A DNA stretch of 64,000 nt from Chitinophaga sp. XS-30 (GTDB lineage: Bacteria > Bacteroidota > Bacteroidia > Chitinophagales > Chitinophagaceae), in NCBI RefSeq assembly GCF_008086345.1, contig NZ_CP043006.1, forward strand, positions 4,214,032 to 4,278,031, in the 5' to 3' direction. The translations under genes were made by a program, and so were the position numbers. The notes beneath the pieces are model-generated. The model was not told the DNA's origin. It was given only the letters and a program-made list of their open reading frames with translations, and did not search any database. Shown piece by piece: positions 1 through 64,000 of the stretch; the first letter of the stretch is position 1, and every line of letters starts with the position of its first letter.

Positions 1-1
1 C

Positions 2-139
2 GGCGGGCTGTTATTTTCAGCGATCAGTGTATTGTTCTTTCTTCCTCATGTTTACCAGCTGCTGACCGGCAGAAGGTCTTACCAGTCCGTGTCCCTTGAC
101 CCGGATGATGAAAACAGCAAAACTTATGACAAACAATAA
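2..139 (+). CDS. RND efflux transporter permease, C-terminal end (partial)
   Basis: The frame is open from the window edge and ends at TAA 137-139, giving 45 residues. It begins with a hydrophobic stretch (GGLLFSAISVLFFLPHVYQL) that looks like the last membrane helix of an RND pump, followed by a short charged cytoplasmic tail. The gene directly downstream encodes a periplasmic adaptor and starts at or just after this stop, which supports an RND pump. Most of the gene lies outside the window, so substrate class (drug or metal) cannot be judged. Confidence 0.7.
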   Translation, partial: GGLLFSAISVLFFLPHVYQLLTGRRSYQSVSLDPDDENSKTYDKQ

Positions 140-1220
140 TATGCGCGTTATTTCGATACTATCAGCCGCCATCTTCCTGGTTTCCTGTGACAGCGGCAGC
201 AAAAGCCCGGCTTCAGAAACGCCGGGAACCGACACTGTTCCCGCCTTCATCCTGAAAGCGGACACCGCCAGGAAAACAGTGGAACTGCCTGCAGAACTGC
301 TTCCCTATGAACAGGCTGTGCTGTTTGCAAGAGTGGAAGGTTTTGTACGATCGATGAAAGCAGACCTTGGTGATAATGTAAAAAAGGGACAGGTGCTGGC
401 GGTCATCGAAGCACCGGAAGTCTCCAGCCGCTTCGCGGAATCCGAAGCCACCCTGCTTTCGGCCAAAGCGAAATGGGCTTCCAGCCGGGACAATTTCGAG
501 CGGCTGTACCGGGCGTCAAAGGCGGAGACACCGGGTATCGTTGCCCCGGCGGACCTGGAGCGCAGCCGTCAGCAAATGCTGGCAGACAGCGCCGGCTACG
601 AAGCAGCGGCCAGGCAATCACAGGCATACAAAGCCGTATCCGGCTACCTGCATATCACCGCGCCGTTCGACGGCGTGATCACCGCGCGCAACGCTGATCC
701 CGGAACGCTAGTGGGAAGCGGCGCAATGCTGTTCACCATCCAGAACAACCGCACACTGCGCCTGAGGGCGGCGGTGCCGGAAGTGTATGTGAACACCGCA
801 GCATCGCTGAAGGAAGTTGCTTTTACCGTAGATGCCTGGCCCACACAACAATTCACGGCAACATTAACCCGTAAATCCGGCGCCATAGATCCGGCCACAC
901 GCACAGAGCTGTGGGAATTTAAAGTGGACAACAGCCGCCAGCTGCTGAAGGCCGGCGCTTTTGCATACGTGAAGATCAGCATGGAGCGCCAGGGAATATC
1001 TTATGTGGTGCCAGCCCCGGCCATTGCCACCACCCAGGAACGGAAGTTCGTGATCGTAGTAAAGCATGGCGAAGCGCAATGGGTGGACGTGCGGCAGGGC
1101 ATGGTCACCAATAAGGGCGTGGAAGTATTTGGCAACCTGAACGAAGGAGATACCGTGCTGGTGAAAGGTACCGATGAACGGAAACCCGGTACGTCCGCTC
1201 ACTGGAAGGTACAACGATAA
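126..1220 (+). CDS. RND efflux periplasmic adaptor subunit (MFP/HlyD family lipoprotein)
   Basis: Membrane fusion protein that would link an inner-membrane RND pump to an outer-membrane channel. The N-terminus has a lipoprotein signal with lipobox LVSC, so it is probably anchored in a membrane facing the periplasm. It has the usual adaptor order: a first beta-barrel/lipoyl half (YEQAVLFARVEGFV, DLGDNVKKGQVLAVIE), an alpha-helical hairpin, the second lipoyl half (TAPFDGVITARNADPG) and a C-terminal beta-barrel. ATG codons at 96, 126 and 141 are in frame. 126 or 141 give the best signal peptide; 141 avoids overlap with the upstream pump gene. It pairs with that pump rather than with the second system further on. 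Confidence 0.85.
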   Translation: MTNNNMRVISILSAAIFLVSCDSGSKSPASETPGTDTVPAFILKADTARKTVELPAELLPYEQAVLFARVEGFVRSMKADLGDNVKKGQVLAVIEAPEVSSRFAESEATLLSAKAKWASSRDNFERLYRASKAETPGIVAPADLERSRQQMLADSAGYEAAARQSQAYKAVSGYLHITAPFDGVITARNADPGTLVGSGAMLFTIQNNRTLRLRAAVPEVYVNTAASLKEVAFTVDAWPTQQFTATLTRKSGAIDPATRTELWEFKVDNSRQLLKAGAFAYVKISMERQGISYVVPAPAIATTQERKFVIVVKHGEAQWVDVRQGMVTNKGVEVFGNLNEGDTVLVKGTDERKPGTSAHWKVQR

Positions 1221-1297
1221 TACACTCCAGGCACTCCATCGTTTGTTAGCCCATCCCGCTGCTGCCCCTTTCAAATAGTCAACCAAATTGTCAATCT

Positions 1298-1329
1298 TTT
1301 GTTAATTTCCTGATACCCCTTACAATTTG
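1298..1329 (+). promoter_or_regulatory. Probable promoter of the TetR gene
   Basis: TTTG at 1298-1301 is followed after 19 bases by TACAATTTG at 1321-1329. This resembles the Bacteroidota -33 TTTG / -7 TAnnTTTG arrangement, with one extra base in the -7 element. It lies 30 bases before the ATG at 1359. Confidence 0.4.
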
Positions 1330-1358
1330 TCATAAATAATGTGTCATTTTGCGACCGA

Positions 1359-1946
1359 ATGAACGTTCAATTGACAACATCGGCAGCTACCGAAAAGAAG
1401 CAGGCCATTTTTGAAAGCACCCTGAAGCTGATCCGTGAATTCGGCTTCCACGGCACTCCCGTCAGCCAGATAGCGCAACATGCCGGCGTGGCCACCGGCA
1501 CCATTTATCATTACTTCGCCTCCAAGGATGAACTGATCATAGCACTTTTCCGTTATAGTAAGCAAAAGATACATGACGCCACTTTCCGGGACCATAACCC
1601 GAATGATACTTACCGCGACCGGTTTGTCAGCATCTGGATCAATCTGGTGAATTATTATAGCCGCTTCCCCGAAGTGCTGAGCTTTTTTGAGCAGTTCTAC
1701 TCCTCCCCCTTTGTCCGCGAGATCTTTACGGACGAAACCATGTGTTTCCAGGATGAAGTATCGCTTTTCCTCAAAGAAGGCATCAACAGCGGGCATATCA
1801 AGCAGCTGGACATCAATATTATCAGCGCTGCGTTCCTCGGAACGGTGATTGCCACGGCCAAAAGAAGCAATAACCCCATGTTCAGGTTCAATGAGGAAGA
1901 CCTCCGGAACATGGTAGGCATCATCTGGGACGGGATTAAAAAATAG
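1359..1946 (+). CDS. TetR/AcrR family transcriptional regulator
   Basis: DNA-binding repressor of the TetR family, about 195 residues, the usual length. The N-terminal helix-turn-helix is clear (FHGTPVSQIAQHAGVATGTI, then YHYFASKDELIIALF); the C-terminal ligand domain is variable, as expected. It is followed on the same strand by a complete TolC-adaptor-RND set, so it most likely represses that efflux operon, and perhaps itself, in response to a pump substrate. A GTG at 1341 would give six more residues. ATG 1359 is preferred because a family-like palindrome spans it. Confidence 0.9.
   Translation: MNVQLTTSAATEKKQAIFESTLKLIREFGFHGTPVSQIAQHAGVATGTIYHYFASKDELIIALFRYSKQKIHDATFRDHNPNDTYRDRFVSIWINLVNYYSRFPEVLSFFEQFYSSPFVREIFTDETMCFQDEVSLFLKEGINSGHIKQLDINIISAAFLGTVIATAKRSNNPMFRFNEEDLRNMVGIIWDGIKK
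1360..1369. promoter_or_regulatory. Candidate TetR operator (palindrome over the start codon)
   Basis: TGAACGTTCA is a perfect 10-base palindrome that starts within the ATG codon of the TetR gene. Flanking TTGTCAA (1288-1294 region) and TTGACAA (1372-1378 region) form a wider inverted pair. TetR proteins often bind such sites in their own control region. The assignment is inferred from position and symmetry only. Confidence 0.35.
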
Positions 1947-1974
1947 GAACGATTACTTTATAGGAAACCGGCGT

Positions 1975-2019
1975 GATTAAAATTATCATTGAACAGACAG
2001 GGGAATGATCATTTTAATC
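1975..2019 (+). terminator. AT-rich inverted repeat after the TetR gene
   Basis: A 16-base arm at 1975-1990 (GATTAAAATTATCATT) pairs with 2004-2019 with one mismatch across a 13-base loop. It starts 29 bases after the TetR stop. It lacks a GC-rich stem and T-tract, so it may be a weak terminator or a protein-binding site in front of the efflux operon. Confidence 0.4.
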
Positions 2020-2027
2020 ATCGAAGG

Positions 2028-2152
2028 CTGACCCGTAAAAAATAAATATGAACAGATGAAATAGCATTCCATCTGACCCGAAAAAAATAAATGTCAACAG
2101 ATGAAATAACATTCCATCTGACCCGTAAAAAATAAATATGAACAGATGAATA
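2028..2152 (+). repeat. 45-base tandem repeat, about 2.8 copies, reaching the TolC start codon
   Basis: Units begin at 2028, 2073 and 2118 with CTGACCCG(T/A)AAAAAATAAAT, followed by ATGAACAGATGAA or a close variant. Copies 1 and 2 differ at a few bases; copy 3 is cut off as it runs into the ATG at 2146. The repeat thus multiplies the leader and start region of the outer-membrane channel gene. Short in-frame stops (ATG AAC AGA TGA) follow the ATG in copies 1 and 3. Confidence 0.9.
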
Positions 2153-3477
2153 TCAGGAGTTTATTTCTCACCGGCTTATTCATGGCCGCTTCGTTAACCA
2201 TGCATGCGCAGGAGCAACAGCCTTCCACCGGCCTGCCGCCAAAGGCAAGCCTTGAGCAGTGTATTGATTTTGCGCTGCGTAACAAGGCGAATGTAAAACA
2301 GGCGGCCATTGACCAGGAGATCGGCGAACGGGATATCGCCTCTGCCCTCTCCGGCTGGTTCCCGCAGATCGGCGCAACCGGTACTTACAACAACAATATC
2401 ATCATACCCACCGCCGTGATCGGAGACCAGGTGATCCAGATGGGGCAAAGGAACGTAGCCGCGCTCGTATTGCAGGCGGATCAGCAGATCGTCAATCCTG
2501 CACTGCTGCAGGCATCCAAAGCCGCCAAATACGTGCGGCTGCAAAATGAGCAGAACACGGAAAATACGAAGATCAACACGATCGTTGAGGTCAGCAAAGC
2601 GTATTATGATATCCTGACCAGTGAAGAGCAGCTCTCCATCATCAAAGAGAACATCGCCCGGATCACCAAACAGCTGCAGGATGCAAAGGCGCGTTATGAG
2701 ACCGGGATCGTGGACAAGACCGATTTTAAACGTGCGCAGATCACACTCAGCAATTCCAATGCAGACCTGAAGCGCACCGCGGCGATATTGAAGTATAAAT
2801 ACGCATACCTGAAGGAAGTGGTGGGCCTTTCCCCGGAAGCCCCGTTAACACTGTCGTTCGACAACACCTCCATGGAAAGCGAGATATCGCTGGATACCAC
2901 CGTGGCATTTGACTACCGCAACAGGATAGAATACCGGCAGTTGCAGACACAGCGGCAGCTGCAGGGGATCAACACGCAATATAATAAATGGACGTACCTG
3001 CCTTCTCTCTCTGCCTTTTATAATTATGCCTGGGACTACCGGAACAACAGCTTTTCGAAATTGCTGGATGTGGATTATCCCCGCTCCGTTTTCGGCCTCA
3101 CGCTGAACGTACCGATATTCCAGGGAATGAAACGGACACAGGAGATCCGCAAGTCGCAATTAATGGAAGAGCGGATAGACTGGGACCTGGTCAATCTCCG
3201 CAACCAGATCAATTCCCAGTACGAGATGGCGATGGCCACTTATAAAGCCAACCTGAACGACTGGGTGACCGCCCGGGAGAACGTGGAGCTTTCGAAAGAA
3301 GTGTACAACACCATCAAGCTGCAATATGACGAAGGCATAAAAACTTACCTGGACCTGATGACGGCGGAAACGGACCTCCGCACCACGCAGGTCAACTATC
3401 TGAATGCGCTCTATGCGGTACTGTCCGGCAAGCTGGATGTACAGCGTGCAGTAGGCACCATTCAAACAGCGCGATAA
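2146..3477 (+). CDS. TolC family outer-membrane efflux protein
   Basis: Outer-membrane channel of a tripartite efflux pump, 443 residues. A signal peptide (MNIRSLFLTGLFMAASLTMHAQ) is followed by two repeated OEP halves made mostly of long helices: LEQCIDFALRNKANVKQAAI begins the first, and the last quarter ends with the typical YLDLMTAETDLRTTQVNYL. Length and pattern fit TolC/OprM. It is first of three genes (channel, adaptor, pump) on the plus strand with short gaps. The leader holds a 45-base tandem repeat. Confident in family; substrate unknown. Confidence 0.93.
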   Translation: MNIRSLFLTGLFMAASLTMHAQEQQPSTGLPPKASLEQCIDFALRNKANVKQAAIDQEIGERDIASALSGWFPQIGATGTYNNNIIIPTAVIGDQVIQMGQRNVAALVLQADQQIVNPALLQASKAAKYVRLQNEQNTENTKINTIVEVSKAYYDILTSEEQLSIIKENIARITKQLQDAKARYETGIVDKTDFKRAQITLSNSNADLKRTAAILKYKYAYLKEVVGLSPEAPLTLSFDNTSMESEISLDTTVAFDYRNRIEYRQLQTQRQLQGINTQYNKWTYLPSLSAFYNYAWDYRNNSFSKLLDVDYPRSVFGLTLNVPIFQGMKRTQEIRKSQLMEERIDWDLVNLRNQINSQYEMAMATYKANLNDWVTARENVELSKEVYNTIKLQYDEGIKTYLDLMTAETDLRTTQVNYLNALYAVLSGKLDVQRAVGTIQTAR

Positions 3478-3517
3478 AGCAAGAACATTATACGAACAAC
3501 CCGTTGAGATAATTACC

Positions 3518-4642
3518 ATGAAGAGTATCAACATTGCAACATTTATCCTCCTCGGCGCCAGTGCAGCCGTATCCTGCGGAGGCAGCCAGCAACAGCAGCG
3601 CCCCGCCCAGCAGGCTATTCCCGTATCCACCGGCAAGGCCGCGGAACAATTCGTGACCGGCGCCAGCAGTTATCCCGGCAGTGTGGTACCGCTGAACCAG
3701 ACGGACCTCCGCGCGGAAGTCAGCGGTTATATCACCGGTATTTTTGTGGCGGACGGCGCTACGGTCTCCAAAGGCCAGCGGCTTTACGAAATAGATCGTA
3801 CCCGTTATGCCGCGGCACAGGAACAGGCCCGCTCTGCGCTGGCCATCGCAGAATCCAACCTGGCCAGGGTGAAGCGCGACCTGGAACGCTACCGAAAGCT
3901 GGCCGAGCAGGACGCCATTGCCAAACAAACGCTGGATTACGCGGAAACCGATCTGAGCAATGCAGAAGCCCAGGCCCTTTCTGCCCGCGCAGCACTCACC
4001 ACCGCCACCACGGACCTTAACCGTTCCGTGATCATTGCGCCGTTCAACGGTACCATCGGGATGTCCCAGGTACGCATGGGCGCATTGGTCAGCGCAGGGA
4101 ACACCCTCATCAACAGCATTTCCACCACCAATCCTATTGCGGTGGACTTCCCGGTCAACGAACAGGAGATCCAACGTTTTCTTGCCCTGCAAAAAAGCCC
4201 GGCAGTGGAAAAGGACTCCCTGATCACACTGGTGTTGCCCGGCGGAGCGCCGTACCCCGCACCCGGCAGGATATCCGCGCTGGACCGCGCGGTAGACCCC
4301 GGTACCGGCACCATCACCGTCCGCGCCACATTCGCCAATCCCGATGGACTGCTGAGGGCCGGAATGAACACCACCGTACGCATCCTCAGCCACTCCCCGG
4401 AGAAACAACTGGTCATCCCCTACAAAGCGGTAACGGAACAGCTGGGCCAGTCATCCGTGTACGTGGTATCCGACAGCAGCACGGCGGAACAGCGTACTGT
4501 TGTATTAGGGCAAAAGACAGGTGATAAAGTAGTAGTGGCCAGCGGGCTGTCCAATGGCGAGACCATCATTACAGACGGGCTGATCAACATCAGGAACGGC
4601 GCCAAAGTAGCGCCCCAACCGCAGCAACAACCCAAGCCCTGA
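3518..4642 (+). CDS. RND efflux periplasmic adaptor subunit (AcrA/MexA-like lipoprotein)
   Basis: Periplasmic adaptor, 374 residues, with a lipoprotein signal (lipobox AVSC, Cys20). The lipoyl halves read YPGSVVPLNQTDLRAEVSGY and IIAPFNGTIGMSQVRMGALV, separated by a helical hairpin. The C-terminal beta-barrel ends with the usual VVVASGLSNGETIITDGL. It lies 40 bases after the TolC gene and 53 before the pump, so the three form one operon and presumably one AcrAB-TolC-like complex. It is clearly different from the adaptor at 126-1220, which belongs to another pump. Confidence 0.95.
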   Translation: MKSINIATFILLGASAAVSCGGSQQQQRPAQQAIPVSTGKAAEQFVTGASSYPGSVVPLNQTDLRAEVSGYITGIFVADGATVSKGQRLYEIDRTRYAAAQEQARSALAIAESNLARVKRDLERYRKLAEQDAIAKQTLDYAETDLSNAEAQALSARAALTTATTDLNRSVIIAPFNGTIGMSQVRMGALVSAGNTLINSISTTNPIAVDFPVNEQEIQRFLALQKSPAVEKDSLITLVLPGGAPYPAPGRISALDRAVDPGTGTITVRATFANPDGLLRAGMNTTVRILSHSPEKQLVIPYKAVTEQLGQSSVYVVSDSSTAEQRTVVLGQKTGDKVVVASGLSNGETIITDGLINIRNGAKVAPQPQQQPKP

Positions 4643-4695
4643 AAGAAGACTTGAGCATTTGAATACGAACAGGAACTTTTCACATTGCACGACAT

Positions 4696-7881
<3,186 letters not shown>

Positions 7882-7901
7882 CCGTTATGGTAATGTATAC
7901 G

Positions 7902-7939
7902 AAGCCCCCAGGTATGATACCCGGGGGCTTTCTATTTTT
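7902..7939 (+). terminator. Rho-independent terminator of the efflux operon
   Basis: AAGCCCCC (7902-7909) pairs with GGGGGCTT (7923-7930), extended inwards by GGT/ACC after one mismatch; TCTATTTTT follows. It lies 21 bases after the pump stop codon. Confidence 0.85.
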
Positions 7940-7972
7940 ACCTGACCATGATCGAAGCTCATTTGTATCTTC

Positions 7973-8797
7973 CTAAAGCTTCCTCATCACTTTCACCAAC
8001 ATATCCGCAATGATCCTGTTGCCTTTATCCGAGGGATGAAGACCATCGTAGGTGATATCGATGGCTTCCTGGGGATAAGGGTATTCCGCTGTTTCAGGAT
8101 CAAAAGGAACGCCGATAAAATCCGGATAACGATAATCCCGGTATGCTCCGGTTGACGGGTCTTTCAGCCGTTTGAACTTCACCAGGTCCTTCAGGGACAT
8201 CCTTTTTTGGTGGTAAAGATCGATCAGTCTGACATCTTCATGCCTTGCGATCATTTTTACCGCTTCGGCAAATTGGGCCAGCGACTGTCCGTTCTTTTCC
8301 TTATACGAACCCCAGGCGTTGTTCTTCATGTTCTGCAAATACACAAAGTCCACCCGTTGCATGGGCGTGATGAGTATGATCGCCGCGCCCTCATTCAGTG
8401 TACGGACCTTGTTGATGATCGTGCGGTAAGCACCATAAAAAGTGCCATTACCCGTATTGCCGAGATAGTCCTGGAAAGTCCCCAGCGGCAGACCCGCCCA
8501 CCAGTCGTTCGTTCCGAGAAAAACGGAATAGACATCTGCTTTTTCCAGCCCGAGGTTTTCGATCTCCTTTGCCACCCGTACCGCCGTCCAGCCATTATGC
8601 CCCTGGTTGGTGTAACGGATATGCTTCAGTTTACCGGTAACACGGCTGAGGTACCCTTCGGTTACGCGATGGCCGGTCTCATCAGGATGATCGTTCAGAT
8701 AAGTGATCGAATCCCCGATGGCCGTCCAGGACAACTGGCGCGGTGCGAAGGAGGTGAATGCAAGGATGATCCCCAGGAGGATGAGCAGTTTATTCAT
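7973..8797 (-). CDS. SGNH/GDSL hydrolase family protein, exported
   Basis: Esterase/lipase-type hydrolase of 274 residues. The chosen start (ATG complement at 8795-8797) gives a signal peptide, MNKLLILLGIILAFTSFAPR. The SGNH blocks are visible: TAIGDSITY (Ser30), FLGTNDWW (Asn of block III) and DGLHPSDKG near residues 251-258 (catalytic Asp/His). An upstream in-frame start at 8854 would overlap the preceding dioxygenase gene and spoil the signal. It probably removes acyl groups from a sugar or lipid outside the cytoplasm. It is 37 bases downstream of the dioxygenase-like gene and may share its transcript. Confidence 0.88.
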   Translation of the reverse strand: MNKLLILLGIILAFTSFAPRQLSWTAIGDSITYLNDHPDETGHRVTEGYLSRVTGKLKHIRYTNQGHNGWTAVRVAKEIENLGLEKADVYSVFLGTNDWWAGLPLGTFQDYLGNTGNGTFYGAYRTIINKVRTLNEGAAIILITPMQRVDFVYLQNMKNNAWGSYKEKNGQSLAQFAEAVKMIARHEDVRLIDLYHQKRMSLKDLVKFKRLKDPSTGAYRDYRYPDFIGVPFDPETAEYPYPQEAIDITYDGLHPSDKGNRIIADMLVKVMRKL

Positions 8798-8834
8798 GTT
8801 CGGTTGATTGGCGATAATTCCCGTAAATATATAG

Positions 8835-9620
8835 TTATCTCTCCAATCCCGCACCCCGTCTGATCGCTATTTCCACAGGAGAAAAATCATCTCCCTCCCG
8901 GAAAACATCAAACTCCCCCCGTGCGGCAAGCGGCGGCTGTGCCAGAAAGCGGGGATGCCTGCCATGATGAGGCTGCGCCGCGTGTGCCATGAAAGGATGA
9001 CATAAATACACCGTACCGGCCCTGCCTGTTGCCAGCGCTTCCGGACGCCCGGCCGAAACATCCAGCTTTTCCGCCAGCTCCATGAAGGACAATCCGGCTT
9101 CCCCCGCCGGCAACAACAGTTTCGCCACATCGAGGTGTGATCCTTTCCGTAAACGCGTAGGCGCATCATCCGCTTCCACATCAGAGAAAAGAAATAACAT
9201 CAGCAGCGCACGGCCTCTGGATCTTATATTGGACCTCCAGGCGAAAAAATCATCCGGGTCCTCTCCCGGAAAACTCACATCCACATGCCAGCCCGTATCC
9301 CCCGGGTCCTCCGCAGCGGGAAAACGGACCGGAAAAGTACCCATCGTAAAACGGGGAAACCAGGTACCGGCGCCAGCCAGCTGGTCATAAGCGGACAGCA
9401 GCAGGGGCGTATTCGCGGCCTCGCGGAATGGCTCCTGCGCATACTGCCCGAGCCGTATCACCGGTTGCGTCCATGTAGCGGGATCATCGGGATCGCAGCC
9501 CGTATCCTTCCATAATATTTCCCGGCATTGGTTCGCCAGTGTAGTTGAAAATGCATTGTCCAGACGAACATAACCATCCTGCACAAATTGCTGAATTTGC
9601 GCGTTATTCAGTTTTTCCAC
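8835..9620 (-). CDS. Phytanoyl-CoA dioxygenase (PhyH) family protein
   Basis: Predicted Fe(II)/2-oxoglutarate-dependent oxygenase, 261 residues, cytosolic. The iron ligands appear as the HxD motif in DTGWHVDVSF and the distal histidine in YLCHPFMAHAAQ; the arginine in HPRFLAQPP would hold 2-oxoglutarate. The N-terminus (QFVQDGYVRLDNAFS) is typical of the PhyH family. The true substrate is unknown: members act on lipids, natural products and small metabolites, and CoA thioesters are not implied. It is divergent from the membrane protein at 9789 and precedes the SGNH hydrolase. Confidence 0.85.
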   Translation of the reverse strand: MEKLNNAQIQQFVQDGYVRLDNAFSTTLANQCREILWKDTGCDPDDPATWTQPVIRLGQYAQEPFREAANTPLLLSAYDQLAGAGTWFPRFTMGTFPVRFPAAEDPGDTGWHVDVSFPGEDPDDFFAWRSNIRSRGRALLMLFLFSDVEADDAPTRLRKGSHLDVAKLLLPAGEAGLSFMELAEKLDVSAGRPEALATGRAGTVYLCHPFMAHAAQPHHGRHPRFLAQPPLAARGEFDVFREGDDFSPVEIAIRRGAGLER

Positions 9621-9769
9621 GATTGTAGTTTTTTTGCTTTAAGAAAAAGAAGTATCGTCTCCGGTAGCCGGAGAGAGCGTGTCAGAACGACAAGAGAGGA
9701 TGTATTAAAGCATTACTGTGAATGTCATGGTTCCTTTTGTGAGAATCTGGGGCGAAAATAAGTATTTTG

Positions 9770-9785
9770 GGGATAAAATTATCCC
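9770..9785. promoter_or_regulatory. Perfect 16-base inverted repeat next to the start of the membrane protein gene
   Basis: GGGATAA-AA-TTATCCC ends three bases before the ATG at 9789. It could be a repressor site or a hairpin that limits initiation. A second small hairpin, CTCCGG-TAG-CCGGAG, lies at 9659-9673 in the same divergent gap. Confidence 0.4.
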
Positions 9786-9788
9786 TTT

Positions 9789-10151
9789 ATGTCAACGGAA
9801 CGATTCATCAAGCTGATTCCCCTGCTCACCGTGGTGTTGTTCAGCATCTATCTGCTACTGGTAACAGGCCTTACAGAAGTTATGCTAATGAAAAGCCATA
9901 TTGTAGGGCTGGTAACGCTGGGCATTGTGATCATTATACAGTTGATACACCGCGAAGCGGGATATTATGCCACCCTTTTTATGAATGCGATGGGTGCGGC
10001 CTGTATTGCCGCTTTTACACCGACGGTGTACACGATCCGGTTGTTTATTATAATTAAAATTGACTGGATCTGCCTGCTGCTGCTGATCCAATCCGTCATT
10101 GTACACCGGCAGCTGGTAGCAGGGATATTCAGGGAATACACAAAAAAATAA
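9789..10151 (+). CDS. Small integral membrane protein, unknown function
   Basis: 120 residues with about four hydrophobic segments: roughly 8-28, 37-53, 61-80 and 86-105. It ends in a short basic tail (HRQLVAGIFREYTKK). No catalytic motif or known domain could be recognised. It is flanked by a divergent dioxygenase-like gene and a convergent transglutaminase gene whose end is two bases away. Its own leader carries a perfect inverted repeat. Coding is supported by the full-length hydrophobic pattern and the absence of a better frame on either strand. Confidence 0.7.
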   Translation: MSTERFIKLIPLLTVVLFSIYLLLVTGLTEVMLMKSHIVGLVTLGIVIIIQLIHREAGYYATLFMNAMGAACIAAFTPTVYTIRLFIIIKIDWICLLLLIQSVIVHRQLVAGIFREYTKK

Positions 10152-10153
10152 CC

Positions 10154-10939
10154 TCACATCACTTTCTCCTCCACCTTTACCTCCATCCTGTTCAGCACCA
10201 CCGGCCCAAAATGGCTGGCAAATGCCACATCCGCGGCATCCCGCCCGTAAGCCACATTGATCCTGTTGCCTTTCGGTTCGGTCTGGGTGGCATCGAAACA
10301 ATACCAGCGGCCCTCAAGATATGCCTCAAACCAGGCATGCAGGTCCATCGGCTTCAGCCCATACAGGTAACCGGTGACCATCCTGGCCGGAATATCCAGC
10401 GCCCGGCAAAGCGAAATGCCCAGATGCGCAAAATCCCGGCACACGCCTGTTTTTGTAGACAGGATATCCCATGCCGATGTGGAACTGTTCGTAGTGCCGT
10501 ACTGGTAGCGGATATTGGAATGCACCCATTGCCGGATCGCTTCCACCTGGGGATACCCCTGTTTGAAGTCTTTGGTGATCTCCGCGGCCAGGTCCGCCAT
10601 TTTATCCGACTCGCAATACCGGCTCGGCAAAAGGTAATGAAGCATAAAATCGGGCAGGTATTCGATAGCGGTCCATCCGGCATTGTGATCTACTTCGATG
10701 GTGGGCATGCAATCGGCCAGCACACTGCTTTCGATCCTGAAATTCCCTTCCGGCAGCACGATGCGCTGACAGAGATTGCCGTAGTTATCCGTAAATTCCG
10801 TCATTGTCCGGAACGGACTGGTATGCAGCTCCTCTTTGATGACGAACTGCCCTACTCCGCTTCTCGCTCTTAACATGAATGTAGTGGGTACCTGGGTTGT
10901 GCAGGTAAAATCGAGCAGGCAGGAAGCTTGAATGAGCAT
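10154..10939 (-). CDS. Transglutaminase-like cysteine peptidase family protein
   Basis: 261 residues with the transglutaminase core in the C-terminal two thirds. The triad is visible: Cys in TKTGVCRDFAHLG, His in MDLHAWFEAY and Asp in WYCFDATQ. The N-terminal third is the beta-rich domain found in bacterial proteins of this type (ELHTSPFRTMTEFTDNYGN). There is no clear signal peptide. Such proteins usually act as proteases or amide-bond hydrolases rather than cross-linkers; the substrate is unknown. It converges on the small membrane protein gene and is divergent from the ComA-like gene. Confidence 0.9.
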   Translation of the reverse strand: MLIQASCLLDFTCTTQVPTTFMLRARSGVGQFVIKEELHTSPFRTMTEFTDNYGNLCQRIVLPEGNFRIESSVLADCMPTIEVDHNAGWTAIEYLPDFMLHYLLPSRYCESDKMADLAAEITKDFKQGYPQVEAIRQWVHSNIRYQYGTTNSSTSAWDILSTKTGVCRDFAHLGISLCRALDIPARMVTGYLYGLKPMDLHAWFEAYLEGRWYCFDATQTEPKGNRINVAYGRDAADVAFASHFGPVVLNRMEVKVEEKVM

Positions 10940-10998
10940 GCTGCAAATTAGGGAATTAAAATTTAAATATCTTTATGCTGAATAAAGCAGAACGGACC

Positions 10999-11769
10999 AT
11001 GAACTTTACACTGGAAAAAATACCCGAACGCACGAAAAAGCCCCGCACTTACGGGCTTACGATGATCACAGACAAAGGCCTCAGCCTGCAGGAGACGAAG
11101 AACTTCATGTCCGCCGCGGCGCCGCATGTGGATATGGTGAAGCTGGCCTTTGGCACAGCCTATGTGACCCCCAATCTCGGGGAGAAGATCAAGATATACC
11201 AATCCCACAATATTCCTGTTTTTTTCGGCGGACTGCTGTTTGAGGCATTCCTGATCCGCAACCAGTTTGATGACTATGTGAAGACCATCAGGGAATACGG
11301 CATCAGCCATATGGAAGTATCAGACGGTTCGCTGGACATCCCGCATGCCGAAAAATGCGGATATATCGAGAAACTGGCGAAGATCGGCACCGTGCTGAGC
11401 GAAGTAGGGTCGAAAGACAAAGACCGCGAACACATCACCCCGCCTTATAAATGGATCGAGCTGATGAAGGCAGAACTGGAAGCCGGCGCCGAATACATTG
11501 TGGCCGAAGCCCGGGAAAGCGGCACCGTTGGGCTTTACCGGGATTCCGGAGAAGTGCGGGAAGGACTGGTGCAGGAAATACTGACGCAGATACCGGGAGA
11601 AAAGATCATCTGGGAAGCACCACTCAAAAGCCAGCAGCTGTACTTCCTGGAACTGACCGGCTGCAATGCCAATCTGGGCAATATAGCCCCCAACGAGATC
11701 ATTTCCCTGGAAGCCATGCGCGTTGGATTGCGCGGCGACAGCTTTCATTTTTATCTCGATGGGGAATAG
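10999..11769 (+). CDS. Phosphosulfolactate synthase (ComA) family protein
   Basis: TIM-barrel enzyme of the ComA family, about 256 residues. In archaea ComA adds sulfite to phosphoenolpyruvate to make (2R)-phosphosulfolactate. Family features include KPRTYGLTMITDKGL near the start, VDMVKLAFGTAY, SHMEVSDGSLDIP, EYIVAEARESGTVG and the end LRGDSFHFYLDGE. ATG 10975 is also possible; 10999 is the more typical start. In Bacteroidota this step could feed cysteate and sulfonolipids such as capnine, but that is an inference. The next genes on the same strand form the ArsS-like cluster. Confidence 0.88.
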   Translation: MNFTLEKIPERTKKPRTYGLTMITDKGLSLQETKNFMSAAAPHVDMVKLAFGTAYVTPNLGEKIKIYQSHNIPVFFGGLLFEAFLIRNQFDDYVKTIREYGISHMEVSDGSLDIPHAEKCGYIEKLAKIGTVLSEVGSKDKDREHITPPYKWIELMKAELEAGAEYIVAEARESGTVGLYRDSGEVREGLVQEILTQIPGEKIIWEAPLKSQQLYFLELTGCNANLGNIAPNEIISLEAMRVGLRGDSFHFYLDGE

Positions 11770-11895
11770 ATCCCTATCATGAAATGCATACTTTTCCTGC
11801 CGCCGGTAGTGCCCGGCGAAGAAAGGACCGTAACCGCCGGCGGCACGGAACACATTAAATATTTCCTATCTTGAGCCGGAAACGGACAACTGAAC

Positions 11896-12594
11896 GTGAT
11901 CAGCATTATCATTCCCACACTTCATGAAGCGCCGAACATCGCCCGCTGCCTGCAAAGGCTGCATGCAGGCGATGCTGCGTTGATAAGGGAGATCATTGTG
12001 GTAGACGCGTCCAGCAAAGACGATACTGCCGGCATAGCCAGGGCAAACGGCGCAAAAGTGGCGGTTGTAGCGGCAAGGAGCCGCGCCTTTCAGATGAATG
12101 CCGGCGCGGCGATGGCAACAGGCGATATCCTCTATTTTGTGCATGCGGACGTATTGCCCCCCACTTCCTTTGCCGGAGATATCATGCAGGCAATCAATGA
12201 AGGCGCGGAAATGGGGCGGTTCCGCTTCCGGTTCGATTCACCCCGGCTGATGCTGAAGATCAATTCCTGGTTTACGCGTTTCGACCGGACCTGGGTCAGC
12301 GGAGGGGATGAAACATTGTTCATCCGCAGGGATGTTTTCGGGCAGCATGGCGGATACAACGAACGATTCATTATCATGGAAGAATACGATCTTGTAGCCA
12401 GGGCCAGGAAAACGGCGAAATATACCGTGATACAGAAAGATGTGCTGGTATCCGCCCGCAAATACGAGCATAACAGCTGGTGGGCCGTGCAGCGCGCCAA
12501 TCTGACCGCTTTCCGGATGTTCAGGCAGGGTGCGGAACCCGCGGCCATCAAACAGGTTTACCACCGGATGATCCGTCATCCCAAAGACATTTGA
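11896..12594 (+). CDS. Glycosyltransferase family 2, rSAM/selenodomain-associated type (TIGR04283-like)
   Basis: GT-A fold glycosyltransferase of 232 residues starting with GTG. The nucleotide-sugar site reads SIIIPTLHEAPNIARCL and IIVVDASSKDDT, and the DxD-like motif is FVHADVLPP. The short length and the ending, with no membrane segment, match the TIGR04283 group that travels with ArsS-type radical SAM genes; three such companions follow here. The stop codon is directly followed by the SDR start (no gap), so translation is probably coupled. The sugar and acceptor are unknown. Confidence 0.85.
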   Translation: MISIIIPTLHEAPNIARCLQRLHAGDAALIREIIVVDASSKDDTAGIARANGAKVAVVAARSRAFQMNAGAAMATGDILYFVHADVLPPTSFAGDIMQAINEGAEMGRFRFRFDSPRLMLKINSWFTRFDRTWVSGGDETLFIRRDVFGQHGGYNERFIIMEEYDLVARARKTAKYTVIQKDVLVSARKYEHNSWWAVQRANLTAFRMFRQGAEPAAIKQVYHRMIRHPKDI

Positions 12595-13398
12595 ATGGAA
12601 TTCTATACTGATAAAGTGGTCTGGATCACAGGGGCTTCTTCCGGCATTGGTGCGGAACTGGCCATCCAGCTTTCAAAACAGCAGGCTGCGCTCATTCTCA
12701 GCGCCCGCAACCAGGAAGCCCTGCAGGAGATACAACGCCACTGCCTGCAATACACCACCCGCTGTACCGTACTTCCGGCAGACCTGACGGATGCGGCGCA
12801 TCTGGACGGACTGGTGCAACAGGCGCTGCAAACCTACGGGCACATCGACATCCTGATCAACAATGCCGGTATCACGCAACGGGCCTTTGCGGAAGATACC
12901 TCGCCGGAAGTGGACCGCCGCATTATGGAGATCAATTTCTTCAGTCCCGTTAACCTCACAAAATTGCTGCTGCCGCACTTCAGGGCCAGGAAAACCGGGC
13001 AGGTAGCCGTTCTCAGCAGCATGGCCGGACTAATGGGCTTTCCGCAGCGTACTGCTTACGCCGCGGCCAAGCATGCATTGAAAGGATATTTTGAAACGCT
13101 GCAGGTAGAACACTCCATCCCCGGCTTTTATGCCACCATCGTCAGCCCCGGACGCATTCAGACGCCAATCTCCCTCAACGCCCTTACCGCCTCCGGCAAA
13201 CCGCATAACAAGATGGACGCCGGCCAGCAGAACGGCATCCCCGTGACCGTATGCGCGCAAAAAATACTCCGCGCCATCGCCAGGCAGCAGCATCACATCG
13301 TTATCGCCCGCAGTGAACGGATACTCTGGTGGTTCCACAAATGGTGCCCGCCGCTGTATTACCGCATCGCCAGAAAAGCAGGATTGAAAGAGGGGTAA
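12595..13398 (+). CDS. Short-chain dehydrogenase/reductase (SDR family)
   Basis: Classical NAD(P)-dependent oxidoreductase, 267 residues. It has the Rossmann motif TGASSGIGAE near residue 12, NNAGI around 91, the catalytic Ser in LSSMAG and the YAAAKHALK active site (YxxxK). The substrate cannot be told. The C-terminus (RILWWFHKWCPPLYYRI) resembles the DHRS7-like subgroup, whose members often act on lipids or steroids. Its start abuts the stop of the glycosyltransferase. Confidence 0.93.
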   Translation: MEFYTDKVVWITGASSGIGAELAIQLSKQQAALILSARNQEALQEIQRHCLQYTTRCTVLPADLTDAAHLDGLVQQALQTYGHIDILINNAGITQRAFAEDTSPEVDRRIMEINFFSPVNLTKLLLPHFRARKTGQVAVLSSMAGLMGFPQRTAYAAAKHALKGYFETLQVEHSIPGFYATIVSPGRIQTPISLNALTASGKPHNKMDAGQQNGIPVTVCAQKILRAIARQQHHIVIARSERILWWFHKWCPPLYYRIARKAGLKEG

Positions 13399-13512
13399 GA
13401 CAAAACAGTTTGTCCTCCACTTTCAAACATATCTTCCCGGACCAATGGCCGGGAGCACGGAATAAACGATCTTCGGGAAAACCGCCGGATGACGCGTGCC
13501 GTACATAGCTAT

Positions 13513-14292
13513 ATGAAGATGACAGTTGCATTATGCCTGTTGCTATTCCAGGCAAATGAACGCCCCCCATTTGATCAAATCAACAAAACCAATTCGGAAA
13601 TGAGCCTGGTGGAAATTTCGCAGGAACTGCTGTATGCGGCAAGAACCGGCGAGCCGGTAGATACATTCACCCATATCCTTAAAAACATTCATGAAAAAGC
13701 ACTGGAACAACTGCAATCGGACGAGCAGAAAAAGGCATTCTGGATAAATATCTATAACGCCTATACGCAGATCATCCTGCGTGATGAGCCGGAACAGTAT
13801 AGCAACCGCAACCGGTTCTTCAGAAGCAAACAGATCGCCATTGCCGGCCATATGCTGAGCCTTGATGATGTGGAACATGATCTGCTCCGCCGCTCGAAGA
13901 TAAAATGGAGCCTCGGCTACCTGAACAAGCCATTTCCTTCCCGCTTCGAAAAAAGGAACCGGGTGAAGAAACTCGACTGGCGCATTCATTTCGCGCTGAA
14001 CTGCGGGGCAAAGAGCTGTCCCCCTATCGCCTACTACAAACCGGAGGGACTTGGCCGGCAGCTTGATATTGCTACTACCGTGTACCTGAGAGGGGAATGC
14101 AACTGGCGGCCGGAGGACAATATTGTGGAAGTTCCCGCCATCATGGGCTGGTTCCGGCGCGATTTTGGCGGCAAAGACAGTATGCGCACATTGCTGAAGC
14201 TCATGGAGATCATCCCTCCGGCCAGCAAGCCGGCAATCAGGTTCAAAGCTTACGATTGGGAATTGTTCCTGCAAAACTATAAAAGCGAATAA
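13513..14292 (+). CDS. DUF547 domain-containing protein, probably exported
   Basis: About 259 residues. ATG 13513 gives a short hydrophobic leader (MKMTVALCLLLFQ); an upstream ATG at 13489 would add eight residues. The DUF547 core is clear: KKAFWINIYNAYTQIIL, IAGHMLSLDDVEH and the conserved IHFALNCGAKSCPPI. The biochemical function is unknown, though the Cys/His pattern suggests a papain-like fold. DUF547 genes are regular neighbours of ArsS-type radical SAM genes, and the next gene starts two bases after this stop, which argues for a shared pathway. Confidence 0.88.
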   Translation: MKMTVALCLLLFQANERPPFDQINKTNSEMSLVEISQELLYAARTGEPVDTFTHILKNIHEKALEQLQSDEQKKAFWINIYNAYTQIILRDEPEQYSNRNRFFRSKQIAIAGHMLSLDDVEHDLLRRSKIKWSLGYLNKPFPSRFEKRNRVKKLDWRIHFALNCGAKSCPPIAYYKPEGLGRQLDIATTVYLRGECNWRPEDNIVEVPAIMGWFRRDFGGKDSMRTLLKLMEIIPPASKPAIRFKAYDWELFLQNYKSE

Positions 14293-14294
14293 AC

Positions 14295-14630
14295 ATGGCT
14301 AATCATTACTACGATGCAGCAGACCTGCAAAAATTCACCGCCATTGGCGAATATCAGCAAGAGCTGGCAGATAAATTCTTTGGCTGGTATGGCGAAGTAT
14401 TCAAAGACAGCGCGCTTACTGCAAAGGAGAAATCCCTGATCGCGCTGGCGGTGTCCCACGCGGTGCAATGTCCGTATTGCATCGATGCCTACAGCGCTGA
14501 CGCCTTTGAAAAGGGATGGAGCGAAACGCAAATGATGGAAGCCGTTCATGTGGCCGCTGCCATCAAAGGCGGCGCCGCGCTGGTACACGGCGTGCAGATG
14601 ATGAATAAAACCAAAGCCATTTCGATGTAG
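14295..14630 (+). CDS. arsP: Arsenosugar biosynthesis-associated peroxidase-like protein (AhpD/CMD fold)
   Basis: Small carboxymuconolactone decarboxylase/AhpD-like protein of 111 residues. It has the redox-type CxxC in SHAVQCPYCIDAYS (Cys59, Cys62) with the preceding His55. The order just before an ArsS-like gene, the size and the motif match the TIGR04169 group. Homologues are proposed to be peroxidase-like partners in arsenosugar formation, but the activity is unproven. It lies between DUF547 (two bases) and ArsS (13 bases). The symbol is by homology to that group only. Confidence 0.85.
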   Translation: MANHYYDAADLQKFTAIGEYQQELADKFFGWYGEVFKDSALTAKEKSLIALAVSHAVQCPYCIDAYSADAFEKGWSETQMMEAVHVAAAIKGGAALVHGVQMMNKTKAISM

Positions 14631-14643
14631 GCCTGACCCGTAA

Positions 14644-15702
14644 ATGAAATGCATGAAATCACTGAAAGCGCTTCATCATCAATTGGCCAGCTCCACCGCA
14701 CAGATCGCGGTGCTGGAGAACGGTACGGACCATACCCTGCCGCTGTTCAGCGACAAGCTCAGGGCAGAAGAGCTTTACCCGCTCCGCCCTTCGGAGATCA
14801 CCATATTCCAGGTGAACGTGGGCAAGATGTGCAACCAGGTCTGCAAACACTGCCATGTAGATGCGGGGCCGGACAGGAAGGAGATCATGACCCGGGAAAC
14901 CATGCAGCTTTGTCTGGATGTACTGGCAGCAAACCCTTCCCTGCAAACGGTAGACCTCACCGGCGGCGCTCCCGAGCTGAATCCGGATTTCCGCTGGTTT
15001 GTGGAGAACATCCGGCAACTCGGCCGGCATGTGATCGTACGTTGCAATCTCACCATCATTTTGTCCAACAAACGGTTCTTTGATCTGCCGCAATTCTTCC
15101 GGGAACACCGCATAGAAGTGGTCTCTTCCCTGCCCTATTTCACGCAGGACAGAACAGACCGCCAGCGCGGGGATGGTGTATTTGATGCCTCCATCCGGGC
15201 GCTGCAGCTGCTCAACGAAGCCGGGTACGGCATGCCGGATACCGGGCTGCAGCTGAATCTCGTCTATAATCCCGCCGGAGCCTTCCTGCCCCCTGCGCAG
15301 GAAACCCTGGAAAAAGAATACAAAACGGAGCTGCTCAAACGCTTCGGCATATCATTCAACCAGTTGTACGCCATCACCAACATGCCCATCAGCCGGTACC
15401 TGGATTATCTGGTGGTTTCCGGCAATTATGAGCAGTATATGGACAAGCTGGTGCGGGCATTCAATCCCGCCGCGGCGCACAGCGTCATGTGCCGCAACAC
15501 GATCTCCGTGGGCTGGGACGGACAGCTGTATGACTGCGATTTCAACCAGATGCTCGACCTGGAAGTAGCCTGTGAAAACTCCCGCCACCTTTCCACATGG
15601 AATATGGCAGCACTGCAGCATCGGGAGATCGTCGTCAACCAGCATTGCTACGGATGTACTGCCGGCGCCGGTTCCAGCTGCGGCGGCACGGTAACCAAAT
15701 AA
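14644..15702 (+). CDS. arsS: ArsS-like radical SAM protein (arsenosugar biosynthesis type, rSAM/selenodomain)
   Basis: Radical SAM enzyme of 352 residues. The 4Fe-4S cluster motif is CNQVCKHC (Cys63, Cys67, Cys70), followed by the GG motif in VDLTGGAPELN. The C-terminus HCYGCTAGAGSSCGG (residues 334-348) is the hallmark of the ArsS/selenodomain group; some members have selenocysteine there, while this one has only cysteines. ArsS is thought to attach a 5'-deoxyadenosyl group to dimethylarsenite. No ArsM methyltransferase is in the window, so arsenic may not be the substrate here. It is co-directional with ArsP-like, DUF547 and two transferases. Confidence 0.92.
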   Translation: MKCMKSLKALHHQLASSTAQIAVLENGTDHTLPLFSDKLRAEELYPLRPSEITIFQVNVGKMCNQVCKHCHVDAGPDRKEIMTRETMQLCLDVLAANPSLQTVDLTGGAPELNPDFRWFVENIRQLGRHVIVRCNLTIILSNKRFFDLPQFFREHRIEVVSSLPYFTQDRTDRQRGDGVFDASIRALQLLNEAGYGMPDTGLQLNLVYNPAGAFLPPAQETLEKEYKTELLKRFGISFNQLYAITNMPISRYLDYLVVSGNYEQYMDKLVRAFNPAAAHSVMCRNTISVGWDGQLYDCDFNQMLDLEVACENSRHLSTWNMAALQHREIVVNQHCYGCTAGAGSSCGGTVTK

Positions 15703-15707
15703 ATCAT

Positions 15708-16313
15708 ATGCACAAAAAAGCGCTGATCATTTTCGTTCGCCATCCCGTCCTCGGCAGGGTAAAGACCCGTATAGCCGCCACATTGGGAGAAGAAACGGCT
15801 CTTGCCGTCTACAGGGAGCTGCTGGTGCATACTGCTGCCATCACCCGGCCTGTACAGGCAGACAAGTTTGTTTTTTATGCGGATGGAACTCAGGAGAACG
15901 ATCTGTGGGATGCTGCTGTTTACCAAAAGAGAGCACAGGCTGACGGAGATCTGGGAGAAAGGATGCAACAGGCTTTCCGGGAGCTTTTTGCAGCAGGGTA
16001 CCAGCATATCGCCATCATCGGCAGCGATTGTTTTGCACTGGGTACGGCTGTTATTGACACTGCGTTTTCATCACTCCAATCCTCCCGGGTAGTGGCCGGC
16101 CCATCTACCGACGGCGGGTATTACCTGCTGGGAATGCGGGCCTTCGCCCCTTCCCTTTTTGAAAATAAAAGATGGAGCACCGGCAGCGTCATGAGTGACA
16201 CCCTGCAAAGCGTGCAGGCCCTGGGATGGGATTATACGCTGCTGCCCACCCTGAGCGATGTGGACGAAGCCACTGATATTCCGGCGGAACTGAGGAAGAA
16301 GCTGCTTCTCTGA
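15708..16313 (+). CDS. DUF2064 / TIGR04282 family glycosyltransferase-like protein
   Basis: 201-residue nucleotidyl/glycosyltransferase-like protein (GT-A or CofC-like fold). The opening ALIIFVRHPVLGRVKTRIA and the later IAIIGSDCFALG and PSTDGGYYLLGM are typical of the rSAM/selenodomain-associated transferase 1 group. It starts six bases after the ArsS-like stop. With the TIGR04283 protein upstream, both transferases expected around ArsS are present. The donor and acceptor are unknown. ATG 15708 is chosen because the family motif follows within a few residues. Confidence 0.88.
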   Translation: MHKKALIIFVRHPVLGRVKTRIAATLGEETALAVYRELLVHTAAITRPVQADKFVFYADGTQENDLWDAAVYQKRAQADGDLGERMQQAFRELFAAGYQHIAIIGSDCFALGTAVIDTAFSSLQSSRVVAGPSTDGGYYLLGMRAFAPSLFENKRWSTGSVMSDTLQSVQALGWDYTLLPTLSDVDEATDIPAELRKKLLL

Positions 16314-16519
16314 AAAAAACACGATGCATCGTTATCGCGAAACAACCAAAGATGTGTGCCGTTAAGCAGCGGACAACGGCGGATGCCAGCCTGACACTAC
16401 CGGGGTGCGTGCAAAACGGCCCGGCAGGATTTTGCGCGGGAAACATGATAATATCCATGAATTGCTATATATTGACTGCGTAGAAATATGTGCGATCAGA
16501 TTAAGCTAAATCCTTTCAT

Positions 16520-17701
16520 TTGCTGTATGCATTCGTAAAAATCCTGTCACGCCTCGCCCTGAAGCTTTTTTGCCGGCAGGTTACCTTCAGTGACAGGGCA
16601 TTGCTGAAAAGCGAGGGGCCGTTGATCCTGGCCTGCAATCATCCCAATTCATTTTTTGATGCCATTCTGCTCGGCAGTCTGTTTGAGCGGCCGGTACATT
16701 TCCTCGCGCGCGGGGATGCCTTCCGCAAGCCGCTGGTGCGCAAGTTCCTATCTGCCCTCCGGATGATCCCGATCTACCGGCTGAGCGAAGGCCGGGAATA
16801 CCTCGCCCTGAACGACAGCACTTTCGAGCGCTGTCAGGATGTGCTGCTGCAGGGCGGTATTCTGCTGATATTCTCCGAAGGGCTTTGCAAGAACCAATGG
16901 GACCTCCGGCCATTGAAGAAAGGCACGGCCAGGATCGCGCTGGAGGCATGGAAGAATCCAATCCTGGCCAGGAACTGTGCGGTGCTGCCGGTGGGACTGA
17001 ATTACAATTCCTTCTCCGGATTCGGAAAAAGGATACTGGTGCATTTCGGGGAAAAGATCAGGGAAGAAGACATACCAGCGACGCTTTCCATGAGCGAACG
17101 CATACTTCATTTCAACACCTTGCTGACCGCGCAGCTGCAGCACAGTGTGCTTTCCGCCCACGGTAATGATGAGCTGGCACAGATGCTGATCAGCAATCAT
17201 ACCCGTATACCCGGCTCCAGCCATACGATAACATCGCTGAAAGACATACAGGCCAGAATATCACCGCACCAGGCGGAAAAGGTCGTGGCACAGCTGAAAC
17301 CTCCGGCGCTTTCCCCTGCCAATACCGCCTCTTTTGCGGCGGACCTGGCAGGGATCATTTTACTGCTGTTGCCCGCCGCCGCAGGGTGGATACTCCATAT
17401 CCCCTGCTATCTTTTGGTAAAACGGTTTGTGGTACAAAAAACAAACGGAACCGTTTTTTACGATTCCGTGCTGTTTGGCTTGCTGTTGCTTACCTATCCT
17501 TTATACTGGATGCTTTTGAATATTGCGGGAATGATATGGCTGGATCACTGGTATGTGCTGCTTTTCATTCCTTTTCTGGCCTGGACCACATTAATCTGGC
17601 TGGATTGCCTGAACCGCAGTGTCAACTTCCTCCGGTTGTACTCCCGGGAAGACGGCCGCGCTTTCGTTAACGTATTTTATTCAGCGCCATCATCCCGATA
17701 A
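16520..17701 (+). CDS. Lysophospholipid acyltransferase (PlsC-like) with C-terminal membrane helices
   Basis: 393 residues. The PlsC region has the acyltransferase histidine in ILACNHPNSFFDAILLG, with five residues between His and Asp, a variant seen in Bacteroidota, and the EGLCKN block standing for the FPEG motif. The last third has two or three hydrophobic segments. It probably acylates a glycerolipid or lysolipid at the inner membrane. The only in-frame start is TTG 16520, since a stop lies 16 bases upstream. It follows the ArsS-like cluster after 206 bases and its end overlaps the convergent VOC gene by 35 bases. Confidence 0.85.
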   Translation: MLYAFVKILSRLALKLFCRQVTFSDRALLKSEGPLILACNHPNSFFDAILLGSLFERPVHFLARGDAFRKPLVRKFLSALRMIPIYRLSEGREYLALNDSTFERCQDVLLQGGILLIFSEGLCKNQWDLRPLKKGTARIALEAWKNPILARNCAVLPVGLNYNSFSGFGKRILVHFGEKIREEDIPATLSMSERILHFNTLLTAQLQHSVLSAHGNDELAQMLISNHTRIPGSSHTITSLKDIQARISPHQAEKVVAQLKPPALSPANTASFAADLAGIILLLLPAAAGWILHIPCYLLVKRFVVQKTNGTVFYDSVLFGLLLLTYPLYWMLLNIAGMIWLDHWYVLLFIPFLAWTTLIWLDCLNRSVNFLRLYSREDGRAFVNVFYSAPSSR

Positions 17702-18728
17702 CCCAGTCCGGCAGCCGTTTATCGCCTTTTTCCTTTCTCTTTTTAAGATTGAGATACCAGCCGAATTTTTTCAGCACAGGTACCTTATGAGTTTCCACCA
17801 GTTCTATCAGGGTACCGTCCGGGTCTTCCACATAGCAGAACCGTCCTGCTGCCTCCCCCATATCGAACGAGTTGGCGCTATCTACGGTAAAACAGTATCC
17901 TGCCTTCGTGGAATCGGATTTCAGGCCATCCATATCCAGTGCATCGAAACAGATATGAATGAAGCCGCAATCTCCCCAGTAGCGGTTATCATAGATCTTT
18001 TGCGGACTGATCACCGTATTCTGGATCAGTTCTATCTGTACGGCGCCGAGCAATTTGCTGAACGCCCCTTTGTTGGCCACCTGTTTTTTCAGCAGCACAC
18101 GCTTGCAGGTTTCGCCGGAGGCCTGTCCCTGGGGAACATCCTGCATGGGCGCCTCCCCGCTGTAGACCACTTCGTCGATCCCCAGCACGGACCGGTAGAA
18201 GTGCAGGGCCTTGTCCATATCACTCACCCCGATCACCGCGCCAACCACGCCGCCGCAGATGCCTTTATCGGTCTTGAACCATTCATCGCCTTCTACGATA
18301 TTGAAATGATTGCCGTAGGGGTCCGTCAGCCAGAAATGAGGGCGATCGTCGGGAGAAGTATAGATATCGGAAAGCTGCACATTACTCAATGAGCTGAAAT
18401 ATTTATGCGCCGTTGGCACGTTCCGGGATTTGATCTTTACGGCAAAAATGCCCAGATCTCCCAACCGGGGAAGCACGGCCCTGGTAACAGGCTCTCTGGA
18501 AGTGAACTGCCATATCTCGAATCCACCGCCACCGGCCATGTTGAGTGACAGGATCGCATGTCTGTGGTGTACTTCTGTGCCGGTGTAACGGGTCATCAGA
18601 GCAGCCGCAGCCTTATCTTCAAAGATCAGTACATCCATCCCGAAAAGGACTTTGTAAAGATGTTTCGCTTCACAGGCATCTTTCACACCAATGCCCACCT
18701 GTTGAATACCAGTAATAAATTTCCCCAT
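17667..18728 (-). CDS. VOC family protein (tandem glyoxalase/dioxygenase fold)
   Basis: 353 residues with at least two vicinal-oxygen-chelate modules. The first begins GIQQVGIGVKDACEAKHLYK and ends PHFWLTDPYGNHFNIVEG. The second begins VGAVIGVSDMDKALHFYRSV and ends CYVEDPDGTLIELVETHKVP. The His/Glu pairs that bind metal in this fold are present in the second module. The tail is basic (NLKKRKEKGDKR). The reaction is unknown; such proteins include glyoxalases, ring-cleavage dioxygenases and resistance proteins. It converges on and overlaps the acyltransferase gene. Confidence 0.85.
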   Translation of the reverse strand: MGKFITGIQQVGIGVKDACEAKHLYKVLFGMDVLIFEDKAAAALMTRYTGTEVHHRHAILSLNMAGGGGFEIWQFTSREPVTRAVLPRLGDLGIFAVKIKSRNVPTAHKYFSSLSNVQLSDIYTSPDDRPHFWLTDPYGNHFNIVEGDEWFKTDKGICGGVVGAVIGVSDMDKALHFYRSVLGIDEVVYSGEAPMQDVPQGQASGETCKRVLLKKQVANKGAFSKLLGAVQIELIQNTVISPQKIYDNRYWGDCGFIHICFDALDMDGLKSDSTKAGYCFTVDSANSFDMGEAAGRFCYVEDPDGTLIELVETHKVPVLKKFGWYLNLKKRKEKGDKRLPDWVIGMMALNKIR

Positions 18729-18781
18729 ATGCTTTAAAGATAACAGAAAAAAATTACCAGCAAAACAAAATAAAAAGCGAT

Positions 18782-19843
18782 TTATACTGTTCCCGGAACA
18801 TTCCCGCCGCGTTGCGCCAGGCGTAATGCCACAAGCTGCATTTCCTTCTGCTTGCCTTTCAGCCGGATAGTGCCCAGCGTTTGCACCGCATAATGCGCCG
18901 TCAGCCGTAGTTCCGCCATCAGGTCAGCCGATACGATCACTTCTTCATTGAACTCCCTGCACATGCTCTGGATACGGGAGGTCGTGTTCAGTACATCACC
19001 GGAATAGGTGATATCCCGCTTGATGATGCCTATTTCACCGGCCACCACTTTTCCGCAGTGGATGCCGGCCTTGAAGGAAGGCGCCAGGCCGTATTCCGCT
19101 TTGTACTTTCCCTCCAGCTGCCGCAGGCGCTCCTTTATATCAAAGAAACACCGGATACACCGGATGTTATCGATGCCATTACCGTACTTCCAGGCCACGA
19201 TCACCTCATCACCCACATACTGGTATATCTCCCCTTTGCTGTCCAGGATAGGATTGGTGATATCGGAAAAAAGGTCTTTGAGAAAGGCATGATACTTTTT
19301 ATCACCCAGCTGTTCGGCAATGGTCGTGGAGGAATTGAGGTCGAGGAACATGAATATCCTGCGCTCCTCCCTGGGCGTGCTGTATTTTCCGCGGAGGAAA
19401 TTCCAGAATACGCCCTGCCCGAACTTGCTGTTGATCTGCAGGAACAATTGTGTGATGGCCAGTATCACGGCCCAAACGAGACTGTTCTTGAAAAGGCGGT
19501 ACATATCCGGCTCTTCCATGAAGGCCCGCATCACGATGTTCACCAGGAAAACCACGCCGGCAAATGACAACATCACCACCATTACCGTTGCGCCATAAGA
19601 GCTGTCCCGGAAGCGGACGTTCACATAAAAAACAAGGAGACTACCGCCCACCAGCGCACCGATGAGGCCAGTGCCCATATTCATCAGCACAGACACCAGA
19701 AAAGAATAGCCGGGCGCAGGCCCGGCCGAATGATTGGTATGCAACACAAAGTGTTCGTACACAGCAATAATAAATCCCGCTATCAGCCAGGTGGCGATGA
19801 CAATGGAAAGTTGCCTGAATTTATAAACAGTACTTCTCTTCAT
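18782..19843 (-). CDS. Membrane-bound adenylate/guanylate cyclase (class III)
   Basis: 353 residues. Four hydrophobic segments (about 13-35, 47-75, 85-108, 121-137) precede a class III cyclase domain at about 160-345. Metal-binding aspartates are in FMFLDLNSST (Asp168) and YVGDEVIVAW (Asp212). KAGIHCGKVVAGEIG and YSGDVLNTTSRIQ complete the fold. The Lys/Asp specificity pair was not assigned, so cAMP versus cGMP remains open, though cAMP is more usual. No sensor domain beyond the membrane part is seen. It lies alone between VOC and leuB with its own short gaps. Confidence 0.92.
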   Translation of the reverse strand: MKRSTVYKFRQLSIVIATWLIAGFIIAVYEHFVLHTNHSAGPAPGYSFLVSVLMNMGTGLIGALVGGSLLVFYVNVRFRDSSYGATVMVVMLSFAGVVFLVNIVMRAFMEEPDMYRLFKNSLVWAVILAITQLFLQINSKFGQGVFWNFLRGKYSTPREERRIFMFLDLNSSTTIAEQLGDKKYHAFLKDLFSDITNPILDSKGEIYQYVGDEVIVAWKYGNGIDNIRCIRCFFDIKERLRQLEGKYKAEYGLAPSFKAGIHCGKVVAGEIGIIKRDITYSGDVLNTTSRIQSMCREFNEEVIVSADLMAELRLTAHYAVQTLGTIRLKGKQKEMQLVALRLAQRGGNVPGTV

Positions 19844-19901
19844 GGATCAAGGTTCTGCCTTAAATTAAAGAAAAATGCGGACAGGCAACATTTCTTGAAC
19901 G

Positions 19902-20975
19902 TCAGATCAGCTTCAGCACCTCTTCGCCTATAGCCGCCGTACCGAGTATTTTATCGGCGGGCGTCTGGCTGTTGGCAATGTCCCGCGTGCGGAAACCAGC
20001 TTTGAGCACCTGGTCCACCGCATTGATCACAGCATCCGATTCCGCTTTCAGGCCGAAGGAAATATCCAGCAGCAGGGCGGCGGACAGGATGGATGCCAGC
20101 GGATTGGCAACGCCTTTGCCGGTAATATCATGCGCAGAACCGTGAATAGGCTCATATACGCCCGTACCGTCACCGATCGATGCGGAAGCGAGCATGCCCA
20201 TGGAACCGGCGATCTGGGACGCTTCGTCCGTCAGGATATCGCCAAAGAGATTGGCGGTCACCACCACATCAAAACGGCGGGGATCTTTGATCAGCAGCAT
20301 GGCGGTAGCATCTACGAACTGATGTTCTACCTCCACATCAGGGTATTCCAGCGCAACCTTCTGCACCACTTCCCGCCAGAGCCGGGAGGTTTCGATCACA
20401 TTGGCCTTGTCTACCGAGCACAGCTTTTTGCGCCTGGTCCTTGCGGCATCAAATGCCTTGCGGGCGATGCGCTCTACTTCATAACGGCTGTATTCTGCAA
20501 TATCGTAAGCGGTATCACCATCGTTCTTCCTGCCTTTTTCACCAAAATAAATATCACCGGTCAGCTCCCGGAAGAAAAGGATGTCCGCGCCTTTCAGTAT
20601 CTCCGGTTTGATGCTGGAAGCGTCCAGCAGCTCATCGAACAGTTTGATGGGGCGGAGGTTGGCATACAGGCCAAGTTCTTTCCGCATTCTGAGCAAACCC
20701 TGCTCCGGCCGTACTTTGGCGGAGGGATCGTTATCGTATTTCGGATGGCCTACCGCACCGAACAGCACGGCATCGGACTTCCTCATTTTCTCGAGGGACT
20801 CATCCGGCAGGGGATTTCCCGTAGCCTCAATGGCAACATGCCCGATCAATGCTTCATCATACGTAAAGGTATGCCCGAACTTTGCCGCTATCCTGTCCAG
20901 CACTTTTTTGCCGACTGCGGTTACTTCCTGTCCAATTCCGTCTCCCGGAACAATTAAAATATGTTTGCTTGCCAT
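19902..20975 (-). CDS. leuB: 3-isopropylmalate dehydrogenase
   Basis: Third step of leucine synthesis: NAD-dependent oxidation and decarboxylation of 3-isopropylmalate, in the cytosol. The protein has 357 residues, a normal length. Motifs include ILIVPGDGIGQEVT at the N-terminus, LFFRELTGDIYFGEKGRKN for substrate binding, and the metal/NAD region NLFGDILTDEASQIAGSMGM and EPIHGSAHDI. It is last in the leuC-leuD-LeuA-like-leuB operon, nine bases after the preceding gene. Confidence 0.97.
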   Translation of the reverse strand: MASKHILIVPGDGIGQEVTAVGKKVLDRIAAKFGHTFTYDEALIGHVAIEATGNPLPDESLEKMRKSDAVLFGAVGHPKYDNDPSAKVRPEQGLLRMRKELGLYANLRPIKLFDELLDASSIKPEILKGADILFFRELTGDIYFGEKGRKNDGDTAYDIAEYSRYEVERIARKAFDAARTRRKKLCSVDKANVIETSRLWREVVQKVALEYPDVEVEHQFVDATAMLLIKDPRRFDVVVTANLFGDILTDEASQIAGSMGMLASASIGDGTGVYEPIHGSAHDITGKGVANPLASILSAALLLDISFGLKAESDAVINAVDQVLKAGFRTRDIANSQTPADKILGTAAIGEEVLKLI

Positions 20976-20984
20976 AAAGGTGTA

Positions 20985-22505
20985 TTAGATGAGATTCAAC
21001 ATTTTTTGTGTGGCCTTGATCGCCGAAACGGTCTGATCACTGTCCAGCCCCCTTGTTTTGAATTCCTTGCCGGAAAAGCTCCAGGTGATGATGGTTTCGC
21101 ACAAGGCATCGCTTTTGCCGCCGGGCGGTATGCGCACCGCATAATCCGCCAGCAGGGGCAATTCCTGTTTCCTTCTTTTGTACACCTTTTTCAGGGCGTT
21201 CATAAAGGCGTCATATTGACCGTCTCCCGGGGCATGTTCCTCAAACAGTTCTCCCTGCACGGAGATCTTTATCGTCACGGAAGGCTGGAGGTTTTTGGAA
21301 TGGGTGAGCACGTAATCCTGTATCTGCACTTTTTCGTCGAAGCGGCTGCTGTCCAGAATATCGGAGATAATGTAAGGCAGGTCCGCCTGGGTCACCATTT
21401 CCTTGCGGTCGCCCAGTTCAATGATCCGTTGTGTGACCTTTTTCAGATCAGGTTCGGAAAGCTGGATGCCCAGCTGCTGCAGGTTATTTTCGATATTGGC
21501 CTTGCCGCTGGTTTTGCCCAGGGCGTATTTGCGCTGGCGCCCGAAACGCTCGGGCATCAGATCGCTGAAATAGAGCTTGTTCTTTTTATCGCCATCCGCA
21601 TGGATGCCGGCCGTTTGCGTGAATACGTTCTCTCCCACCACGGGCTTGTTGGCCGGTATGCGGAAGCCGGAGAAGGTTTCTACAAGCTTGCTCACATGAT
21701 AGAGCGATTTTTCGGCCACGGCGGTCTTCACTTCCGGCATAAAATCATGCAGCACAGCGATGGCGCTGGCCAGCGGCGCATTCCCTGCCCTTTCTCCCAT
21801 CCCGTTGATGGTCAAGTGAATGCCATGCGCACCGGCTTTTACGCCTTCCAGCACATTGGCGGTACCAAGATCGTAATCGTTATGCGCATGAAAATCGAAA
21901 TGCAGTGCAGGATAGCGCTGTACGATGGCGGTAACGTATTCCTGCACTTCAGAAGGCACCAGCACACCGAGGGTATCCGGCAGCATGACCCTTTTAACGG
22001 GTTGCTGCTGCAGGAAATCCAGGTATTGGAATACATAATCCCGGGAATGGCGCATACCATTGCTCCAGTCCTCCAGGTAAACATTGCATTCCAGTCCTTT
22101 TTTCTGCGCAAGGACGATCACTGCGGCCACTTCCTCGAAATGCTGCTCGGGTTTTTTCTTCAGCTGATGCGTCAGGTGGTTGAGCGAACCTTTGGTGAGG
22201 AGATTCATGACCTTTGCACCGGCCTTCTGCATCCATTCTACGGAAACGGCGCCATCCACAAAGGTGAGCACCTCTACCCTGTTCAGGAAACCCTTGGCTT
22301 TGGCCCATTTGGTAATGGCCTTTACCGCGGCAAATTCTCCTTCGGACACACGGGCGGAGGCTATTTCAATGCGGTCTACCTTTACTTCGGTGAGTAAAAG
22401 CTGGGCAATGGTCAGTTTTTCTAACGGAGAAAAAGAAACGCCGCTGGTCTGCTCACCATCGCGGAGCGTGGTATCCATGATCTCTACATAACGCTGGACT
22501 GGCAT
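20985..22505 (-). CDS. 2-isopropylmalate/citramalate synthase family protein with LeuA regulatory domain
   Basis: 506 residues. The N-terminal HMGL-like TIM barrel has EIMDTTLRDGEQTSGVSF (metal Asp) and the metal-binding FDFHAHNDYDLG, plus NGMGERAGNAPL. The C-terminal part (about 370-506) is a LeuA dimer/regulatory domain, which binds leucine or isoleucine as feedback inhibitor in relatives. Placement between leuD and leuB supports a role in leucine synthesis (condensing 2-oxoisovalerate with acetyl-CoA). A citramalate synthase role with pyruvate, feeding isoleucine, cannot be excluded, so no symbol is given. Confidence 0.9.
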   Translation of the reverse strand: MPVQRYVEIMDTTLRDGEQTSGVSFSPLEKLTIAQLLLTEVKVDRIEIASARVSEGEFAAVKAITKWAKAKGFLNRVEVLTFVDGAVSVEWMQKAGAKVMNLLTKGSLNHLTHQLKKKPEQHFEEVAAVIVLAQKKGLECNVYLEDWSNGMRHSRDYVFQYLDFLQQQPVKRVMLPDTLGVLVPSEVQEYVTAIVQRYPALHFDFHAHNDYDLGTANVLEGVKAGAHGIHLTINGMGERAGNAPLASAIAVLHDFMPEVKTAVAEKSLYHVSKLVETFSGFRIPANKPVVGENVFTQTAGIHADGDKKNKLYFSDLMPERFGRQRKYALGKTSGKANIENNLQQLGIQLSEPDLKKVTQRIIELGDRKEMVTQADLPYIISDILDSSRFDEKVQIQDYVLTHSKNLQPSVTIKISVQGELFEEHAPGDGQYDAFMNALKKVYKRRKQELPLLADYAVRIPPGGKSDALCETIITWSFSGKEFKTRGLDSDQTVSAIKATQKMLNLI

Positions 22506-22521
22506 AGTCTTGAAGGCTGTT

Positions 22522-23118
22522 TTAATACAAACTCTTTGCGGCGAATGACTGTATCTCGTCTTTCATCGCCTGGAGATAATCGATATCGTCAAAACCGTTT
22601 GTGAGGTTATGTTTTTTGTAGCTGTTGATATCGAATGATTCGCTTTCTCCTGTTGCCAGGATGGTGATCTTTTGTTCCGGCAGGTTCACTTCCAGTTCCG
22701 TAGCCGGATCGGCCTCGATGGCCGTGGAGATCTTGTCCAGGAACGCCGGGCTGACGGTAACGGGCAGTATGCCGATGTTCAGGGAATTATTCTTGAAGAT
22801 ATCCGCAAAGAAGCTGGACACGACGCAACGGAACCCGTAGTCGTATATCGCCCAGGCTGCGTGCTCCCGGCTGCTGCCGCTGCCGAAATTCTTGCCGCCC
22901 ACCAGTATTTTGCCGGAATAGATGGGATTATTGAGCACAAAATCGGGCTTGGGAGTGCCGTCCGTATTATACCGCCAGTCGCGGAACAGGTTGTCCCCAA
23001 AGCCTTTGCGTTCGGTTGCTTTCAGAAAGCGCGCGGGGATGATCTGGTCGGTGTCCACATTCTCGATGGGCATCGGAACAGCGGAGCTTTTTAAAATCGT
23101 GAATTTATCGTAAGCCAT
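22522..23118 (-). CDS. leuD: 3-isopropylmalate dehydratase small subunit
   Basis: Small subunit of isopropylmalate isomerase. With LeuC it interconverts 2- and 3-isopropylmalate. The chosen start (complement at 23116-23118) gives 198 residues, typical of LeuD, beginning MAYDKFTILKSSAVPMPIEN. Motifs include NVDTDQIIPARFLK and GKNFGSGSSREHAAWAI. An open frame reaches 23211, but the extra N-terminus is not family-like. It lies 119 bases after leuC and 16 before the LeuA-like gene. Confidence 0.96.
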   Translation of the reverse strand: MAYDKFTILKSSAVPMPIENVDTDQIIPARFLKATERKGFGDNLFRDWRYNTDGTPKPDFVLNNPIYSGKILVGGKNFGSGSSREHAAWAIYDYGFRCVVSSFFADIFKNNSLNIGILPVTVSPAFLDKISTAIEADPATELEVNLPEQKITILATGESESFDINSYKKHNLTNGFDDIDYLQAMKDEIQSFAAKSLY

Positions 23119-23237
23119 GATGAGTTGATCGTTTTTATGAATTTTCAGATATCGGGGCGTTGGAAACCGCCCGCATTTCCGGTTGGTGCCTGTTGCCTGC
23201 CGGTGTTCCAAGCCCGGCCTGCCGCCATGCAGCCGGA

Positions 23238-24647
23238 TCAGTCCGCCAGCAGCACCCGTGGGTCCGTTACCACACCGGTTACGGCTGCAGCTGCGGCTAC
23301 GAGGGGGCTTGCCAGCATCGTCCGGGAGCCGGGGCCCTGGCGGCCTTCGAAGTTCCGGTTGCTGGTGCTCACCGCGTATTTGCCTGCGGGTATCTTGTCG
23401 TCATTCATAGCGAGACAAGCGGAACAACCCGGTTGGCGGAGCTGGAAACCCGCCTCTGTCAATATATCCAGTATGCCTTCTTCCTTGATCTGCTGTTCCA
23501 CGATATGCGAGCCGGGCACGATCCAGGCCGTAACATGGTCCGCCTTTTTCCGGCCTTTAACGATAGCGGCAAAAGCGCGGAAGTCCTCAATACGGCCATT
23601 GGTACAGCTGCCGATAAATACGTAGTCTACTTTCTTGCCCAGCATTCCTTCTTTTTCGTGAAAACCCATGTATTCCAGGGACTTTTCGTAGCTGGCTTTG
23701 CTGCCGCCGGTGTCGGCCGCAACAGGGATGTGTTGGGTGATGCCCATGCCCATACCTGGATTGGTGCCGTAGGTGATCATGGGTTCTATATCTGCCGCGT
23801 TGTAGTTGTATTCGATGTCGAAAACCGCGCCTTCATCCGTCTTCAGCGTTTTCCAGTAAGCCAGCGCTTTATCCCAGGCTTCGCCCTTCGGCGCTTTATC
23901 ACGACCTTTAATATAAGCGAAGGTGGTTTCGTCCGGAGCGATCATACCGCCACGGGCGCCCATTTCAATGCTCATATTGCACACGGTCATACGGCCTTCC
24001 ATGCTCATGTTCCTGAACACTTCACCCGCGAATTCCACAAAGTATCCTGTGGCGCCTGCCGCTGTGAGTTGCGAGATGATGTACAGCACCACATCTTTGG
24101 ATGTAACACCTTTATCCAGCTGGCCATTCACATTGATGCGCATTTTCTTAGGCTTGGGCTGCATGATGCATTGGGAGGACAGCACCATTTCCACTTCAGA
24201 GGTGCCGATACCAAATGCGATAGCGCCAAAAGCGCCATGGGTGGAGGTATGTGAGTCCCCGCAAACAATGGTCATACCCGGGAGGGTGATGCCGTTCTCC
24301 GGGCCTACCACATGTACAATGCCGTTCTTGGGATTACCCAGCCCCCAGTGGGAGATGCCGTATTTGGCGGAATTGGTTTCCAGGGCTTTCAGCTGATTGG
24401 CGGAAAGCGGGTCCTGCACCGGTAAGTGCTGGTTGATGGTAGGTGTATTGTGATCGGCCGTAGCAAATGTTTTCTCGGGGAACATCACCTTCACCTTCCT
24501 GTTCTCTAACCCCAGAAATGCTACAGGGCTCGTTACTTCGTGGATAAAATGCCGGTCGATAAAAAACACATCTGGTCCGTCTTCAATTTTCCTGACCACA
24601 TGCGCATCCCATACTTTGTCAAATAATGTAGTGGGTATTTTGCTCAT
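23238..24647 (-). CDS. leuC: 3-isopropylmalate dehydratase large subunit
   Basis: Large, iron-sulfur subunit of isopropylmalate isomerase, 469 residues, aconitase superfamily. 4Fe-4S ligands are in [14 protein letters not shown] and in [11 protein letters not shown]. Other family blocks are [16 protein letters not shown] and [20 protein letters not shown]. It is the first gene of the leucine operon on the minus strand. The 213-base gap upstream is AT-rich on the leuC side. No leader peptide or attenuator was clear there. Confidence 0.97.
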
Positions 24648-24792
24648 TTTTTCATAATTTAAAAGGTAATGGCAAAATTCTTAAAATTTGTCCATAAATT
24701 CTGCTTTTTTGTCTGATTTTTTCTAATATGGCAGTCGAAAGACGGTTAATATTGGTATGTAATTGATTATCAACAAATTACACTAAAGACAA

Positions 24793-24820
24793 TAAAAAAG
24801 CAGCGGGGATACCGCTGCTT
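24793..24820 (-). terminator. Terminator of the mannan utilisation locus (minus strand)
   Basis: Read on the minus strand, AAGCAGCGG pairs perfectly with CCGCTGCTT across a five-base loop, followed by TTTTTATT. It lies 40 bases after the GH76 stop, ending the long GH18-to-GH76 locus before leuC. Confidence 0.85.
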
Positions 24821-24860
24821 GTTATGTGTAAATAAAGATGTGGTTATATCAGGACGGGCA

Positions 24861-26003
24861 TCAGTCGATCAGCTCCAGTTCCTTCAGTTTTGCCACCGCT
24901 TCTATCAGCATGGCCCCGCTCAGTTGTGTGGAGAGGTCTGTTGTTGTCAGCGGCACCGTCCACCGGGTGCCGAAGAGTATCTGCGGTCTCGATGTGCCCT
25001 GCAGCCACAGGGTTTCAGCATTCAGCTTGAGAAAATTGACGAATTTCGCCTGGTCTGTGCTGTTCAGGAAACCATCTGTGATCAGCAACATCATATACCG
25101 CACCAGGATACCTTTGAACAGGCCGCCATCTCCCCCGCCTTCATCTTTCAGCACATTTCCCTGTGTCATATCGCCGGTGAGGGAATTGTTGGCGGTCTTC
25201 AGCGCATCATTGAGGTAGACGTTCTCCCCTGTGATCTTGTACAACTCGATACCGGCGCCGATGTACACCCCCTGGTTGTAGGTGAATTTCCAGTCTTTAT
25301 TGGTCCCGGTACCATCCAGCCCGTCCCATACCAGGCCGGTAACCGGGTCTACGAGGTAGGTCTTTTGCCACTGGTAGATCCGTTTGGCCCAGTCGAGGTC
25401 CGCAGGGTCCTGGTTAAGCTGGTACATTCGTGCCGCAATAATGGCGGCAGGAGCATTGGCGGGGGTATTCTTATTTCCCCGGTCTTTGTTCCAATAGATA
25501 CCGCCGCCCCAGGTTTCATCCCAGCCGCCTTTGATATCCGTCCACAATTGCTCCGCCACTGTCTTGAATTTTGCGTCGCTGGTGGTTTCATAGGCACGCA
25601 GGCAGGAGAGCGCCATCCATTCCATATCATCATAAAAATGATTGACATAGGTATTGCCGTTCTTTGCTTTCATGCCATCCAGCAACTCATCCATCCGGGT
25701 CCTGACCTGCGGGTCGTTTGTCCGTTGGTACGCGTCTACCAGCACATCCAGCACATGGGCATTGCGCCAGTAGTGAAAATCGGTCTTTCCTGCGCTGTTC
25801 TCGTTATAGTATTTGCCCGACTGGTTATAAAAATTAGCGATCAGGGAAGTGTAGGATGAATCCGCTATCGCGGGCCAATTGTACACGTAAGCTGTTTTCC
25901 CCGCACCCGGTCCCGGGCCATCGTCCACCGGTTCCTTGAGACAGGAGCTCAGCGAGGCGGTCAGCGCCAGTGCAAATGATACGTTCTTGAATAAACCCTT
26001 CAT
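24861..26003 (-). CDS. Glycoside hydrolase family 76 lipoprotein (endo-alpha-1,6-mannanase-like)
   Basis: 380 residues with lipoprotein signal (lipobox LSSC, Cys21), so probably on the cell surface or in the periplasm. The (alpha/alpha)6 barrel family GH76 is recognised by the aspartate pair in NHFYDDMEWMALS (Asp125, Asp126), the catalytic pair of the family, and by HYWRNAHVLDVLVDAYQRT and WWDETWGG-like text (GGWDETWGGGIYWNKD). GH76 enzymes cut alpha-1,6-mannan backbones of fungal cell walls. It is the last gene of the SusC/D/E locus, seven bases after the SusE-like gene, which fits a mannan substrate. Confidence 0.92.
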   Translation of the reverse strand: MKGLFKNVSFALALTASLSSCLKEPVDDGPGPGAGKTAYVYNWPAIADSSYTSLIANFYNQSGKYYNENSAGKTDFHYWRNAHVLDVLVDAYQRTNDPQVRTRMDELLDGMKAKNGNTYVNHFYDDMEWMALSCLRAYETTSDAKFKTVAEQLWTDIKGGWDETWGGGIYWNKDRGNKNTPANAPAAIIAARMYQLNQDPADLDWAKRIYQWQKTYLVDPVTGLVWDGLDGTGTNKDWKFTYNQGVYIGAGIELYKITGENVYLNDALKTANNSLTGDMTQGNVLKDEGGGDGGLFKGILVRYMMLLITDGFLNSTDQAKFVNFLKLNAETLWLQGTSRPQILFGTRWTVPLTTTDLSTQLSGAMLIEAVAKLKELELID

Positions 26004-26010
26004 GCGTCAG

Positions 26011-27144
26011 TTATTTTATGATTACTTCATGCGTGTAGTTCTTGTCTGCCTGGAAGTACACTTTTACGTCGCAGGCCTTTGTATCCACTTCGGTCATGAA
26101 CTTGTAGCAGTAGTTCCAGCGGTCGTTATTCGTGATAGGCTTCAGTTCCCAAAAAGACAATGGTGTGGCGCTGGTGGGACGGCTGTTATCCGCATTGGAG
26201 CTGCCTACCCATTCCTGGCCATCCACGCCTTCCGCATCCTTCACGTTCAGGCGGAACTTGTACCGTTCATCGCGGCCCCAGGACTCCTGTCTGAAGGTGA
26301 TCACCTTGTCATGGAAAGCCCAGGTGCTGTTGCCTTCATAGGCAAGGTCGTACATGATCTCGTCATTGGGCGCAAACCACAGGCCGATGCCGGTGATCTC
26401 GGTGGCGGTGACCGTAGCATTGTTGAAGTCCAGCCGCAGGCGGTACACTTTGGTGCCGCCGCTGTGGGTGCTTTCACCGTTTTCTCTCAGCAGCGCCCCT
26501 TCCATGTAGAAGGTGTTGGGCGTACCGGTATTACGGTCAATGAACTGGAATGTACCGTCTTTCAGGGAAGTATAGATCTCGAAAACGCCGGCGGTGAGGG
26601 CTTTCATTTTTTGTGCGTTGGCGAGGTCTGCTCCCGCTTCGGTCGCTTCACCGGTCAGGAAAACGTCCACCGGAATTTCAGCAAAGCCGTTTGGCCGCTC
26701 TACTTCGATGGTACGGGTTTCCTTGGAAGCCTGGATATTGAATCCTTTCGAAGCATATACCGCCCATTTCAGCTTGCCGATGCCGAGAGCCGGGATGCCC
26801 GCTTTACCGGCCATGCTGTTCAGGTCCTTGTGCGAAAGGGTCAGTTTGTTCTGAATGCCGCCGCCGTCTGACGCGATCCTGGCCACCGGCTCGGAGAAAT
26901 CGCCATCGGCTTCATCGAACACCACTTCATACAAAACGAGGGAACCGTCTTCCGCCCGTGCCTGCTCCCATTCAAAGCTAACCGTAGCGCTGGTGGCAGG
27001 TTGCAGCTTGGTGTATTTATCATTTACCGGTGCGGTGAGCTTTTCCACCGGCATGATATTCGTATTCAGTTTATAATCGTCTCTTTTACAACCGGCGAAA
27101 ATGGCAGGCAGAGCGATGAGGAATGCAGCTATATATCTTTTCAT
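26011..27144 (-). CDS. SusE/SusF-like outer-membrane glycan-binding lipoprotein
   Basis: 377 residues with lipoprotein signal (MKRYIAAFLIALPAIFAGC, Cys19). The N-terminal Ig-like SusE domain is seen in PVNDKYTKLQPATSATVSFE and YEVVFDEADGDFSEPV. The C-terminal half has repeated beta-rich SusE/F-type binding modules (FAEIPVDVFLTGEATEAG and later). It has no enzyme motif; it should hold glycan at the outer surface for the SusC/D pair. It lies between SusD (24 bases) and GH76 (7 bases), the usual place for this class. Confidence 0.88.
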   Translation of the reverse strand: MKRYIAAFLIALPAIFAGCKRDDYKLNTNIMPVEKLTAPVNDKYTKLQPATSATVSFEWEQARAEDGSLVLYEVVFDEADGDFSEPVARIASDGGGIQNKLTLSHKDLNSMAGKAGIPALGIGKLKWAVYASKGFNIQASKETRTIEVERPNGFAEIPVDVFLTGEATEAGADLANAQKMKALTAGVFEIYTSLKDGTFQFIDRNTGTPNTFYMEGALLRENGESTHSGGTKVYRLRLDFNNATVTATEITGIGLWFAPNDEIMYDLAYEGNSTWAFHDKVITFRQESWGRDERYKFRLNVKDAEGVDGQEWVGSSNADNSRPTSATPLSFWELKPITNNDRWNYCYKFMTEVDTKACDVKVYFQADKNYTHEVIIK

Positions 27145-27168
27145 AACAGTGAGTTTAAGATTGATGGA

Positions 27169-28776
27169 TTATTGCCAATCCGGATTCTGGCCCAGGTTTT
27201 TATTCTGATCGCGTTCAAACGTAGGCACCGGCCACAGGTAATGTTTCGGATCTTCAAACCGCCGGCTTTCCACGATGATATAGCCATCCGGGTCTTTGTT
27301 AAAGGCGCCGGAGCTGACTTTAATGCCTCTCACCGGCCGGTTCATCACCTCATCGGAGATCTTCCAGCGGCGGATATCAAAAGCACGCACGCTTTCAAAT
27401 GCCAGTTCAGACCGTCTTTCCCGGCGTACGATCGCTCTCATCTGCGGCTGCGTGGCCGTAGGGAATACGGTAGCGCCGGCATCCGTAAAACCGGCCCGGA
27501 TGCGCAGTGCACGGATGGTCTTGTTCCAGATATCCGCATTCATTTCGTTCAATTCTGTCATTGCTTCCGCATACATCAGCAATACTTCCGCGTAGCGGAT
27601 CATCGGGAGGTTGAGCCCGGAGTTGTAATTCGGCGTTGTGGGATCGTAGTGCTTCCTGAAATAGTAACCGGTAGGCGAAGCGCCCTGATCGTCCACGCTG
27701 TTGGTGGAGGGAACGGAGCCGGGCTGGGTAAGGATGGTCTGTACCTGGCCTTCAAAATCGGTGATGGTGGAGCCGTGATGCAGGATGGTGGCCCTGAAAC
27801 GAGGGTCCCTGTTCACATACGGATCGTTCTCGTTATACCCTGAACCGCTTTCGCGGATGGCTTTTCCGTTCATCATGATATAGTCGTCCACCAGGTCCTG
27901 CGTGGGCACCAGCGTGCTTCGCAGCAGGGCTACGGTCTGCGGGAGAAAGCTGCGTTGCGTGCCGAATGTTCTGCCACCGCCATACTGCAGGTCCAGGATC
28001 ACTTCGTTATTGAATTCATTGGCTACGGTGAACAGGTTGGCGTAATTGCCCAGGAGACCGTAGGTGCCGTTCTCTGTAGAATTGACCAGCAACTCGCATT
28101 CCTTTTTCACTTCTCCCCACTCTCCTTTTTTGAGGCGGACCTTTGCGCTGAGCGCGATGGCGGCGCCACGGGTGATACGGCCCCTGTCCTTCTCGGCATA
28201 CTGGGTATTCACGGGCAGGTCGCTCCGGATATCTGACAGCTCATCCAGTATAAAATCCAGCACGGAGCTTTGGGCCGTGCGGGCGATGGACCTGGATTCA
28301 TCTACAGAGATCAGCGTAGTGAAAAACGGCACATCACCGAACCAGTCGGTCAGCTCAAAGTAGGAATATGCGCGGATGAACCGGGCTTCTGCGATGATGC
28401 GGCGTTTCAATGTTTCATTGATCACCGGCACCTTGTCTATATTCTCCAGTACGATGTGACATTTACGGATGGCGCCGTAGCGGTATGACCATTCGCTGCT
28501 CACCCGTTGATTGGCGGGATCATAGCTGCCTCCTGCCACAAGCGACACGCCGCTGAATCCGGTTCCGGCCACATAAGCATTATCGCTCAGGGCTTCGTTG
28601 CCGAAATAATAGAAGTCGTTGGACATGTTCTCATAACAACTGGCGAGGGCATCAAGCGCATCCTGCTCATCCCTCCAGTAAGCCTCTTCAGTGAACTCCC
28701 GCGTGTTCGGCTGATCCAGCTTGCGGCAGCTGAACAGTGCGGAGGTGCAACATATTATCAGGAATAATTTTTTCAT
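27169..28776 (-). CDS. RagB/SusD family nutrient-uptake outer-membrane lipoprotein
   Basis: 535 residues with lipoprotein signal (LFSC, Cys17). It is a SusD-type lid over the SusC barrel that binds the glycan. Family hallmarks are the N-terminal TREFTEEAYWRDEQDALDAL, the TPR-like helices (IIAEARFIRAYSYFELTDWF) and the C-terminal AIVRRERRSELAFESVRAFD followed by WPVPTFERDQNKNLGQNPDW, a classic ending. It is 14 bases downstream of its SusC partner. Confidence 0.96.
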   Translation of the reverse strand: MKKLFLIICCTSALFSCRKLDQPNTREFTEEAYWRDEQDALDALASCYENMSNDFYYFGNEALSDNAYVAGTGFSGVSLVAGGSYDPANQRVSSEWSYRYGAIRKCHIVLENIDKVPVINETLKRRIIAEARFIRAYSYFELTDWFGDVPFFTTLISVDESRSIARTAQSSVLDFILDELSDIRSDLPVNTQYAEKDRGRITRGAAIALSAKVRLKKGEWGEVKKECELLVNSTENGTYGLLGNYANLFTVANEFNNEVILDLQYGGGRTFGTQRSFLPQTVALLRSTLVPTQDLVDDYIMMNGKAIRESGSGYNENDPYVNRDPRFRATILHHGSTITDFEGQVQTILTQPGSVPSTNSVDDQGASPTGYYFRKHYDPTTPNYNSGLNLPMIRYAEVLLMYAEAMTELNEMNADIWNKTIRALRIRAGFTDAGATVFPTATQPQMRAIVRRERRSELAFESVRAFDIRRWKISDEVMNRPVRGIKVSSGAFNKDPDGYIIVESRRFEDPKHYLWPVPTFERDQNKNLGQNPDWQ

Positions 28777-28790
28777 AATTCACTTGTTTA

Positions 28791-31700
28791 TCAGAATTTG
28801 ATATCCAGCCCGAATGCAAACGTGGCTGCATTGGGATAGTTACGGCCTGCAATGGCGTTATAGTTGGAAAACCCGAGCTTGTCGTCATACTGCGTGAACT
28901 CCGGATCAACACCCAGTTCCCGGAAACGGCGGGGGGTGAAGGTCAGCAGGTTCTGGCTGGTGAAATACAGCCTGGCGCCCTGCAGGTTCACTGCGCTGGT
29001 AACGGATCTGGGCAATGAATATCCAAGTTGGAGATTCTTCAGCCGCAGATACTTCGTATCAAACATCCAGTAATCTGAATAAGCAAAGTTGTTGGCGTTT
29101 GCGGTACCGATGGTCAGGCGCGGATAGGTGGCATCGGGATTGGTCGGCGTCCAGCGATCGATATGTTGTACGAAAGCATGGTCTTCATTATTATGAAATG
29201 CTTCCACAATATCCCCGCGAAGGAACTGGGAGCGTTTGCCTACGCCCTGCCAGAACATGGTGAAATCGAAATTCTTCCAGGTGGCGTTGTAAGTAAATCC
29301 GAATGTATAACGGGGGAATGGATTGCCGAACACAAAACGGTCATCCGCATCGATCACCCCATCTTCATTCCTGTCGATATAACGAATATCTCCGGGCTGT
29401 ACCTGCTGGTTGTTCGCGAAAGGCACTTTCGGCGCATTCTTGATATCGTCCAGGTTCTGATAAAGCCCGTTGGATTTGTATCCGAAGTAGGATGCAATAG
29501 GGAAGCCTTCGCGGATGATATAAGAATAGTCGGAACCACGGATGGACTCCTGGCCGAACCGGATCACCCGGTTGAGGTTATCGGAAAGATTGGCGCCGAT
29601 GCTGTGGTTAACAGCACCGGTCTTTGTACGCCATGATACCGCCAGTTCCCAGCCCTGATTTTCCACTTCGCCCACATTCTGCAGGCTGGAACCGATGCCG
29701 GCAGTGCCCGGCACCACCTGGAAGAGGTAAATGCCGGTGGTGCGTTTGTTGAAGTAGTCGAAAGACACCTGCAGCCTGTTGTTCAGGAAATCCGCATCCA
29801 CCCCGTAGTTGCTCATCGTGGAAATTTCCCATTCCAGCTGTTCGTTGAAAGCTGTGAAGTCTGCACCGGGATTGGCGGTGTTGTTGAACGGATATTTGTT
29901 GGGGTTCAGGGTCACCCTGGCGAGGTAGTTGAAACCGCCGATGTTGGAGTTGCCCACCTGACCCCAGGAATAGCGAAATTTCACATTGCCGAAGCGGTCC
30001 CGGAAGCCCTGCAGAAAATCTTCATCCGTTACGCGCCAGCCGAGTGAAAAGGCCGGGAAGAACTGCCAGCGATGGCCGGGGGCCAGCTTGGAAGACCCGT
30101 CGTAACGCCAGGTGAATTCCGCCAGATATTTGTCGTTATACACATAGTTCACCCTGCCGAAAAGGGAATTCAGTGCATAGAGATTGGGATTTCTGATATC
30201 GTTGTATTCTCCGATGGTGGCATAATCCAGCGTACCATCCGGCCGGGGGATATATCCGCCGCCAATGCTCCAGTCGGGATCCAGGTTGGTAACGCCATGC
30301 CGCCTGGCCATCAGGCCATAGTTCTCATTCATGGCATCGCTCCTGGCCCCAACCTGACCTTTTACATAATGCCTGCCGAAAGTGTTTTCATACTCGGCTG
30401 TGGCAAAAACGTTGGTGGTCAGGTCTTTGTATTCGGAGATGGTTTGCGAGTTGTAAATGGGTGGATTGGCCGTGGTATAATACGGCGCATAAGTGTATTT
30501 ATTTGTACGGTTGTTATCGTTCGTGATCGAGTAAGTGCCGGAGGCATTGAGGTTGATGGTAAAATGCTCCAGCGGGGTGATGGCAATGTTGAGCCCGCCC
30601 AGCAGGTTATCCCTTTCACGGCGGTTGTAGCCGCCATATTCCAGCTGTGCGATCACATTATTGCTGTTCAGCGCCGGTACTACATAGTTGCCGAGCGAAT
30701 CCTTCACCGGGTAGATCCGCGGTGTACGCATGGCATCTCGCATCAGCAGACCGATATCCGCCTGCTGGCGGTTGAAATAGGATTTTGTGTAGGCCATATT
30801 CACATCCACACGTACAAATTTGCTGACCTCTACGGACATGTTCGCGCGGGCGTTGTAGCGTTTGTAGTTGAAGTCCGCATTGGAAAGGTAGCTGTTCTCC
30901 AGCATGTTCCCCTGGTTCACATATCCCAGGGAGAGCAGGTAGCTGCTGCTTTTCCCGCCGCCGGTGAGGTTGATGTTGTGGTTCTGCTGCGGCGTGAATT
31001 TGCGCAGCATTTCTCTCAGATATGCCGGCTCGGAGCCCCGTTGCTGCCAGTGGGCGATCTCCTGCGGGGAGAACTGGGGCGTTTTGCCGGAGTTCACCAG
31101 CGCTTCGTTCTTCAGCGTCATATATTCCCATCCTTCTACCTGCCGGGGTAAGGAAGTGGGCATTTGCCAGCCATAGAGACCGTTGTATTGCACAGCTGGC
31201 TTTTCATCTTTTTTACCTTTTTTGGTAGTGATATAGATGACGCCATTAGCCGCCTGAGAGCCGTAGATAGCGGAGGACGCTGCATCTTTGAGCACAGAGA
31301 TGCTTTCTACATCGTAGGGATTGAGGTTTTGCAGGCCTTCGTTGCTGGCCTGCACGCCATCGATGATGATAAGCGGGCCATTGCCGGTGAGACTGCCCAC
31401 TCCGCGGATGTTCAGCGTGAGCGCGGCGCCTGGTTCGGCCGTAGCCTGCTGCAGGGTGAGGTTGGGGGCGGTGCCTTGCAATGCCTGGAACATATTGGCC
31501 ACCGGGCGGCCTTCAATATCTTTGGTGGAGATGGTACTGATCGCCGCGGTCACATGACCTTTTCGCTGGGAGCCGTAAGCGGTGATCACCACTTCGCTCA
31601 GTTCTTTGGAATCCGTACTGAGCAGAATGGTGAGGGTAGTGCGGCCATTGATAGGTACGGTGGCCGGTTGAAAGCCCACGGATGTGCAAATGAGCGTATC

Positions 31701-32282
31701 ATTTGCCCGGTCCGCCGGGATGCGCAGGGTAAAATGCCCTGTTTCGGTGGTGACAGTGCCGATATTGGAGGCACTTTGCAGGCGAACGTTTACTCCGGGA
31801 ATGCCCTCACCGTTATCACTCACTACCCGACCGTTAATGGTCACGTTCTCCTGCTGTGAATAAACGGCGGCGAACACGTTTCCCTGTTTCAGGATGATCT
31901 TGTTGTTGATCAGTTCAAAGCGGATATCCAGTGGGGACAGGATCATCTCCAGTATCTCTTCCAGTTTCTTTTCCCTGACGTTCAGGGAAACTTTCCGGGA
32001 TGCGCTGATCTCATCATTCGAATATACAAACACATACTGTGTCTGCTGCTCGATCTTTTCCAGCACATCCACCAGCTTTTCATTTTTAACCAGCAGGCTG
32101 ATGCGGTTCTCAAGCGGTTTCCTGGTATCCTTTGCCTGTTGTTCCGGCTCCGGGCGCTGTATGTTGGAGGCATAGGCCTTTTGCGCTTTAAGATCCAGCA
32201 TGCACAGAAAGGTCATGCAAAGGATCATTGGAAGGGACAACGAACGGAAAGGCCCCATCAATTGCAATGGTCTTTCTTTCAT
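28791..32282 (-). CDS. SusC/RagA family TonB-dependent receptor with STN domain
   Basis: 1163 residues. A signal region is followed by an STN domain (about 60-125: KNEKLVDVLEKIEQQTQYVF), a carboxypeptidase-like beta domain (about 145-230: VTINGRVVSDNGEGIPGVNV), a TonB plug (GSQRKGHVTAAISTISTKDI; SVLKDAASSAIYGSQAANGV is the SusC signature), and a long 22-strand barrel. The STN domain marks it as a transducer able to contact the FecR protein encoded next door. It imports the glycan released at the surface, with SusD as lid. The gap to FecR is 60 bases. Confidence 0.97.
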   Translation of the reverse strand: MKERPLQLMGPFRSLSLPMILCMTFLCMLDLKAQKAYASNIQRPEPEQQAKDTRKPLENRISLLVKNEKLVDVLEKIEQQTQYVFVYSNDEISASRKVSLNVREKKLEEILEMILSPLDIRFELINNKIILKQGNVFAAVYSQQENVTINGRVVSDNGEGIPGVNVRLQSASNIGTVTTETGHFTLRIPADRANDTLICTSVGFQPATVPINGRTTLTILLSTDSKELSEVVITAYGSQRKGHVTAAISTISTKDIEGRPVANMFQALQGTAPNLTLQQATAEPGAALTLNIRGVGSLTGNGPLIIIDGVQASNEGLQNLNPYDVESISVLKDAASSAIYGSQAANGVIYITTKKGKKDEKPAVQYNGLYGWQMPTSLPRQVEGWEYMTLKNEALVNSGKTPQFSPQEIAHWQQRGSEPAYLREMLRKFTPQQNHNINLTGGGKSSSYLLSLGYVNQGNMLENSYLSNADFNYKRYNARANMSVEVSKFVRVDVNMAYTKSYFNRQQADIGLLMRDAMRTPRIYPVKDSLGNYVVPALNSNNVIAQLEYGGYNRRERDNLLGGLNIAITPLEHFTINLNASGTYSITNDNNRTNKYTYAPYYTTANPPIYNSQTISEYKDLTTNVFATAEYENTFGRHYVKGQVGARSDAMNENYGLMARRHGVTNLDPDWSIGGGYIPRPDGTLDYATIGEYNDIRNPNLYALNSLFGRVNYVYNDKYLAEFTWRYDGSSKLAPGHRWQFFPAFSLGWRVTDEDFLQGFRDRFGNVKFRYSWGQVGNSNIGGFNYLARVTLNPNKYPFNNTANPGADFTAFNEQLEWEISTMSNYGVDADFLNNRLQVSFDYFNKRTTGIYLFQVVPGTAGIGSSLQNVGEVENQGWELAVSWRTKTGAVNHSIGANLSDNLNRVIRFGQESIRGSDYSYIIREGFPIASYFGYKSNGLYQNLDDIKNAPKVPFANNQQVQPGDIRYIDRNEDGVIDADDRFVFGNPFPRYTFGFTYNATWKNFDFTMFWQGVGKRSQFLRGDIVEAFHNNEDHAFVQHIDRWTPTNPDATYPRLTIGTANANNFAYSDYWMFDTKYLRLKNLQLGYSLPRSVTSAVNLQGARLYFTSQNLLTFTPRRFRELGVDPEFTQYDDKLGFSNYNAIAGRNYPNAATFAFGLDIKF

Positions 32283-32342
32283 AACGTTGTGAAAATTGGT
32301 TGTTAAATACTGATTGCTACTTTTGATATACTATAGTCGTGA

Positions 32343-33368
32343 TTACTCGCTGATCAGCAGAAGACTGTCCGTGATCGTGTATTTGAACGATTTTGATTTT
32401 GCCAGGTAGTACATGATCTCCTGAAGGTTATTATTCTGAAATGCGCCGGTCATCCGGTATTGACGTGGTTTATCCGAGTTGAAGGTTACTTTTTTGCCGA
32501 AGGTCCTTTCCAGTTCGCGGCAGATATCTTCCAGGGAAACATCCCTGAACACCAGCCGTCCTTCCGTCCAGGCTTTGTCATCTGCTCCCGAGGTCGCTTC
32601 TTTCACAATGTTATCGACCGTGTGACGGAACGTTACTTTTTCATCAGGCGTGATATAAAAGGTATCAGGCAAGTGGTCCGCATCCCCGTATTTGGGAATA
32701 AAGGCCACTTTACCGGTGGTCACGGAGGTTTGCACCGGCTCATCGTCATACGCACGAACATTGAAGGAAGTACCGAGCACTTTTACCATACCTTTCGCCA
32801 GATGCACGATGAACGGCCGGTCTGCACTTCCGGCCACGTTAAAAAAAGCTTCCCCGCTGAGGTACACTTCCCGGCTGGCTTTGCCGAAGACTTCGGGATA
32901 GGTGAGTTTGCTGTCCGCGTTCAGCCATATTTTGCTGCCATCCGCCAATTCAATGACGGCGCGGGTAGCCTTTCCATTCTCCCTTTTGAGCCATAGCGCA
33001 GTGTCTGAAGCCGCTGAAGCCGTTTGCCCCGTACCGGCGTGCCTGCCCGGCCAGAATACGGTCAATGCCACCGCTATTCCCGCGAGCGCAGCAGCTGCGG
33101 CTGTCCATTTCCACCACCGGTTACGCTGGTTCAGCGGCGCCTCCTCCGGGCGCCGGAGCTTCTGCAGTGTACGTTGCAGCGCCAGCTCCGTGTCTGCCGG
33201 CGTATGCTGGGCAGATTCCCGGAAATACTGCTGCATGAGCAGGTACCGGCTTTGCAGGACCTCATGTTGCTGCAACAGCTCATCCAGCTGCTGCAGTTCG
33301 GCAGCGCTGGCCTCACCCGCCAGTTTCCGGGCGGCTAAAGTGATGAATAGTTCTTCGTTGGACATCAT
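32343..33368 (-). CDS. FecR family anti-sigma factor
   Basis: 341 residues. The cytosolic N-terminus (LFITLAARKLAGEASAAELQQLDELLQ) is the sigma-binding part. A single membrane helix is near 90-108 (WWKWTAAAAALAGIAVALTVF), and a periplasmic FecR domain (AVIELADGSKIWLNADSKLT, VYLSGEAFFNVAGSADRPFI) is followed by a C-terminal DUF4974-type domain that would meet the STN domain of SusC. It lies between the sigma factor and SusC genes, and should release the sigma factor when SusC is loaded. Confidence 0.95.
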   Translation of the reverse strand: MMSNEELFITLAARKLAGEASAAELQQLDELLQQHEVLQSRYLLMQQYFRESAQHTPADTELALQRTLQKLRRPEEAPLNQRNRWWKWTAAAAALAGIAVALTVFWPGRHAGTGQTASAASDTALWLKRENGKATRAVIELADGSKIWLNADSKLTYPEVFGKASREVYLSGEAFFNVAGSADRPFIVHLAKGMVKVLGTSFNVRAYDDEPVQTSVTTGKVAFIPKYGDADHLPDTFYITPDEKVTFRHTVDNIVKEATSGADDKAWTEGRLVFRDVSLEDICRELERTFGKKVTFNSDKPRQYRMTGAFQNNNLQEIMYYLAKSKSFKYTITDSLLLISE

Positions 33369-33507
33369 AACAAGCCGTTGTAACAGGAAGGACAGGCAAA
33401 AAGGAAAAAATACTTACAAGCGCGAAAAAAAAGTTCAGGAAGAAAGTGAAAGACCGGGAGGTTCATCCCCGCAGGGTATTCATTAAAAGGAGCAATGGAT
33501 AGTGCTT

Positions 33508-34134
33508 TCAGTAGAAGAAAGGCAGCAGGGAGAGCAATATCAGGAATGGCGGCTCCATCTTCCCGGGCCGGGCTTTTTTGGGCCGGTAATGACCGATCGC
33601 CTCATTCAGCCGCCGGATGGCGCGGAACAGCTGGGTCTCTACCGTACGGGGAGAAATATTGAGGATAGCGGCTACATCCCGGTATTTAAAACCCTCCTCC
33701 CGGATAAGCCGGAATACTTTCCGGCATTGGTCCGGCAGACGGTTCACTTCGATATCCAGCTTCAGGAGCATTTCCTTCCATTCCATCTCCTTTTCCGGAT
33801 CCAGGGAAGTGCTCAGCTCGGCAAGCCCGTTATCGATCGGGGTGATGCGTAAGGTGGAATATTGTTCAAGGTAATTGAGCGAATGATTTTTGACGGCTAC
33901 AAAGAGATAAACCTCCAGATTCTCCACCTGCATCAATTCAGCACGGCGATTCCATATCTTCACAAATACATCGGATACGATCTCTTCGGCGGCTTCCGGG
34001 GATTGCACATACTGAATGCAAAAACGGAGCAGGCGGTCATACAAAAGCCGGAACAGGTCGGCAAACGCCTGCTCATTTTCGTAACGTGCAATTTGCAGTT
34101 GCAACTCCTTTATGTGCGAATTATTCTCTATCAT
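33508..34134 (-). CDS. RNA polymerase ECF sigma-70 factor (Bacteroidota FecI-like)
   Basis: 208 residues with sigma region 2 (FADLFRLLYDRLLRFCIQYV, AEEIVSDVFVKIWNRRAELM) and region 4 (LPDQCRKVFRLIREEGFKYR, DVAAILNISPRTVETQLFRA). It controls the downstream FecR-SusC-SusD-SusE-GH76 set, which runs in the same direction. FecR follows after 139 bases. A TAnnTTTG box at 34193-34200 lies 58 bases before the start. The basic tail ends in a hydrophobic stretch (FLILLSLLPFFY), an odd feature for a cytosolic factor. Confidence 0.95.
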   Translation of the reverse strand: MIENNSHIKELQLQIARYENEQAFADLFRLLYDRLLRFCIQYVQSPEAAEEIVSDVFVKIWNRRAELMQVENLEVYLFVAVKNHSLNYLEQYSTLRITPIDNGLAELSTSLDPEKEMEWKEMLLKLDIEVNRLPDQCRKVFRLIREEGFKYRDVAAILNISPRTVETQLFRAIRRLNEAIGHYRPKKARPGKMEPPFLILLSLLPFFY

Positions 34135-34192
34135 TTCCCATAACCCCGTTGCCGGCAGATGAACTGCCTCGTTATCAGGACAGGTAATCCGG

Positions 34193-34200
34193 CAAAATTA
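34193..34200 (-). promoter_or_regulatory. Candidate -7 promoter element of the ECF sigma gene
   Basis: Read on the minus strand, TAATTTTG matches TAnnTTTG. It lies 58 bases upstream of the sigma-factor start in the GH18-sigma gap. No convincing TTTG at -33 was found, so it is a weak call. Confidence 0.35.
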
Positions 34201-34266
34201 CCTACAAAAGGTAAAAAAAAATCCTGATACGGGCGGAAAGGGAGCTTTTCCGGCCCCGGAAACCGT

Positions 34267-35244
34267 CTACTCCCCTATTACAGCGTTAATTGCCCCAAGC
34301 AGAGAGTTGTCATCCCGGCTGTCTTGTTTCAGTTCCCATATCATCACGCCGCCGGCTTTTTTGCCCAGCGCCAGTTTAACCTTTTGCCGGATCGTAGCGG
34401 GACCGTTATAATAGATCCTGCCACCGCCGGGCACGGCAATCTCGTCCCCATTTTCAGCACCCGGGAATTGGGTGATCAGGTCTTTGTAGTGAATGCTTGC
34501 CGGTGCGTTGGTCCCGAATCCGTATCCGTAGAACGGCAGCCCGATGAACAGTTTTTCGGCTGACAGCCCGCGGGTGATGTGGAAGTAACGGAAGTCCGTT
34601 TCCGCCATTTCAAAGGGCGAATGCGGTCCCGGGTTGGCAGGGTTCCAGGGGCCGGTTTTGTCGTACGACATGATATTGATGAAATCGTACAATGCGAGTG
34701 TGGCGTCCGGTATCTTGTGCGCGTTCCAGGAAGCCAGGGCTGCCGTCATGAGCTTTCCCTTTGCCTTCAAAGCGGCGCCCAGGGCGTTTACAAAACCCGC
34801 GTAGTGTTCATTGATCAGGTCATTCTCCAAGTCCACGTCCACCCCATCGAAGTTGTGTTTATCCATGAGGGCGGTGATGCCCGATATCAGCATTCCGCTG
34901 TTTGCCGGCGTGATCATCGCAGCCAGATGCGCAGGCGGCTCTCCGCCGCCGATGGAAATGAATACCCGTACCTGCCGTTCATGCGCTTTTTTCACGAGCT
35001 GATGTACATTGTCATTGACGAAGAATTGTCCCGATGCATCCGGGTTCATAAAAGCAAGGTTGAGGTCAGTGATCTTTGACAGATCGATGGATTCCGCATC
35101 CGCCACCCAGTTATTATGGCTCATGAGATAGCCGAGGACGCGGAGTTTGGCAGGTCTGTCCGGCGATGGGGATGATCTTTTGCTGCAGGCGAGGGAAATG
35201 GCGGAGAAAAGGGCACAGTAAAGCAGCAATGAAAACTTGTTCAT
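34267..35244 (-). CDS. Glycoside hydrolase family 18 lipoprotein (endo-beta-N-acetylglucosaminidase/chitinase-like)
   Basis: 325 residues; the start at 35244 gives a lipoprotein signal (SLAC, Cys20). GH18 motifs are FISIGGG (about 95-101, SxGG) and NFDGVDVDLEND, with catalytic Glu140 in the DxxDxDxE motif. A MSYDKTG block follows, as in GH18 active sites. Single-domain lipoproteins of this size in Sus-type loci often release N-glycans between the two core GlcNAc residues. Chitin hydrolysis is the alternative. It heads the sigma/FecR/Sus/GH76 locus, which makes a mannose-rich glycan more likely. Confidence 0.9.
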   Translation of the reverse strand: MNKFSLLLYCALFSAISLACSKRSSPSPDRPAKLRVLGYLMSHNNWVADAESIDLSKITDLNLAFMNPDASGQFFVNDNVHQLVKKAHERQVRVFISIGGGEPPAHLAAMITPANSGMLISGITALMDKHNFDGVDVDLENDLINEHYAGFVNALGAALKAKGKLMTAALASWNAHKIPDATLALYDFINIMSYDKTGPWNPANPGPHSPFEMAETDFRYFHITRGLSAEKLFIGLPFYGYGFGTNAPASIHYKDLITQFPGAENGDEIAVPGGGRIYYNGPATIRQKVKLALGKKAGGVMIWELKQDSRDDNSLLGAINAVIGE

Positions 35245-35656
35245 AGTGTTGATTTGGAATGTTGATGTGAATAAGCTGAGCGGAAGAAACGAACAGGGTA
35301 TCTCCCATCTCTCCATACAGCTACTGCGGGGTACACAATAACGCCTGCCCCGGGAGATCACGGGCGGAAATCGGGTAGCGCAGAAAAGTATGGATTTTGA
35401 TTAATGAGAGCGAAACGAAGGTATGAATAGATTCGGGGATAAACAACAAATTGTAAATCCTGGAAAAAAATATTTTATATTGGATAATTATTAATGTTAT
35501 CCTGTTTTACCCATGAAAAAAAGTTTCTCTACTTGTTATCCCTCCCTTGGTATTCCAAAATTTTACTGCCCTGCAGAACCTTTTCCGCAACTTGCTACCA
35601 ACAACATCAATTAATCTCTTCTACTAAATAATCCAGAGAGTAACAATCCTTGATAT
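35245..35656. other. 412-base gap between divergent GH18 and S74-like genes
   Basis: The middle (about 35390-35500) is very AT-rich and must contain the promoters for both directions, but no clean TAnnTTTG with TTTG at -33 was found. A 33-codon frame (35513-35614) starts MKKSFST but has no recognisable content or start signal. No RNA gene or repeat was seen. Confidence 0.4.
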
Positions 35657-36592
35657 ATGCAACACAGAATCTATCTTTTGACCCTCACGCTATTGCTGAC
35701 CGGCAAATGGTGTTTGTTTGGCCAATCTTACATCAACAACCAGCTTGACCCGGTTCAGTCCGATGCGAACTTTTCGATCTCGGGAGACGGCCGGGCCTCA
35801 AGGTTTCTTACCGCGGCTGGCACACATGAGTTGGGGACTCCGCATATTGGTCTAAATATGGGCAGTTTCTCTACCGGATCACGGCGTTGGAATATAGGGC
35901 TATTGGGAACAGAGAATGGTAACAATAGCGGTTCAAATTTCGCGATATGGGGATATGGCGATGCGGGCGCTAATGCATTCCTGCACACGTCGCTGACGAT
36001 ACAAAGGGCAACGGGATATATCGGTATCGGCGCAATCACACCCGCTGCGAGACTGCATATAGTCAATGGCCAACAACAGATACTGCTGGCGACAGGAACT
36101 AGTACTTCCGGTTACAACCTGAATATAGGTGTAAATGACGACGGTGTCAATCTGTCCAATAACTCTTCCGTTAGAGGGTTCAATTTCAAAAATTTCACCG
36201 GCACGCTGATGACCATCCTGGCAAACGGGAAAGTCGGTATCGGCACCACTAATCCAGGCCAGCACAGGTTAGCCGTAGAAGGCTCCATCGGCGCAAGGAA
36301 GGTAAAAGTGACACAGGGCACCTGGGCGGACCATGTATTTGCCCCTGACTACAATCTTCCCTCCCTTCAGGAGGTTGAAAAATACATCCTGGAACACCGG
36401 CATCTGCAGCATATACCCAGTGAGCAGGAAGTAAAAGAAAATGGACTAGACCTCGGTGAGATGAACAGCAAACTGCTGCAGAAAATAGAGGAACTCACCC
36501 TCTACCTGATAGCGCAGCAAAAAATTAACGATCAACAGTCTAAACGGATCGAAAAGCTGGAACAGCTTATTACAGAAAAAAATAACCACTAA
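35657..36592 (+). CDS. Exported surface protein with S74-like (tail-fibre type) C-terminus, copy 1
   Basis: 311 residues with a signal peptide (TLTLLLTGKWCLFGQ). The central part is beta-rich and Gly/Asn-rich with IGIGAITPAARLHIVNG and KVGIGTTNPGQHRLAVEG repeats typical of trimeric fibre shafts. The C-terminus (about 215-311) is the Bacteroidota S74-like module: ARKVKVTQGTWADHVFAPDY, LPSLQEVEKYILEHRHLQHI, then a coiled coil of about 50 residues. No secretion-sorting signal was identified. Its paralogue follows 12 bases downstream; both probably form surface appendages or adhesins. Confidence 0.8.
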   Translation: MQHRIYLLTLTLLLTGKWCLFGQSYINNQLDPVQSDANFSISGDGRASRFLTAAGTHELGTPHIGLNMGSFSTGSRRWNIGLLGTENGNNSGSNFAIWGYGDAGANAFLHTSLTIQRATGYIGIGAITPAARLHIVNGQQQILLATGTSTSGYNLNIGVNDDGVNLSNNSSVRGFNFKNFTGTLMTILANGKVGIGTTNPGQHRLAVEGSIGARKVKVTQGTWADHVFAPDYNLPSLQEVEKYILEHRHLQHIPSEQEVKENGLDLGEMNSKLLQKIEELTLYLIAQQKINDQQSKRIEKLEQLITEKNNH

Positions 36593-36604
36593 CTTTTATT
36601 ACTG

Positions 36605-37534
36605 ATGAAACATTTACTTTCTTCCATTTTATGGTTTATTACAACTATGCCGGTATTTGCCGCAGAAGTAACCGGATCATTTGTTGTGAATGGCGACACG
36701 GATAAATTCTACCCGGTAACATTCCTTGATGCAGGTTTTACGGCAAACGCCGCAACGGAACTGGAAATAGGCAGATCAAGCGTACACATGGATAATTCCT
36801 GGCACGGCGCGCTCATTGCAAAATTCAGGTTCCATACTTACAACTGGGGAAATGCAGTCAACTTTATTGATGCCGATCTCCGCCAGAATAACGTGCCCAA
36901 TGCCACCAACAAGATATTCATTGCCGGATGGAAAGATGCGACATTATCAAACAGCACAGCGCGCATCATCATCTGGCTCAGAGGTGGACAGACTACTTAT
37001 CATTATAAAGCCAACTATACCGTCACTCCCGTTGTGTACGATGGTGTGCAGAACCCGCTCCCCTTCCAGGAGCCAAACGGCCCTGCCATCACGTTTAAAA
37101 CGGCCGCAGACACGAGTGTAAACACTACCGGCCTGAACTATAATCATACCATATACGCCAATGGCGTCGGACTCAACTATTTTGCCGGGAATATCGGCAT
37201 CGGCACAAAAAACACCGGTACGCACAAGCTGGCTGTTGAAGGTACCATTGGCGCCAGAAAAGTAAAAGTGCAACAGGGCACCTGGGCTGATTTTGTATTC
37301 TCACCTGAACATGCATTACCATCGTTGTACGAGGTCGAAAAACATATCAACGCACACCGGCATTTGCAGGGAATACCTTCGGAAGCGGAAGTGAAACGTG
37401 AAGGCATTGATCTCGGCGAAATGGACAAACTATTACTGCAAAAGATAGAGGAACTGACCTTGTATATGATCGAATTAAAAAAAGAGAACGATCTTTTGAA
37501 AAGGAGGCTGGACAGCCTTTCGCTTGCAAAATAA
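36605..37534 (+). CDS. Exported surface protein with S74-like C-terminus, copy 2
   Basis: 309 residues with signal peptide (MKHLLSSILWFITTMPVFAA). The first 190 residues differ from copy 1 and resemble a beta-sandwich shaft head (GSFVVNGDTDKFYPVTFLDA). From about residue 195 the two copies match closely: NIGIGTKNTGTHKLAVEG, IGARKVKVQQGTWADFVFSP, LPSLYEVEKHINAHRHLQGI and a final coiled coil. This pattern suggests variable receptor-binding parts on a shared base. It is co-transcribed with copy 1 (12-base gap). Confidence 0.8.
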   Translation: MKHLLSSILWFITTMPVFAAEVTGSFVVNGDTDKFYPVTFLDAGFTANAATELEIGRSSVHMDNSWHGALIAKFRFHTYNWGNAVNFIDADLRQNNVPNATNKIFIAGWKDATLSNSTARIIIWLRGGQTTYHYKANYTVTPVVYDGVQNPLPFQEPNGPAITFKTAADTSVNTTGLNYNHTIYANGVGLNYFAGNIGIGTKNTGTHKLAVEGTIGARKVKVQQGTWADFVFSPEHALPSLYEVEKHINAHRHLQGIPSEAEVKREGIDLGEMDKLLLQKIEELTLYMIELKKENDLLKRRLDSLSLAK

Positions 37535-37607
37535 AGCCTGCTGTATGTAAGCGGTCCATTGCCTTTTCAATTTACAAATTTGTTTGTGTGTATTGGTGAA
37601 AAAAAAA

Positions 37608-37638
37608 TTTGCAACAGTTTGGGATGAATATACTTTCG
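37608..37638 (+). promoter_or_regulatory. Probable promoter of the DUF6934 gene
   Basis: TTTG at 37608-37611, 19 bases, then TACTTTCG at 37631-37638, close to the -33/-7 pattern of Bacteroidota. It lies 42 bases before the ATG at 37681. Confidence 0.45.
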
Positions 37639-37680
37639 ATGTAAATTGCAACTCATTGTTTGTTGATTCAACTCAATCAT

Positions 37681-38133
37681 ATGCATCTTGACAAATATGA
37701 TTATATAGCCGACCATACCTGTGGAAGCTTCACTTTTGAAAGCAACGGCCCACGCGGATCCATCAAAAAGATTGTCAACTATCAGGAAGCGTTTTCGTTT
37801 CCGGATGGCAAACCGGTGATCAATCTGGGATTCGGCAACTGGTATGAAGCAGAAGGCAAAGTAGATGATTATGCTATATCCAATAACCGGGACAGGGATA
37901 AGATCCTGGCAACAGTTGCATCTACCATTATTGCATACACAGATGTACACGGGAAAGTACCGGTGTATGCGCAGGGAAATACACCGGCAAAAACAAGGCT
38001 CTATCAAATGGGGATCAATGCAAATTTGCGGGAGATAGAAAATTTGTTCCGGATATTCGGGCTTAAGGAAGGACGCTGGATGAAATTTGAATCCGGAATT
38101 AATTACGATGCATTTTTAGTTGTCAGAAAATAG
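37681..38133 (+). CDS. DUF6934 family protein
   Basis: 150 residues, cytosolic, no signal or membrane segment. The pattern matches a small family common in Bacteroidota: FESNGPRGSIKKIVNYQ, then VINLGFGNWYEAEGKVDD, NNRDRDKILATVASTIIAYT and YAQGNTPAKTRLYQMGINAN. The function is unknown. ATG 37681 is preferred over TTG 37660. A tiny basic protein is encoded 33 bases downstream behind a strong Shine-Dalgarno sequence; families of this kind are often toxin-antitoxin-like pairs, but there is no direct evidence here. Confidence 0.75.
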   Translation: MHLDKYDYIADHTCGSFTFESNGPRGSIKKIVNYQEAFSFPDGKPVINLGFGNWYEAEGKVDDYAISNNRDRDKILATVASTIIAYTDVHGKVPVYAQGNTPAKTRLYQMGINANLREIENLFRIFGLKEGRWMKFESGINYDAFLVVRK

Positions 38134-38166
38134 TTTTAGTTTTGAAAAAATAAAAAGGAGGTCTTT

Positions 38167-38328
38167 ATGTTTTCACGGATTTTCAAGAAAGAAAAGAAAC
38201 AACATGAAGTAAAGATCAGCAGCGCTGTAAGAGATTATAGCAAAGAACCTTACTTCGTAAAGAAAGCGGAAGCTGCCAGAGCGGTTTTATCCCGTTCCGT
38301 TTTCCCAAAAGATTTGCTAACCACCTGA
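38167..38328 (+). CDS. Small basic protein (53 residues) downstream of the DUF6934 gene
   Basis: ATG 38167 follows AAAAAGGAGGTCTTT, an unusually good Shine-Dalgarno for this genome, with five-base spacing. The product MFSRIFKKEKKQHEVKISSA continues with VRDYSKEPYFVKKAEAARAV and ends LLTT. It is rich in Lys/Arg and has no membrane segment. It is followed within about 20 bases by a terminator, so the DUF6934 gene and this frame form a neat two-gene unit. Function unknown. Confidence 0.55.
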   Translation: MFSRIFKKEKKQHEVKISSAVRDYSKEPYFVKKAEAARAVLSRSVFPKDLLTT

Positions 38329-38349
38329 CCTGACTTATTTCATTCTCAA

Positions 38350-38380
38350 AATCCTCCGGATCATCCGGGGGATTTTTTGT
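38350..38380 (+). terminator. Rho-independent terminator after the DUF6934 unit
   Basis: AATCCTCCGG pairs with CCGGGGGATT around ATCAT, allowing one G-T pair, and is followed directly by TTTTTTG. It is 20 bases after the small frame at 38167-38328. Confidence 0.8.
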
Positions 38381-38548
38381 TAGTGCCGGGTGTTCGTCAA
38401 AATAGCCCGGATTCAAATTTTCGGTTCCTCATAGCAACTCTTTCTGATCCGACCGCTGTTTTGCTTTGCAAGGCCCCGGACGGCCCGGCGGCGCATGCAT
38501 GTCTGGCATGTAAAAATTGGTCGTATCAGTAGAGAATTTTGCCGGAAA

Positions 38549-39910
38549 TCATGATGATGGCAGTTCCACCCTGATCTCTGTGCCTTCGTTCATCCGGCTG
38601 TCTACAATGATCTCCCCTTTATGCATGCGGATGATATTGTTCGTCAACGGCAGGCCGATGCCATATCCTTTGAAGGACTGGGTATTGGACGCACGAAAAA
38701 AGGGCGAAAATATATAGGGCAGATCTTCTGAAGGAATACCGATCCCCCTGTCCCGCACAATGATGATATTCTTTGAGTTGGTTGCCGCCAGCGCCAGTGA
38801 AACCGGGCTGTTGCTGGAATATTTCACGGCATTGCTGACAATATTGCTCAGCGCCAGTTCCAGTAACTGGAAGTTGCCGGGGATGCTCATTTTTTCTTCT
38901 TCTTCAGGGAAAAGACTGTAATCGATCTCTACTTTATTCTCCGGTGTGATCCGGTCTATCATATGTTTGACAGAAAAGAGCAATTCGTCGGTACGCACCA
39001 TTCCCCAATCCTGCTTCTTGCCGTCAAAACCCGTTTGCGCCAGATGCAGGAGGCTCCGGGTAATATGTTCCAGGCGTTCGGCCTCACGGAGCATGTTACG
39101 GATGGAAACCTGGTAGCTTCCGCAATCCCGCTCTTTCGTCAGCGCCAGTTCTGCTTCTCCGATGATGGCGGTCAGCGGCGTGCTCAACTCATGAGATGCA
39201 TTACTCACAAAGTTGTTCTGTGTTTCAAATGCCGTTTCAAGCCGGTCCAGCATATTATTGAAAGTAGCTGCCAGCTCGCTCATCTCATCCTGACCGGCGT
39301 TCGCTTCCACCCGCATGTGCAGATTCCCGGAGCTGATATTCTTTACCTGGTCCATGATCCGGTGAATGGGCTTGAGGATATAGTGGGAAAAAAACAGGCC
39401 CGCGCCGATGATCACAGTGGCGGCAATGATAAAGCATACCAGCAATATTCTTCGCAGCTCGGCCATATATTGCGCGCGATACTCATTGACCGCGGATACG
39501 ATCACAATATAATTGCCGTCCGTATGGGCATAAAGAATGCCTTCATAAAAACGTTCTCCTTTCCGCAGGGTTTCCTGGCCATTGCGGATAATGCTTTCAT
39601 AGAAACGTTGCGGGAGATCAAGTTCGGGATGTGGTCTCAGGCTGCCGGATGGCTTGACGGGAATGATGTACTCCTGCTCTGAAGGCAGTTTTTCCAGATG
39701 ACGGTCCCGGATGTAATTATAGGCCAGCGTATCTGTGCCTATTGGCGGAAAGGCGGCGTGGGCGGTCAGGTAGGCGCGTATCTCCAGACGTTTGTAAAAG
39801 TCCTCGAATGAATGCTGGTTGGCGAGATAATACACAAAAAAACTCATGCCTGTGATGATCGACACGGTCAGCAGCGCAAAGAGCAGCATGATCTTGTTAC
39901 TGATTTTCAT
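38549..39910 (-). CDS. Sensor histidine kinase with HAMP domain
   Basis: 453 residues. A first membrane helix (7-30), a periplasmic sensor of about 125 residues and a second helix (about 154-176) lead to HAMP (KPIHRIMDQVKNISSGNLHM), then the dimerisation domain with phospho-acceptor His240 in FVSNASHELSTPLTAI. The ATP-binding part has NIVSNAVKYSS, RDRGIGIP and GYGIGLPLTNNII. It phosphorylates the response regulator encoded 14 bases into its start. The signal is unknown. Confidence 0.95.
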   Translation of the reverse strand: MKISNKIMLLFALLTVSIITGMSFFVYYLANQHSFEDFYKRLEIRAYLTAHAAFPPIGTDTLAYNYIRDRHLEKLPSEQEYIIPVKPSGSLRPHPELDLPQRFYESIIRNGQETLRKGERFYEGILYAHTDGNYIVIVSAVNEYRAQYMAELRRILLVCFIIAATVIIGAGLFFSHYILKPIHRIMDQVKNISSGNLHMRVEANAGQDEMSELAATFNNMLDRLETAFETQNNFVSNASHELSTPLTAIIGEAELALTKERDCGSYQVSIRNMLREAERLEHITRSLLHLAQTGFDGKKQDWGMVRTDELLFSVKHMIDRITPENKVEIDYSLFPEEEEKMSIPGNFQLLELALSNIVSNAVKYSSNSPVSLALAATNSKNIIIVRDRGIGIPSEDLPYIFSPFFRASNTQSFKGYGIGLPLTNNIIRMHKGEIIVDSRMNEGTEIRVELPSS

Positions 39911-40610
39911 CTGTCAGCGTTTCCTTCAACATATAGCCATGTCCCACTACGGTATGAAGCAGTTCCGGCTCGTTATTCCTGTTTATTTTCTTCCGGAGGT
40001 AATTCACGTACACATCCACAACTTTGGTGTTCATATTAAAATCGATGCCCCAGACGTGCTCCAGTATCTCTACCCGGGATAATACCTTGCGGGGATTTCG
40101 CAGAAGGTATTCCAGCAGCCGGTATTCTGTGGCCGTCAGCATAATATTCCGGCCACTCCTGGCAGCCTGCTTCGTATCAGTATTCAGTTCCAGCTCCGCC
40201 AACCGCAGAATATTGCCCGGATGCGGTACGGGCTGACCATTGTATGCCGGCGCCTGCCTTCTCATCAGCGAACGGATACGCGCTTCCAGTTCCTGGAATT
40301 TGAAAGGCTTGGTCAGGTAGTCATCCGCGCCACTATCCAGCCCCACTACAACATTCTCCGTGGTCCCCAGAGCGGTCAGCATCAGTATCGGCACACGCAC
40401 GCCTTCGGACCGGAGTTGCCGGCAGACCTCAATGCCATTCCTGCCCGGCAACATCACATCTAGGATGATAAGACCGAAGTTATTCTTCCTCGCCATGTCC
40501 AGCCCAATTACCCCATCCGGTGCAACGCTGATCTCGTAGCCGGATTCGGTTAATCCCCTGGAAATAACGGACACCACCGCCGGTTCATCTTCTATTAGTA
40601 ATATTCTCAT
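39897..40610 (-). CDS. OmpR/PhoB-family response regulator
   Basis: 237 residues. The receiver domain has IEDEP, phospho-acceptor Asp51 in ILDVMLPGRNG, Thr in MLTALGT and Lys101 in YLTKPFK. The C-terminal winged helix has TATEYRLLEYLLRNPRKVLS and WGIDFNMNTKVVDVYVNYLR. The start at 40610 (MRILLIEDEP) is better than 40628. Its stop overlaps the kinase start by 14 bases. A phased TAACC repeat array lies in the divergent region to the next gene and is its likely binding site. Confidence 0.95.
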   Translation of the reverse strand: MRILLIEDEPAVVSVISRGLTESGYEISVAPDGVIGLDMARKNNFGLIILDVMLPGRNGIEVCRQLRSEGVRVPILMLTALGTTENVVVGLDSGADDYLTKPFKFQELEARIRSLMRRQAPAYNGQPVPHPGNILRLAELELNTDTKQAARSGRNIMLTATEYRLLEYLLRNPRKVLSRVEILEHVWGIDFNMNTKVVDVYVNYLRKKINRNNEPELLHTVVGHGYMLKETLTDENQ

Positions 40611-40683
40611 ATGAATCAATCTGTTCAAAATTAAGTGCAGAAGAGGAGAAAAAGACTTGAAAAGACATTCTCTTACCGGATTT

Positions 40684-40754
40684 TAACCTTTTTTAACCAA
40701 TATTCTAACCATTTTTCAGCAAAACCCTAACCTTCCATTTACCAGCTCTTAACC
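40684..40754 (+). promoter_or_regulatory. Phased TAACC direct repeats, likely response-regulator binding array
   Basis: TAACC occurs at 40684, 40694, 40706, 40728 and 40750, and TTACC at 40739. Spacing is 10, 12, 22, 11 and 11 bases, so all lie on the same DNA face. OmpR-family proteins bind direct repeats about 11 bases apart. The array ends 10 bases before the -7 box at 40764, covering the position of the missing -33 element. Confidence 0.6.
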
Positions 40755-40763
40755 CCACACCAA

Positions 40764-40771
40764 TAGTTTTG
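40764..40771 (+). promoter_or_regulatory. -7 promoter element of the UspA-like gene
   Basis: TAGTTTTG fits TAnnTTTG exactly and lies 19 bases before the ATG at 40791. The -33 region (about 40741-40744) reads ACCA, not TTTG, as expected for an activator-dependent promoter. Confidence 0.55.
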
Positions 40772-40790
40772 CCTTAAAATTAAATCGCTC

Positions 40791-41276
40791 ATGAAAAACA
40801 TTCTTGTACCCACAGATCTTTCCATCCGCTCTTTAAGTTATTTACACAGCTTGGCAGAACAGCATAATGAGGAGCTTAATATCACGCTGATGCATGCCCT
40901 CAAGCTGCCTGACTCTATCCTTGATTTCTGGGTCTTCTCCAGGTCTCCAAAACATTATGCTCTCGTGAGCAATGAATTCCGGGAAGCCTGCGAAGTCATG
41001 AAAAATAAATACTCCGGCGTGATCAACACCCTGCAGGTAGAATTCTTTTATGGCACCACCACCCCGGCATTACGCAACTTCCTGAAAGCGCACGAGATCC
41101 ACGAAATAGCGCTGCCGGAAGGATTGCGTTACCAATGCCCCTGCAATGACAGCTACAATCCTGACCGGCTCATCAAAAAATGCAAGCTGCCGGTAAAGCA
41201 CCTGAAAATGACCGTTCAAAAACAGGTGATCACCGCAGCGACCTCTATTTCCGAATTGCTGGTGGAACAACACTGA
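40791..41276 (+). CDS. UspA-like (universal stress family-related) protein, unknown function
   Basis: 161 residues. The start MKNILVPTDLSIRSLSYLHS is the first beta strand and helix of a UspA fold, and NITLMHALKLPDSI fits the second strand. The usual ATP loop GxxGx9GS is not present, and the C-terminal half (PEGLRYQCPCNDSYNPDRLI) diverges, so this is probably a non-nucleotide-binding relative. It starts the unit divergent from the response regulator, under the TAACC array, and precedes the bestrophin gene by 63 bases. Confidence 0.65.
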   Translation: MKNILVPTDLSIRSLSYLHSLAEQHNEELNITLMHALKLPDSILDFWVFSRSPKHYALVSNEFREACEVMKNKYSGVINTLQVEFFYGTTTPALRNFLKAHEIHEIALPEGLRYQCPCNDSYNPDRLIKKCKLPVKHLKMTVQKQVITAATSISELLVEQH

Positions 41277-41339
41277 AGTTATGCCCTCAACTGAGGCATA
41301 CGCAGGCCCACCTTCCTTGCAACATTAAACCCATTGGCT

Positions 41340-42260
41340 ATGCTACTGAAGAAAGGAATACCGCTGAATTATATATTCGGCAAGATCAAGTACGAAATAC
41401 TGGCTGTAACAGTTTACACATTGATCATTAATGTACTGTACTACCAGTATGGGCTGAAGAATATTTCCATTCCCCTTGCGGTACCCATGGTGCTGGGTAC
41501 AGTCCTGTCCCTCCTGCTGGCGTTCCGCTCCAACCAGGCATATGACAGGTGGTGGGAGGCGCGCACGATCTGGGGAGCCATTGTGAATGATTCCCGTACA
41601 CTGGTCCGGCAACTCACGTCCATGATGGATAATACCAACGAATCAGAGGAGACCAGGCATTTCCGGGACCAGTTCGTCAAAAGACAGATAGCATGGAATT
41701 ACGCCCTCGGGCAATCGCTCAGGAAAAAGGACCCGTTAAAAGGACTGGACCGGCTGCTCTCCCGCCGGGAACTGAATTACCTGGCTAAATTCGACAACAT
41801 TCCGGCAGGTTTGCTGCAGATGCACAGCCGCGACCTGAAATATGCACTGCAGCATGAATGGGTGAATCCGTATCAGCAGGTGGAGCTGGACCGGACCCTG
41901 ACGCGCCTTTGCGATTCGATGGGACGGTGCGAAAGGATCAAAAACACGATTTTCCCGGCTACCTACAGCCTGTACACCCACTTTGCCGTTATATTCTTCA
42001 TTCTGCTGCTGCCCTTCGCCCTGATCGATTTGCTGGGAATTGTGGAGGTTCCGCTGGTTGCTGCGATCTCCGCCTCCTTTTTGCTGATCGAGAAAATGGC
42101 CATCAATCTGCAGGACCCATTCGAGAACAAACCCACAGATACGCCCATGACGGCCATTGCCAGAAGAGTGGAACGCGACTTGTTACAGATGATGGAAGAA
42201 ACGCAATTGCCGGAGGAAGAAATCCCTCAAATGGACAGTCAGGCGTACTATGTACTGTGA
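41340..42260 (+). CDS. Bestrophin family ion channel (RFP-TM/UPF0187 protein)
   Basis: 306 residues. The family signature is clear: VLGTVLSLLLAFRSNQAYDR followed by WWEARTIWGAIVNDSRTLVR. Membrane segments lie at about 19-38 and 43-63, and again at 210-250 (FAVIFFILLLPFALIDLLGI). The C-terminus carries PFENKPTDTPMTAIARRVER. Bacterial bestrophins are homopentameric channels passing cations or anions. ATG 41340 is preferred over TTG 41334. Likely co-regulated with the UspA-like gene by the two-component system. Confidence 0.93.
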   Translation: MLLKKGIPLNYIFGKIKYEILAVTVYTLIINVLYYQYGLKNISIPLAVPMVLGTVLSLLLAFRSNQAYDRWWEARTIWGAIVNDSRTLVRQLTSMMDNTNESEETRHFRDQFVKRQIAWNYALGQSLRKKDPLKGLDRLLSRRELNYLAKFDNIPAGLLQMHSRDLKYALQHEWVNPYQQVELDRTLTRLCDSMGRCERIKNTIFPATYSLYTHFAVIFFILLLPFALIDLLGIVEVPLVAAISASFLLIEKMAINLQDPFENKPTDTPMTAIARRVERDLLQMMEETQLPEEEIPQMDSQAYYVL

Positions 42261-42476
42261 TTTTATCCAAAACTTTGTTAAAACCGCTATAAAATGCCGC
42301 CGTTTAAACATATATAATATTCGATTATATGAAGTTTACCCACAATACATCCGGAAGTTTTCATAAAGCGAAATACATTGTCCTCAAGACGGCCAGCCGG
42401 GATAACATATAACACGAAAAAGGGACGGCACAGATCATATATAATGGATAATTTCATGCGAAACCGGAATTATTCA

Positions 42477-42492
42477 CATGATATTTATCATG
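42477..42492. promoter_or_regulatory. 16-base inverted repeat between -33 and -7 of a promoter
   Basis: CATGATA-TT-TATCATG is a perfect inverted repeat with a two-base centre. It ends four bases before the TATCTTTG box, so a bound protein would cover the promoter. The regulator is not identified. Confidence 0.5.
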
Positions 42493-42496
42493 TTAC

Positions 42497-42504
42497 TATC
42501 TTTG
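42497..42504 (+). promoter_or_regulatory. -7 promoter element of the secreted protein gene
   Basis: TATCTTTG matches TAnnTTTG and lies 39 bases before the ATG at 42544. No TTTG was found 19 bases upstream; that position is taken by the inverted repeat 42477-42492. The rest of the 283-base gap (42261-42543) shows no gene. Confidence 0.5.
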
Positions 42505-42543
42505 CCAAAATGTAAATTTGTATCAGCACCAAAACGATAACAT

Positions 42544-43092
42544 ATGAAACGAATACTCCTCTCCATTTCCGTGGTATCGCTTACCCTTCTTAGCTTTCAG
42601 ACATTTGCGCAAAGCGGCGTGTACCTGAGCGCGGAAGACTTTGAGAATGCAAAGCTCAGTCATACAGCACACAAGATCAGCGCGTACGTGCCTTTACGTT
42701 ATTCCAAAGTAAAAGTGAATACACCAGGTGAAACCCTGTTGCTGGACAAAAGTGAGATCTTTGGTTTCCGCGATGAAAAACAGCGCGATTACCGCTTCAT
42801 CAACAATCACGCATACCTCATCCTGGATCACAAGTATTTTCATGTGTACAGCCGCGAGGTAGAGGTGTCAAAAGGTAAAGGGCGCATCAAGGAAACGAAG
42901 TATTATTTTAGTACTAACGCTGGCGCGGATATTCTTCCGTTGACAATCGCCAATCTGAAAAGAGCGTTTCCCGAACACAAGCGTTTTCACGATCTGCTGG
43001 ACCTGCAGTTCAGGCATGATCCTGAGCTGGTATGGTATGATCAGCATGCGCAGCAGTTCAAGGTGAAGTCTATCTTCGAGCAATCGATATAG
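42544..43092 (+). CDS. Exported protein of unknown function
   Basis: 182 residues with a clear signal peptide (MKRILLSISVVSLTLLSFQT then FAQ). The mature part is basic and beta-rich (KVNTPGETLLLDKSEIFGFR, RFINNHAYLILDHKYFHVYS), and no known domain was recognised. A possible palindromic operator and TATCTTTG box lie upstream, and a hairpin lies downstream. It stands alone between the bestrophin gene and the convergent phosphotriesterase-like gene. Probably periplasmic; a Bacteroidota-specific family is likely but was not checked. Confidence 0.75.
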   Translation: MKRILLSISVVSLTLLSFQTFAQSGVYLSAEDFENAKLSHTAHKISAYVPLRYSKVKVNTPGETLLLDKSEIFGFRDEKQRDYRFINNHAYLILDHKYFHVYSREVEVSKGKGRIKETKYYFSTNAGADILPLTIANLKRAFPEHKRFHDLLDLQFRHDPELVWYDQHAQQFKVKSIFEQSI

Positions 43093-43137
43093 GGCAAACA
43101 CAGGACGCCGGCTGCATAGACAGTAACAAATTTTTAA

Positions 43138-43165
43138 ACGGGTGTATCAAACTTGATACGCCCGT
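43138..43165. terminator. Bidirectional terminator between convergent genes
   Basis: ACGGGTGTATCAA pairs with TTGATACGCCCGT around AC, with one G-T pair. It is flanked on the left by TTTTTAA, so it has A/T-rich sides for both directions. It lies between the ends of the genes at 42544-43092 and 43198-44220. Confidence 0.65.
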
Positions 43166-43197
43166 TGTCCATTTATGCCTGTCCGTTTACGTGATCT

Positions 43198-44220
43198 TCA
43201 GTCCTTTTCCCTTCTAACCCTCACCGCGAAGGCCTCCACCGGGTTCCGCATCAGCACCTGCTCCACATCCTGGCGGGAGAATCCGTTTCGCAGCAACAGC
43301 GGAATGAATGCATTGAATATTTCGGTATAAGGACGATAAGGCCCTCCGCCCGGGTCGCCCACGTAATACCAGCCACTGTCTTGCGACAGCAATACTTTAT
43401 GCAGCAGGCGATGCGCTTTCATATATCCCAGAAAGCGGAGGTATTGGTCGTGATTGTCAGTTTTCAAAGCATCGAACTCTACCCAGGCGCCGGCTTCCGT
43501 CATTTCCCGGAAGATGGAAAAATCCGTTTCATTCTGGGCATGTATCCAAACGAATGCGGCCGGGGCAACCCCGTGCCCCCGGATGATCTGCAATTCTTCC
43601 CGCGCCGCAGCGCCATCACCGGAATGCACGGCAATCGTAAGACCGGTTTTCAGATGTGCCATAGCGCCCGCGTGTATGAGCTTTTGCTGCACTGCCGTTA
43701 GCGGGCCTTTATCTGCCGCCAGCTTGATAAATCCGGGACGCACGGCAGTGCCTTCAATACCTTCTTCGTATTCCCGCACCCAGCGTGCGGAAAGCTGCTC
43801 CGCCGTTTCGGCGTACGCGTGGGCCGGCAGATGTTTTTCTTTACTGGCACCGTAATAGCCGGTGTTGGTGACCAGTTGGAGGCTTGCGCCGTTGGCAAGG
43901 CGCTGCAACAGTTGCACATCCCGCCCGAGGTAGGCCGGGGTACACTCGAACATGGTTGCACATCCCGCCTTTCGGAGATCGTCCAGAAAAGGCAGGGCAG
44001 TGCGGTACACTTCCTCCGCATCATACCGGTCTTTACTGATCTTTCCGGCTTCAATAAAATCCACCATCACATGCTCATGCGTGAGGCAATAGCCAAGGCT
44101 GGATGCCGGTATCCATCCATTCACCCCCATGATGCGGAGCTTTGGCCTGGCGGCGTTTGCCAGAGAAGGCAACAGCAGCAGGGAAGCGAGGGACTGTAGG
44201 AAGGCTCTGCGATTTTTCAT
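43198..44220 (-). CDS. Phosphotriesterase-family amidohydrolase, exported (Tat-like signal)
   Basis: 340 residues; the start at 44220 gives MKNRRAFLQSLASLLLLPSL, a twin-arginine-like signal. The metal centre can be seen: HxH in CLTHEHVMVDF, the bridging Lys in FIKLAADKGP, His in IAVHSGDGAA, His in FVWIHAQNE and Asp in LLSQDSGWYY. Most members hydrolyse lactones or other esters and are not true organophosphate hydrolases. The substrate is unknown. It is divergent from the large LamG protein gene, with a 195-base gap holding a 12-base palindrome (CACGA-TG-TCGTG, 44320-44331). Confidence 0.88.
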   Translation of the reverse strand: MKNRRAFLQSLASLLLLPSLANAARPKLRIMGVNGWIPASSLGYCLTHEHVMVDFIEAGKISKDRYDAEEVYRTALPFLDDLRKAGCATMFECTPAYLGRDVQLLQRLANGASLQLVTNTGYYGASKEKHLPAHAYAETAEQLSARWVREYEEGIEGTAVRPGFIKLAADKGPLTAVQQKLIHAGAMAHLKTGLTIAVHSGDGAAAREELQIIRGHGVAPAAFVWIHAQNETDFSIFREMTEAGAWVEFDALKTDNHDQYLRFLGYMKAHRLLHKVLLSQDSGWYYVGDPGGGPYRPYTEIFNAFIPLLLRNGFSRQDVEQVLMRNPVEAFAVRVRREKD

Positions 44221-44415
44221 GCTGCTCCGAAGGTACAAAAATCAGCCGGGCCATGCCAGTCACCCGGCCCATTCCGCCATCTGCCGCCCAATACCCGACA
44301 TGCGTACTTTTACGCTTGACACGATGTCGTGCAATACATAACTTCGTTGATATCGTTATTACAGACCCCTATTGTCAATCCCCATACCTGATTCATAACC
44401 CCCAAAAAAATCCAC

Positions 44416-47400
44416 ATGAAACAGCTAAAAACGCTGATGTACGTGCGTGCTGAAAACAACGGAGCCTTTGACGGCTCAGTACATGGCTCGCAGGTAACAC
44501 TGAGCGGCAGCATTGCCCGCGCAGAAACAGAGAACCAGTTCCTTGTAAAGAAAGGCTTTATCAACATGGGCCGTATCCCGGAAGTGGAAAAGAGCGGCAC
44601 ATTCACACTGGAAGCCATTGTGATCCCGGATGCGGTAAAAGGCAGCCGGCAGAACATCATCGAATCCCAGTCCCCTCCCGCCGCGCTTTTCATTGATGCC
44701 AAGGGGCTGCTTACCGGCAGTGTGCATATCAAAGGCAGCGGCTGGAAGAGCCTCGCCGCCAAAACCGCACTCACTGCGGGGAAAACGCACCGCGTCAGGT
44801 TCTCCCGCGATGAGGCGGGCAAACTCGCCCTGGAGGTAAATGACAAAGCCGTGGCCTCGCTGAAGGTGACCGGCACGCTCGAACCCGTAGGCAAGCTGGG
44901 CTTCAGGGCGGGTGCGGGAATGGACGGCAGAAGCTACCAGTTCAAAGGCAAGATCGGTGACATCATCATCCGCGAAGGGGCCTTCACTTCAGCGGCCTGG
45001 AACACCCGCGTCAAGGCTGCAAAAACGCTGGAAACAAAGATCAAAGCAAAGATCGGCCTCAATGCCATCGTCAACGTGATCGCCAGTCTGGATGAAAGCA
45101 GGGCCCGTCTGCAGCCGGTCAAAGAGATCATGAACGCAGCCGGTGTGGAAAAGATCAGCGACCTGTCCACCCTTCAGATCAAAGTACCGACCTCCATCCC
45201 CAAAGGGAAAGTGCTGATCGCGCCGAGGAAACAGAAAGAAGTGAAAGTGAACTGGGGCAAGCTTGCCACCAGCTTTACGCAATTGACCGCGGCACAGAAG
45301 AAACAGCATCTTGCCCGTTACCTGCCGAACCGGAACAGTACGGCGGTACTAAAAACGGCTACGGCCGCTGCACCTGCTCCCTTAACCCCTTCGCGGCCGG
45401 TTGGCACCATCAATGCCACGGGCCTTTCCAGCCGGCTGGATGCGTTGACGGTACTTAACAGAACAGGTGTGCGGCTCTCCCGCGAAGCGATCAGCACCAG
45501 CCCGACCATAGAAGCATTCCGCAGCAACATCAGCCTGAACGAGGTCGTGCAGTTGACGGGAACAGGTTTAAAGCTGAACAACAAAGAAACTTTCCTGAAG
45601 CAGATTGCGGCCTTCAAGCCGGAGGCCTGGCCTTCGCTAACGGAAAATGTGCGGCCGCTCATGCTGCGCACGCTGCCGGTGAACACTTCCGTGATCATTG
45701 CGGGCGTGCTGGACCTTACCAATACACAGGTGATCATAGAGCCCGACGTGGAAAAACTTTATATCATTGCCGAGCGGGTGATCTGCGGCAGCAATGCGAA
45801 TATCACCTGGCGCAGGCCGGGCGGCTCCACCCCTCCCCGGCTGGATGATCCCGGCCTGAACGGCCGCGGATGGAACGGCATCCATACCAAATCCGGTTCC
45901 CGTCACGGGCTGGATGGTGAAAACGGCAGAGCCGGAGCCTCCGGCATCAGTGGCGCAGCCGGCCGCAATGCTCCTGCCCTGGAAATGTGGGTAAAAGATC
46001 TCACCAACATCCCCAATATCGATCTGAACGGTGAAAACGGCATCAAAGGTGGTACCGGCCAGCGAGGTGGCAGCGGCGGCGATGGCGCCGATGGCAGCGG
46101 CGGAAAACGCGCCTGGTTCTTTGGATGGCATTGCGTGAGCGACCCGGGAGACGGCGGAAACGGTGGCAATGGCGGGCGTGGCGGTGATGGCGGACGTGGC
46201 GGCAATGGCGGTCACGGCGGCGGCATCACCATCGGCGTGCTGGACGGCACATTGGCCACTACCGTCACCAATAACGCCTTCCGCCTGAAGAACCAGGGCG
46301 GCCAGCGCGGGCGCGGCGGCAATGGCGGCAGTGGCGGACGCGGAGGCAGCGGAGGACGCAGCGGCAACGGAGAAACCTGCCGGGATGCCCGCAACGGCGT
46401 GAGCGGCGCACAGGGCCAACCCGGCGCCACCGGCGCCGACGCAGCACTGGCAGGCCAGGACGCCGAAAACCGTTTCTTCCAGTTCTCCGAAGATGCCTGG
46501 GAAGAACTGCTGACCCGTCCGTTCATCACGGAGATCAACCCTTCCGAAGTATTCCCCGGCAACAACATCACACTGCGAGGCACACAGTTCGCGAATAACG
46601 ACCGGGTGATCATCGATGGCGTAGCCACGCTGGTACCTGTCATCAATCCGGACGAAAGCATCACTGTTACCGTACCTTCCAATATCGCAGGAGGGCAGAA
46701 ATCAGTGTACGTCAGGCGGGCATCGGACGGCACTGAAAGCAACCGTGTGCCGCTCCGCATCAAGCCGCAACTGGATACGCTGCCTGCCGCACTCGCACCG
46801 GCCACGGATATCACCATCAGCGGCAAGGCATTTCTGGCGGGCGCATCCGTGCTGGTGAACGGCGCTGCCATTCCGGCTTCCAGCGTTACACCCACCCAGA
46901 TCATTTTCCTGATGCCCGGCACCGGCGGAACCGGCAGCAGCGGCGGCAGCGTAAGCGTACAGGTGAGGAATCCCGATGGGATGGTGAGCAATAGCAGGAC
47001 AGCCACCAAACCCCGGGTGCTGGAAATACCCTTCACCTACGGCATCCATAATCTGCCTTTCAATAACTTCAAAGACGGCATACCCAGCTGGGGAACGTTT
47101 GAAGATACTTTCGGCGCGGCCGAGGTCTGGCATGAATTGCTGGACCCGGTATTCGGGCATCCGGTACTGACCGCTGCCTATTATGTTTTCTATGAGCATT
47201 TTCTTAAGGGTCAGGACAATGGCGGGCTGGCTACCGGTTTCTGTACTTCCCTCGCCAGCCTGGTGGCCGATAAACTGTGGAAAGGCGAAACGAATGCCAT
47301 TACCACCACCAAAGCCAGTGTGCATAAAATGCTCACCGCCATACACGGCAAACTGCTGAGCCGCGAAAGCCTGATCCACTTCCACGACCAGAGCCGGGAG

Positions 47401-48492
47401 GGCACGGCGCGGGTAGAGCAAACGGCCAGAGAGATCGAAAGGGCTTTCCTGACGGGTTGTGACCGCAATGTGGCCCCGCTCCTGTTCTTCATCCCCTCCG
47501 GCGCCATTTGGGATGCGGGGTATATCGATGGGCTGAGCGATTCACACTGCATCATGCCTTACCGTTTTATCTATCCCGCAGGCCATCCCGGCCCGCAGCT
47601 CAGTCCTGACGGCTCTACCACCATTGGCTCGCTGGATGGTGTGCAGCTGTTCTGCTGGGATTGCAATCATGCCGATAATCCCAACTGCCGCCTGCAGTTC
47701 CGGATGGATGGCGGTGTATTGCATTATGATTATTTCAATGGCGGCGCCGGTGTTAAATTCAGCAGCAGCGATGGTATCACCCTGGGCCAGATGAGCAACG
47801 GCGATTATATGCTGTCCGATCACGACCTGCCCTTCGGTGGCCCGTTCGGCCTGACCAGCTTTATCATTGACTTCCTGTTAAGCCCGGCGGATATCGAGAT
47901 ACTGGACGAAAACGGCCTCCGAGCAGGAAATTTCAACAACAGGATATACAGCGAGATCCCCGGCTCACATCCCTGCTACCTGTTGCCCGGGGCGTATCTG
48001 TTGCCTGTCAACAGAAGTTACACCCGCCACATCGTTGGCAATGGCGCAGGGAACTACACGTTCAACAGCATCATGCCGGATGGCACAACGATCAAGCTGG
48101 AGAATGTGCAAACACAACCCGGCCACAGAGATTCGCTGATGGTGAATGCCGATGCTTCGCAGATCCGTTTTGCGCCACATATGGAGAAGGAATTTACGGT
48201 AACATTCTCCCGCCTGGTCGGCAACCAGATGCGGTCGCTGGCGATCAGCGGCGTTGGCGGCGGTCCCGGTACGGAAACGGACATCACCGTAGCGCCGGAC
48301 CTCAGCCTTTTCCGTCTCGGCAACCGAAGCTCGTTGAAGAATGTACAGGTGCAGGCGTTTTCGATTAACCGGACGAGCAATACGCCGGTCAATAAAAAAG
48401 TAAATGTGAGCCTGCCCAAGGATCACGACCTGGTGGTATCTGTGGGGAACTGGAATACCGTGAATTTGCAGGCCGAAGCTTTGGAATTTTAG
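44416..48492 (+). CDS. Large LamG / glycine-rich / IPT-TIG protein with probable papain-like domain
   Basis: 1358 residues without a signal peptide or membrane helix. About 1-190 is a LamG/concanavalin-like sandwich (FLVKKGFINMGRIPEVEKSG). About 190-470 is Lys-rich and unrecognised. About 495-680 is collagen-like/PGRS-like, with runs such as GGNGGNGGRGGDGGRGGNGG. About 700-870 holds two IPT/TIG Ig-like domains (FITEINPSEVFPGNNITLRG; ITISGKAFLAGASVLVNG). About 930-1100 resembles papain/C39-type cysteine hydrolases: Cys943 (GFCTSLASL), His1044 (SDSHCIMPYRF), Asp1082 (CWDCNHADN). The C-terminal 200 residues are beta-rich. The role is unknown; a secreted or surface hydrolase exported without a classic signal is one possibility. 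Confidence 0.8.
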   Translation: MKQLKTLMYVRAENNGAFDGSVHGSQVTLSGSIARAETENQFLVKKGFINMGRIPEVEKSGTFTLEAIVIPDAVKGSRQNIIESQSPPAALFIDAKGLLTGSVHIKGSGWKSLAAKTALTAGKTHRVRFSRDEAGKLALEVNDKAVASLKVTGTLEPVGKLGFRAGAGMDGRSYQFKGKIGDIIIREGAFTSAAWNTRVKAAKTLETKIKAKIGLNAIVNVIASLDESRARLQPVKEIMNAAGVEKISDLSTLQIKVPTSIPKGKVLIAPRKQKEVKVNWGKLATSFTQLTAAQKKQHLARYLPNRNSTAVLKTATAAAPAPLTPSRPVGTINATGLSSRLDALTVLNRTGVRLSREAISTSPTIEAFRSNISLNEVVQLTGTGLKLNNKETFLKQIAAFKPEAWPSLTENVRPLMLRTLPVNTSVIIAGVLDLTNTQVIIEPDVEKLYIIAERVICGSNANITWRRPGGSTPPRLDDPGLNGRGWNGIHTKSGSRHGLDGENGRAGASGISGAAGRNAPALEMWVKDLTNIPNIDLNGENGIKGGTGQRGGSGGDGADGSGGKRAWFFGWHCVSDPGDGGNGGNGGRGGDGGRGGNGGHGGGITIGVLDGTLATTVTNNAFRLKNQGGQRGRGGNGGSGGRGGSGGRSGNGETCRDARNGVSGAQGQPGATGADAALAGQDAENRFFQFSEDAWEELLTRPFITEINPSEVFPGNNITLRGTQFANNDRVIIDGVATLVPVINPDESITVTVPSNIAGGQKSVYVRRASDGTESNRVPLRIKPQLDTLPAALAPATDITISGKAFLAGASVLVNGAAIPASSVTPTQIIFLMPGTGGTGSSGGSVSVQVRNPDGMVSNSRTATKPRVLEIPFTYGIHNLPFNNFKDGIPSWGTFEDTFGAAEVWHELLDPVFGHPVLTAAYYVFYEHFLKGQDNGGLATGFCTSLASLVADKLWKGETNAITTTKASVHKMLTAIHGKLLSRESLIHFHDQSREGTARVEQTAREIERAFLTGCDRNVAPLLFFIPSGAIWDAGYIDGLSDSHCIMPYRFIYPAGHPGPQLSPDGSTTIGSLDGVQLFCWDCNHADNPNCRLQFRMDGGVLHYDYFNGGAGVKFSSSDGITLGQMSNGDYMLSDHDLPFGGPFGLTSFIIDFLLSPADIEILDENGLRAGNFNNRIYSEIPGSHPCYLLPGAYLLPVNRSYTRHIVGNGAGNYTFNSIMPDGTTIKLENVQTQPGHRDSLMVNADASQIRFAPHMEKEFTVTFSRLVGNQMRSLAISGVGGGPGTETDITVAPDLSLFRLGNRSSLKNVQVQAFSINRTSNTPVNKKVNVSLPKDHDLVVSVGNWNTVNLQAEALEF

Positions 48493-48509
48493 GGATATTG
48501 TGAATTGAA

Positions 48510-48618
48510 GGGGGCTGTCTCAAAAGTAATTTTACCCGTTTTTATCCGGGTACCTGATGGAAAGTATTTTCGTCTACGCGATTCTCCAGCCGATCAAATT
48601 ACTTTTGAGACAGCTCCC
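48510..48618. mobile_element. MITE-like element with 23-base terminal inverted repeats
   Basis: GGGGGCTGTCTCAAAAGTAATTT at 48510-48532 is matched in reverse at 48596-48618 with one mismatch. The 63-base interior has a further hairpin, TACCCG/CGGGTA (48533-48552), and no open frame. The ends resemble insertion-sequence termini (GGCTGTCTCAAAA type). No target duplication was clear. It lies between two convergent genes and is followed by TGTTTTTTATG, so it may also end transcription. Confidence 0.6.
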
Positions 48619-48635
48619 TGTTTTTTATGCCGGTT

Positions 48636-49025
48636 TTACAGCAGCCGCTCCAGGACTCCTTTACGTTTGACGATGTTTTTGTAGTCCCACTGGATCAGCC
48701 GCGATTTCTCCAGCCAGCGCTTCAGGTCGTCCGTATCGATCTGGCTTTCATCGGTGTAACGCGCTTCGGCAGCCTTGAAAGATCCTTCGGGGAGGAGGCC
48801 TTCTTCGTCAAAGGATTGGCCGCTCCAGAATAACAATCTGACACTGTCTTTCAGTTTGCTATAGCCAACGATCGGGTTGCCGTTCAAAAACCAGACAGGG
48901 TGCCGGTGCCAGATCTTGCTTTCCGCTTCAGACAAATGTTTATCGATCTCCTGCGCCAGTTTTTGGCAGATTACCTTGTCTGTGTTGGATTGGGAGTCGT
49001 TGTAGGATTTTATTTCTTTATTCAT
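48636..49025 (-). CDS. DUF1801 domain-containing protein
   Basis: 129 residues, cytosolic, single domain with the YdhG/DUF1801 fold. Features are ESKIWHRHPVWFLNGNPIVG, KDSVRLLFWSGQSFDEEGLL and the C-terminal KRWLEKSRLIQWDYKNIVKR. The function is unknown; relatives are small iron- or stress-linked proteins of the CyaY-like fold. The start at 49025 (MNKEIKSYN) is preferred over 49034. It stands alone, with a 257-base gap to the next sigma-factor gene that is AT-rich and holds that gene's promoter region. Confidence 0.85.
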   Translation of the reverse strand: MNKEIKSYNDSQSNTDKVICQKLAQEIDKHLSEAESKIWHRHPVWFLNGNPIVGYSKLKDSVRLLFWSGQSFDEEGLLPEGSFKAAEARYTDESQIDTDDLKRWLEKSRLIQWDYKNIVKRKGVLERLL

Positions 49026-49253
49026 TGGCTTCAATTTTAGTATTCATAAAGTGGTTTAAAAATAAATTGAAAAAACCAGTCTGCTTTGTACATCTAACCT
49101 AAGAAAAATAGTGCGTTCCCCCTCAACTCTGCTGACATAAATGTATCCGGTACATCTATTATATAAAAAAGAACCGGAATTTTCCCACATCACTATAGGA
49201 TTATCTTTATTTAAACTTACATATACGCTGTAATTTCCGACATCATTATTTTA

Positions 49254-49261
49254 TATATTTG
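49254..49261 (+). promoter_or_regulatory. Candidate -7 promoter element of the second ECF sigma gene
   Basis: TATATTTG matches TAnnTTTG, 30 bases before the ATG at 49292. No TTTG at the -33 position. The same arrangement is seen before the other two ECF sigma genes. Confidence 0.4.
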
Positions 49262-49291
49262 ACCAGTAATCAGGTTGGCGAACCAAAATCT

Positions 49292-49882
49292 ATGAGAGTA
49301 CTACCAGATACCACAGACGAAGCATTATGCGCGATGATCCGTGATGGAGATCAAGCGGCTTTCAGTATTTTATACGATAGGTACCGCAACCAGGTCTATG
49401 GTTATGCGTTGAAGCTCTGCTGCTCACCGGAAGTAGCGCTGGACGCAGTGCAGGAGGTATTCATGAAGATATGGGTCCGTCACGAAGCGCTGGACCCATC
49501 ACGCCATCTGAAGGCCTATCTGTTCCGATCCGCCCGGAACTATGTGTTCGACTATCTGAAAAAGGCCGTCCATGACGAGAAATTCCGTAAATGGTTCCTG
49601 CATATTTACGAAGAGGGCCTTAACCTCTCCGAACACCAGCTTTATACCAAACAACTTGAGCATCTGCAGATGAATGCAATATCGTGCCTGCCTGCCCAGC
49701 GGCAATTGATCTACAAAATGAGCAAGATGGATGGCCTCAGCAATCAGGAAATCGCGGGGCGTCTCGGTATCTCCGTTAACACCGTCCGGGACCAGCTGGT
49801 AAAGGCCTCCCGTTTCGTCAGGGGATATCTCCTGCGGTATGCTGATATTGCCGTACTACTGGCTGTTTTCCGTATTCTTTAA
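49292..49882 (+). CDS. RNA polymerase ECF sigma-70 factor, second Sus-type locus
   Basis: 196 residues. Region 2: FSILYDRYRNQVYGYALKLC and DAVQEVFMKIWVRHEALDPS. Region 4: LPAQRQLIYKMSKMDGLSNQ and EIAGRLGISVNTVRDQLVKA. The tail is hydrophobic (YLLRYADIAVLLAVFRIL), as in the first locus. ATG 49292 is preferred over TTG 49259. It begins the sigma-FecR-SusC-SusD series on the plus strand and should be held by the FecR protein 79 bases downstream. Confidence 0.95.
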   Translation: MRVLPDTTDEALCAMIRDGDQAAFSILYDRYRNQVYGYALKLCCSPEVALDAVQEVFMKIWVRHEALDPSRHLKAYLFRSARNYVFDYLKKAVHDEKFRKWFLHIYEEGLNLSEHQLYTKQLEHLQMNAISCLPAQRQLIYKMSKMDGLSNQEIAGRLGISVNTVRDQLVKASRFVRGYLLRYADIAVLLAVFRIL

Positions 49883-49961
49883 CTACTGCCGGAAAAAAAA
49901 GTTAGCCCCGGATCGTCCTGACTGTTTCTTCAATCGTATTGTTATATATCAGCTCAACCCA

Positions 49962-50912
49962 ATGTCGGAGGATCAAAACGAAATAAAAAAAATATTCATC
50001 AGGCTGGCAGATGGAAAAAGTACGCCGGAGGAGCGTGCGCAGTTGCTTGCATACCTGCAGCATCAGCCTTCCCTCAATGCCATTCCCACTGTGGAGGAGC
50101 TACCGCCTGACGAAAGCTGGCCGGTTATGCCTGATTGGGCCGCGGAAGCTGTATTGACCTCTATTCTTAACCTCCCGGTCACCACCCCGGTAATCCCGCT
50201 CTGGAAACGGACCTGGATAAAGATTGCGGCAGCCGTCATACCCGTGGCCGGTATTGCCTTGCTCGTGACATTGCAATACAACCGGAAAAACAATCTCAGA
50301 CATTATTCAAACAGTTCCAGGGCAGTACAGACCATCCAATTGGGAGACGGCACAGTGATCAGCCTGAACCAACGGGCCCGTCTTTCTGTAAACACCAGCA
50401 ACCGCGAAGTGTGGTTACAGGGCGAGGCGTTCTTTTCTGTTAAACAACAGGCTGCAAAACCCTTCATTGTGCATGCATCGGGTTCGCTTGACGTCACCGT
50501 GCTCGGCACTGCATTTAATGTGAATGCAAAGGATGAAAAAACACAGGTAGTACTGAATTCGGGAAGTATAAAAGTTGACGCCGGAGAACAAACCATGATC
50601 TTGCAACCTGGCGAAATGGCGGACTATAACACTTCCACACAGAGGCTCTCCAGGCAAAAGGCGGATACCCTGCTTTACACTTCCTGGAAATACGATCTGA
50701 TTGCTTTCAGGGGAGACCCTTTGAGCGTTGTCATGCAAAAACTCGGAGAACAATATGGACATGAAGTGGTGTTTGATTATCCTGATGCAGCTAACCTGCC
50801 TTTTACCGGGTACCTTGCATCTAACGATCTGCAGCAGGCATTGACAACGCTTGAACAAACTTTCGCGCTCAATATTCAATTACAAAATAACCGGTTATAC
50901 GTCAAGAAATAG
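49962..50912 (+). CDS. FecR family anti-sigma factor, second Sus-type locus
   Basis: 316 residues, beginning MSEDQNEIKKIFIRLADGKS. One membrane helix near 85-105 (WIKIAAAVIPVAGIALLVTL) separates the cytosolic sigma-binding part from the periplasmic FecR domain (AVQTIQLGDGTVISLNQRAR, VWLQGEAFFSVKQQAAKPFI) and a DUF4974-type C-terminus. An open frame upstream to 49839 overlaps the sigma gene and is not family-like. SusC follows after 28 bases. Confidence 0.94.
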   Translation: MSEDQNEIKKIFIRLADGKSTPEERAQLLAYLQHQPSLNAIPTVEELPPDESWPVMPDWAAEAVLTSILNLPVTTPVIPLWKRTWIKIAAAVIPVAGIALLVTLQYNRKNNLRHYSNSSRAVQTIQLGDGTVISLNQRARLSVNTSNREVWLQGEAFFSVKQQAAKPFIVHASGSLDVTVLGTAFNVNAKDEKTQVVLNSGSIKVDAGEQTMILQPGEMADYNTSTQRLSRQKADTLLYTSWKYDLIAFRGDPLSVVMQKLGEQYGHEVVFDYPDAANLPFTGYLASNDLQQALTTLEQTFALNIQLQNNRLYVKK

Positions 50913-50940
50913 CATCCTTCCAATATTCAAAACTTCAACT

Positions 50941-53900
50941 ATGAGAAAATCAAGATCAGTCTTTTTTCGGCTGATACCAGCTATTGCATGGCTGTTGTTC
51001 CTGCAGTTGCCGGCTGCCCGGTCAGGCGCCGGCGGCGTACTCAACACACAGCCGGCGACCGTATCACTTGTGTCGGTCATCAATGAGCTGGAAAGCCGAT
51101 TCGATGTCCGTTTCAACTACAACACCGAACTACTGAAAGGAAAACAGATTACGGCGCCGGACAAACGAGCATTCAAAGCAGCGAATATTGAAACGGTGCT
51201 GAACAAGTACATCCAGCCGCTGGGCCTTGTTTGCCAAAGGATCGCCGGCAGGTTGTATGTTGTCAAATCAGAGCAGCAGGAAGCCGCCGGGCTGCCCCGG
51301 TATCTATCAGCAGAAACGCAGCAAATACCTGTAAAGGGAATTGTGAAAGACTCAGCGGGTAACGTATTACCGGGTGTGAGCATACATATAAAGGGCAGTT
51401 CCAAAGGAACCACCACCGATGCCAATGGCCGTTTCAACCTGGAGTTGGTCAATGACGGCGATGTGCTGGTCTTCAGCCTGATCGGGTACACTACAGTTGA
51501 ACATACGGTAAGCGGCCAACAGCCCGTCGAAATCACATTGATGGAGTCTGCCATCTCACTGGATCAGTTCGTAGTCACAGCACTGGGAATCAGGCGGCAG
51601 GAAAAAGCGCTTGGTTATGCTGTGCAAAAGGTACAAGGCGATGCCGTACAAACGGTGAAAGGGGTGGATGTAGCCACCTCGCTAACCGGACAGGTGTCAG
51701 GGCTTGTGGTCAAAAATTCGACCGAGTTCTTTGCCCGGCCCACAATAGAGCTGCGGGGTGAAAGTGCTTTGCTGGTGATAGATGGCGTACCCTATGGCAA
51801 CACCAACCTCCGGGATCTCCCGACAGACGACATCGAAAGCATGGATATCCTCAAAGGGCCCACTGCATCAGCATTATACGGCTCCAGGGCCGCGGGGGGC
51901 GTAATCCTCATTACCACAAAAAAGGGGGCTGGACGCGGGCTTGCTGTAGCTGTCAATAGTAACACGATGTTGCAAAACGGTTTCCTGGCCATTCCAAAAA
52001 CACAAAGCGCTTACGGCCGCGGACAGAACGGAGAGATTGACAATGATTACGTATGGGGGCCAAGACTTGGCATAGGTAAAACCGCGCGTGACTGGAACCC
52101 GGAAACCAAACAATTTGAAGACGACCGACCTCTCAATTCCATCGGAAAGGATAACCTGCGGAATTTCATGGAGCCTGGCGTGATCACCAACAATAATATC
52201 AACGTATCCCAAAGCGGCCAGTACGGCAGTTTCCGGGCTTCACTGAACCATATATACAATAAAGGCCAGTTTCCCAATGCGAAGCTGAACATGTTCAACT
52301 TCACACTGGGTGGAGAACTAAAGGCCACCGATAAATTCACGCTGGAAAGCCATGTGGGCATCAGCAGAAGAACAGCACCGCAAATCTGGGGCTCCGGATA
52401 TGGCAACCAGGGCTATATTTATCAGCTTACAATGTGGACCGGACCGGAATATGATATCCGACAGTACCGTGACTACTGGAAAGTACCTTACCAGACACAA
52501 AACTGGATGTACACCAACTGGTACGACAATCCTTATCTCATTGCCTACGAAAAGCTCAACGGTATTCAGCAAAGTACGGTGAACGCCAGCCTTACTGCCA
52601 ACTACAAATTCACACCAGAACTGAATTTGCTGCTGCGAATCGGTTATGATGTGTATGATAACAAGGAGACCTTTTCCAACCCGACTGCCAATATCTATTC
52701 CACCCGCGGAGGCTGGAATGCGCGAGGGCTTTACCGGATCGACAAGGACTATGGCTGGAGTACAAATGATGATATCATGCTGAGCTACCAGAAAAAAGTG
52801 AGCGACTTCACCATCGACCTCATGGCCGGGAGCACCATCTATTATTGGGTAGATGAAAGCCTTTCCGCCGCCACCAGGAATGGACTGACCTCTCCCACTT
52901 TCTACTCACTCGCCGGTTCCGTTGAACCGCCCACGATCACACCGGGTTACGCCAGAAGGCAAGTAAACAGTCTCTATGGCAGGGCCGCCATCGGCTGGAG
53001 AAACGCCGTGTTCGTTGAAGCAACAGGCCGCAACGACTGGAACTCCGCGCAGCCGGAAGAGAACCGGGATTACTTTTATCCATCTATCGGCTCCAGCATC
53101 GTCTTGTCAGAACTAATTGAAATGCCGGCTTTCGCTGATATGTGGAAGATCCGGGGCTCCTGGGCAACATTCAAAACTCCCGCCGATGTCTATGCCATCA
53201 ACCGCCTGTATTCTACCACCACTTCCGCATGGAATACGTTAAACTCGGCCAGCTATCCCGGCAACCTGCTGGGAGCAAGTCTGCTGCCCAGCTCGCAACG
53301 CACCTGGGAGATCGGTACCGCTGCTTATCTTTTCAAAAAACGCCTGAATCTGGACATAACATATTTCAACAAGTATTACTACAATCGTCAGATATCCGTT
53401 TCCATCCCCAACTCCTCCGGATTTTCCAGCACATTGGTCAATACTGACGAAACATATGTCCGTAAAGGAATAGAGATCACCCTCTCGGGGTCGGTAATCA
53501 AAAAACGGAAATTTGAATGGGTATCCACTATCAATTTTTCCAACCAGCATCGCTATTATAAAAACCTGGATTCCGTGTACTCCGCAAAAAGTCCCTGGGT
53601 AAAAAAGGGAGAACGGCTCGACGCTTATACCGACTACTATTGGCTGAGAGATCCACAGGGTAATGTAATTCACAATAACGGCTATCCCGTTGAAAGCGAC
53701 TATGTAATGAAATACGGATACAGGGACCCCAACTTCAGCTTTGGTTTTATCAACACGTTCCAGTTCGGGAATTTTATGATGGGATTGAATATTGACGGGC
53801 GTATTGGCGGTTTGATGTATAACTATATCAACGACAAGATGTTTGATACCGGAACACATCCTGACACAGACAATTCCTGGCGTTACGATGAAGTGGTGAA

Positions 53901-54288
53901 CGGGAAAACAAACTATGTCGGCAACGGCGTAAAGGTTACTTCCGGAAGCGTTACTTATGACAACTTTGGTAACATAGTTAGCGATACGCGCAAATACGAG
54001 ACGAATGATACGGAGGTTTCTTATCAGGATTATACGCAGAACTTCCGGGCGGGTGATTATGGCGTGCAAAAGAAATCTTTTGTCAAGGTCCGTGAAATGT
54101 CTTTAGGATACCGGATCCCAGCTAGTGTGCTCGGCAAATTCCTCATCAGGAATGCATCTGTTTCCATCACCGCGCAGAACCTCTTTCTGTTTACGAAATT
54201 CAGGTTCTCTGATCCGGATGTGGACGATGAAAACCTCAACTCGCCCTCGCAACGGATGATCGGCATTAACTTCAAGGCAGGGTTTTGA
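50941..54288 (+). CDS. SusC/RagA family TonB-dependent receptor with STN domain, second locus
   Basis: 1115 residues. Signal peptide (RLIPAIAWLLFLQLPAARSG), STN domain (about 35-105: SLVSVINELESRFDVRFNYN), carboxypeptidase-like domain (GIVKDSAGNVLPGVSIHIKG), plug (VDVATSLTGQVSGLVVKNST; SMDILKGPTASALYGSRAAG) and the barrel. The STN domain again marks it as signal transducer to FecR. Its ligand is unknown, as no polysaccharide enzyme lies in this operon. The stop is 29 bases before the SusD-like start. Confidence 0.96.
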   Translation: MRKSRSVFFRLIPAIAWLLFLQLPAARSGAGGVLNTQPATVSLVSVINELESRFDVRFNYNTELLKGKQITAPDKRAFKAANIETVLNKYIQPLGLVCQRIAGRLYVVKSEQQEAAGLPRYLSAETQQIPVKGIVKDSAGNVLPGVSIHIKGSSKGTTTDANGRFNLELVNDGDVLVFSLIGYTTVEHTVSGQQPVEITLMESAISLDQFVVTALGIRRQEKALGYAVQKVQGDAVQTVKGVDVATSLTGQVSGLVVKNSTEFFARPTIELRGESALLVIDGVPYGNTNLRDLPTDDIESMDILKGPTASALYGSRAAGGVILITTKKGAGRGLAVAVNSNTMLQNGFLAIPKTQSAYGRGQNGEIDNDYVWGPRLGIGKTARDWNPETKQFEDDRPLNSIGKDNLRNFMEPGVITNNNINVSQSGQYGSFRASLNHIYNKGQFPNAKLNMFNFTLGGELKATDKFTLESHVGISRRTAPQIWGSGYGNQGYIYQLTMWTGPEYDIRQYRDYWKVPYQTQNWMYTNWYDNPYLIAYEKLNGIQQSTVNASLTANYKFTPELNLLLRIGYDVYDNKETFSNPTANIYSTRGGWNARGLYRIDKDYGWSTNDDIMLSYQKKVSDFTIDLMAGSTIYYWVDESLSAATRNGLTSPTFYSLAGSVEPPTITPGYARRQVNSLYGRAAIGWRNAVFVEATGRNDWNSAQPEENRDYFYPSIGSSIVLSELIEMPAFADMWKIRGSWATFKTPADVYAINRLYSTTTSAWNTLNSASYPGNLLGASLLPSSQRTWEIGTAAYLFKKRLNLDITYFNKYYYNRQISVSIPNSSGFSSTLVNTDETYVRKGIEITLSGSVIKKRKFEWVSTINFSNQHRYYKNLDSVYSAKSPWVKKGERLDAYTDYYWLRDPQGNVIHNNGYPVESDYVMKYGYRDPNFSFGFINTFQFGNFMMGLNIDGRIGGLMYNYINDKMFDTGTHPDTDNSWRYDEVVNGKTNYVGNGVKVTSGSVTYDNFGNIVSDTRKYETNDTEVSYQDYTQNFRAGDYGVQKKSFVKVREMSLGYRIPASVLGKFLIRNASVSITAQNLFLFTKFRFSDPDVDDENLNSPSQRMIGINFKAGF

Positions 54289-54317
54289 TCAGCATCATTT
54301 TATCAAAACATTACAAC

Positions 54318-55877
54318 ATGAAACATACAAAGCTCAAATATATTTTATCGATCCCGCTGGCGATGGCGATTGGGTCAGGATGTTCGAAGTTTAACGAGAT
54401 CAATACCAATCCCAACAAGACCACACAAGTTACGTCTGCCATGCTGGCCACCAACATAATCCTGAGCATAACAAAGAACAGTATCGGCAGTACAAAAGGA
54501 TTCATGCAACCATACCTGCTTGGTAAATACCTCACCTGGGGTGAGGGACAGGAAAATCTGCAATACAACAGGCTTGGAAGAAGCAGTTTTGACCGCCTGA
54601 CCTTATTACGGAATGTTCCGCCTATGATAGCGGCTGCGCAAAATGAAGGCCAGCAACGGTCCTTTAAAGCGCTGGGACATTTCGTACGGGCGTGGCAGTT
54701 CTTCCACACCACCATGCAGGTAGGTGACATCCCATACACAGAGGCCGTAAAAGGAGAAACCGATAATATCATCCAGCCGCGCTACGACACGCAAAAAGAA
54801 GTATTTATGGGCATCATTAACGAACTGGATAGCGCCAACAATCTCTTTGCGCAAGGCGCCGACTTTTCCGGGGACCCTGTTTACAACGGAAAAGCCGATA
54901 ACTGGCGGAGGCTGGCCAACAGTTTTCAGTTGCATGTGCTGATGAATCTGCACCGAAAAACAGGAGATGCCGATCTGGATGTAATAAACCGCTTCCGGGA
55001 GATCGCAACCAACCGTCCGCTGATGCGCAGCTACGAAGATAATTTCGCGCTGGCCTATAATGCGACGGCCGGCCAGAACTATCCCTGGTCCGATGTGCCG
55101 GCGGGTTCAGGAAATTCTTTTGTAAAATCAAACTACACCATGCTTTCAGCTACCCTCATCGACCCGATGAAGGCAATGAACGATCGCCGGCTCTTTTATT
55201 ACGCCAAGCCCTCTCCCGTTAAAATTGCGGGAGGCATGCAGCCATCCGACTGGAACGCATACCGCGGTGCAGAACCCTCAGATGCATTCCCTGTGCTGCA
55301 GGATATGCGCGTGTCAAAAGATTACTCAGACCTGAATAACCGGTACGTAAACCTCGTGAATGCCGAACCGGTGAGCGTATTTAGCTACCAGGAGCAGCAA
55401 TTCATCCTGTCAGAAGCCGCTGTCCGCGGATGGATAACGGGAACACCTGCGCAGGAATACTACGCCGCCGGCATTACCAACGCTATGAAATTCACGGCGG
55501 CATATACGCCCGATCTCACCGACTATCATCACAACATGAAGATCGATGATGCATATATACAGGACTATATTACGGCCAACACCCTGACCGGCAGCGAACA
55601 GAACCAACTGAAGCAGATCATCACGCAAAAGTATATCGCCGGATTTCTGCAGGGATGCAATTACAATGCCTGGTATGAACAACGGCGTACGGGATATCCG
55701 GAGTTCGTGCTGAATTCCAGTACCAACCTGAATACTCCCACCACGCAATTCCCCTTACGGTGGCTTTATCCTTCCAACGAACTGAGCTATAATACCAAAA
55801 ATCTTGATCAGGCCATCCAGCGGCAATTCAGCGAAGGTGATAACGTGAACGGGGTGATGTGGATATTGAAAGACTGA
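54318..55877 (+). CDS. SusD/RagB family lipoprotein, second locus
   Basis: 519 residues with lipoprotein signal (GSGC, Cys22). It belongs to the SusD-like group typified by KFNEINTNPNKTTQVTSAML at the N-terminus and by YNAWYEQRRTGYPEFVLN and FPLRWLYPSNELSYNTKNLD near the end. It partners the SusC protein just upstream. No SusE-type or enzyme gene follows; instead a long hairpin ends the operon. Confidence 0.93.
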   Translation: MKHTKLKYILSIPLAMAIGSGCSKFNEINTNPNKTTQVTSAMLATNIILSITKNSIGSTKGFMQPYLLGKYLTWGEGQENLQYNRLGRSSFDRLTLLRNVPPMIAAAQNEGQQRSFKALGHFVRAWQFFHTTMQVGDIPYTEAVKGETDNIIQPRYDTQKEVFMGIINELDSANNLFAQGADFSGDPVYNGKADNWRRLANSFQLHVLMNLHRKTGDADLDVINRFREIATNRPLMRSYEDNFALAYNATAGQNYPWSDVPAGSGNSFVKSNYTMLSATLIDPMKAMNDRRLFYYAKPSPVKIAGGMQPSDWNAYRGAEPSDAFPVLQDMRVSKDYSDLNNRYVNLVNAEPVSVFSYQEQQFILSEAAVRGWITGTPAQEYYAAGITNAMKFTAAYTPDLTDYHHNMKIDDAYIQDYITANTLTGSEQNQLKQIITQKYIAGFLQGCNYNAWYEQRRTGYPEFVLNSSTNLNTPTTQFPLRWLYPSNELSYNTKNLDQAIQRQFSEGDNVNGVMWILKD

Positions 55878-55985
55878 TAAATTATCAAGGCAGTCCCGGT
55901 GAGATTGTTGTGACTTAGATTCCGTCGTAGACATTGTATGACAGGAGGGTGATGAAGATCAACAAGCGACCTGTCTCTCATCACT

Positions 55986-56030
55986 GTAAAGCAAAGGTTG
56001 TCCGGGATATCCGGATAACCTTTGCTTTAC
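55986..56030 (+). terminator. Long perfect hairpin after the second Sus-type locus
   Basis: A 20-base arm, GTAAAGCAAAGGTTGTCCGG, pairs with 56011-56030 across GATAT with one mismatch, followed by AATTTCTTCC. It sits 108 bases after the SusD stop and before the convergent GH2 gene, so it may act in both directions. Confidence 0.8.
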
Positions 56031-56105
56031 AATTTCTTCCTTCTTTCACCGACTATACAATATCCTGCCGTTGCTCCCCTGGTTTATGATACCCGGCGAC
56101 ATTAC

Positions 56106-58946
56106 CTATCTTATCAACCCCATCACCTCCTCACCCCTCCACTCCACCACCGGCTCAAAATCCCCGCTATTCATATACCGCTCCAGACTGTACCTGAACT
56201 GCCTCGCCGCATGCCGTTTATCCAGATCGCGCTCCAGATCTATCGAGGTAAGCAACAACTTCCCCCTGCTCACTTTCACCTCGATCACATTCGCCATCTT
56301 CCGGTTCCTGAAGAAATTATCGATTACCCGCACTACCGGCGTCACCTCCGGCAGCGAATCAATGATCATGGTCTTTGACGATGTGATAAGGTCCCACCAT
56401 TGCCAGTCGCTGTAGAACGCCGTGGGGAAATGCCGGAATGCCGGATGGGTGGGATCACAAAGTATCCCCATTGTACCGGGTTGCGCCGGAAAATGCACAG
56501 GGCTCCAGAACACCGGCGCAAAACGGCCCTCCACGCCTTTCAGCACCAAGGTATCAGGATTGAGCAATACGTTCTTCCCCTGCTCCAGCAACCGTAATGC
56601 TTCTGTCACGGAACGCGTATATATCGCATCCCTTGGCGAAACAGCTGATGCGTGCCCGGCAATTTCGCCTGGTATATCGGTGGCATGCGCGGCTCTCATC
56701 GCAGGCACCTTAGCCGGATACACCCAGATGCTCCAGCGATTGCGGTAGCCCGTCCCTTTCAGCGATAGGGTAATGGTGAGCGCTTTGGCTGTTTTAACGT
56801 CTTTTAGATCGAAAGAAAATGTGCCGAGCGTTTGTCCGTTACCGATAGCGATCTGCTGAGGGGGCAATTCACCTCCGGCGAGCTGTCTGCTGGACTGATC
56901 ATGCACAGCCCATATCGCCGTACTGTTCAGTAGTGCACCTTTGCTGAAGTTGGCGACCTCTGCCGCTGCTACGAAGGTTTCTGCATTGGTATAAACAGCT
57001 TTGTCAAAGCGCAGCAGCGGTACAACAGCACCGCAATATCGCCTGTGCTCTTCCGCAGCAACCAGCCCTTTACTATCCCAGAACGCATCCAGTATGCCAA
57101 TCAGGGCTGTACCCTGGCCGGGGAAATCATGCAGGTCCAGCAGCTGAAAGCCGCTCATGCCCTTTGTTTTCAGCGCCCTTTCGATCTCTTCCTTATAGAG
57201 ATTGGCGGCAAATTTTCCGCTGGCCATAAGATACTGTTCCGCCAGCGGCAACAGCCCTTTCCTTTCCAGGTCTTTACGTATAGCCTTGAAGTTTAGCGGC
57301 TCCAGCACACCGGTGTATTTGCTGATCTCTTCCATATTCGGGAACACGGAATACTGACCGATCTCATGGGTAATGAGCGGCACGGGAAGACTGTCGGTCG
57401 CCCTGGTATAATCCGTGATGAAATCCGGGGGAATGGTATTGAAGATACCCTGCCCGCGCACCCATCCTTTTTTGGTGTATTGGGTAATAAAAAAGTCGTC
57501 TTCCGGCTCTGGCCAGCGGCCATGATCACGCTGAAATGAAAAAGAAGTGGTGGTATAAAGATGACGCGGGTCCTGCTTTTTGAGGCGGGTCACCATAGCC
57601 GACAGCCAGGAAAAATCACCTTCGAGTTCGTTCCCCATCGACCAGAAACAAAAGGAAGGATGATTGCCGTATTCACGGATGATGTGTTGCGCTTCGGCGG
57701 CCAGCCAGGCATTCATGCTTTCATCCTGACCAGCATTTTTGTTCCAGAAAGGCAACTCTATCTGCAGATAAAAACCCATCGAATCGGCCACCGCGAATGC
57801 GGCTTCCGGTGGGCACCAGGAATGGAAACGCAGATGATTCAGTCCGTATGCTTTTGCCGATGCAAATACTTTCTCCCATCCCTTGTGGTCCATGGGCGGA
57901 TAACCCGTCAGCGGGAAAATGTTGCATTCCAGTGTGCCGCGCAGGAATATGCGGCGGCCGTTCAGCTGCAGCAATCCTTTATCATTTGTGAGCGACCGCA
58001 TCCCGAAAGTAGTATTGCGGGTATCCGCCACCCCGGATGTCAGTGTAGCCCTCAACGTGTACAGGCAGGGATCGAACTCATCCCACAGTCCCGCATCTTT
58101 CAATGGAATATCCAGTTCCTGTACAGCCGCTCCGGTCTTGATGTTCACCGGCATCTCCCTGGCATATACCCGCCTGTTGTCCCGGCCTGTTACAATGACC
58201 TTCAGCCGTGTCTGCTTTGCCCGGCCCGAGACATTCCGGAACGAGATCACGGCCCTGGCCTTATTGCCTTTCACATCGGGATACACCTGCAACTGTTCGA
58301 TAAACACCGGCTCCCTGGCGCTCAGCTCCATGCGGCCGATCACGCCATTCCAGATGATCTGTGTGCCGTTCGTATAGGCATGCGCCATATCCCTTGTGCT
58401 CATATCGTATCGCTTGCGGTTGTCTATGCGGATAACAAGTTTATGCCGGCCCGGTGTCAGTAGCTTCCCCAGATCGTAACGATGCGGCGCGATCAGGCTC
58501 TCCTGTGTTCCGGCTTCCTGTCCATCCACCCAGATCCGTGTATCCCATAATACCCGCTCCAGTAAAAGCTCAATATATTTCCCTTTCCAACCGGCAGGTA
58601 TCACCACATCCTTACTGTACCAGGCCGGACCGATGTATGAATGCCGGCGCGTCAGCATCAGCAACACTGCTTTATTGACCGATTCATCGTTCAAGGAAGA
58701 TGCCGCACCGATGCCGGCATCGTCCAGCGTACCGGGCAGGGTAATGCTCCCGGCAAAATCCTGCAGGAACCATTGTTGCTGAATACCGGTATCCTGCGGG
58801 TCCAGCCGGTACTGCCAGCGGCCTGCCAGCGAAAGCGTTTGTGCAGACGCGGAAACCGGCAGAAGGAAAAATATTCCCAACAGCAGGAAATACCATTTTT
58901 CCGCTATGGACAATGTGTGTAATGTGCTTATCAGTCTTGATTGCAT
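56106..58946 (-). CDS. Glycoside hydrolase family 2 protein, exported
   Basis: 946 residues with a signal peptide (WYFLLLGIFFLLPVSASAQ). N-terminal jelly-roll sugar-binding domain (LAGRWQYRLDPQDTGIQQQW; DTRIWVDGQEAG), an Ig-like domain, then the TIM barrel with acid/base Glu440 in FWSMGNELEG and nucleophile Glu528 in ITHEIGQY. The last 300 residues are an extra beta-rich part. GH2 covers beta-galactosidase, beta-mannosidase and beta-glucuronidase; the exact activity is open. It is the third gene of the GH30-MFS-GH2 operon. Confidence 0.92.
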   Translation of the reverse strand: MQSRLISTLHTLSIAEKWYFLLLGIFFLLPVSASAQTLSLAGRWQYRLDPQDTGIQQQWFLQDFAGSITLPGTLDDAGIGAASSLNDESVNKAVLLMLTRRHSYIGPAWYSKDVVIPAGWKGKYIELLLERVLWDTRIWVDGQEAGTQESLIAPHRYDLGKLLTPGRHKLVIRIDNRKRYDMSTRDMAHAYTNGTQIIWNGVIGRMELSAREPVFIEQLQVYPDVKGNKARAVISFRNVSGRAKQTRLKVIVTGRDNRRVYAREMPVNIKTGAAVQELDIPLKDAGLWDEFDPCLYTLRATLTSGVADTRNTTFGMRSLTNDKGLLQLNGRRIFLRGTLECNIFPLTGYPPMDHKGWEKVFASAKAYGLNHLRFHSWCPPEAAFAVADSMGFYLQIELPFWNKNAGQDESMNAWLAAEAQHIIREYGNHPSFCFWSMGNELEGDFSWLSAMVTRLKKQDPRHLYTTTSFSFQRDHGRWPEPEDDFFITQYTKKGWVRGQGIFNTIPPDFITDYTRATDSLPVPLITHEIGQYSVFPNMEEISKYTGVLEPLNFKAIRKDLERKGLLPLAEQYLMASGKFAANLYKEEIERALKTKGMSGFQLLDLHDFPGQGTALIGILDAFWDSKGLVAAEEHRRYCGAVVPLLRFDKAVYTNAETFVAAAEVANFSKGALLNSTAIWAVHDQSSRQLAGGELPPQQIAIGNGQTLGTFSFDLKDVKTAKALTITLSLKGTGYRNRWSIWVYPAKVPAMRAAHATDIPGEIAGHASAVSPRDAIYTRSVTEALRLLEQGKNVLLNPDTLVLKGVEGRFAPVFWSPVHFPAQPGTMGILCDPTHPAFRHFPTAFYSDWQWWDLITSSKTMIIDSLPEVTPVVRVIDNFFRNRKMANVIEVKVSRGKLLLTSIDLERDLDKRHAARQFRYSLERYMNSGDFEPVVEWRGEEVMGLIR

Positions 58947-58954
58947 GATATCGT

Positions 58955-60292
58955 TTAATGTCCGGTTAATTGATGTTCCAACTGCTCTAAAGTCTGCCCC
59001 TTTGTTTCTTTCACTTTACTGCGAATGAACAGGAACCCGAGCGCACATATCCCCGCATACAGATAAAATGGCCCGTATGTGCCAAGCTCCTCCGCCAGCA
59101 CAGGGAACGTAAATACCAGGATGAAATATGCGCCCCAGAGTGCGAGCACCGCAATGGAAGAGGCCACTCCCCTGATCCTGTTAGGGAATATTTCCGATAT
59201 CAGCACCCAGGTAACAGGCGCGAGGGATGTGGCATACATAGCGATCGCCAGCAGCACAAAAAAGGATATCCATCCTGTTGCTGCCTGGTTGCGCAGCAGG
59301 AATGCCAGCACAATGTACACGACCGACAACCCCAGTGAGCCTGCCAGCATCAACGGCCGCCTCCCCAGTTTATCTACCTGCCACATGGCTACCAGCGTGA
59401 ATACCAGGTTAACGATACCGATGAAAATGGTCTCGGATAGCTGCGTATTCAGGTCCGCCCCTACAGATGCAAATATGGTGGAGGTATAATTGAATACGAT
59501 ATTGATGCCGCAAAGCTGTTGAAATACGGCCAGCGTTATACCCACAATTACAGCGGGGCGAACGGCCTTTTCGAATACCGCACGGTACGACTGGCTCAGG
59601 GTGCCTTTCAAGGATGCCGTGATGTCACTGAAAGAGGCCCGTACAAACTGTTCATCCCCGATCCTCCGCAGGGTACGCTCCGCCTCTTCCGTTCTTCCCC
59701 GGCCGATCAACCAGCGCGGGCTTTCCGGCAGCCAGGCTACGCCCAGCAGGAAGAGCAGCGAAGGCACCGCACCAAGACCGAACATCCAGCGCCAGGCTTC
59801 ATCTCCCTTGTCCGCCAACGTGTAATTCACCAGGTTCGTAACGAGAATACCGGTAACGATCGTTAGCTGATTGATGGACACATTACGGCCCCGCACATGC
59901 GCAGGCGATATTTCCGCGATGTAGAGCGGGCTGAGGATAGATGCCATACCTACGCCTATACCGGCGGCAAACCGCATGATCACAAAAACGGTTAGCCCGG
60001 AAGAGAGGGCCATGCCTGTTGAGGAGATGGTGAAGATCAGCGCTGCCAGCATCAGCCCGGGTTTGCGCCCGTAACGGTCCGCCATTTTACCGGCAGCCAG
60101 GCATCCCACCATACAGCCTAATGCCAGGGAACCGGTAAGGAATCCTTCCCACCATGCGCTCAATGCAAAGGTGATCCGCAGGAAAGGCAGTGCGCCGGAG
60201 ATCACCGCGAAATCGAATCCAAAAAGATAACCGCCCAATGCGGAGATGAATGATATGCCGGTGATATAGCTGTAATTGAATTGCTGAGCCAT
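58955..60292 (-). CDS. Sugar porter family MFS transporter
   Basis: 445 residues with 12 predicted membrane helices. The sugar-porter signatures are present: KMADRYGRKPGL, PESPRWLIGRGR after helix 6, and VDKLGRRPLMLAG. It should import a mono- or disaccharide across the inner membrane by proton symport. It sits between GH30 (60-base gap) and GH2 (8-base gap), so it probably takes up the sugar that these enzymes release. Confidence 0.94.
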   Translation of the reverse strand: MAQQFNYSYITGISFISALGGYLFGFDFAVISGALPFLRITFALSAWWEGFLTGSLALGCMVGCLAAGKMADRYGRKPGLMLAALIFTISSTGMALSSGLTVFVIMRFAAGIGVGMASILSPLYIAEISPAHVRGRNVSINQLTIVTGILVTNLVNYTLADKGDEAWRWMFGLGAVPSLLFLLGVAWLPESPRWLIGRGRTEEAERTLRRIGDEQFVRASFSDITASLKGTLSQSYRAVFEKAVRPAVIVGITLAVFQQLCGINIVFNYTSTIFASVGADLNTQLSETIFIGIVNLVFTLVAMWQVDKLGRRPLMLAGSLGLSVVYIVLAFLLRNQAATGWISFFVLLAIAMYATSLAPVTWVLISEIFPNRIRGVASSIAVLALWGAYFILVFTFPVLAEELGTYGPFYLYAGICALGFLFIRSKVKETKGQTLEQLEHQLTGH

Positions 60293-60352
60293 GATCTGAT
60301 CTTATAGGAACCATTATAGAAAGCCGTCAGCGATCAGCTGATGATCCTTTTA

Positions 60353-61966
60353 TCATTGATAAGTGCCGGTCAGCGTTACGATGGACTTTCCCGGAATGCC
60401 GATATCGTTTACCATACATTGTGTTCGCTTCAGACTGCGGGTGGCATCTGTTGTGTACTGCGCAAAAGTACTGCCCAGCGGGCCTTCCAGCTGGAGGTTC
60501 TTTTCTTTCGATTCCGGGTTCACGATCACGACCACCAGCTGTTTCGCGGCCTCATCCTTATAAGCGGAAACCATCAGCGTGGCGGCGGCAACGGCGGGAT
60601 CGTTGTTGCCCTCAATAGTCGTCTCCACCCGCTGCATACCGGGGCGGATGAACCTGGCGTAGTTGCCGAATGCCCACAGCTGGCGGGAGTCCAGCACAAT
60701 ACCATCTGTTTTGCAACCACGTACATTGATATTACCGGCGGGATCATTGATGTACACGAGTGCATCGCTGTAGTTATACGGACCGATGGCCAGCCACCAT
60801 TGCCAGGAGGTCATATTGGCGATCACCAGATCATGATGCAGCACTTTGGCCACATAAAGACCGTATTCGATACCGGTATTGCGCGGCGAGCCGTTGTACC
60901 GGCCGCAGATATCGCCAAGTATGCCAAACTCCGTCTGCCAGGCCTCCAGCGAAGCATCTACCTGTTTGATCCTGTTCAGTAATTGTGTGCGGACGTTGAT
61001 GAGGTTATTGTCCGGACAGGTGGTGAAGTAACTGTGCCCGCTGATGATATGCGCCACATTGGCCTGATCGCCCACATAATTTGCGGAAGCCGGGCTGAAG
61101 AACTGGCTGATCTGATCTCCCCGGTTATCCGTATTCCGGCCGTACAGAAAATCCAGCTGTCCCGCTTCACCGATCACGACTTTGGCGCCTGTTCCGGCCA
61201 GTTGCTGCGATAGCAGCCGGGTTAACGCCGCCACCTCGTCATTGGCAGCCGGCGTGCCTTCCTGGGATGCCTTTGTTGCCGTGCCCCAGGCCCATTGCGG
61301 CTCGTTCACTGGACTGATATAATCGAAACCGAAGTGTCTGGTGACGGTCGCCATAAAACCGGCATATGCATCCATTTTCCCTTCCTGCAGATTGAGCCTG
61401 GTGCCGCCCGAACTATTGAAAGCCTTGCCGTTCTTCGTCAGATGCACCGGCGCGGAGTTCGAAAATCCCAACGTGTACTTCACGCCTCTCTGCTTTGCGG
61501 CCTGCAGGAACCATTGCGCGCCCTGCTGTTTCGACCAGTCGTAGCTTCCATCAGCCTGCTGAAAACATTCCTCTCTGCGCCATTCATCGGTGATGCGGCT
61601 GGCATCACCCTGCTCAAAGCTCCCGGCGCCGATGTTAAAGCGCCAGAGCGACAGGCCGATCCCTTTCGGCGTGCCATCCGCCGTTGTGTCCATACTGAAC
61701 AACAGGTCAGCTACCCGGTCTTTCTTTTGTACATCCTCCCATTTACCAATGAATTTGGCAGACCAGCAATCCGAAGCGCCGAAACTGTGGATCGTCTGCT
61801 TTGTTTTACCGGGGTGAATGGTGATTTTTGCAGGGGCGGTCTGCCCGCTGGTATCCACCCCGGGATAAATGCTGGGCGAAGGCTCGGGCGGAGGCGCGGC
61901 CGTCCCCCTCCCCTGGCTGGCGGACAAAATGGCGAAGCAGATAGCTGAAATGGGCAATAAATTCAT
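60353..61966 (-). CDS. Glycoside hydrolase family 30 protein
   Basis: 537 residues with a short N-terminal hydrophobic stretch and a Pro-rich linker. The GH30 barrel shows IHSFGASDCWSAKFIGKW, acid/base Glu222 in ISPVNEPQWAW and nucleophile Glu346 in WQTEFGILG. A side beta-domain follows at the C-terminus. The SFGASDCWSA text recalls endo-beta-1,6-galactanase members, but xylanase and glucosylceramidase types exist and the substrate is inferred only. It is the first gene of the minus-strand operon, divergent from the AraC gene. Confidence 0.9.
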   Translation of the reverse strand: MNLLPISAICFAILSASQGRGTAAPPPEPSPSIYPGVDTSGQTAPAKITIHPGKTKQTIHSFGASDCWSAKFIGKWEDVQKKDRVADLLFSMDTTADGTPKGIGLSLWRFNIGAGSFEQGDASRITDEWRREECFQQADGSYDWSKQQGAQWFLQAAKQRGVKYTLGFSNSAPVHLTKNGKAFNSSGGTRLNLQEGKMDAYAGFMATVTRHFGFDYISPVNEPQWAWGTATKASQEGTPAANDEVAALTRLLSQQLAGTGAKVVIGEAGQLDFLYGRNTDNRGDQISQFFSPASANYVGDQANVAHIISGHSYFTTCPDNNLINVRTQLLNRIKQVDASLEAWQTEFGILGDICGRYNGSPRNTGIEYGLYVAKVLHHDLVIANMTSWQWWLAIGPYNYSDALVYINDPAGNINVRGCKTDGIVLDSRQLWAFGNYARFIRPGMQRVETTIEGNNDPAVAAATLMVSAYKDEAAKQLVVVIVNPESKEKNLQLEGPLGSTFAQYTTDATRSLKRTQCMVNDIGIPGKSIVTLTGTYQ

Positions 61967-62131
61967 CGTTCATTTTCTTTAAAAGTATCCGTAATGCTTT
62001 TCCACGGCTCCTTCTGCGAGGAGTATGCGGCTGACCGGCACAGGCCCTGGCAACATGAATATCCGGACTAAAACTATAACCTTTGTTTTGCAATTCCAGC
62101 GTATTGTTCAATTCTCTTTCTAGCTTTGCAC

Positions 62132-63016
62132 ATGCTTCGTAAAAAAGAAGGGTTTGAAGGCCAGCGCGCCATCGTATTGCCCGGCAAGATCATATCGGAC
62201 CTCTGTGAGGATAACCCCGTCACCGGTGGATTATTTGTGACGGACATCGGGTATTATCCCAAAGCGAAATATCACTTCCGGCAGCGCCTGCAGGGGATAG
62301 ACCAGCATATCCTGATCTATTGCCAGGAAGGCAAAGGCACGGCACAGATCGGCAGGCAGCGGTATTCCCTGCAGCCGGATACTTTCGTGATCATCCCCGC
62401 GGGCAGTACTCACAGTTACGCAGCCGACGAGAACGACTCCTGGACCATCTACTGGACGCATTTCAAAGGGCCTGCCGCCAAAGCGATCGCGGAAGCGGTA
62501 AAACGCCAGTACAACGGTTATCAGGGGGTTATTACCTTTCAGCAAAAAAGGATAGACCTGTTCGAGGATATTTATGCCAGCCTGGAAAGAGGTTACGGGA
62601 ACGATAATATTTCCTATGCCAATATGTGCCTGTGGCATTACCTGTCCACTTTCCTGTATGACGACAAATTCAATCTTTCCGGGAAAAAGACCAGCTCCGA
62701 TGCTGTGGAGTTATCTATCAGCTACATGCAGCAACAGTTGTCGCAGATGCTTTCGCTCGAAAACATCGCCCGTTCCGTCAACCTCTCCGTATCTCACTAT
62801 TCCTATGTTTTCCGGAAGAAGACCGGCTTCTCCCCAATGGAGTACTTCAATCATCTGAAAGTGCAGAAGGCCTGCCAGTACCTGATCTTTACAGACCTGC
62901 GGGTGAAAGAGATCGCGTACAAGCTGGGCATGGACGATCCTTATTATTTTTCAAGGATGTTCAATAAACTGATGGGCATGTCCCCCAACCATTACCGGGC
63001 AAAACGGGAAACATAA
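62132..63016 (+). CDS. AraC family transcriptional regulator
   Basis: 294 residues. The N-terminal cupin sensor has QHILIYCQEGKGTAQIGRQR and PDTFVIIPAGSTHSYAADEN, matching the AraC_binding domain. The C-terminal two helix-turn-helix motifs are MLSLENIARSVNLSVSHYSY and VKEIAYKLGMDDPYYFSRMF. Divergence from GH30-MFS-GH2 suggests it activates that operon when a sugar binds. ATG 62132 is preferred over TTG 62126. A TAGCTTTG box at 62121-62128 is too close to be a usual promoter. Confidence 0.93.
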   Translation: MLRKKEGFEGQRAIVLPGKIISDLCEDNPVTGGLFVTDIGYYPKAKYHFRQRLQGIDQHILIYCQEGKGTAQIGRQRYSLQPDTFVIIPAGSTHSYAADENDSWTIYWTHFKGPAAKAIAEAVKRQYNGYQGVITFQQKRIDLFEDIYASLERGYGNDNISYANMCLWHYLSTFLYDDKFNLSGKKTSSDAVELSISYMQQQLSQMLSLENIARSVNLSVSHYSYVFRKKTGFSPMEYFNHLKVQKACQYLIFTDLRVKEIAYKLGMDDPYYFSRMFNKLMGMSPNHYRAKRET

Positions 63017-63019
63017 AAG

Positions 63020-63050
63020 ATAAAACCCTTCGGGTATTTTATTAATTTTG
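63020..63050 (+). promoter_or_regulatory. Hairpin and candidate -7 element before the third ECF sigma gene
   Basis: AAAACCC-TTC-GGGT with an A-rich side and T-rich side (63020-63042) ends the AraC gene. TAATTTTG (63043-63050) matches TAnnTTTG, 48 bases before the ATG at 63099. No -33 TTTG. Confidence 0.35.
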
Positions 63051-63098
63051 ACCGCCAGGGATCAACCATCATACTGCGGGGGAGGCAGGAATTCTGTA

Positions 63099-63695
63099 AT
63101 GCACGACATCAAAGGCCAGGACACAACACTTTTGCACCTGCTCTCACAGGGAGATGAAACCGCTTTTCGCCGTCTTTTCGATACCTATCATCAGTTCATT
63201 TATTCTTTTGCACTGCGGATGACCGATTCCGAGGCGATTTCGCGGGATGTGGTGCAGGATGTGTTCGTCAAAATATGGCTGAACAGGCAGGAACTCACTG
63301 CCATACAGCACCTGCCGGGATATATCAACCGCCTTACCCGTAACCATGTGCTGAACGGCATGAAAAGAAAAGCCATGGAAACCGGCCTGCTGAAAGACCT
63401 CGGCGCACCCTTTTCCGCCACCCATCATGATCCGGAGGAACAAGCGCAGTTCCGTGAGCTGGAAACCCTGCTTGCCAAGGCTATCAACCTCCTGCCGGAG
63501 CGCCAGCAACAGGTGTACAGGCTCAGCCGCCAGGATGGGCTGAAGCACGAGGAGATTGCCGCACAACTCCGGATTTCCCGGGAAACCGTCAAAAAACATA
63601 TCATGGCCGCACTGCTCCATATCCGGAATTACCTCCGGGATAACGGCCGTGCATTGCTATGGCCGGGCATTCTGCTATACGGATGCTGCTCCTGA
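63099..63695 (+). CDS. RNA polymerase ECF sigma-70 factor, third
   Basis: 198 residues. Region 2: FRRLFDTYHQFIYSFALRMT and SRDVVQDVFVKIWLNRQELT. Region 4: LPERQQQVYRLSRQDGLKHE and EIAAQLRISRETVKKHIMAA. The end is again hydrophobic (LLWPGILLYGC). The start at 63099 (MHDIKGQDTTLLHLLSQGDE) is better than 63048. The partial FecR-like gene begins 72 bases downstream, so a further Sus-type locus probably continues past the window. Confidence 0.94.
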   Translation: MHDIKGQDTTLLHLLSQGDETAFRRLFDTYHQFIYSFALRMTDSEAISRDVVQDVFVKIWLNRQELTAIQHLPGYINRLTRNHVLNGMKRKAMETGLLKDLGAPFSATHHDPEEQAQFRELETLLAKAINLLPERQQQVYRLSRQDGLKHEEIAAQLRISRETVKKHIMAALLHIRNYLRDNGRALLWPGILLYGCCS

Positions 63696-63767
63696 AATTT
63701 TTCTTTGCCCCCACTACCCCTTTCCGCTTTCCCGATTGTCAATCATATAACCGGTCAATTTTTTACT

Positions 63768-64000
63768 ATGCCATCAGCCAGATTAAATTATCTGCTTCAC
63801 AGATATTATGATAAAACCTGTACACCTGCTGAAAAAGCGGAGCTGCTGACCGCCATCGGCAGTGGCCTCCAGGATGAGCCGGCAGCTGAACTGCTGGATG
63901 AATTGCTTACTGAGCATATGCCCGATAGCAACACTTCCGCTGAACAGGCGGACCAGCTGTATGCGGACATCCTGGCTGCCGTACAGCCCCGGAAGAAAAA
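63768..64000 (+). CDS. FecR family anti-sigma factor, N-terminal part (runs off the window)
   Basis: 77 full codons from ATG 63768. The reading MPSARLNYLLHRYYDKTCTP then AEKAELLTAIGSGLQDEPAA is typical of FecR N-termini, with a short helical region that binds the sigma factor. The window ends before the membrane helix. Position right after an ECF sigma gene supports the call. Confidence 0.75.
   Translation, partial: MPSARLNYLLHRYYDKTCTPAEKAELLTAIGSGLQDEPAAELLDELLTEHMPDSNTSAEQADQLYADILAAVQPRKK

Follow-up and report, generated by a model that had tools for sequence, protein, structure and literature searches.

A candidate lectin-guided cysteine hydrolase without a recognised export signal in Chitinophaga sp. 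XS-30

The closest described counterpart of the protein considered here is the Marasmius oreades agglutinin (MOA), a fungal chimerolectin that has a papain-like fold, lacks a signal peptide and is much smaller than the present protein. Chimerolectins of the MOA type are defined by an active, calcium-dependent cysteine protease. The proposed likeness lies in a lectin front followed by a C-terminal cysteine protease, both of which in MOA bear on toxicity: according to the published account (PMC12964528), toxicity depends on the lectin sites and on the cysteine protease, and in beetle larvae the protease mutant was the weaker of the two mutants, lectin and protease. The lectin described there is a beta-trefoil, a different type from that of the present protein, and no sequence link was found. 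Pfam gave no beta-trefoil lectin match in the protein itself (E ≤ 10) or in 20 members of its alignment A1 (E ≤ 0.1), and the list of 25 Pfam families for A3 includes no agglutinin.

The lectin bacteriocins of the LlpA type provide a second comparison. These carry two B-lectin domains instead of a toxin module, and most are without a Sec signal (PMC6240691). Two homologues of the present protein, P0096 and P0162, resemble LlpA and putidacin L1 in having B-lectin units before the homologous core, but their scores against the putidacin-type lectin profile NF033557 (124.7 and 61.1 bits, respectively) lie far under its cut-off of 275 bits. The present protein has no B-lectin match in either Pfam or NCBIfam. 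It shares with the PE_PGRS proteins a Gly-rich run of GGX type, but here that run is internal, between LamG and TIG, and identity with PE_PGRS was rejected because a PE domain match is absent (Pfam, up to E 10). No report of the architecture as a whole was found in the literature, of which coverage was partial.

The gene lies in the window, by which I mean the whole stretch of 64,000 nucleotides that was analysed. Its reading frame and architecture are real, and its parts are these:

44416..48492, + strand: whole gene, an intact open reading frame with an ATG start, 1358 amino acids, no signal peptide by a crude measure
44416..45000, + strand: LamG-like domain at the front, roughly residues 1-195 (Laminin_G_3 in relatives)
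45001..45669, + strand: variable linker, residues 196-418 (alignment, dN/dS)
45670..45906, + strand: conserved segment preceding the Gly-rich part, residues 419-497 (alignment)
45907..46461, + strand: Gly-rich part, residues 498-682, of which 62 of 185 are Gly (alignment, composition count)
46519..46743, + strand: TIG domain 1, residues 702-776 (Pfam TIG)
46789..47004, + strand: TIG-type domain 2, residues 792-863 (NCBIfam NF058597)
47020..47844, + strand: putative papain-like hydrolase core, residues 869-1143 (model, conservation, low dN/dS)
47242..47244, + strand: Cys943 codon; model residue 75, at the start of helix 75-88 (conservation, model)
47545..47547, + strand: His1044 codon; residue 176 of the model, immediately ahead of strand 177-184 (conservation, model)
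47659..47661, + strand: Asp1082 codon; residue 214 of the model, directly following strand 209-213 (conservation, model)
47845..48489, + strand: C-terminal beta-rich part, residues 1144-1358

The composition of the gene does not mark it as a recent foreign acquisition: its GC3 of 0.689 is not striking beside that of the ATG-initiated reading frames of at least 200 amino acids in the window (mean 0.637, standard deviation 0.046, the gene itself included). A scan for promoters and terminators produced no real excess (3 observed against 1.9 expected, and 3 against 5.4). Cargo of a mobile element or phage was considered and rejected, there being no match in PLSDB or INPHARED. In IMG/VR, none of 38 stretches with the pattern was confirmed, and PHROGs contained no match for the window protein or for P0163, a compact homologue from Methylomonas. 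For P0096, the B-lectin front gave a match to phrog_19296, of unknown function (E 1.6e-23). A role in anti-phage defence was likewise set aside, since PADLOC matched none of the three members submitted to it.

The front half of the protein bears out most of what had been read from it. The two TIG-type domains are confirmed, by Pfam TIG in two stretches (E 4.7e-12, the best at residues 702-776; 46.2 bits against a cut-off of 20.9) and, for the second domain, by CoaZ_rpt_PGGG of NCBIfam (NF058597; E 6.5e-14, best stretch 792-863). The Gly-rich part was also found at the length of about 185 residues given before. Because its pattern is kept in aligned relatives from other phyla, it is not a junk repeat. 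The N-terminus can be called LamG-like through its relatives, Laminin_G_3 being matched in 11 of the 20 members of A1 and precomputed as a label for P0003 (which shares 79% identity with the window protein), but a direct Pfam match to LamG is lacking, even at E ≤ 10. Domains such as LamG and TIG need not bind sugars; on balance, the front of this protein probably does.

The preliminary description had pointed to Cys943 (in GFCTSL), His1044 (in SDSHCIMPY) and Asp1082 (in WDCNHADN) as a hidden Cys-His-Asp core. All three residues are where it placed them, and they are near-invariant over 229 homologues: position 943 is Cys in all 199 aligned letters, position 1044 is His in 212 of 213, and position 1082 is Asp in 217 and Asn in 5 of 222. 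Among complete rows, 192 of 196 read Cys-His-Asp and the other four Cys-His-Asn; Asn also acts as the third residue in papain-type sites. Selection is visible in the dN/dS ratios. The ratio for the protein overall is 0.071 and 0.109 against two relatives. That of the core is the lowest of all parts against L001 (0.032) and next to lowest against L004 (0.069; only the C-terminal beta part, at 0.067, is lower), and the linker has the highest ratio of any part against L001 and the second highest against L004. The low overall ratios, together with identities of 50-87% in the 17 near-full-length homologues of A1, argue that the architecture is not a product of chance.

The AlphaFold2 model, which covers residues 869-1358 with a mean pLDDT of 90, has the Cys at the start of a helix, the His beside a strand and the Asp right after the next strand, considering only the order of elements, which in the model is that expected of a papain-like core. 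Clan CA-type enzymes are recognised by just such features, an ordered Cys, His and Asp or Asn with the Cys at the N-terminal end of a helix and the others beside later strands, and the papain-like peptidases (C1, C39) and transglutaminases share with the model both this order and the placement of His and Asp at strand ends. They differ from it in profile similarity, which is only 0.4-0.9%. The family profile compared by hhalign with C1 and with C39_2 gave 0.4% in each case, against 99.6-99.7% in a C1-C39 control. When the whole model was used for fold searches, the alignments covered essentially the C-terminal beta part (model residues 280-490); the lack of a papain-like chain for the core in their lists is not evidence of absence. 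Searches by sequence found no solved relative of the core, and the 25 Pfam families listed for 88 members include no peptidase and no NlpC/P60. The likeness to papain and C39 proposed earlier is partly supported, by the triad and by the model's order of elements, but not by any profile link to C1 or C39. Judged by sequence, the core unit is an orphan, rare and strongly constrained. It very probably has a papain-like fold and may resemble a papain-like family, so far unannotated, that carries HQV and YDPN motifs; the putative core is likely to be an active hydrolase.

The order of parts, thought unusual when first described, is not unique to this gene, for 87 of the 229 homologues satisfy all four text rules for it. 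Relatives of the putative enzyme, as identified by sequence, occur in unrelated bacteria and behind different fronts. Units like residues 869-1358 follow a LamG/Gly/TIG front, a front without LamG (in other Chitinophaga genomes), a B-lectin front (Pfam B_lectin in 2 of 88 members, P0096 and P0162) or one that is short and compact. In this last form, which accounts for 37 of the 229, no lectin front is recognised, so the family can do without sugar targeting. In the tree, the two B-lectin forms have partners with different fronts: P0096 pairs with P0031, a LamG form (support 0.915), and P0162 with P0137, a short one (support 0.991), all four within one clade (support 0.98). A profile of 15 divergent members, with 7991 candidates scored, recovered the same family only (95 proteins at E ≤ 1). 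Within the genus, the gene is patchy (10 of 79 genomes), and its own genome is the sole full match in a phylum sample of 395. No neighbouring gene appears by eye to be conserved between lineages, neighbours being shared only among close relatives, and an operon partner was rejected on that ground.

The earlier finding of no signal peptide or membrane helix was corroborated, by hydropathy measures that are crude and no substitute for a trained predictor. The best 12-mer in the first 60 residues scores 0.51 (2.01-2.46 in three presumed secreted proteins of the window), the best 19-mer anywhere scores 1.48, and an in-frame stop lies 9 codons upstream of the ATG. No strongly hydrophobic N-terminus was found among 110 long homologues (106 have an initial M), and a signal peptide is absent, again by the crude measure, from 38 of 39 compact-type starts. 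By that measure the absence of a signal peptide is a trait of the family, which seems to bypass the normal export signal.

These same absences, in the window protein, long homologues and compact forms, are what one would expect of a cytosolic cysteine hydrolase acting on a substrate inside its producer, with LamG, Gly-rich and TIG parts serving as protein-binding scaffolds. The inconstant neighbours and the compact form without a recognised lectin also fit. I consider this reading unlikely, since modules such as LamG, TIG and B-lectin mostly occur outside the cell and the patchy distribution argues against a core cellular role. Less likely still is that an extracellular contractile injection system of the producer carries the protein, with the Cys core as warhead. 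Each of the 10 carrier genomes of the genus yields a sheath match at E ≤ 0.001, and the own genome contains two that adjoin; VipB of type VI secretion occurs in none of the 79 genomes, and the sheath exceeds the curated cut-off in 7 of the 10 carriers and in 26 of the 69 remaining genomes. However, 57 of the 69 non-carriers also match at E ≤ 0.001, sheath matches may stem from phage tails, and about 1.6 Mb separates the gene from the sheath genes; neither association with the gene is significant (one-sided p = 0.056 for the cut-off, p = 0.17 for the looser match, genome relatedness ignored in both).

Two further readings concern the core itself, and I regard each as improbable. The enzyme might be a cross-linker or acyl-transferase of transglutaminase type rather than a protease, modifying, for example, the envelope. 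The order Cys-His-Asp is common to transglutaminases, and the Foldseek list includes transglutaminase and factor XIII chains, but these rows carry no weight, given rmsd values above 22 and probabilities no higher than 0.09. The profile comparison with the transglutaminase core reached 0.9%, a weak test, since the C1-transglutaminase control itself gave only 0.4-0.5%. Alternatively, the protein might be a non-enzymatic adhesin in which the three residues are structural or bind metal. Other columns are near-invariant as well (e.g., C1045, W1081, N1084 and H990). Against this, the exchange of Asp for Asn and the Cys at a helix start suit a catalytic site better, and the core is among the two most constrained parts.

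The explanation I favour, though with no more than even confidence, is a glycan-guided cysteine hydrolase without a signal peptide that works like MOA and is released by lysis or by a non-Sec route. Residues 869-1358 would be the constant effector unit, comprising the beta-rich tail and the hydrolase with its C943-H1044-D1082 triad; the hydrolase would belong to a papain-like family not described before and is most likely a protease. The front half (LamG, Gly-rich part and two TIG domains) would be a glycan-binding and spacer unit that guides the enzyme to a surface; in relatives a B-lectin unit takes its place, or it is shortened or missing. Made without a Sec signal, the protein would be kept in the cytoplasm until the producer is lysed or ingested, or until a contractile injection system carries it out. 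It would then bind sugar on another cell and cleave a target at the surface or after internalisation. A front that binds sugars joined to an effector that cleaves a target would work as MOA does. Whether the protein acts outside its producer I judge to be evenly balanced.

More tentatively, the family may represent a rare class of lectin-guided cysteine hydrolases, free of signal peptides and scattered over several phyla, in which an orphan enzyme is re-aimed by exchange of its front (a LamG stalk, a B-lectin of bacteriocin type or a short piece). Such a class would be a bacterial counterpart of the defensive chimerolectins of fungi, and its members would exit through lysis or by way of a contractile injection system. 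Given the modular build, targeting and catalysis can be tested separately. If the explanation is true, an unnamed enzyme family would be added to the papain-like fold, and bacteria would be seen to build lectin-plus-protease chimaeras like those mushrooms use against grazers. It would also join two questions, the role of signal-less proteins with LamG, TIG and Gly-rich parts and the means by which signal-less lectin bacteriocins leave the cell.

The gene lies on the single 6.18 Mb contig that makes up its genome, in a frame without internal stops:

44416-48492, + strand, open reading frame of the 1358-residue window protein

A stop codon stands in frame 9 codons upstream of the ATG, so that no signal peptide has been missed there. 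The preliminary description of a protein composed of LamG-like, Gly-rich and TIG-like parts was borne out: the frame is intact, Pfam matches a TIG domain and NCBIfam a second TIG-type repeat (residues 792-863), Gly accounts for 34% of residues 498-682, and LamG was matched in 11 of 20 aligned members, the window protein itself having no LamG match. On the 3' side (window 48636-54288) a small minus-strand ORF, DUF1801-like, is followed by sigma-factor, FecR-like and SusC-like ORFs, all labeled by eye. No description of the architecture was found in the literature searched, coverage of which was partial.

The family is rare, patchy and spread across phyla. About 8000 candidates were scored in each of three homologue searches. 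Residues 850-1358 matched 212 proteins at E ≤ 0.001, and the 120 matches listed (56-91% identity over 86-100% of the query) include 110 of 1290 residues or more. Among the sources named are Chitinophaga, Algoriphagus, Spirosoma, Flavisolibacter, Anabaena, Paenibacillus, Nitrospira and a Candidatus Angelobacter MAG. Residues 868-1358 alone matched 115 proteins, adding Methylomonas and an Electrothrix MAG and bringing to light a stand-alone form of about 530 residues. A profile of divergent members reached the same family only (95 proteins at E ≤ 1), and the plasmid, phage and viral collections searched gave no match. Among 395 genomes sampled from the phylum, only the genome of strain XS-30 itself gave a full match, one other match covering 49 residues. 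A contig scan located two copies in Chitinophaga, three in Algoriphagus and one in Segetibacter; the total of six loci is a lower bound because the scan used exact peptide patterns of one protein. The closest copy with a species name is that of C. cymbidii (87% identity). The Segetibacter copy (L006:7995-11977) consists of two overlapping frames, of 898 and 513 residues, an apparent frameshift that may be genuine or a sequencing artefact.

Within the genus, 10 of 79 genomes carry the core (residues 869-1143), XS-30 included. Three carriers have LamG (XS-30, G454 and G012) and six, judged by length and N-terminal text, lack it, with open frames of 1058-1122 residues. In the tenth, G485 (L033:7115-10329), the copy is broken into several frames, likely through sequencing error, since the assembly is 65% complete.

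What precedes the core varies. Simple text rules applied to 229 homologues assigned 87 to the pattern of LamG, Gly-rich, TIG and core together, 37 to a compact form beginning MxxLRS[ST]G, and 2 (P0096 and P0162, the latter without a proper start) to a B-lectin front; 31, with fragments numerous, matched no rule. The B-lectin fronts resemble putidacin-type bacteriocin lectins at 124.7 bits (P0096) and 61.1 bits (P0162), against a family cut-off of 275. In a midpoint-rooted FastTree of 52 hand-chosen sequences, P0096 is sister to the LamG form P0031 (0.915) and P0162 to the short P0137 (0.991), all four forming a single clade (0.98), a grouping that fits one or two changes of front. All 11 compact forms included fall together (0.996), and so the compact form probably arose once. 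Five Chitinophaga genes without LamG also form a clade (1.0), whose position beside the LamG genes of Chitinophaga and Algoriphagus is weakly supported (0.265). The fragment P0121, which carries the label Electrothrix and lies on a contig of 3.6 kb, joins P0016 and P0019 (0.997) next to Spirosoma, a placement due either to transfer across phyla or to a contaminant contig. Compact members such as P0128, P0130 and P0163 share a short opening piece, SLRSSGKI followed by two similar 'S.R.L' stretches, perhaps a targeting piece; pieces that look similar occur before the core in P0137 and at the start of P0162.

Papain-type sites accept Asn as third residue. The preliminary description had likened the spacing of Cys943, His1044 and Asp1082 and the text around them to papain/C39-like hydrolases, and in an alignment of 229 homologues on residues 869-1358 the three are almost invariant. 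Counting only rows with a letter at the position, Cys943 is kept in all 199 and His1044 in 212 of 213, and position 1082 is D in 217 of 222 rows and N in the other 5. Where all three letters are present (196 rows), 192 read CHD and 4 CHN; CHD is found also in the window protein and in ten proteins taken from loci. Invariance alone is no proof of catalysis, since other columns are equally or almost as fixed (C1045 213/213, W1081 222/222, N1084 220/223, H990 210/212).

Comparison profiles were made from Bacteroidota loci, those with short or end-cut matches being excluded by hand (19 of 26 used for Peptidase_C39_2, 29 of 30 for Transglut_core, 19 of 30 for Peptidase_C1). Against them the family core profile (83 of 88 rows used) gave hhalign values of 0.4%, 0.9% and 0.4%, respectively. 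C1 against C39 gave 99.6-99.7%, and C1 against transglutaminase 0.4-0.5%, so hhalign can miss relatives of this fold. Judged by these profiles, the core family is no near relative of C1 or C39. Among solved structures, a single-protein query of the core found no relative up to E 10 and the core profile one chance match at E 1.9; the full-length profile gave weak matches outside the core only, the best of which aligned the first TIG domain with a cyclodextrin glucanotransferase (E 0.012). The hydrolase reading has gained strength, short of proof at the level of fold.

Ratios of dN to dS, rough because dS is about 1 or above, are 0.071 overall against the C. cymbidii copy, lowest in the core (0.032) and highest in the linker (residues 196-418; 0.138). 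Against the C. alhagiae copy they are 0.109 overall, 0.069 in the core, 0.150 in the linker, 0.067 in the C-terminal beta part (1144-1358) and 0.162 in LamG; against Algoriphagus dS is saturated.

In the 110 listed homologues of at least 1290 residues, 106 of which begin with M, no N-terminal 12-mer exceeds 2.0 in hydropathy and no 19-mer exceeds 1.9; three window proteins presumed to be secreted have 12-mer values of 2.01-2.46. The compact-type starts number 39, including two fragments contributed by the search with the profile of divergent members; one has a 12-mer above 2 (2.2) and none a 19-mer above 1.9. A contractile-sheath match occurs in 10 of 10 carrier genomes of the genus and 57 of 69 non-carriers (p 0.17), and above the curated cut-off in 7 of 10 and 26 of 69 (p 0.056). 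A model for the T6SS part VipB matched none of the 79 genomes; other T6SS subtypes may evade it. Outside the window, XS-30 has two adjoining sheath-like ORFs (G000:C1:5894279-5896571; frames of 680 and 482 residues), which suggest an extracellular contractile injection system.

Two families offer published parallels; by membership test the window protein lies outside both. For the fungal chimerolectin MOA (Marasmius oreades agglutinin), PMC12964528 states that toxicity to beetle larvae is lost on removal of the protease domain or mutation of C215 and lowered far less by mutation of the lectin sites. The LlpA lectin-like bacteriocins mostly lack a Sec signal and their release route is called unsolved (PMC6240691). 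Substrate, target cell and exit route of the window protein are what I infer. On the most economical account, the protein would be produced without a Sec signal, as a constant enzyme unit aimed by interchangeable fronts.
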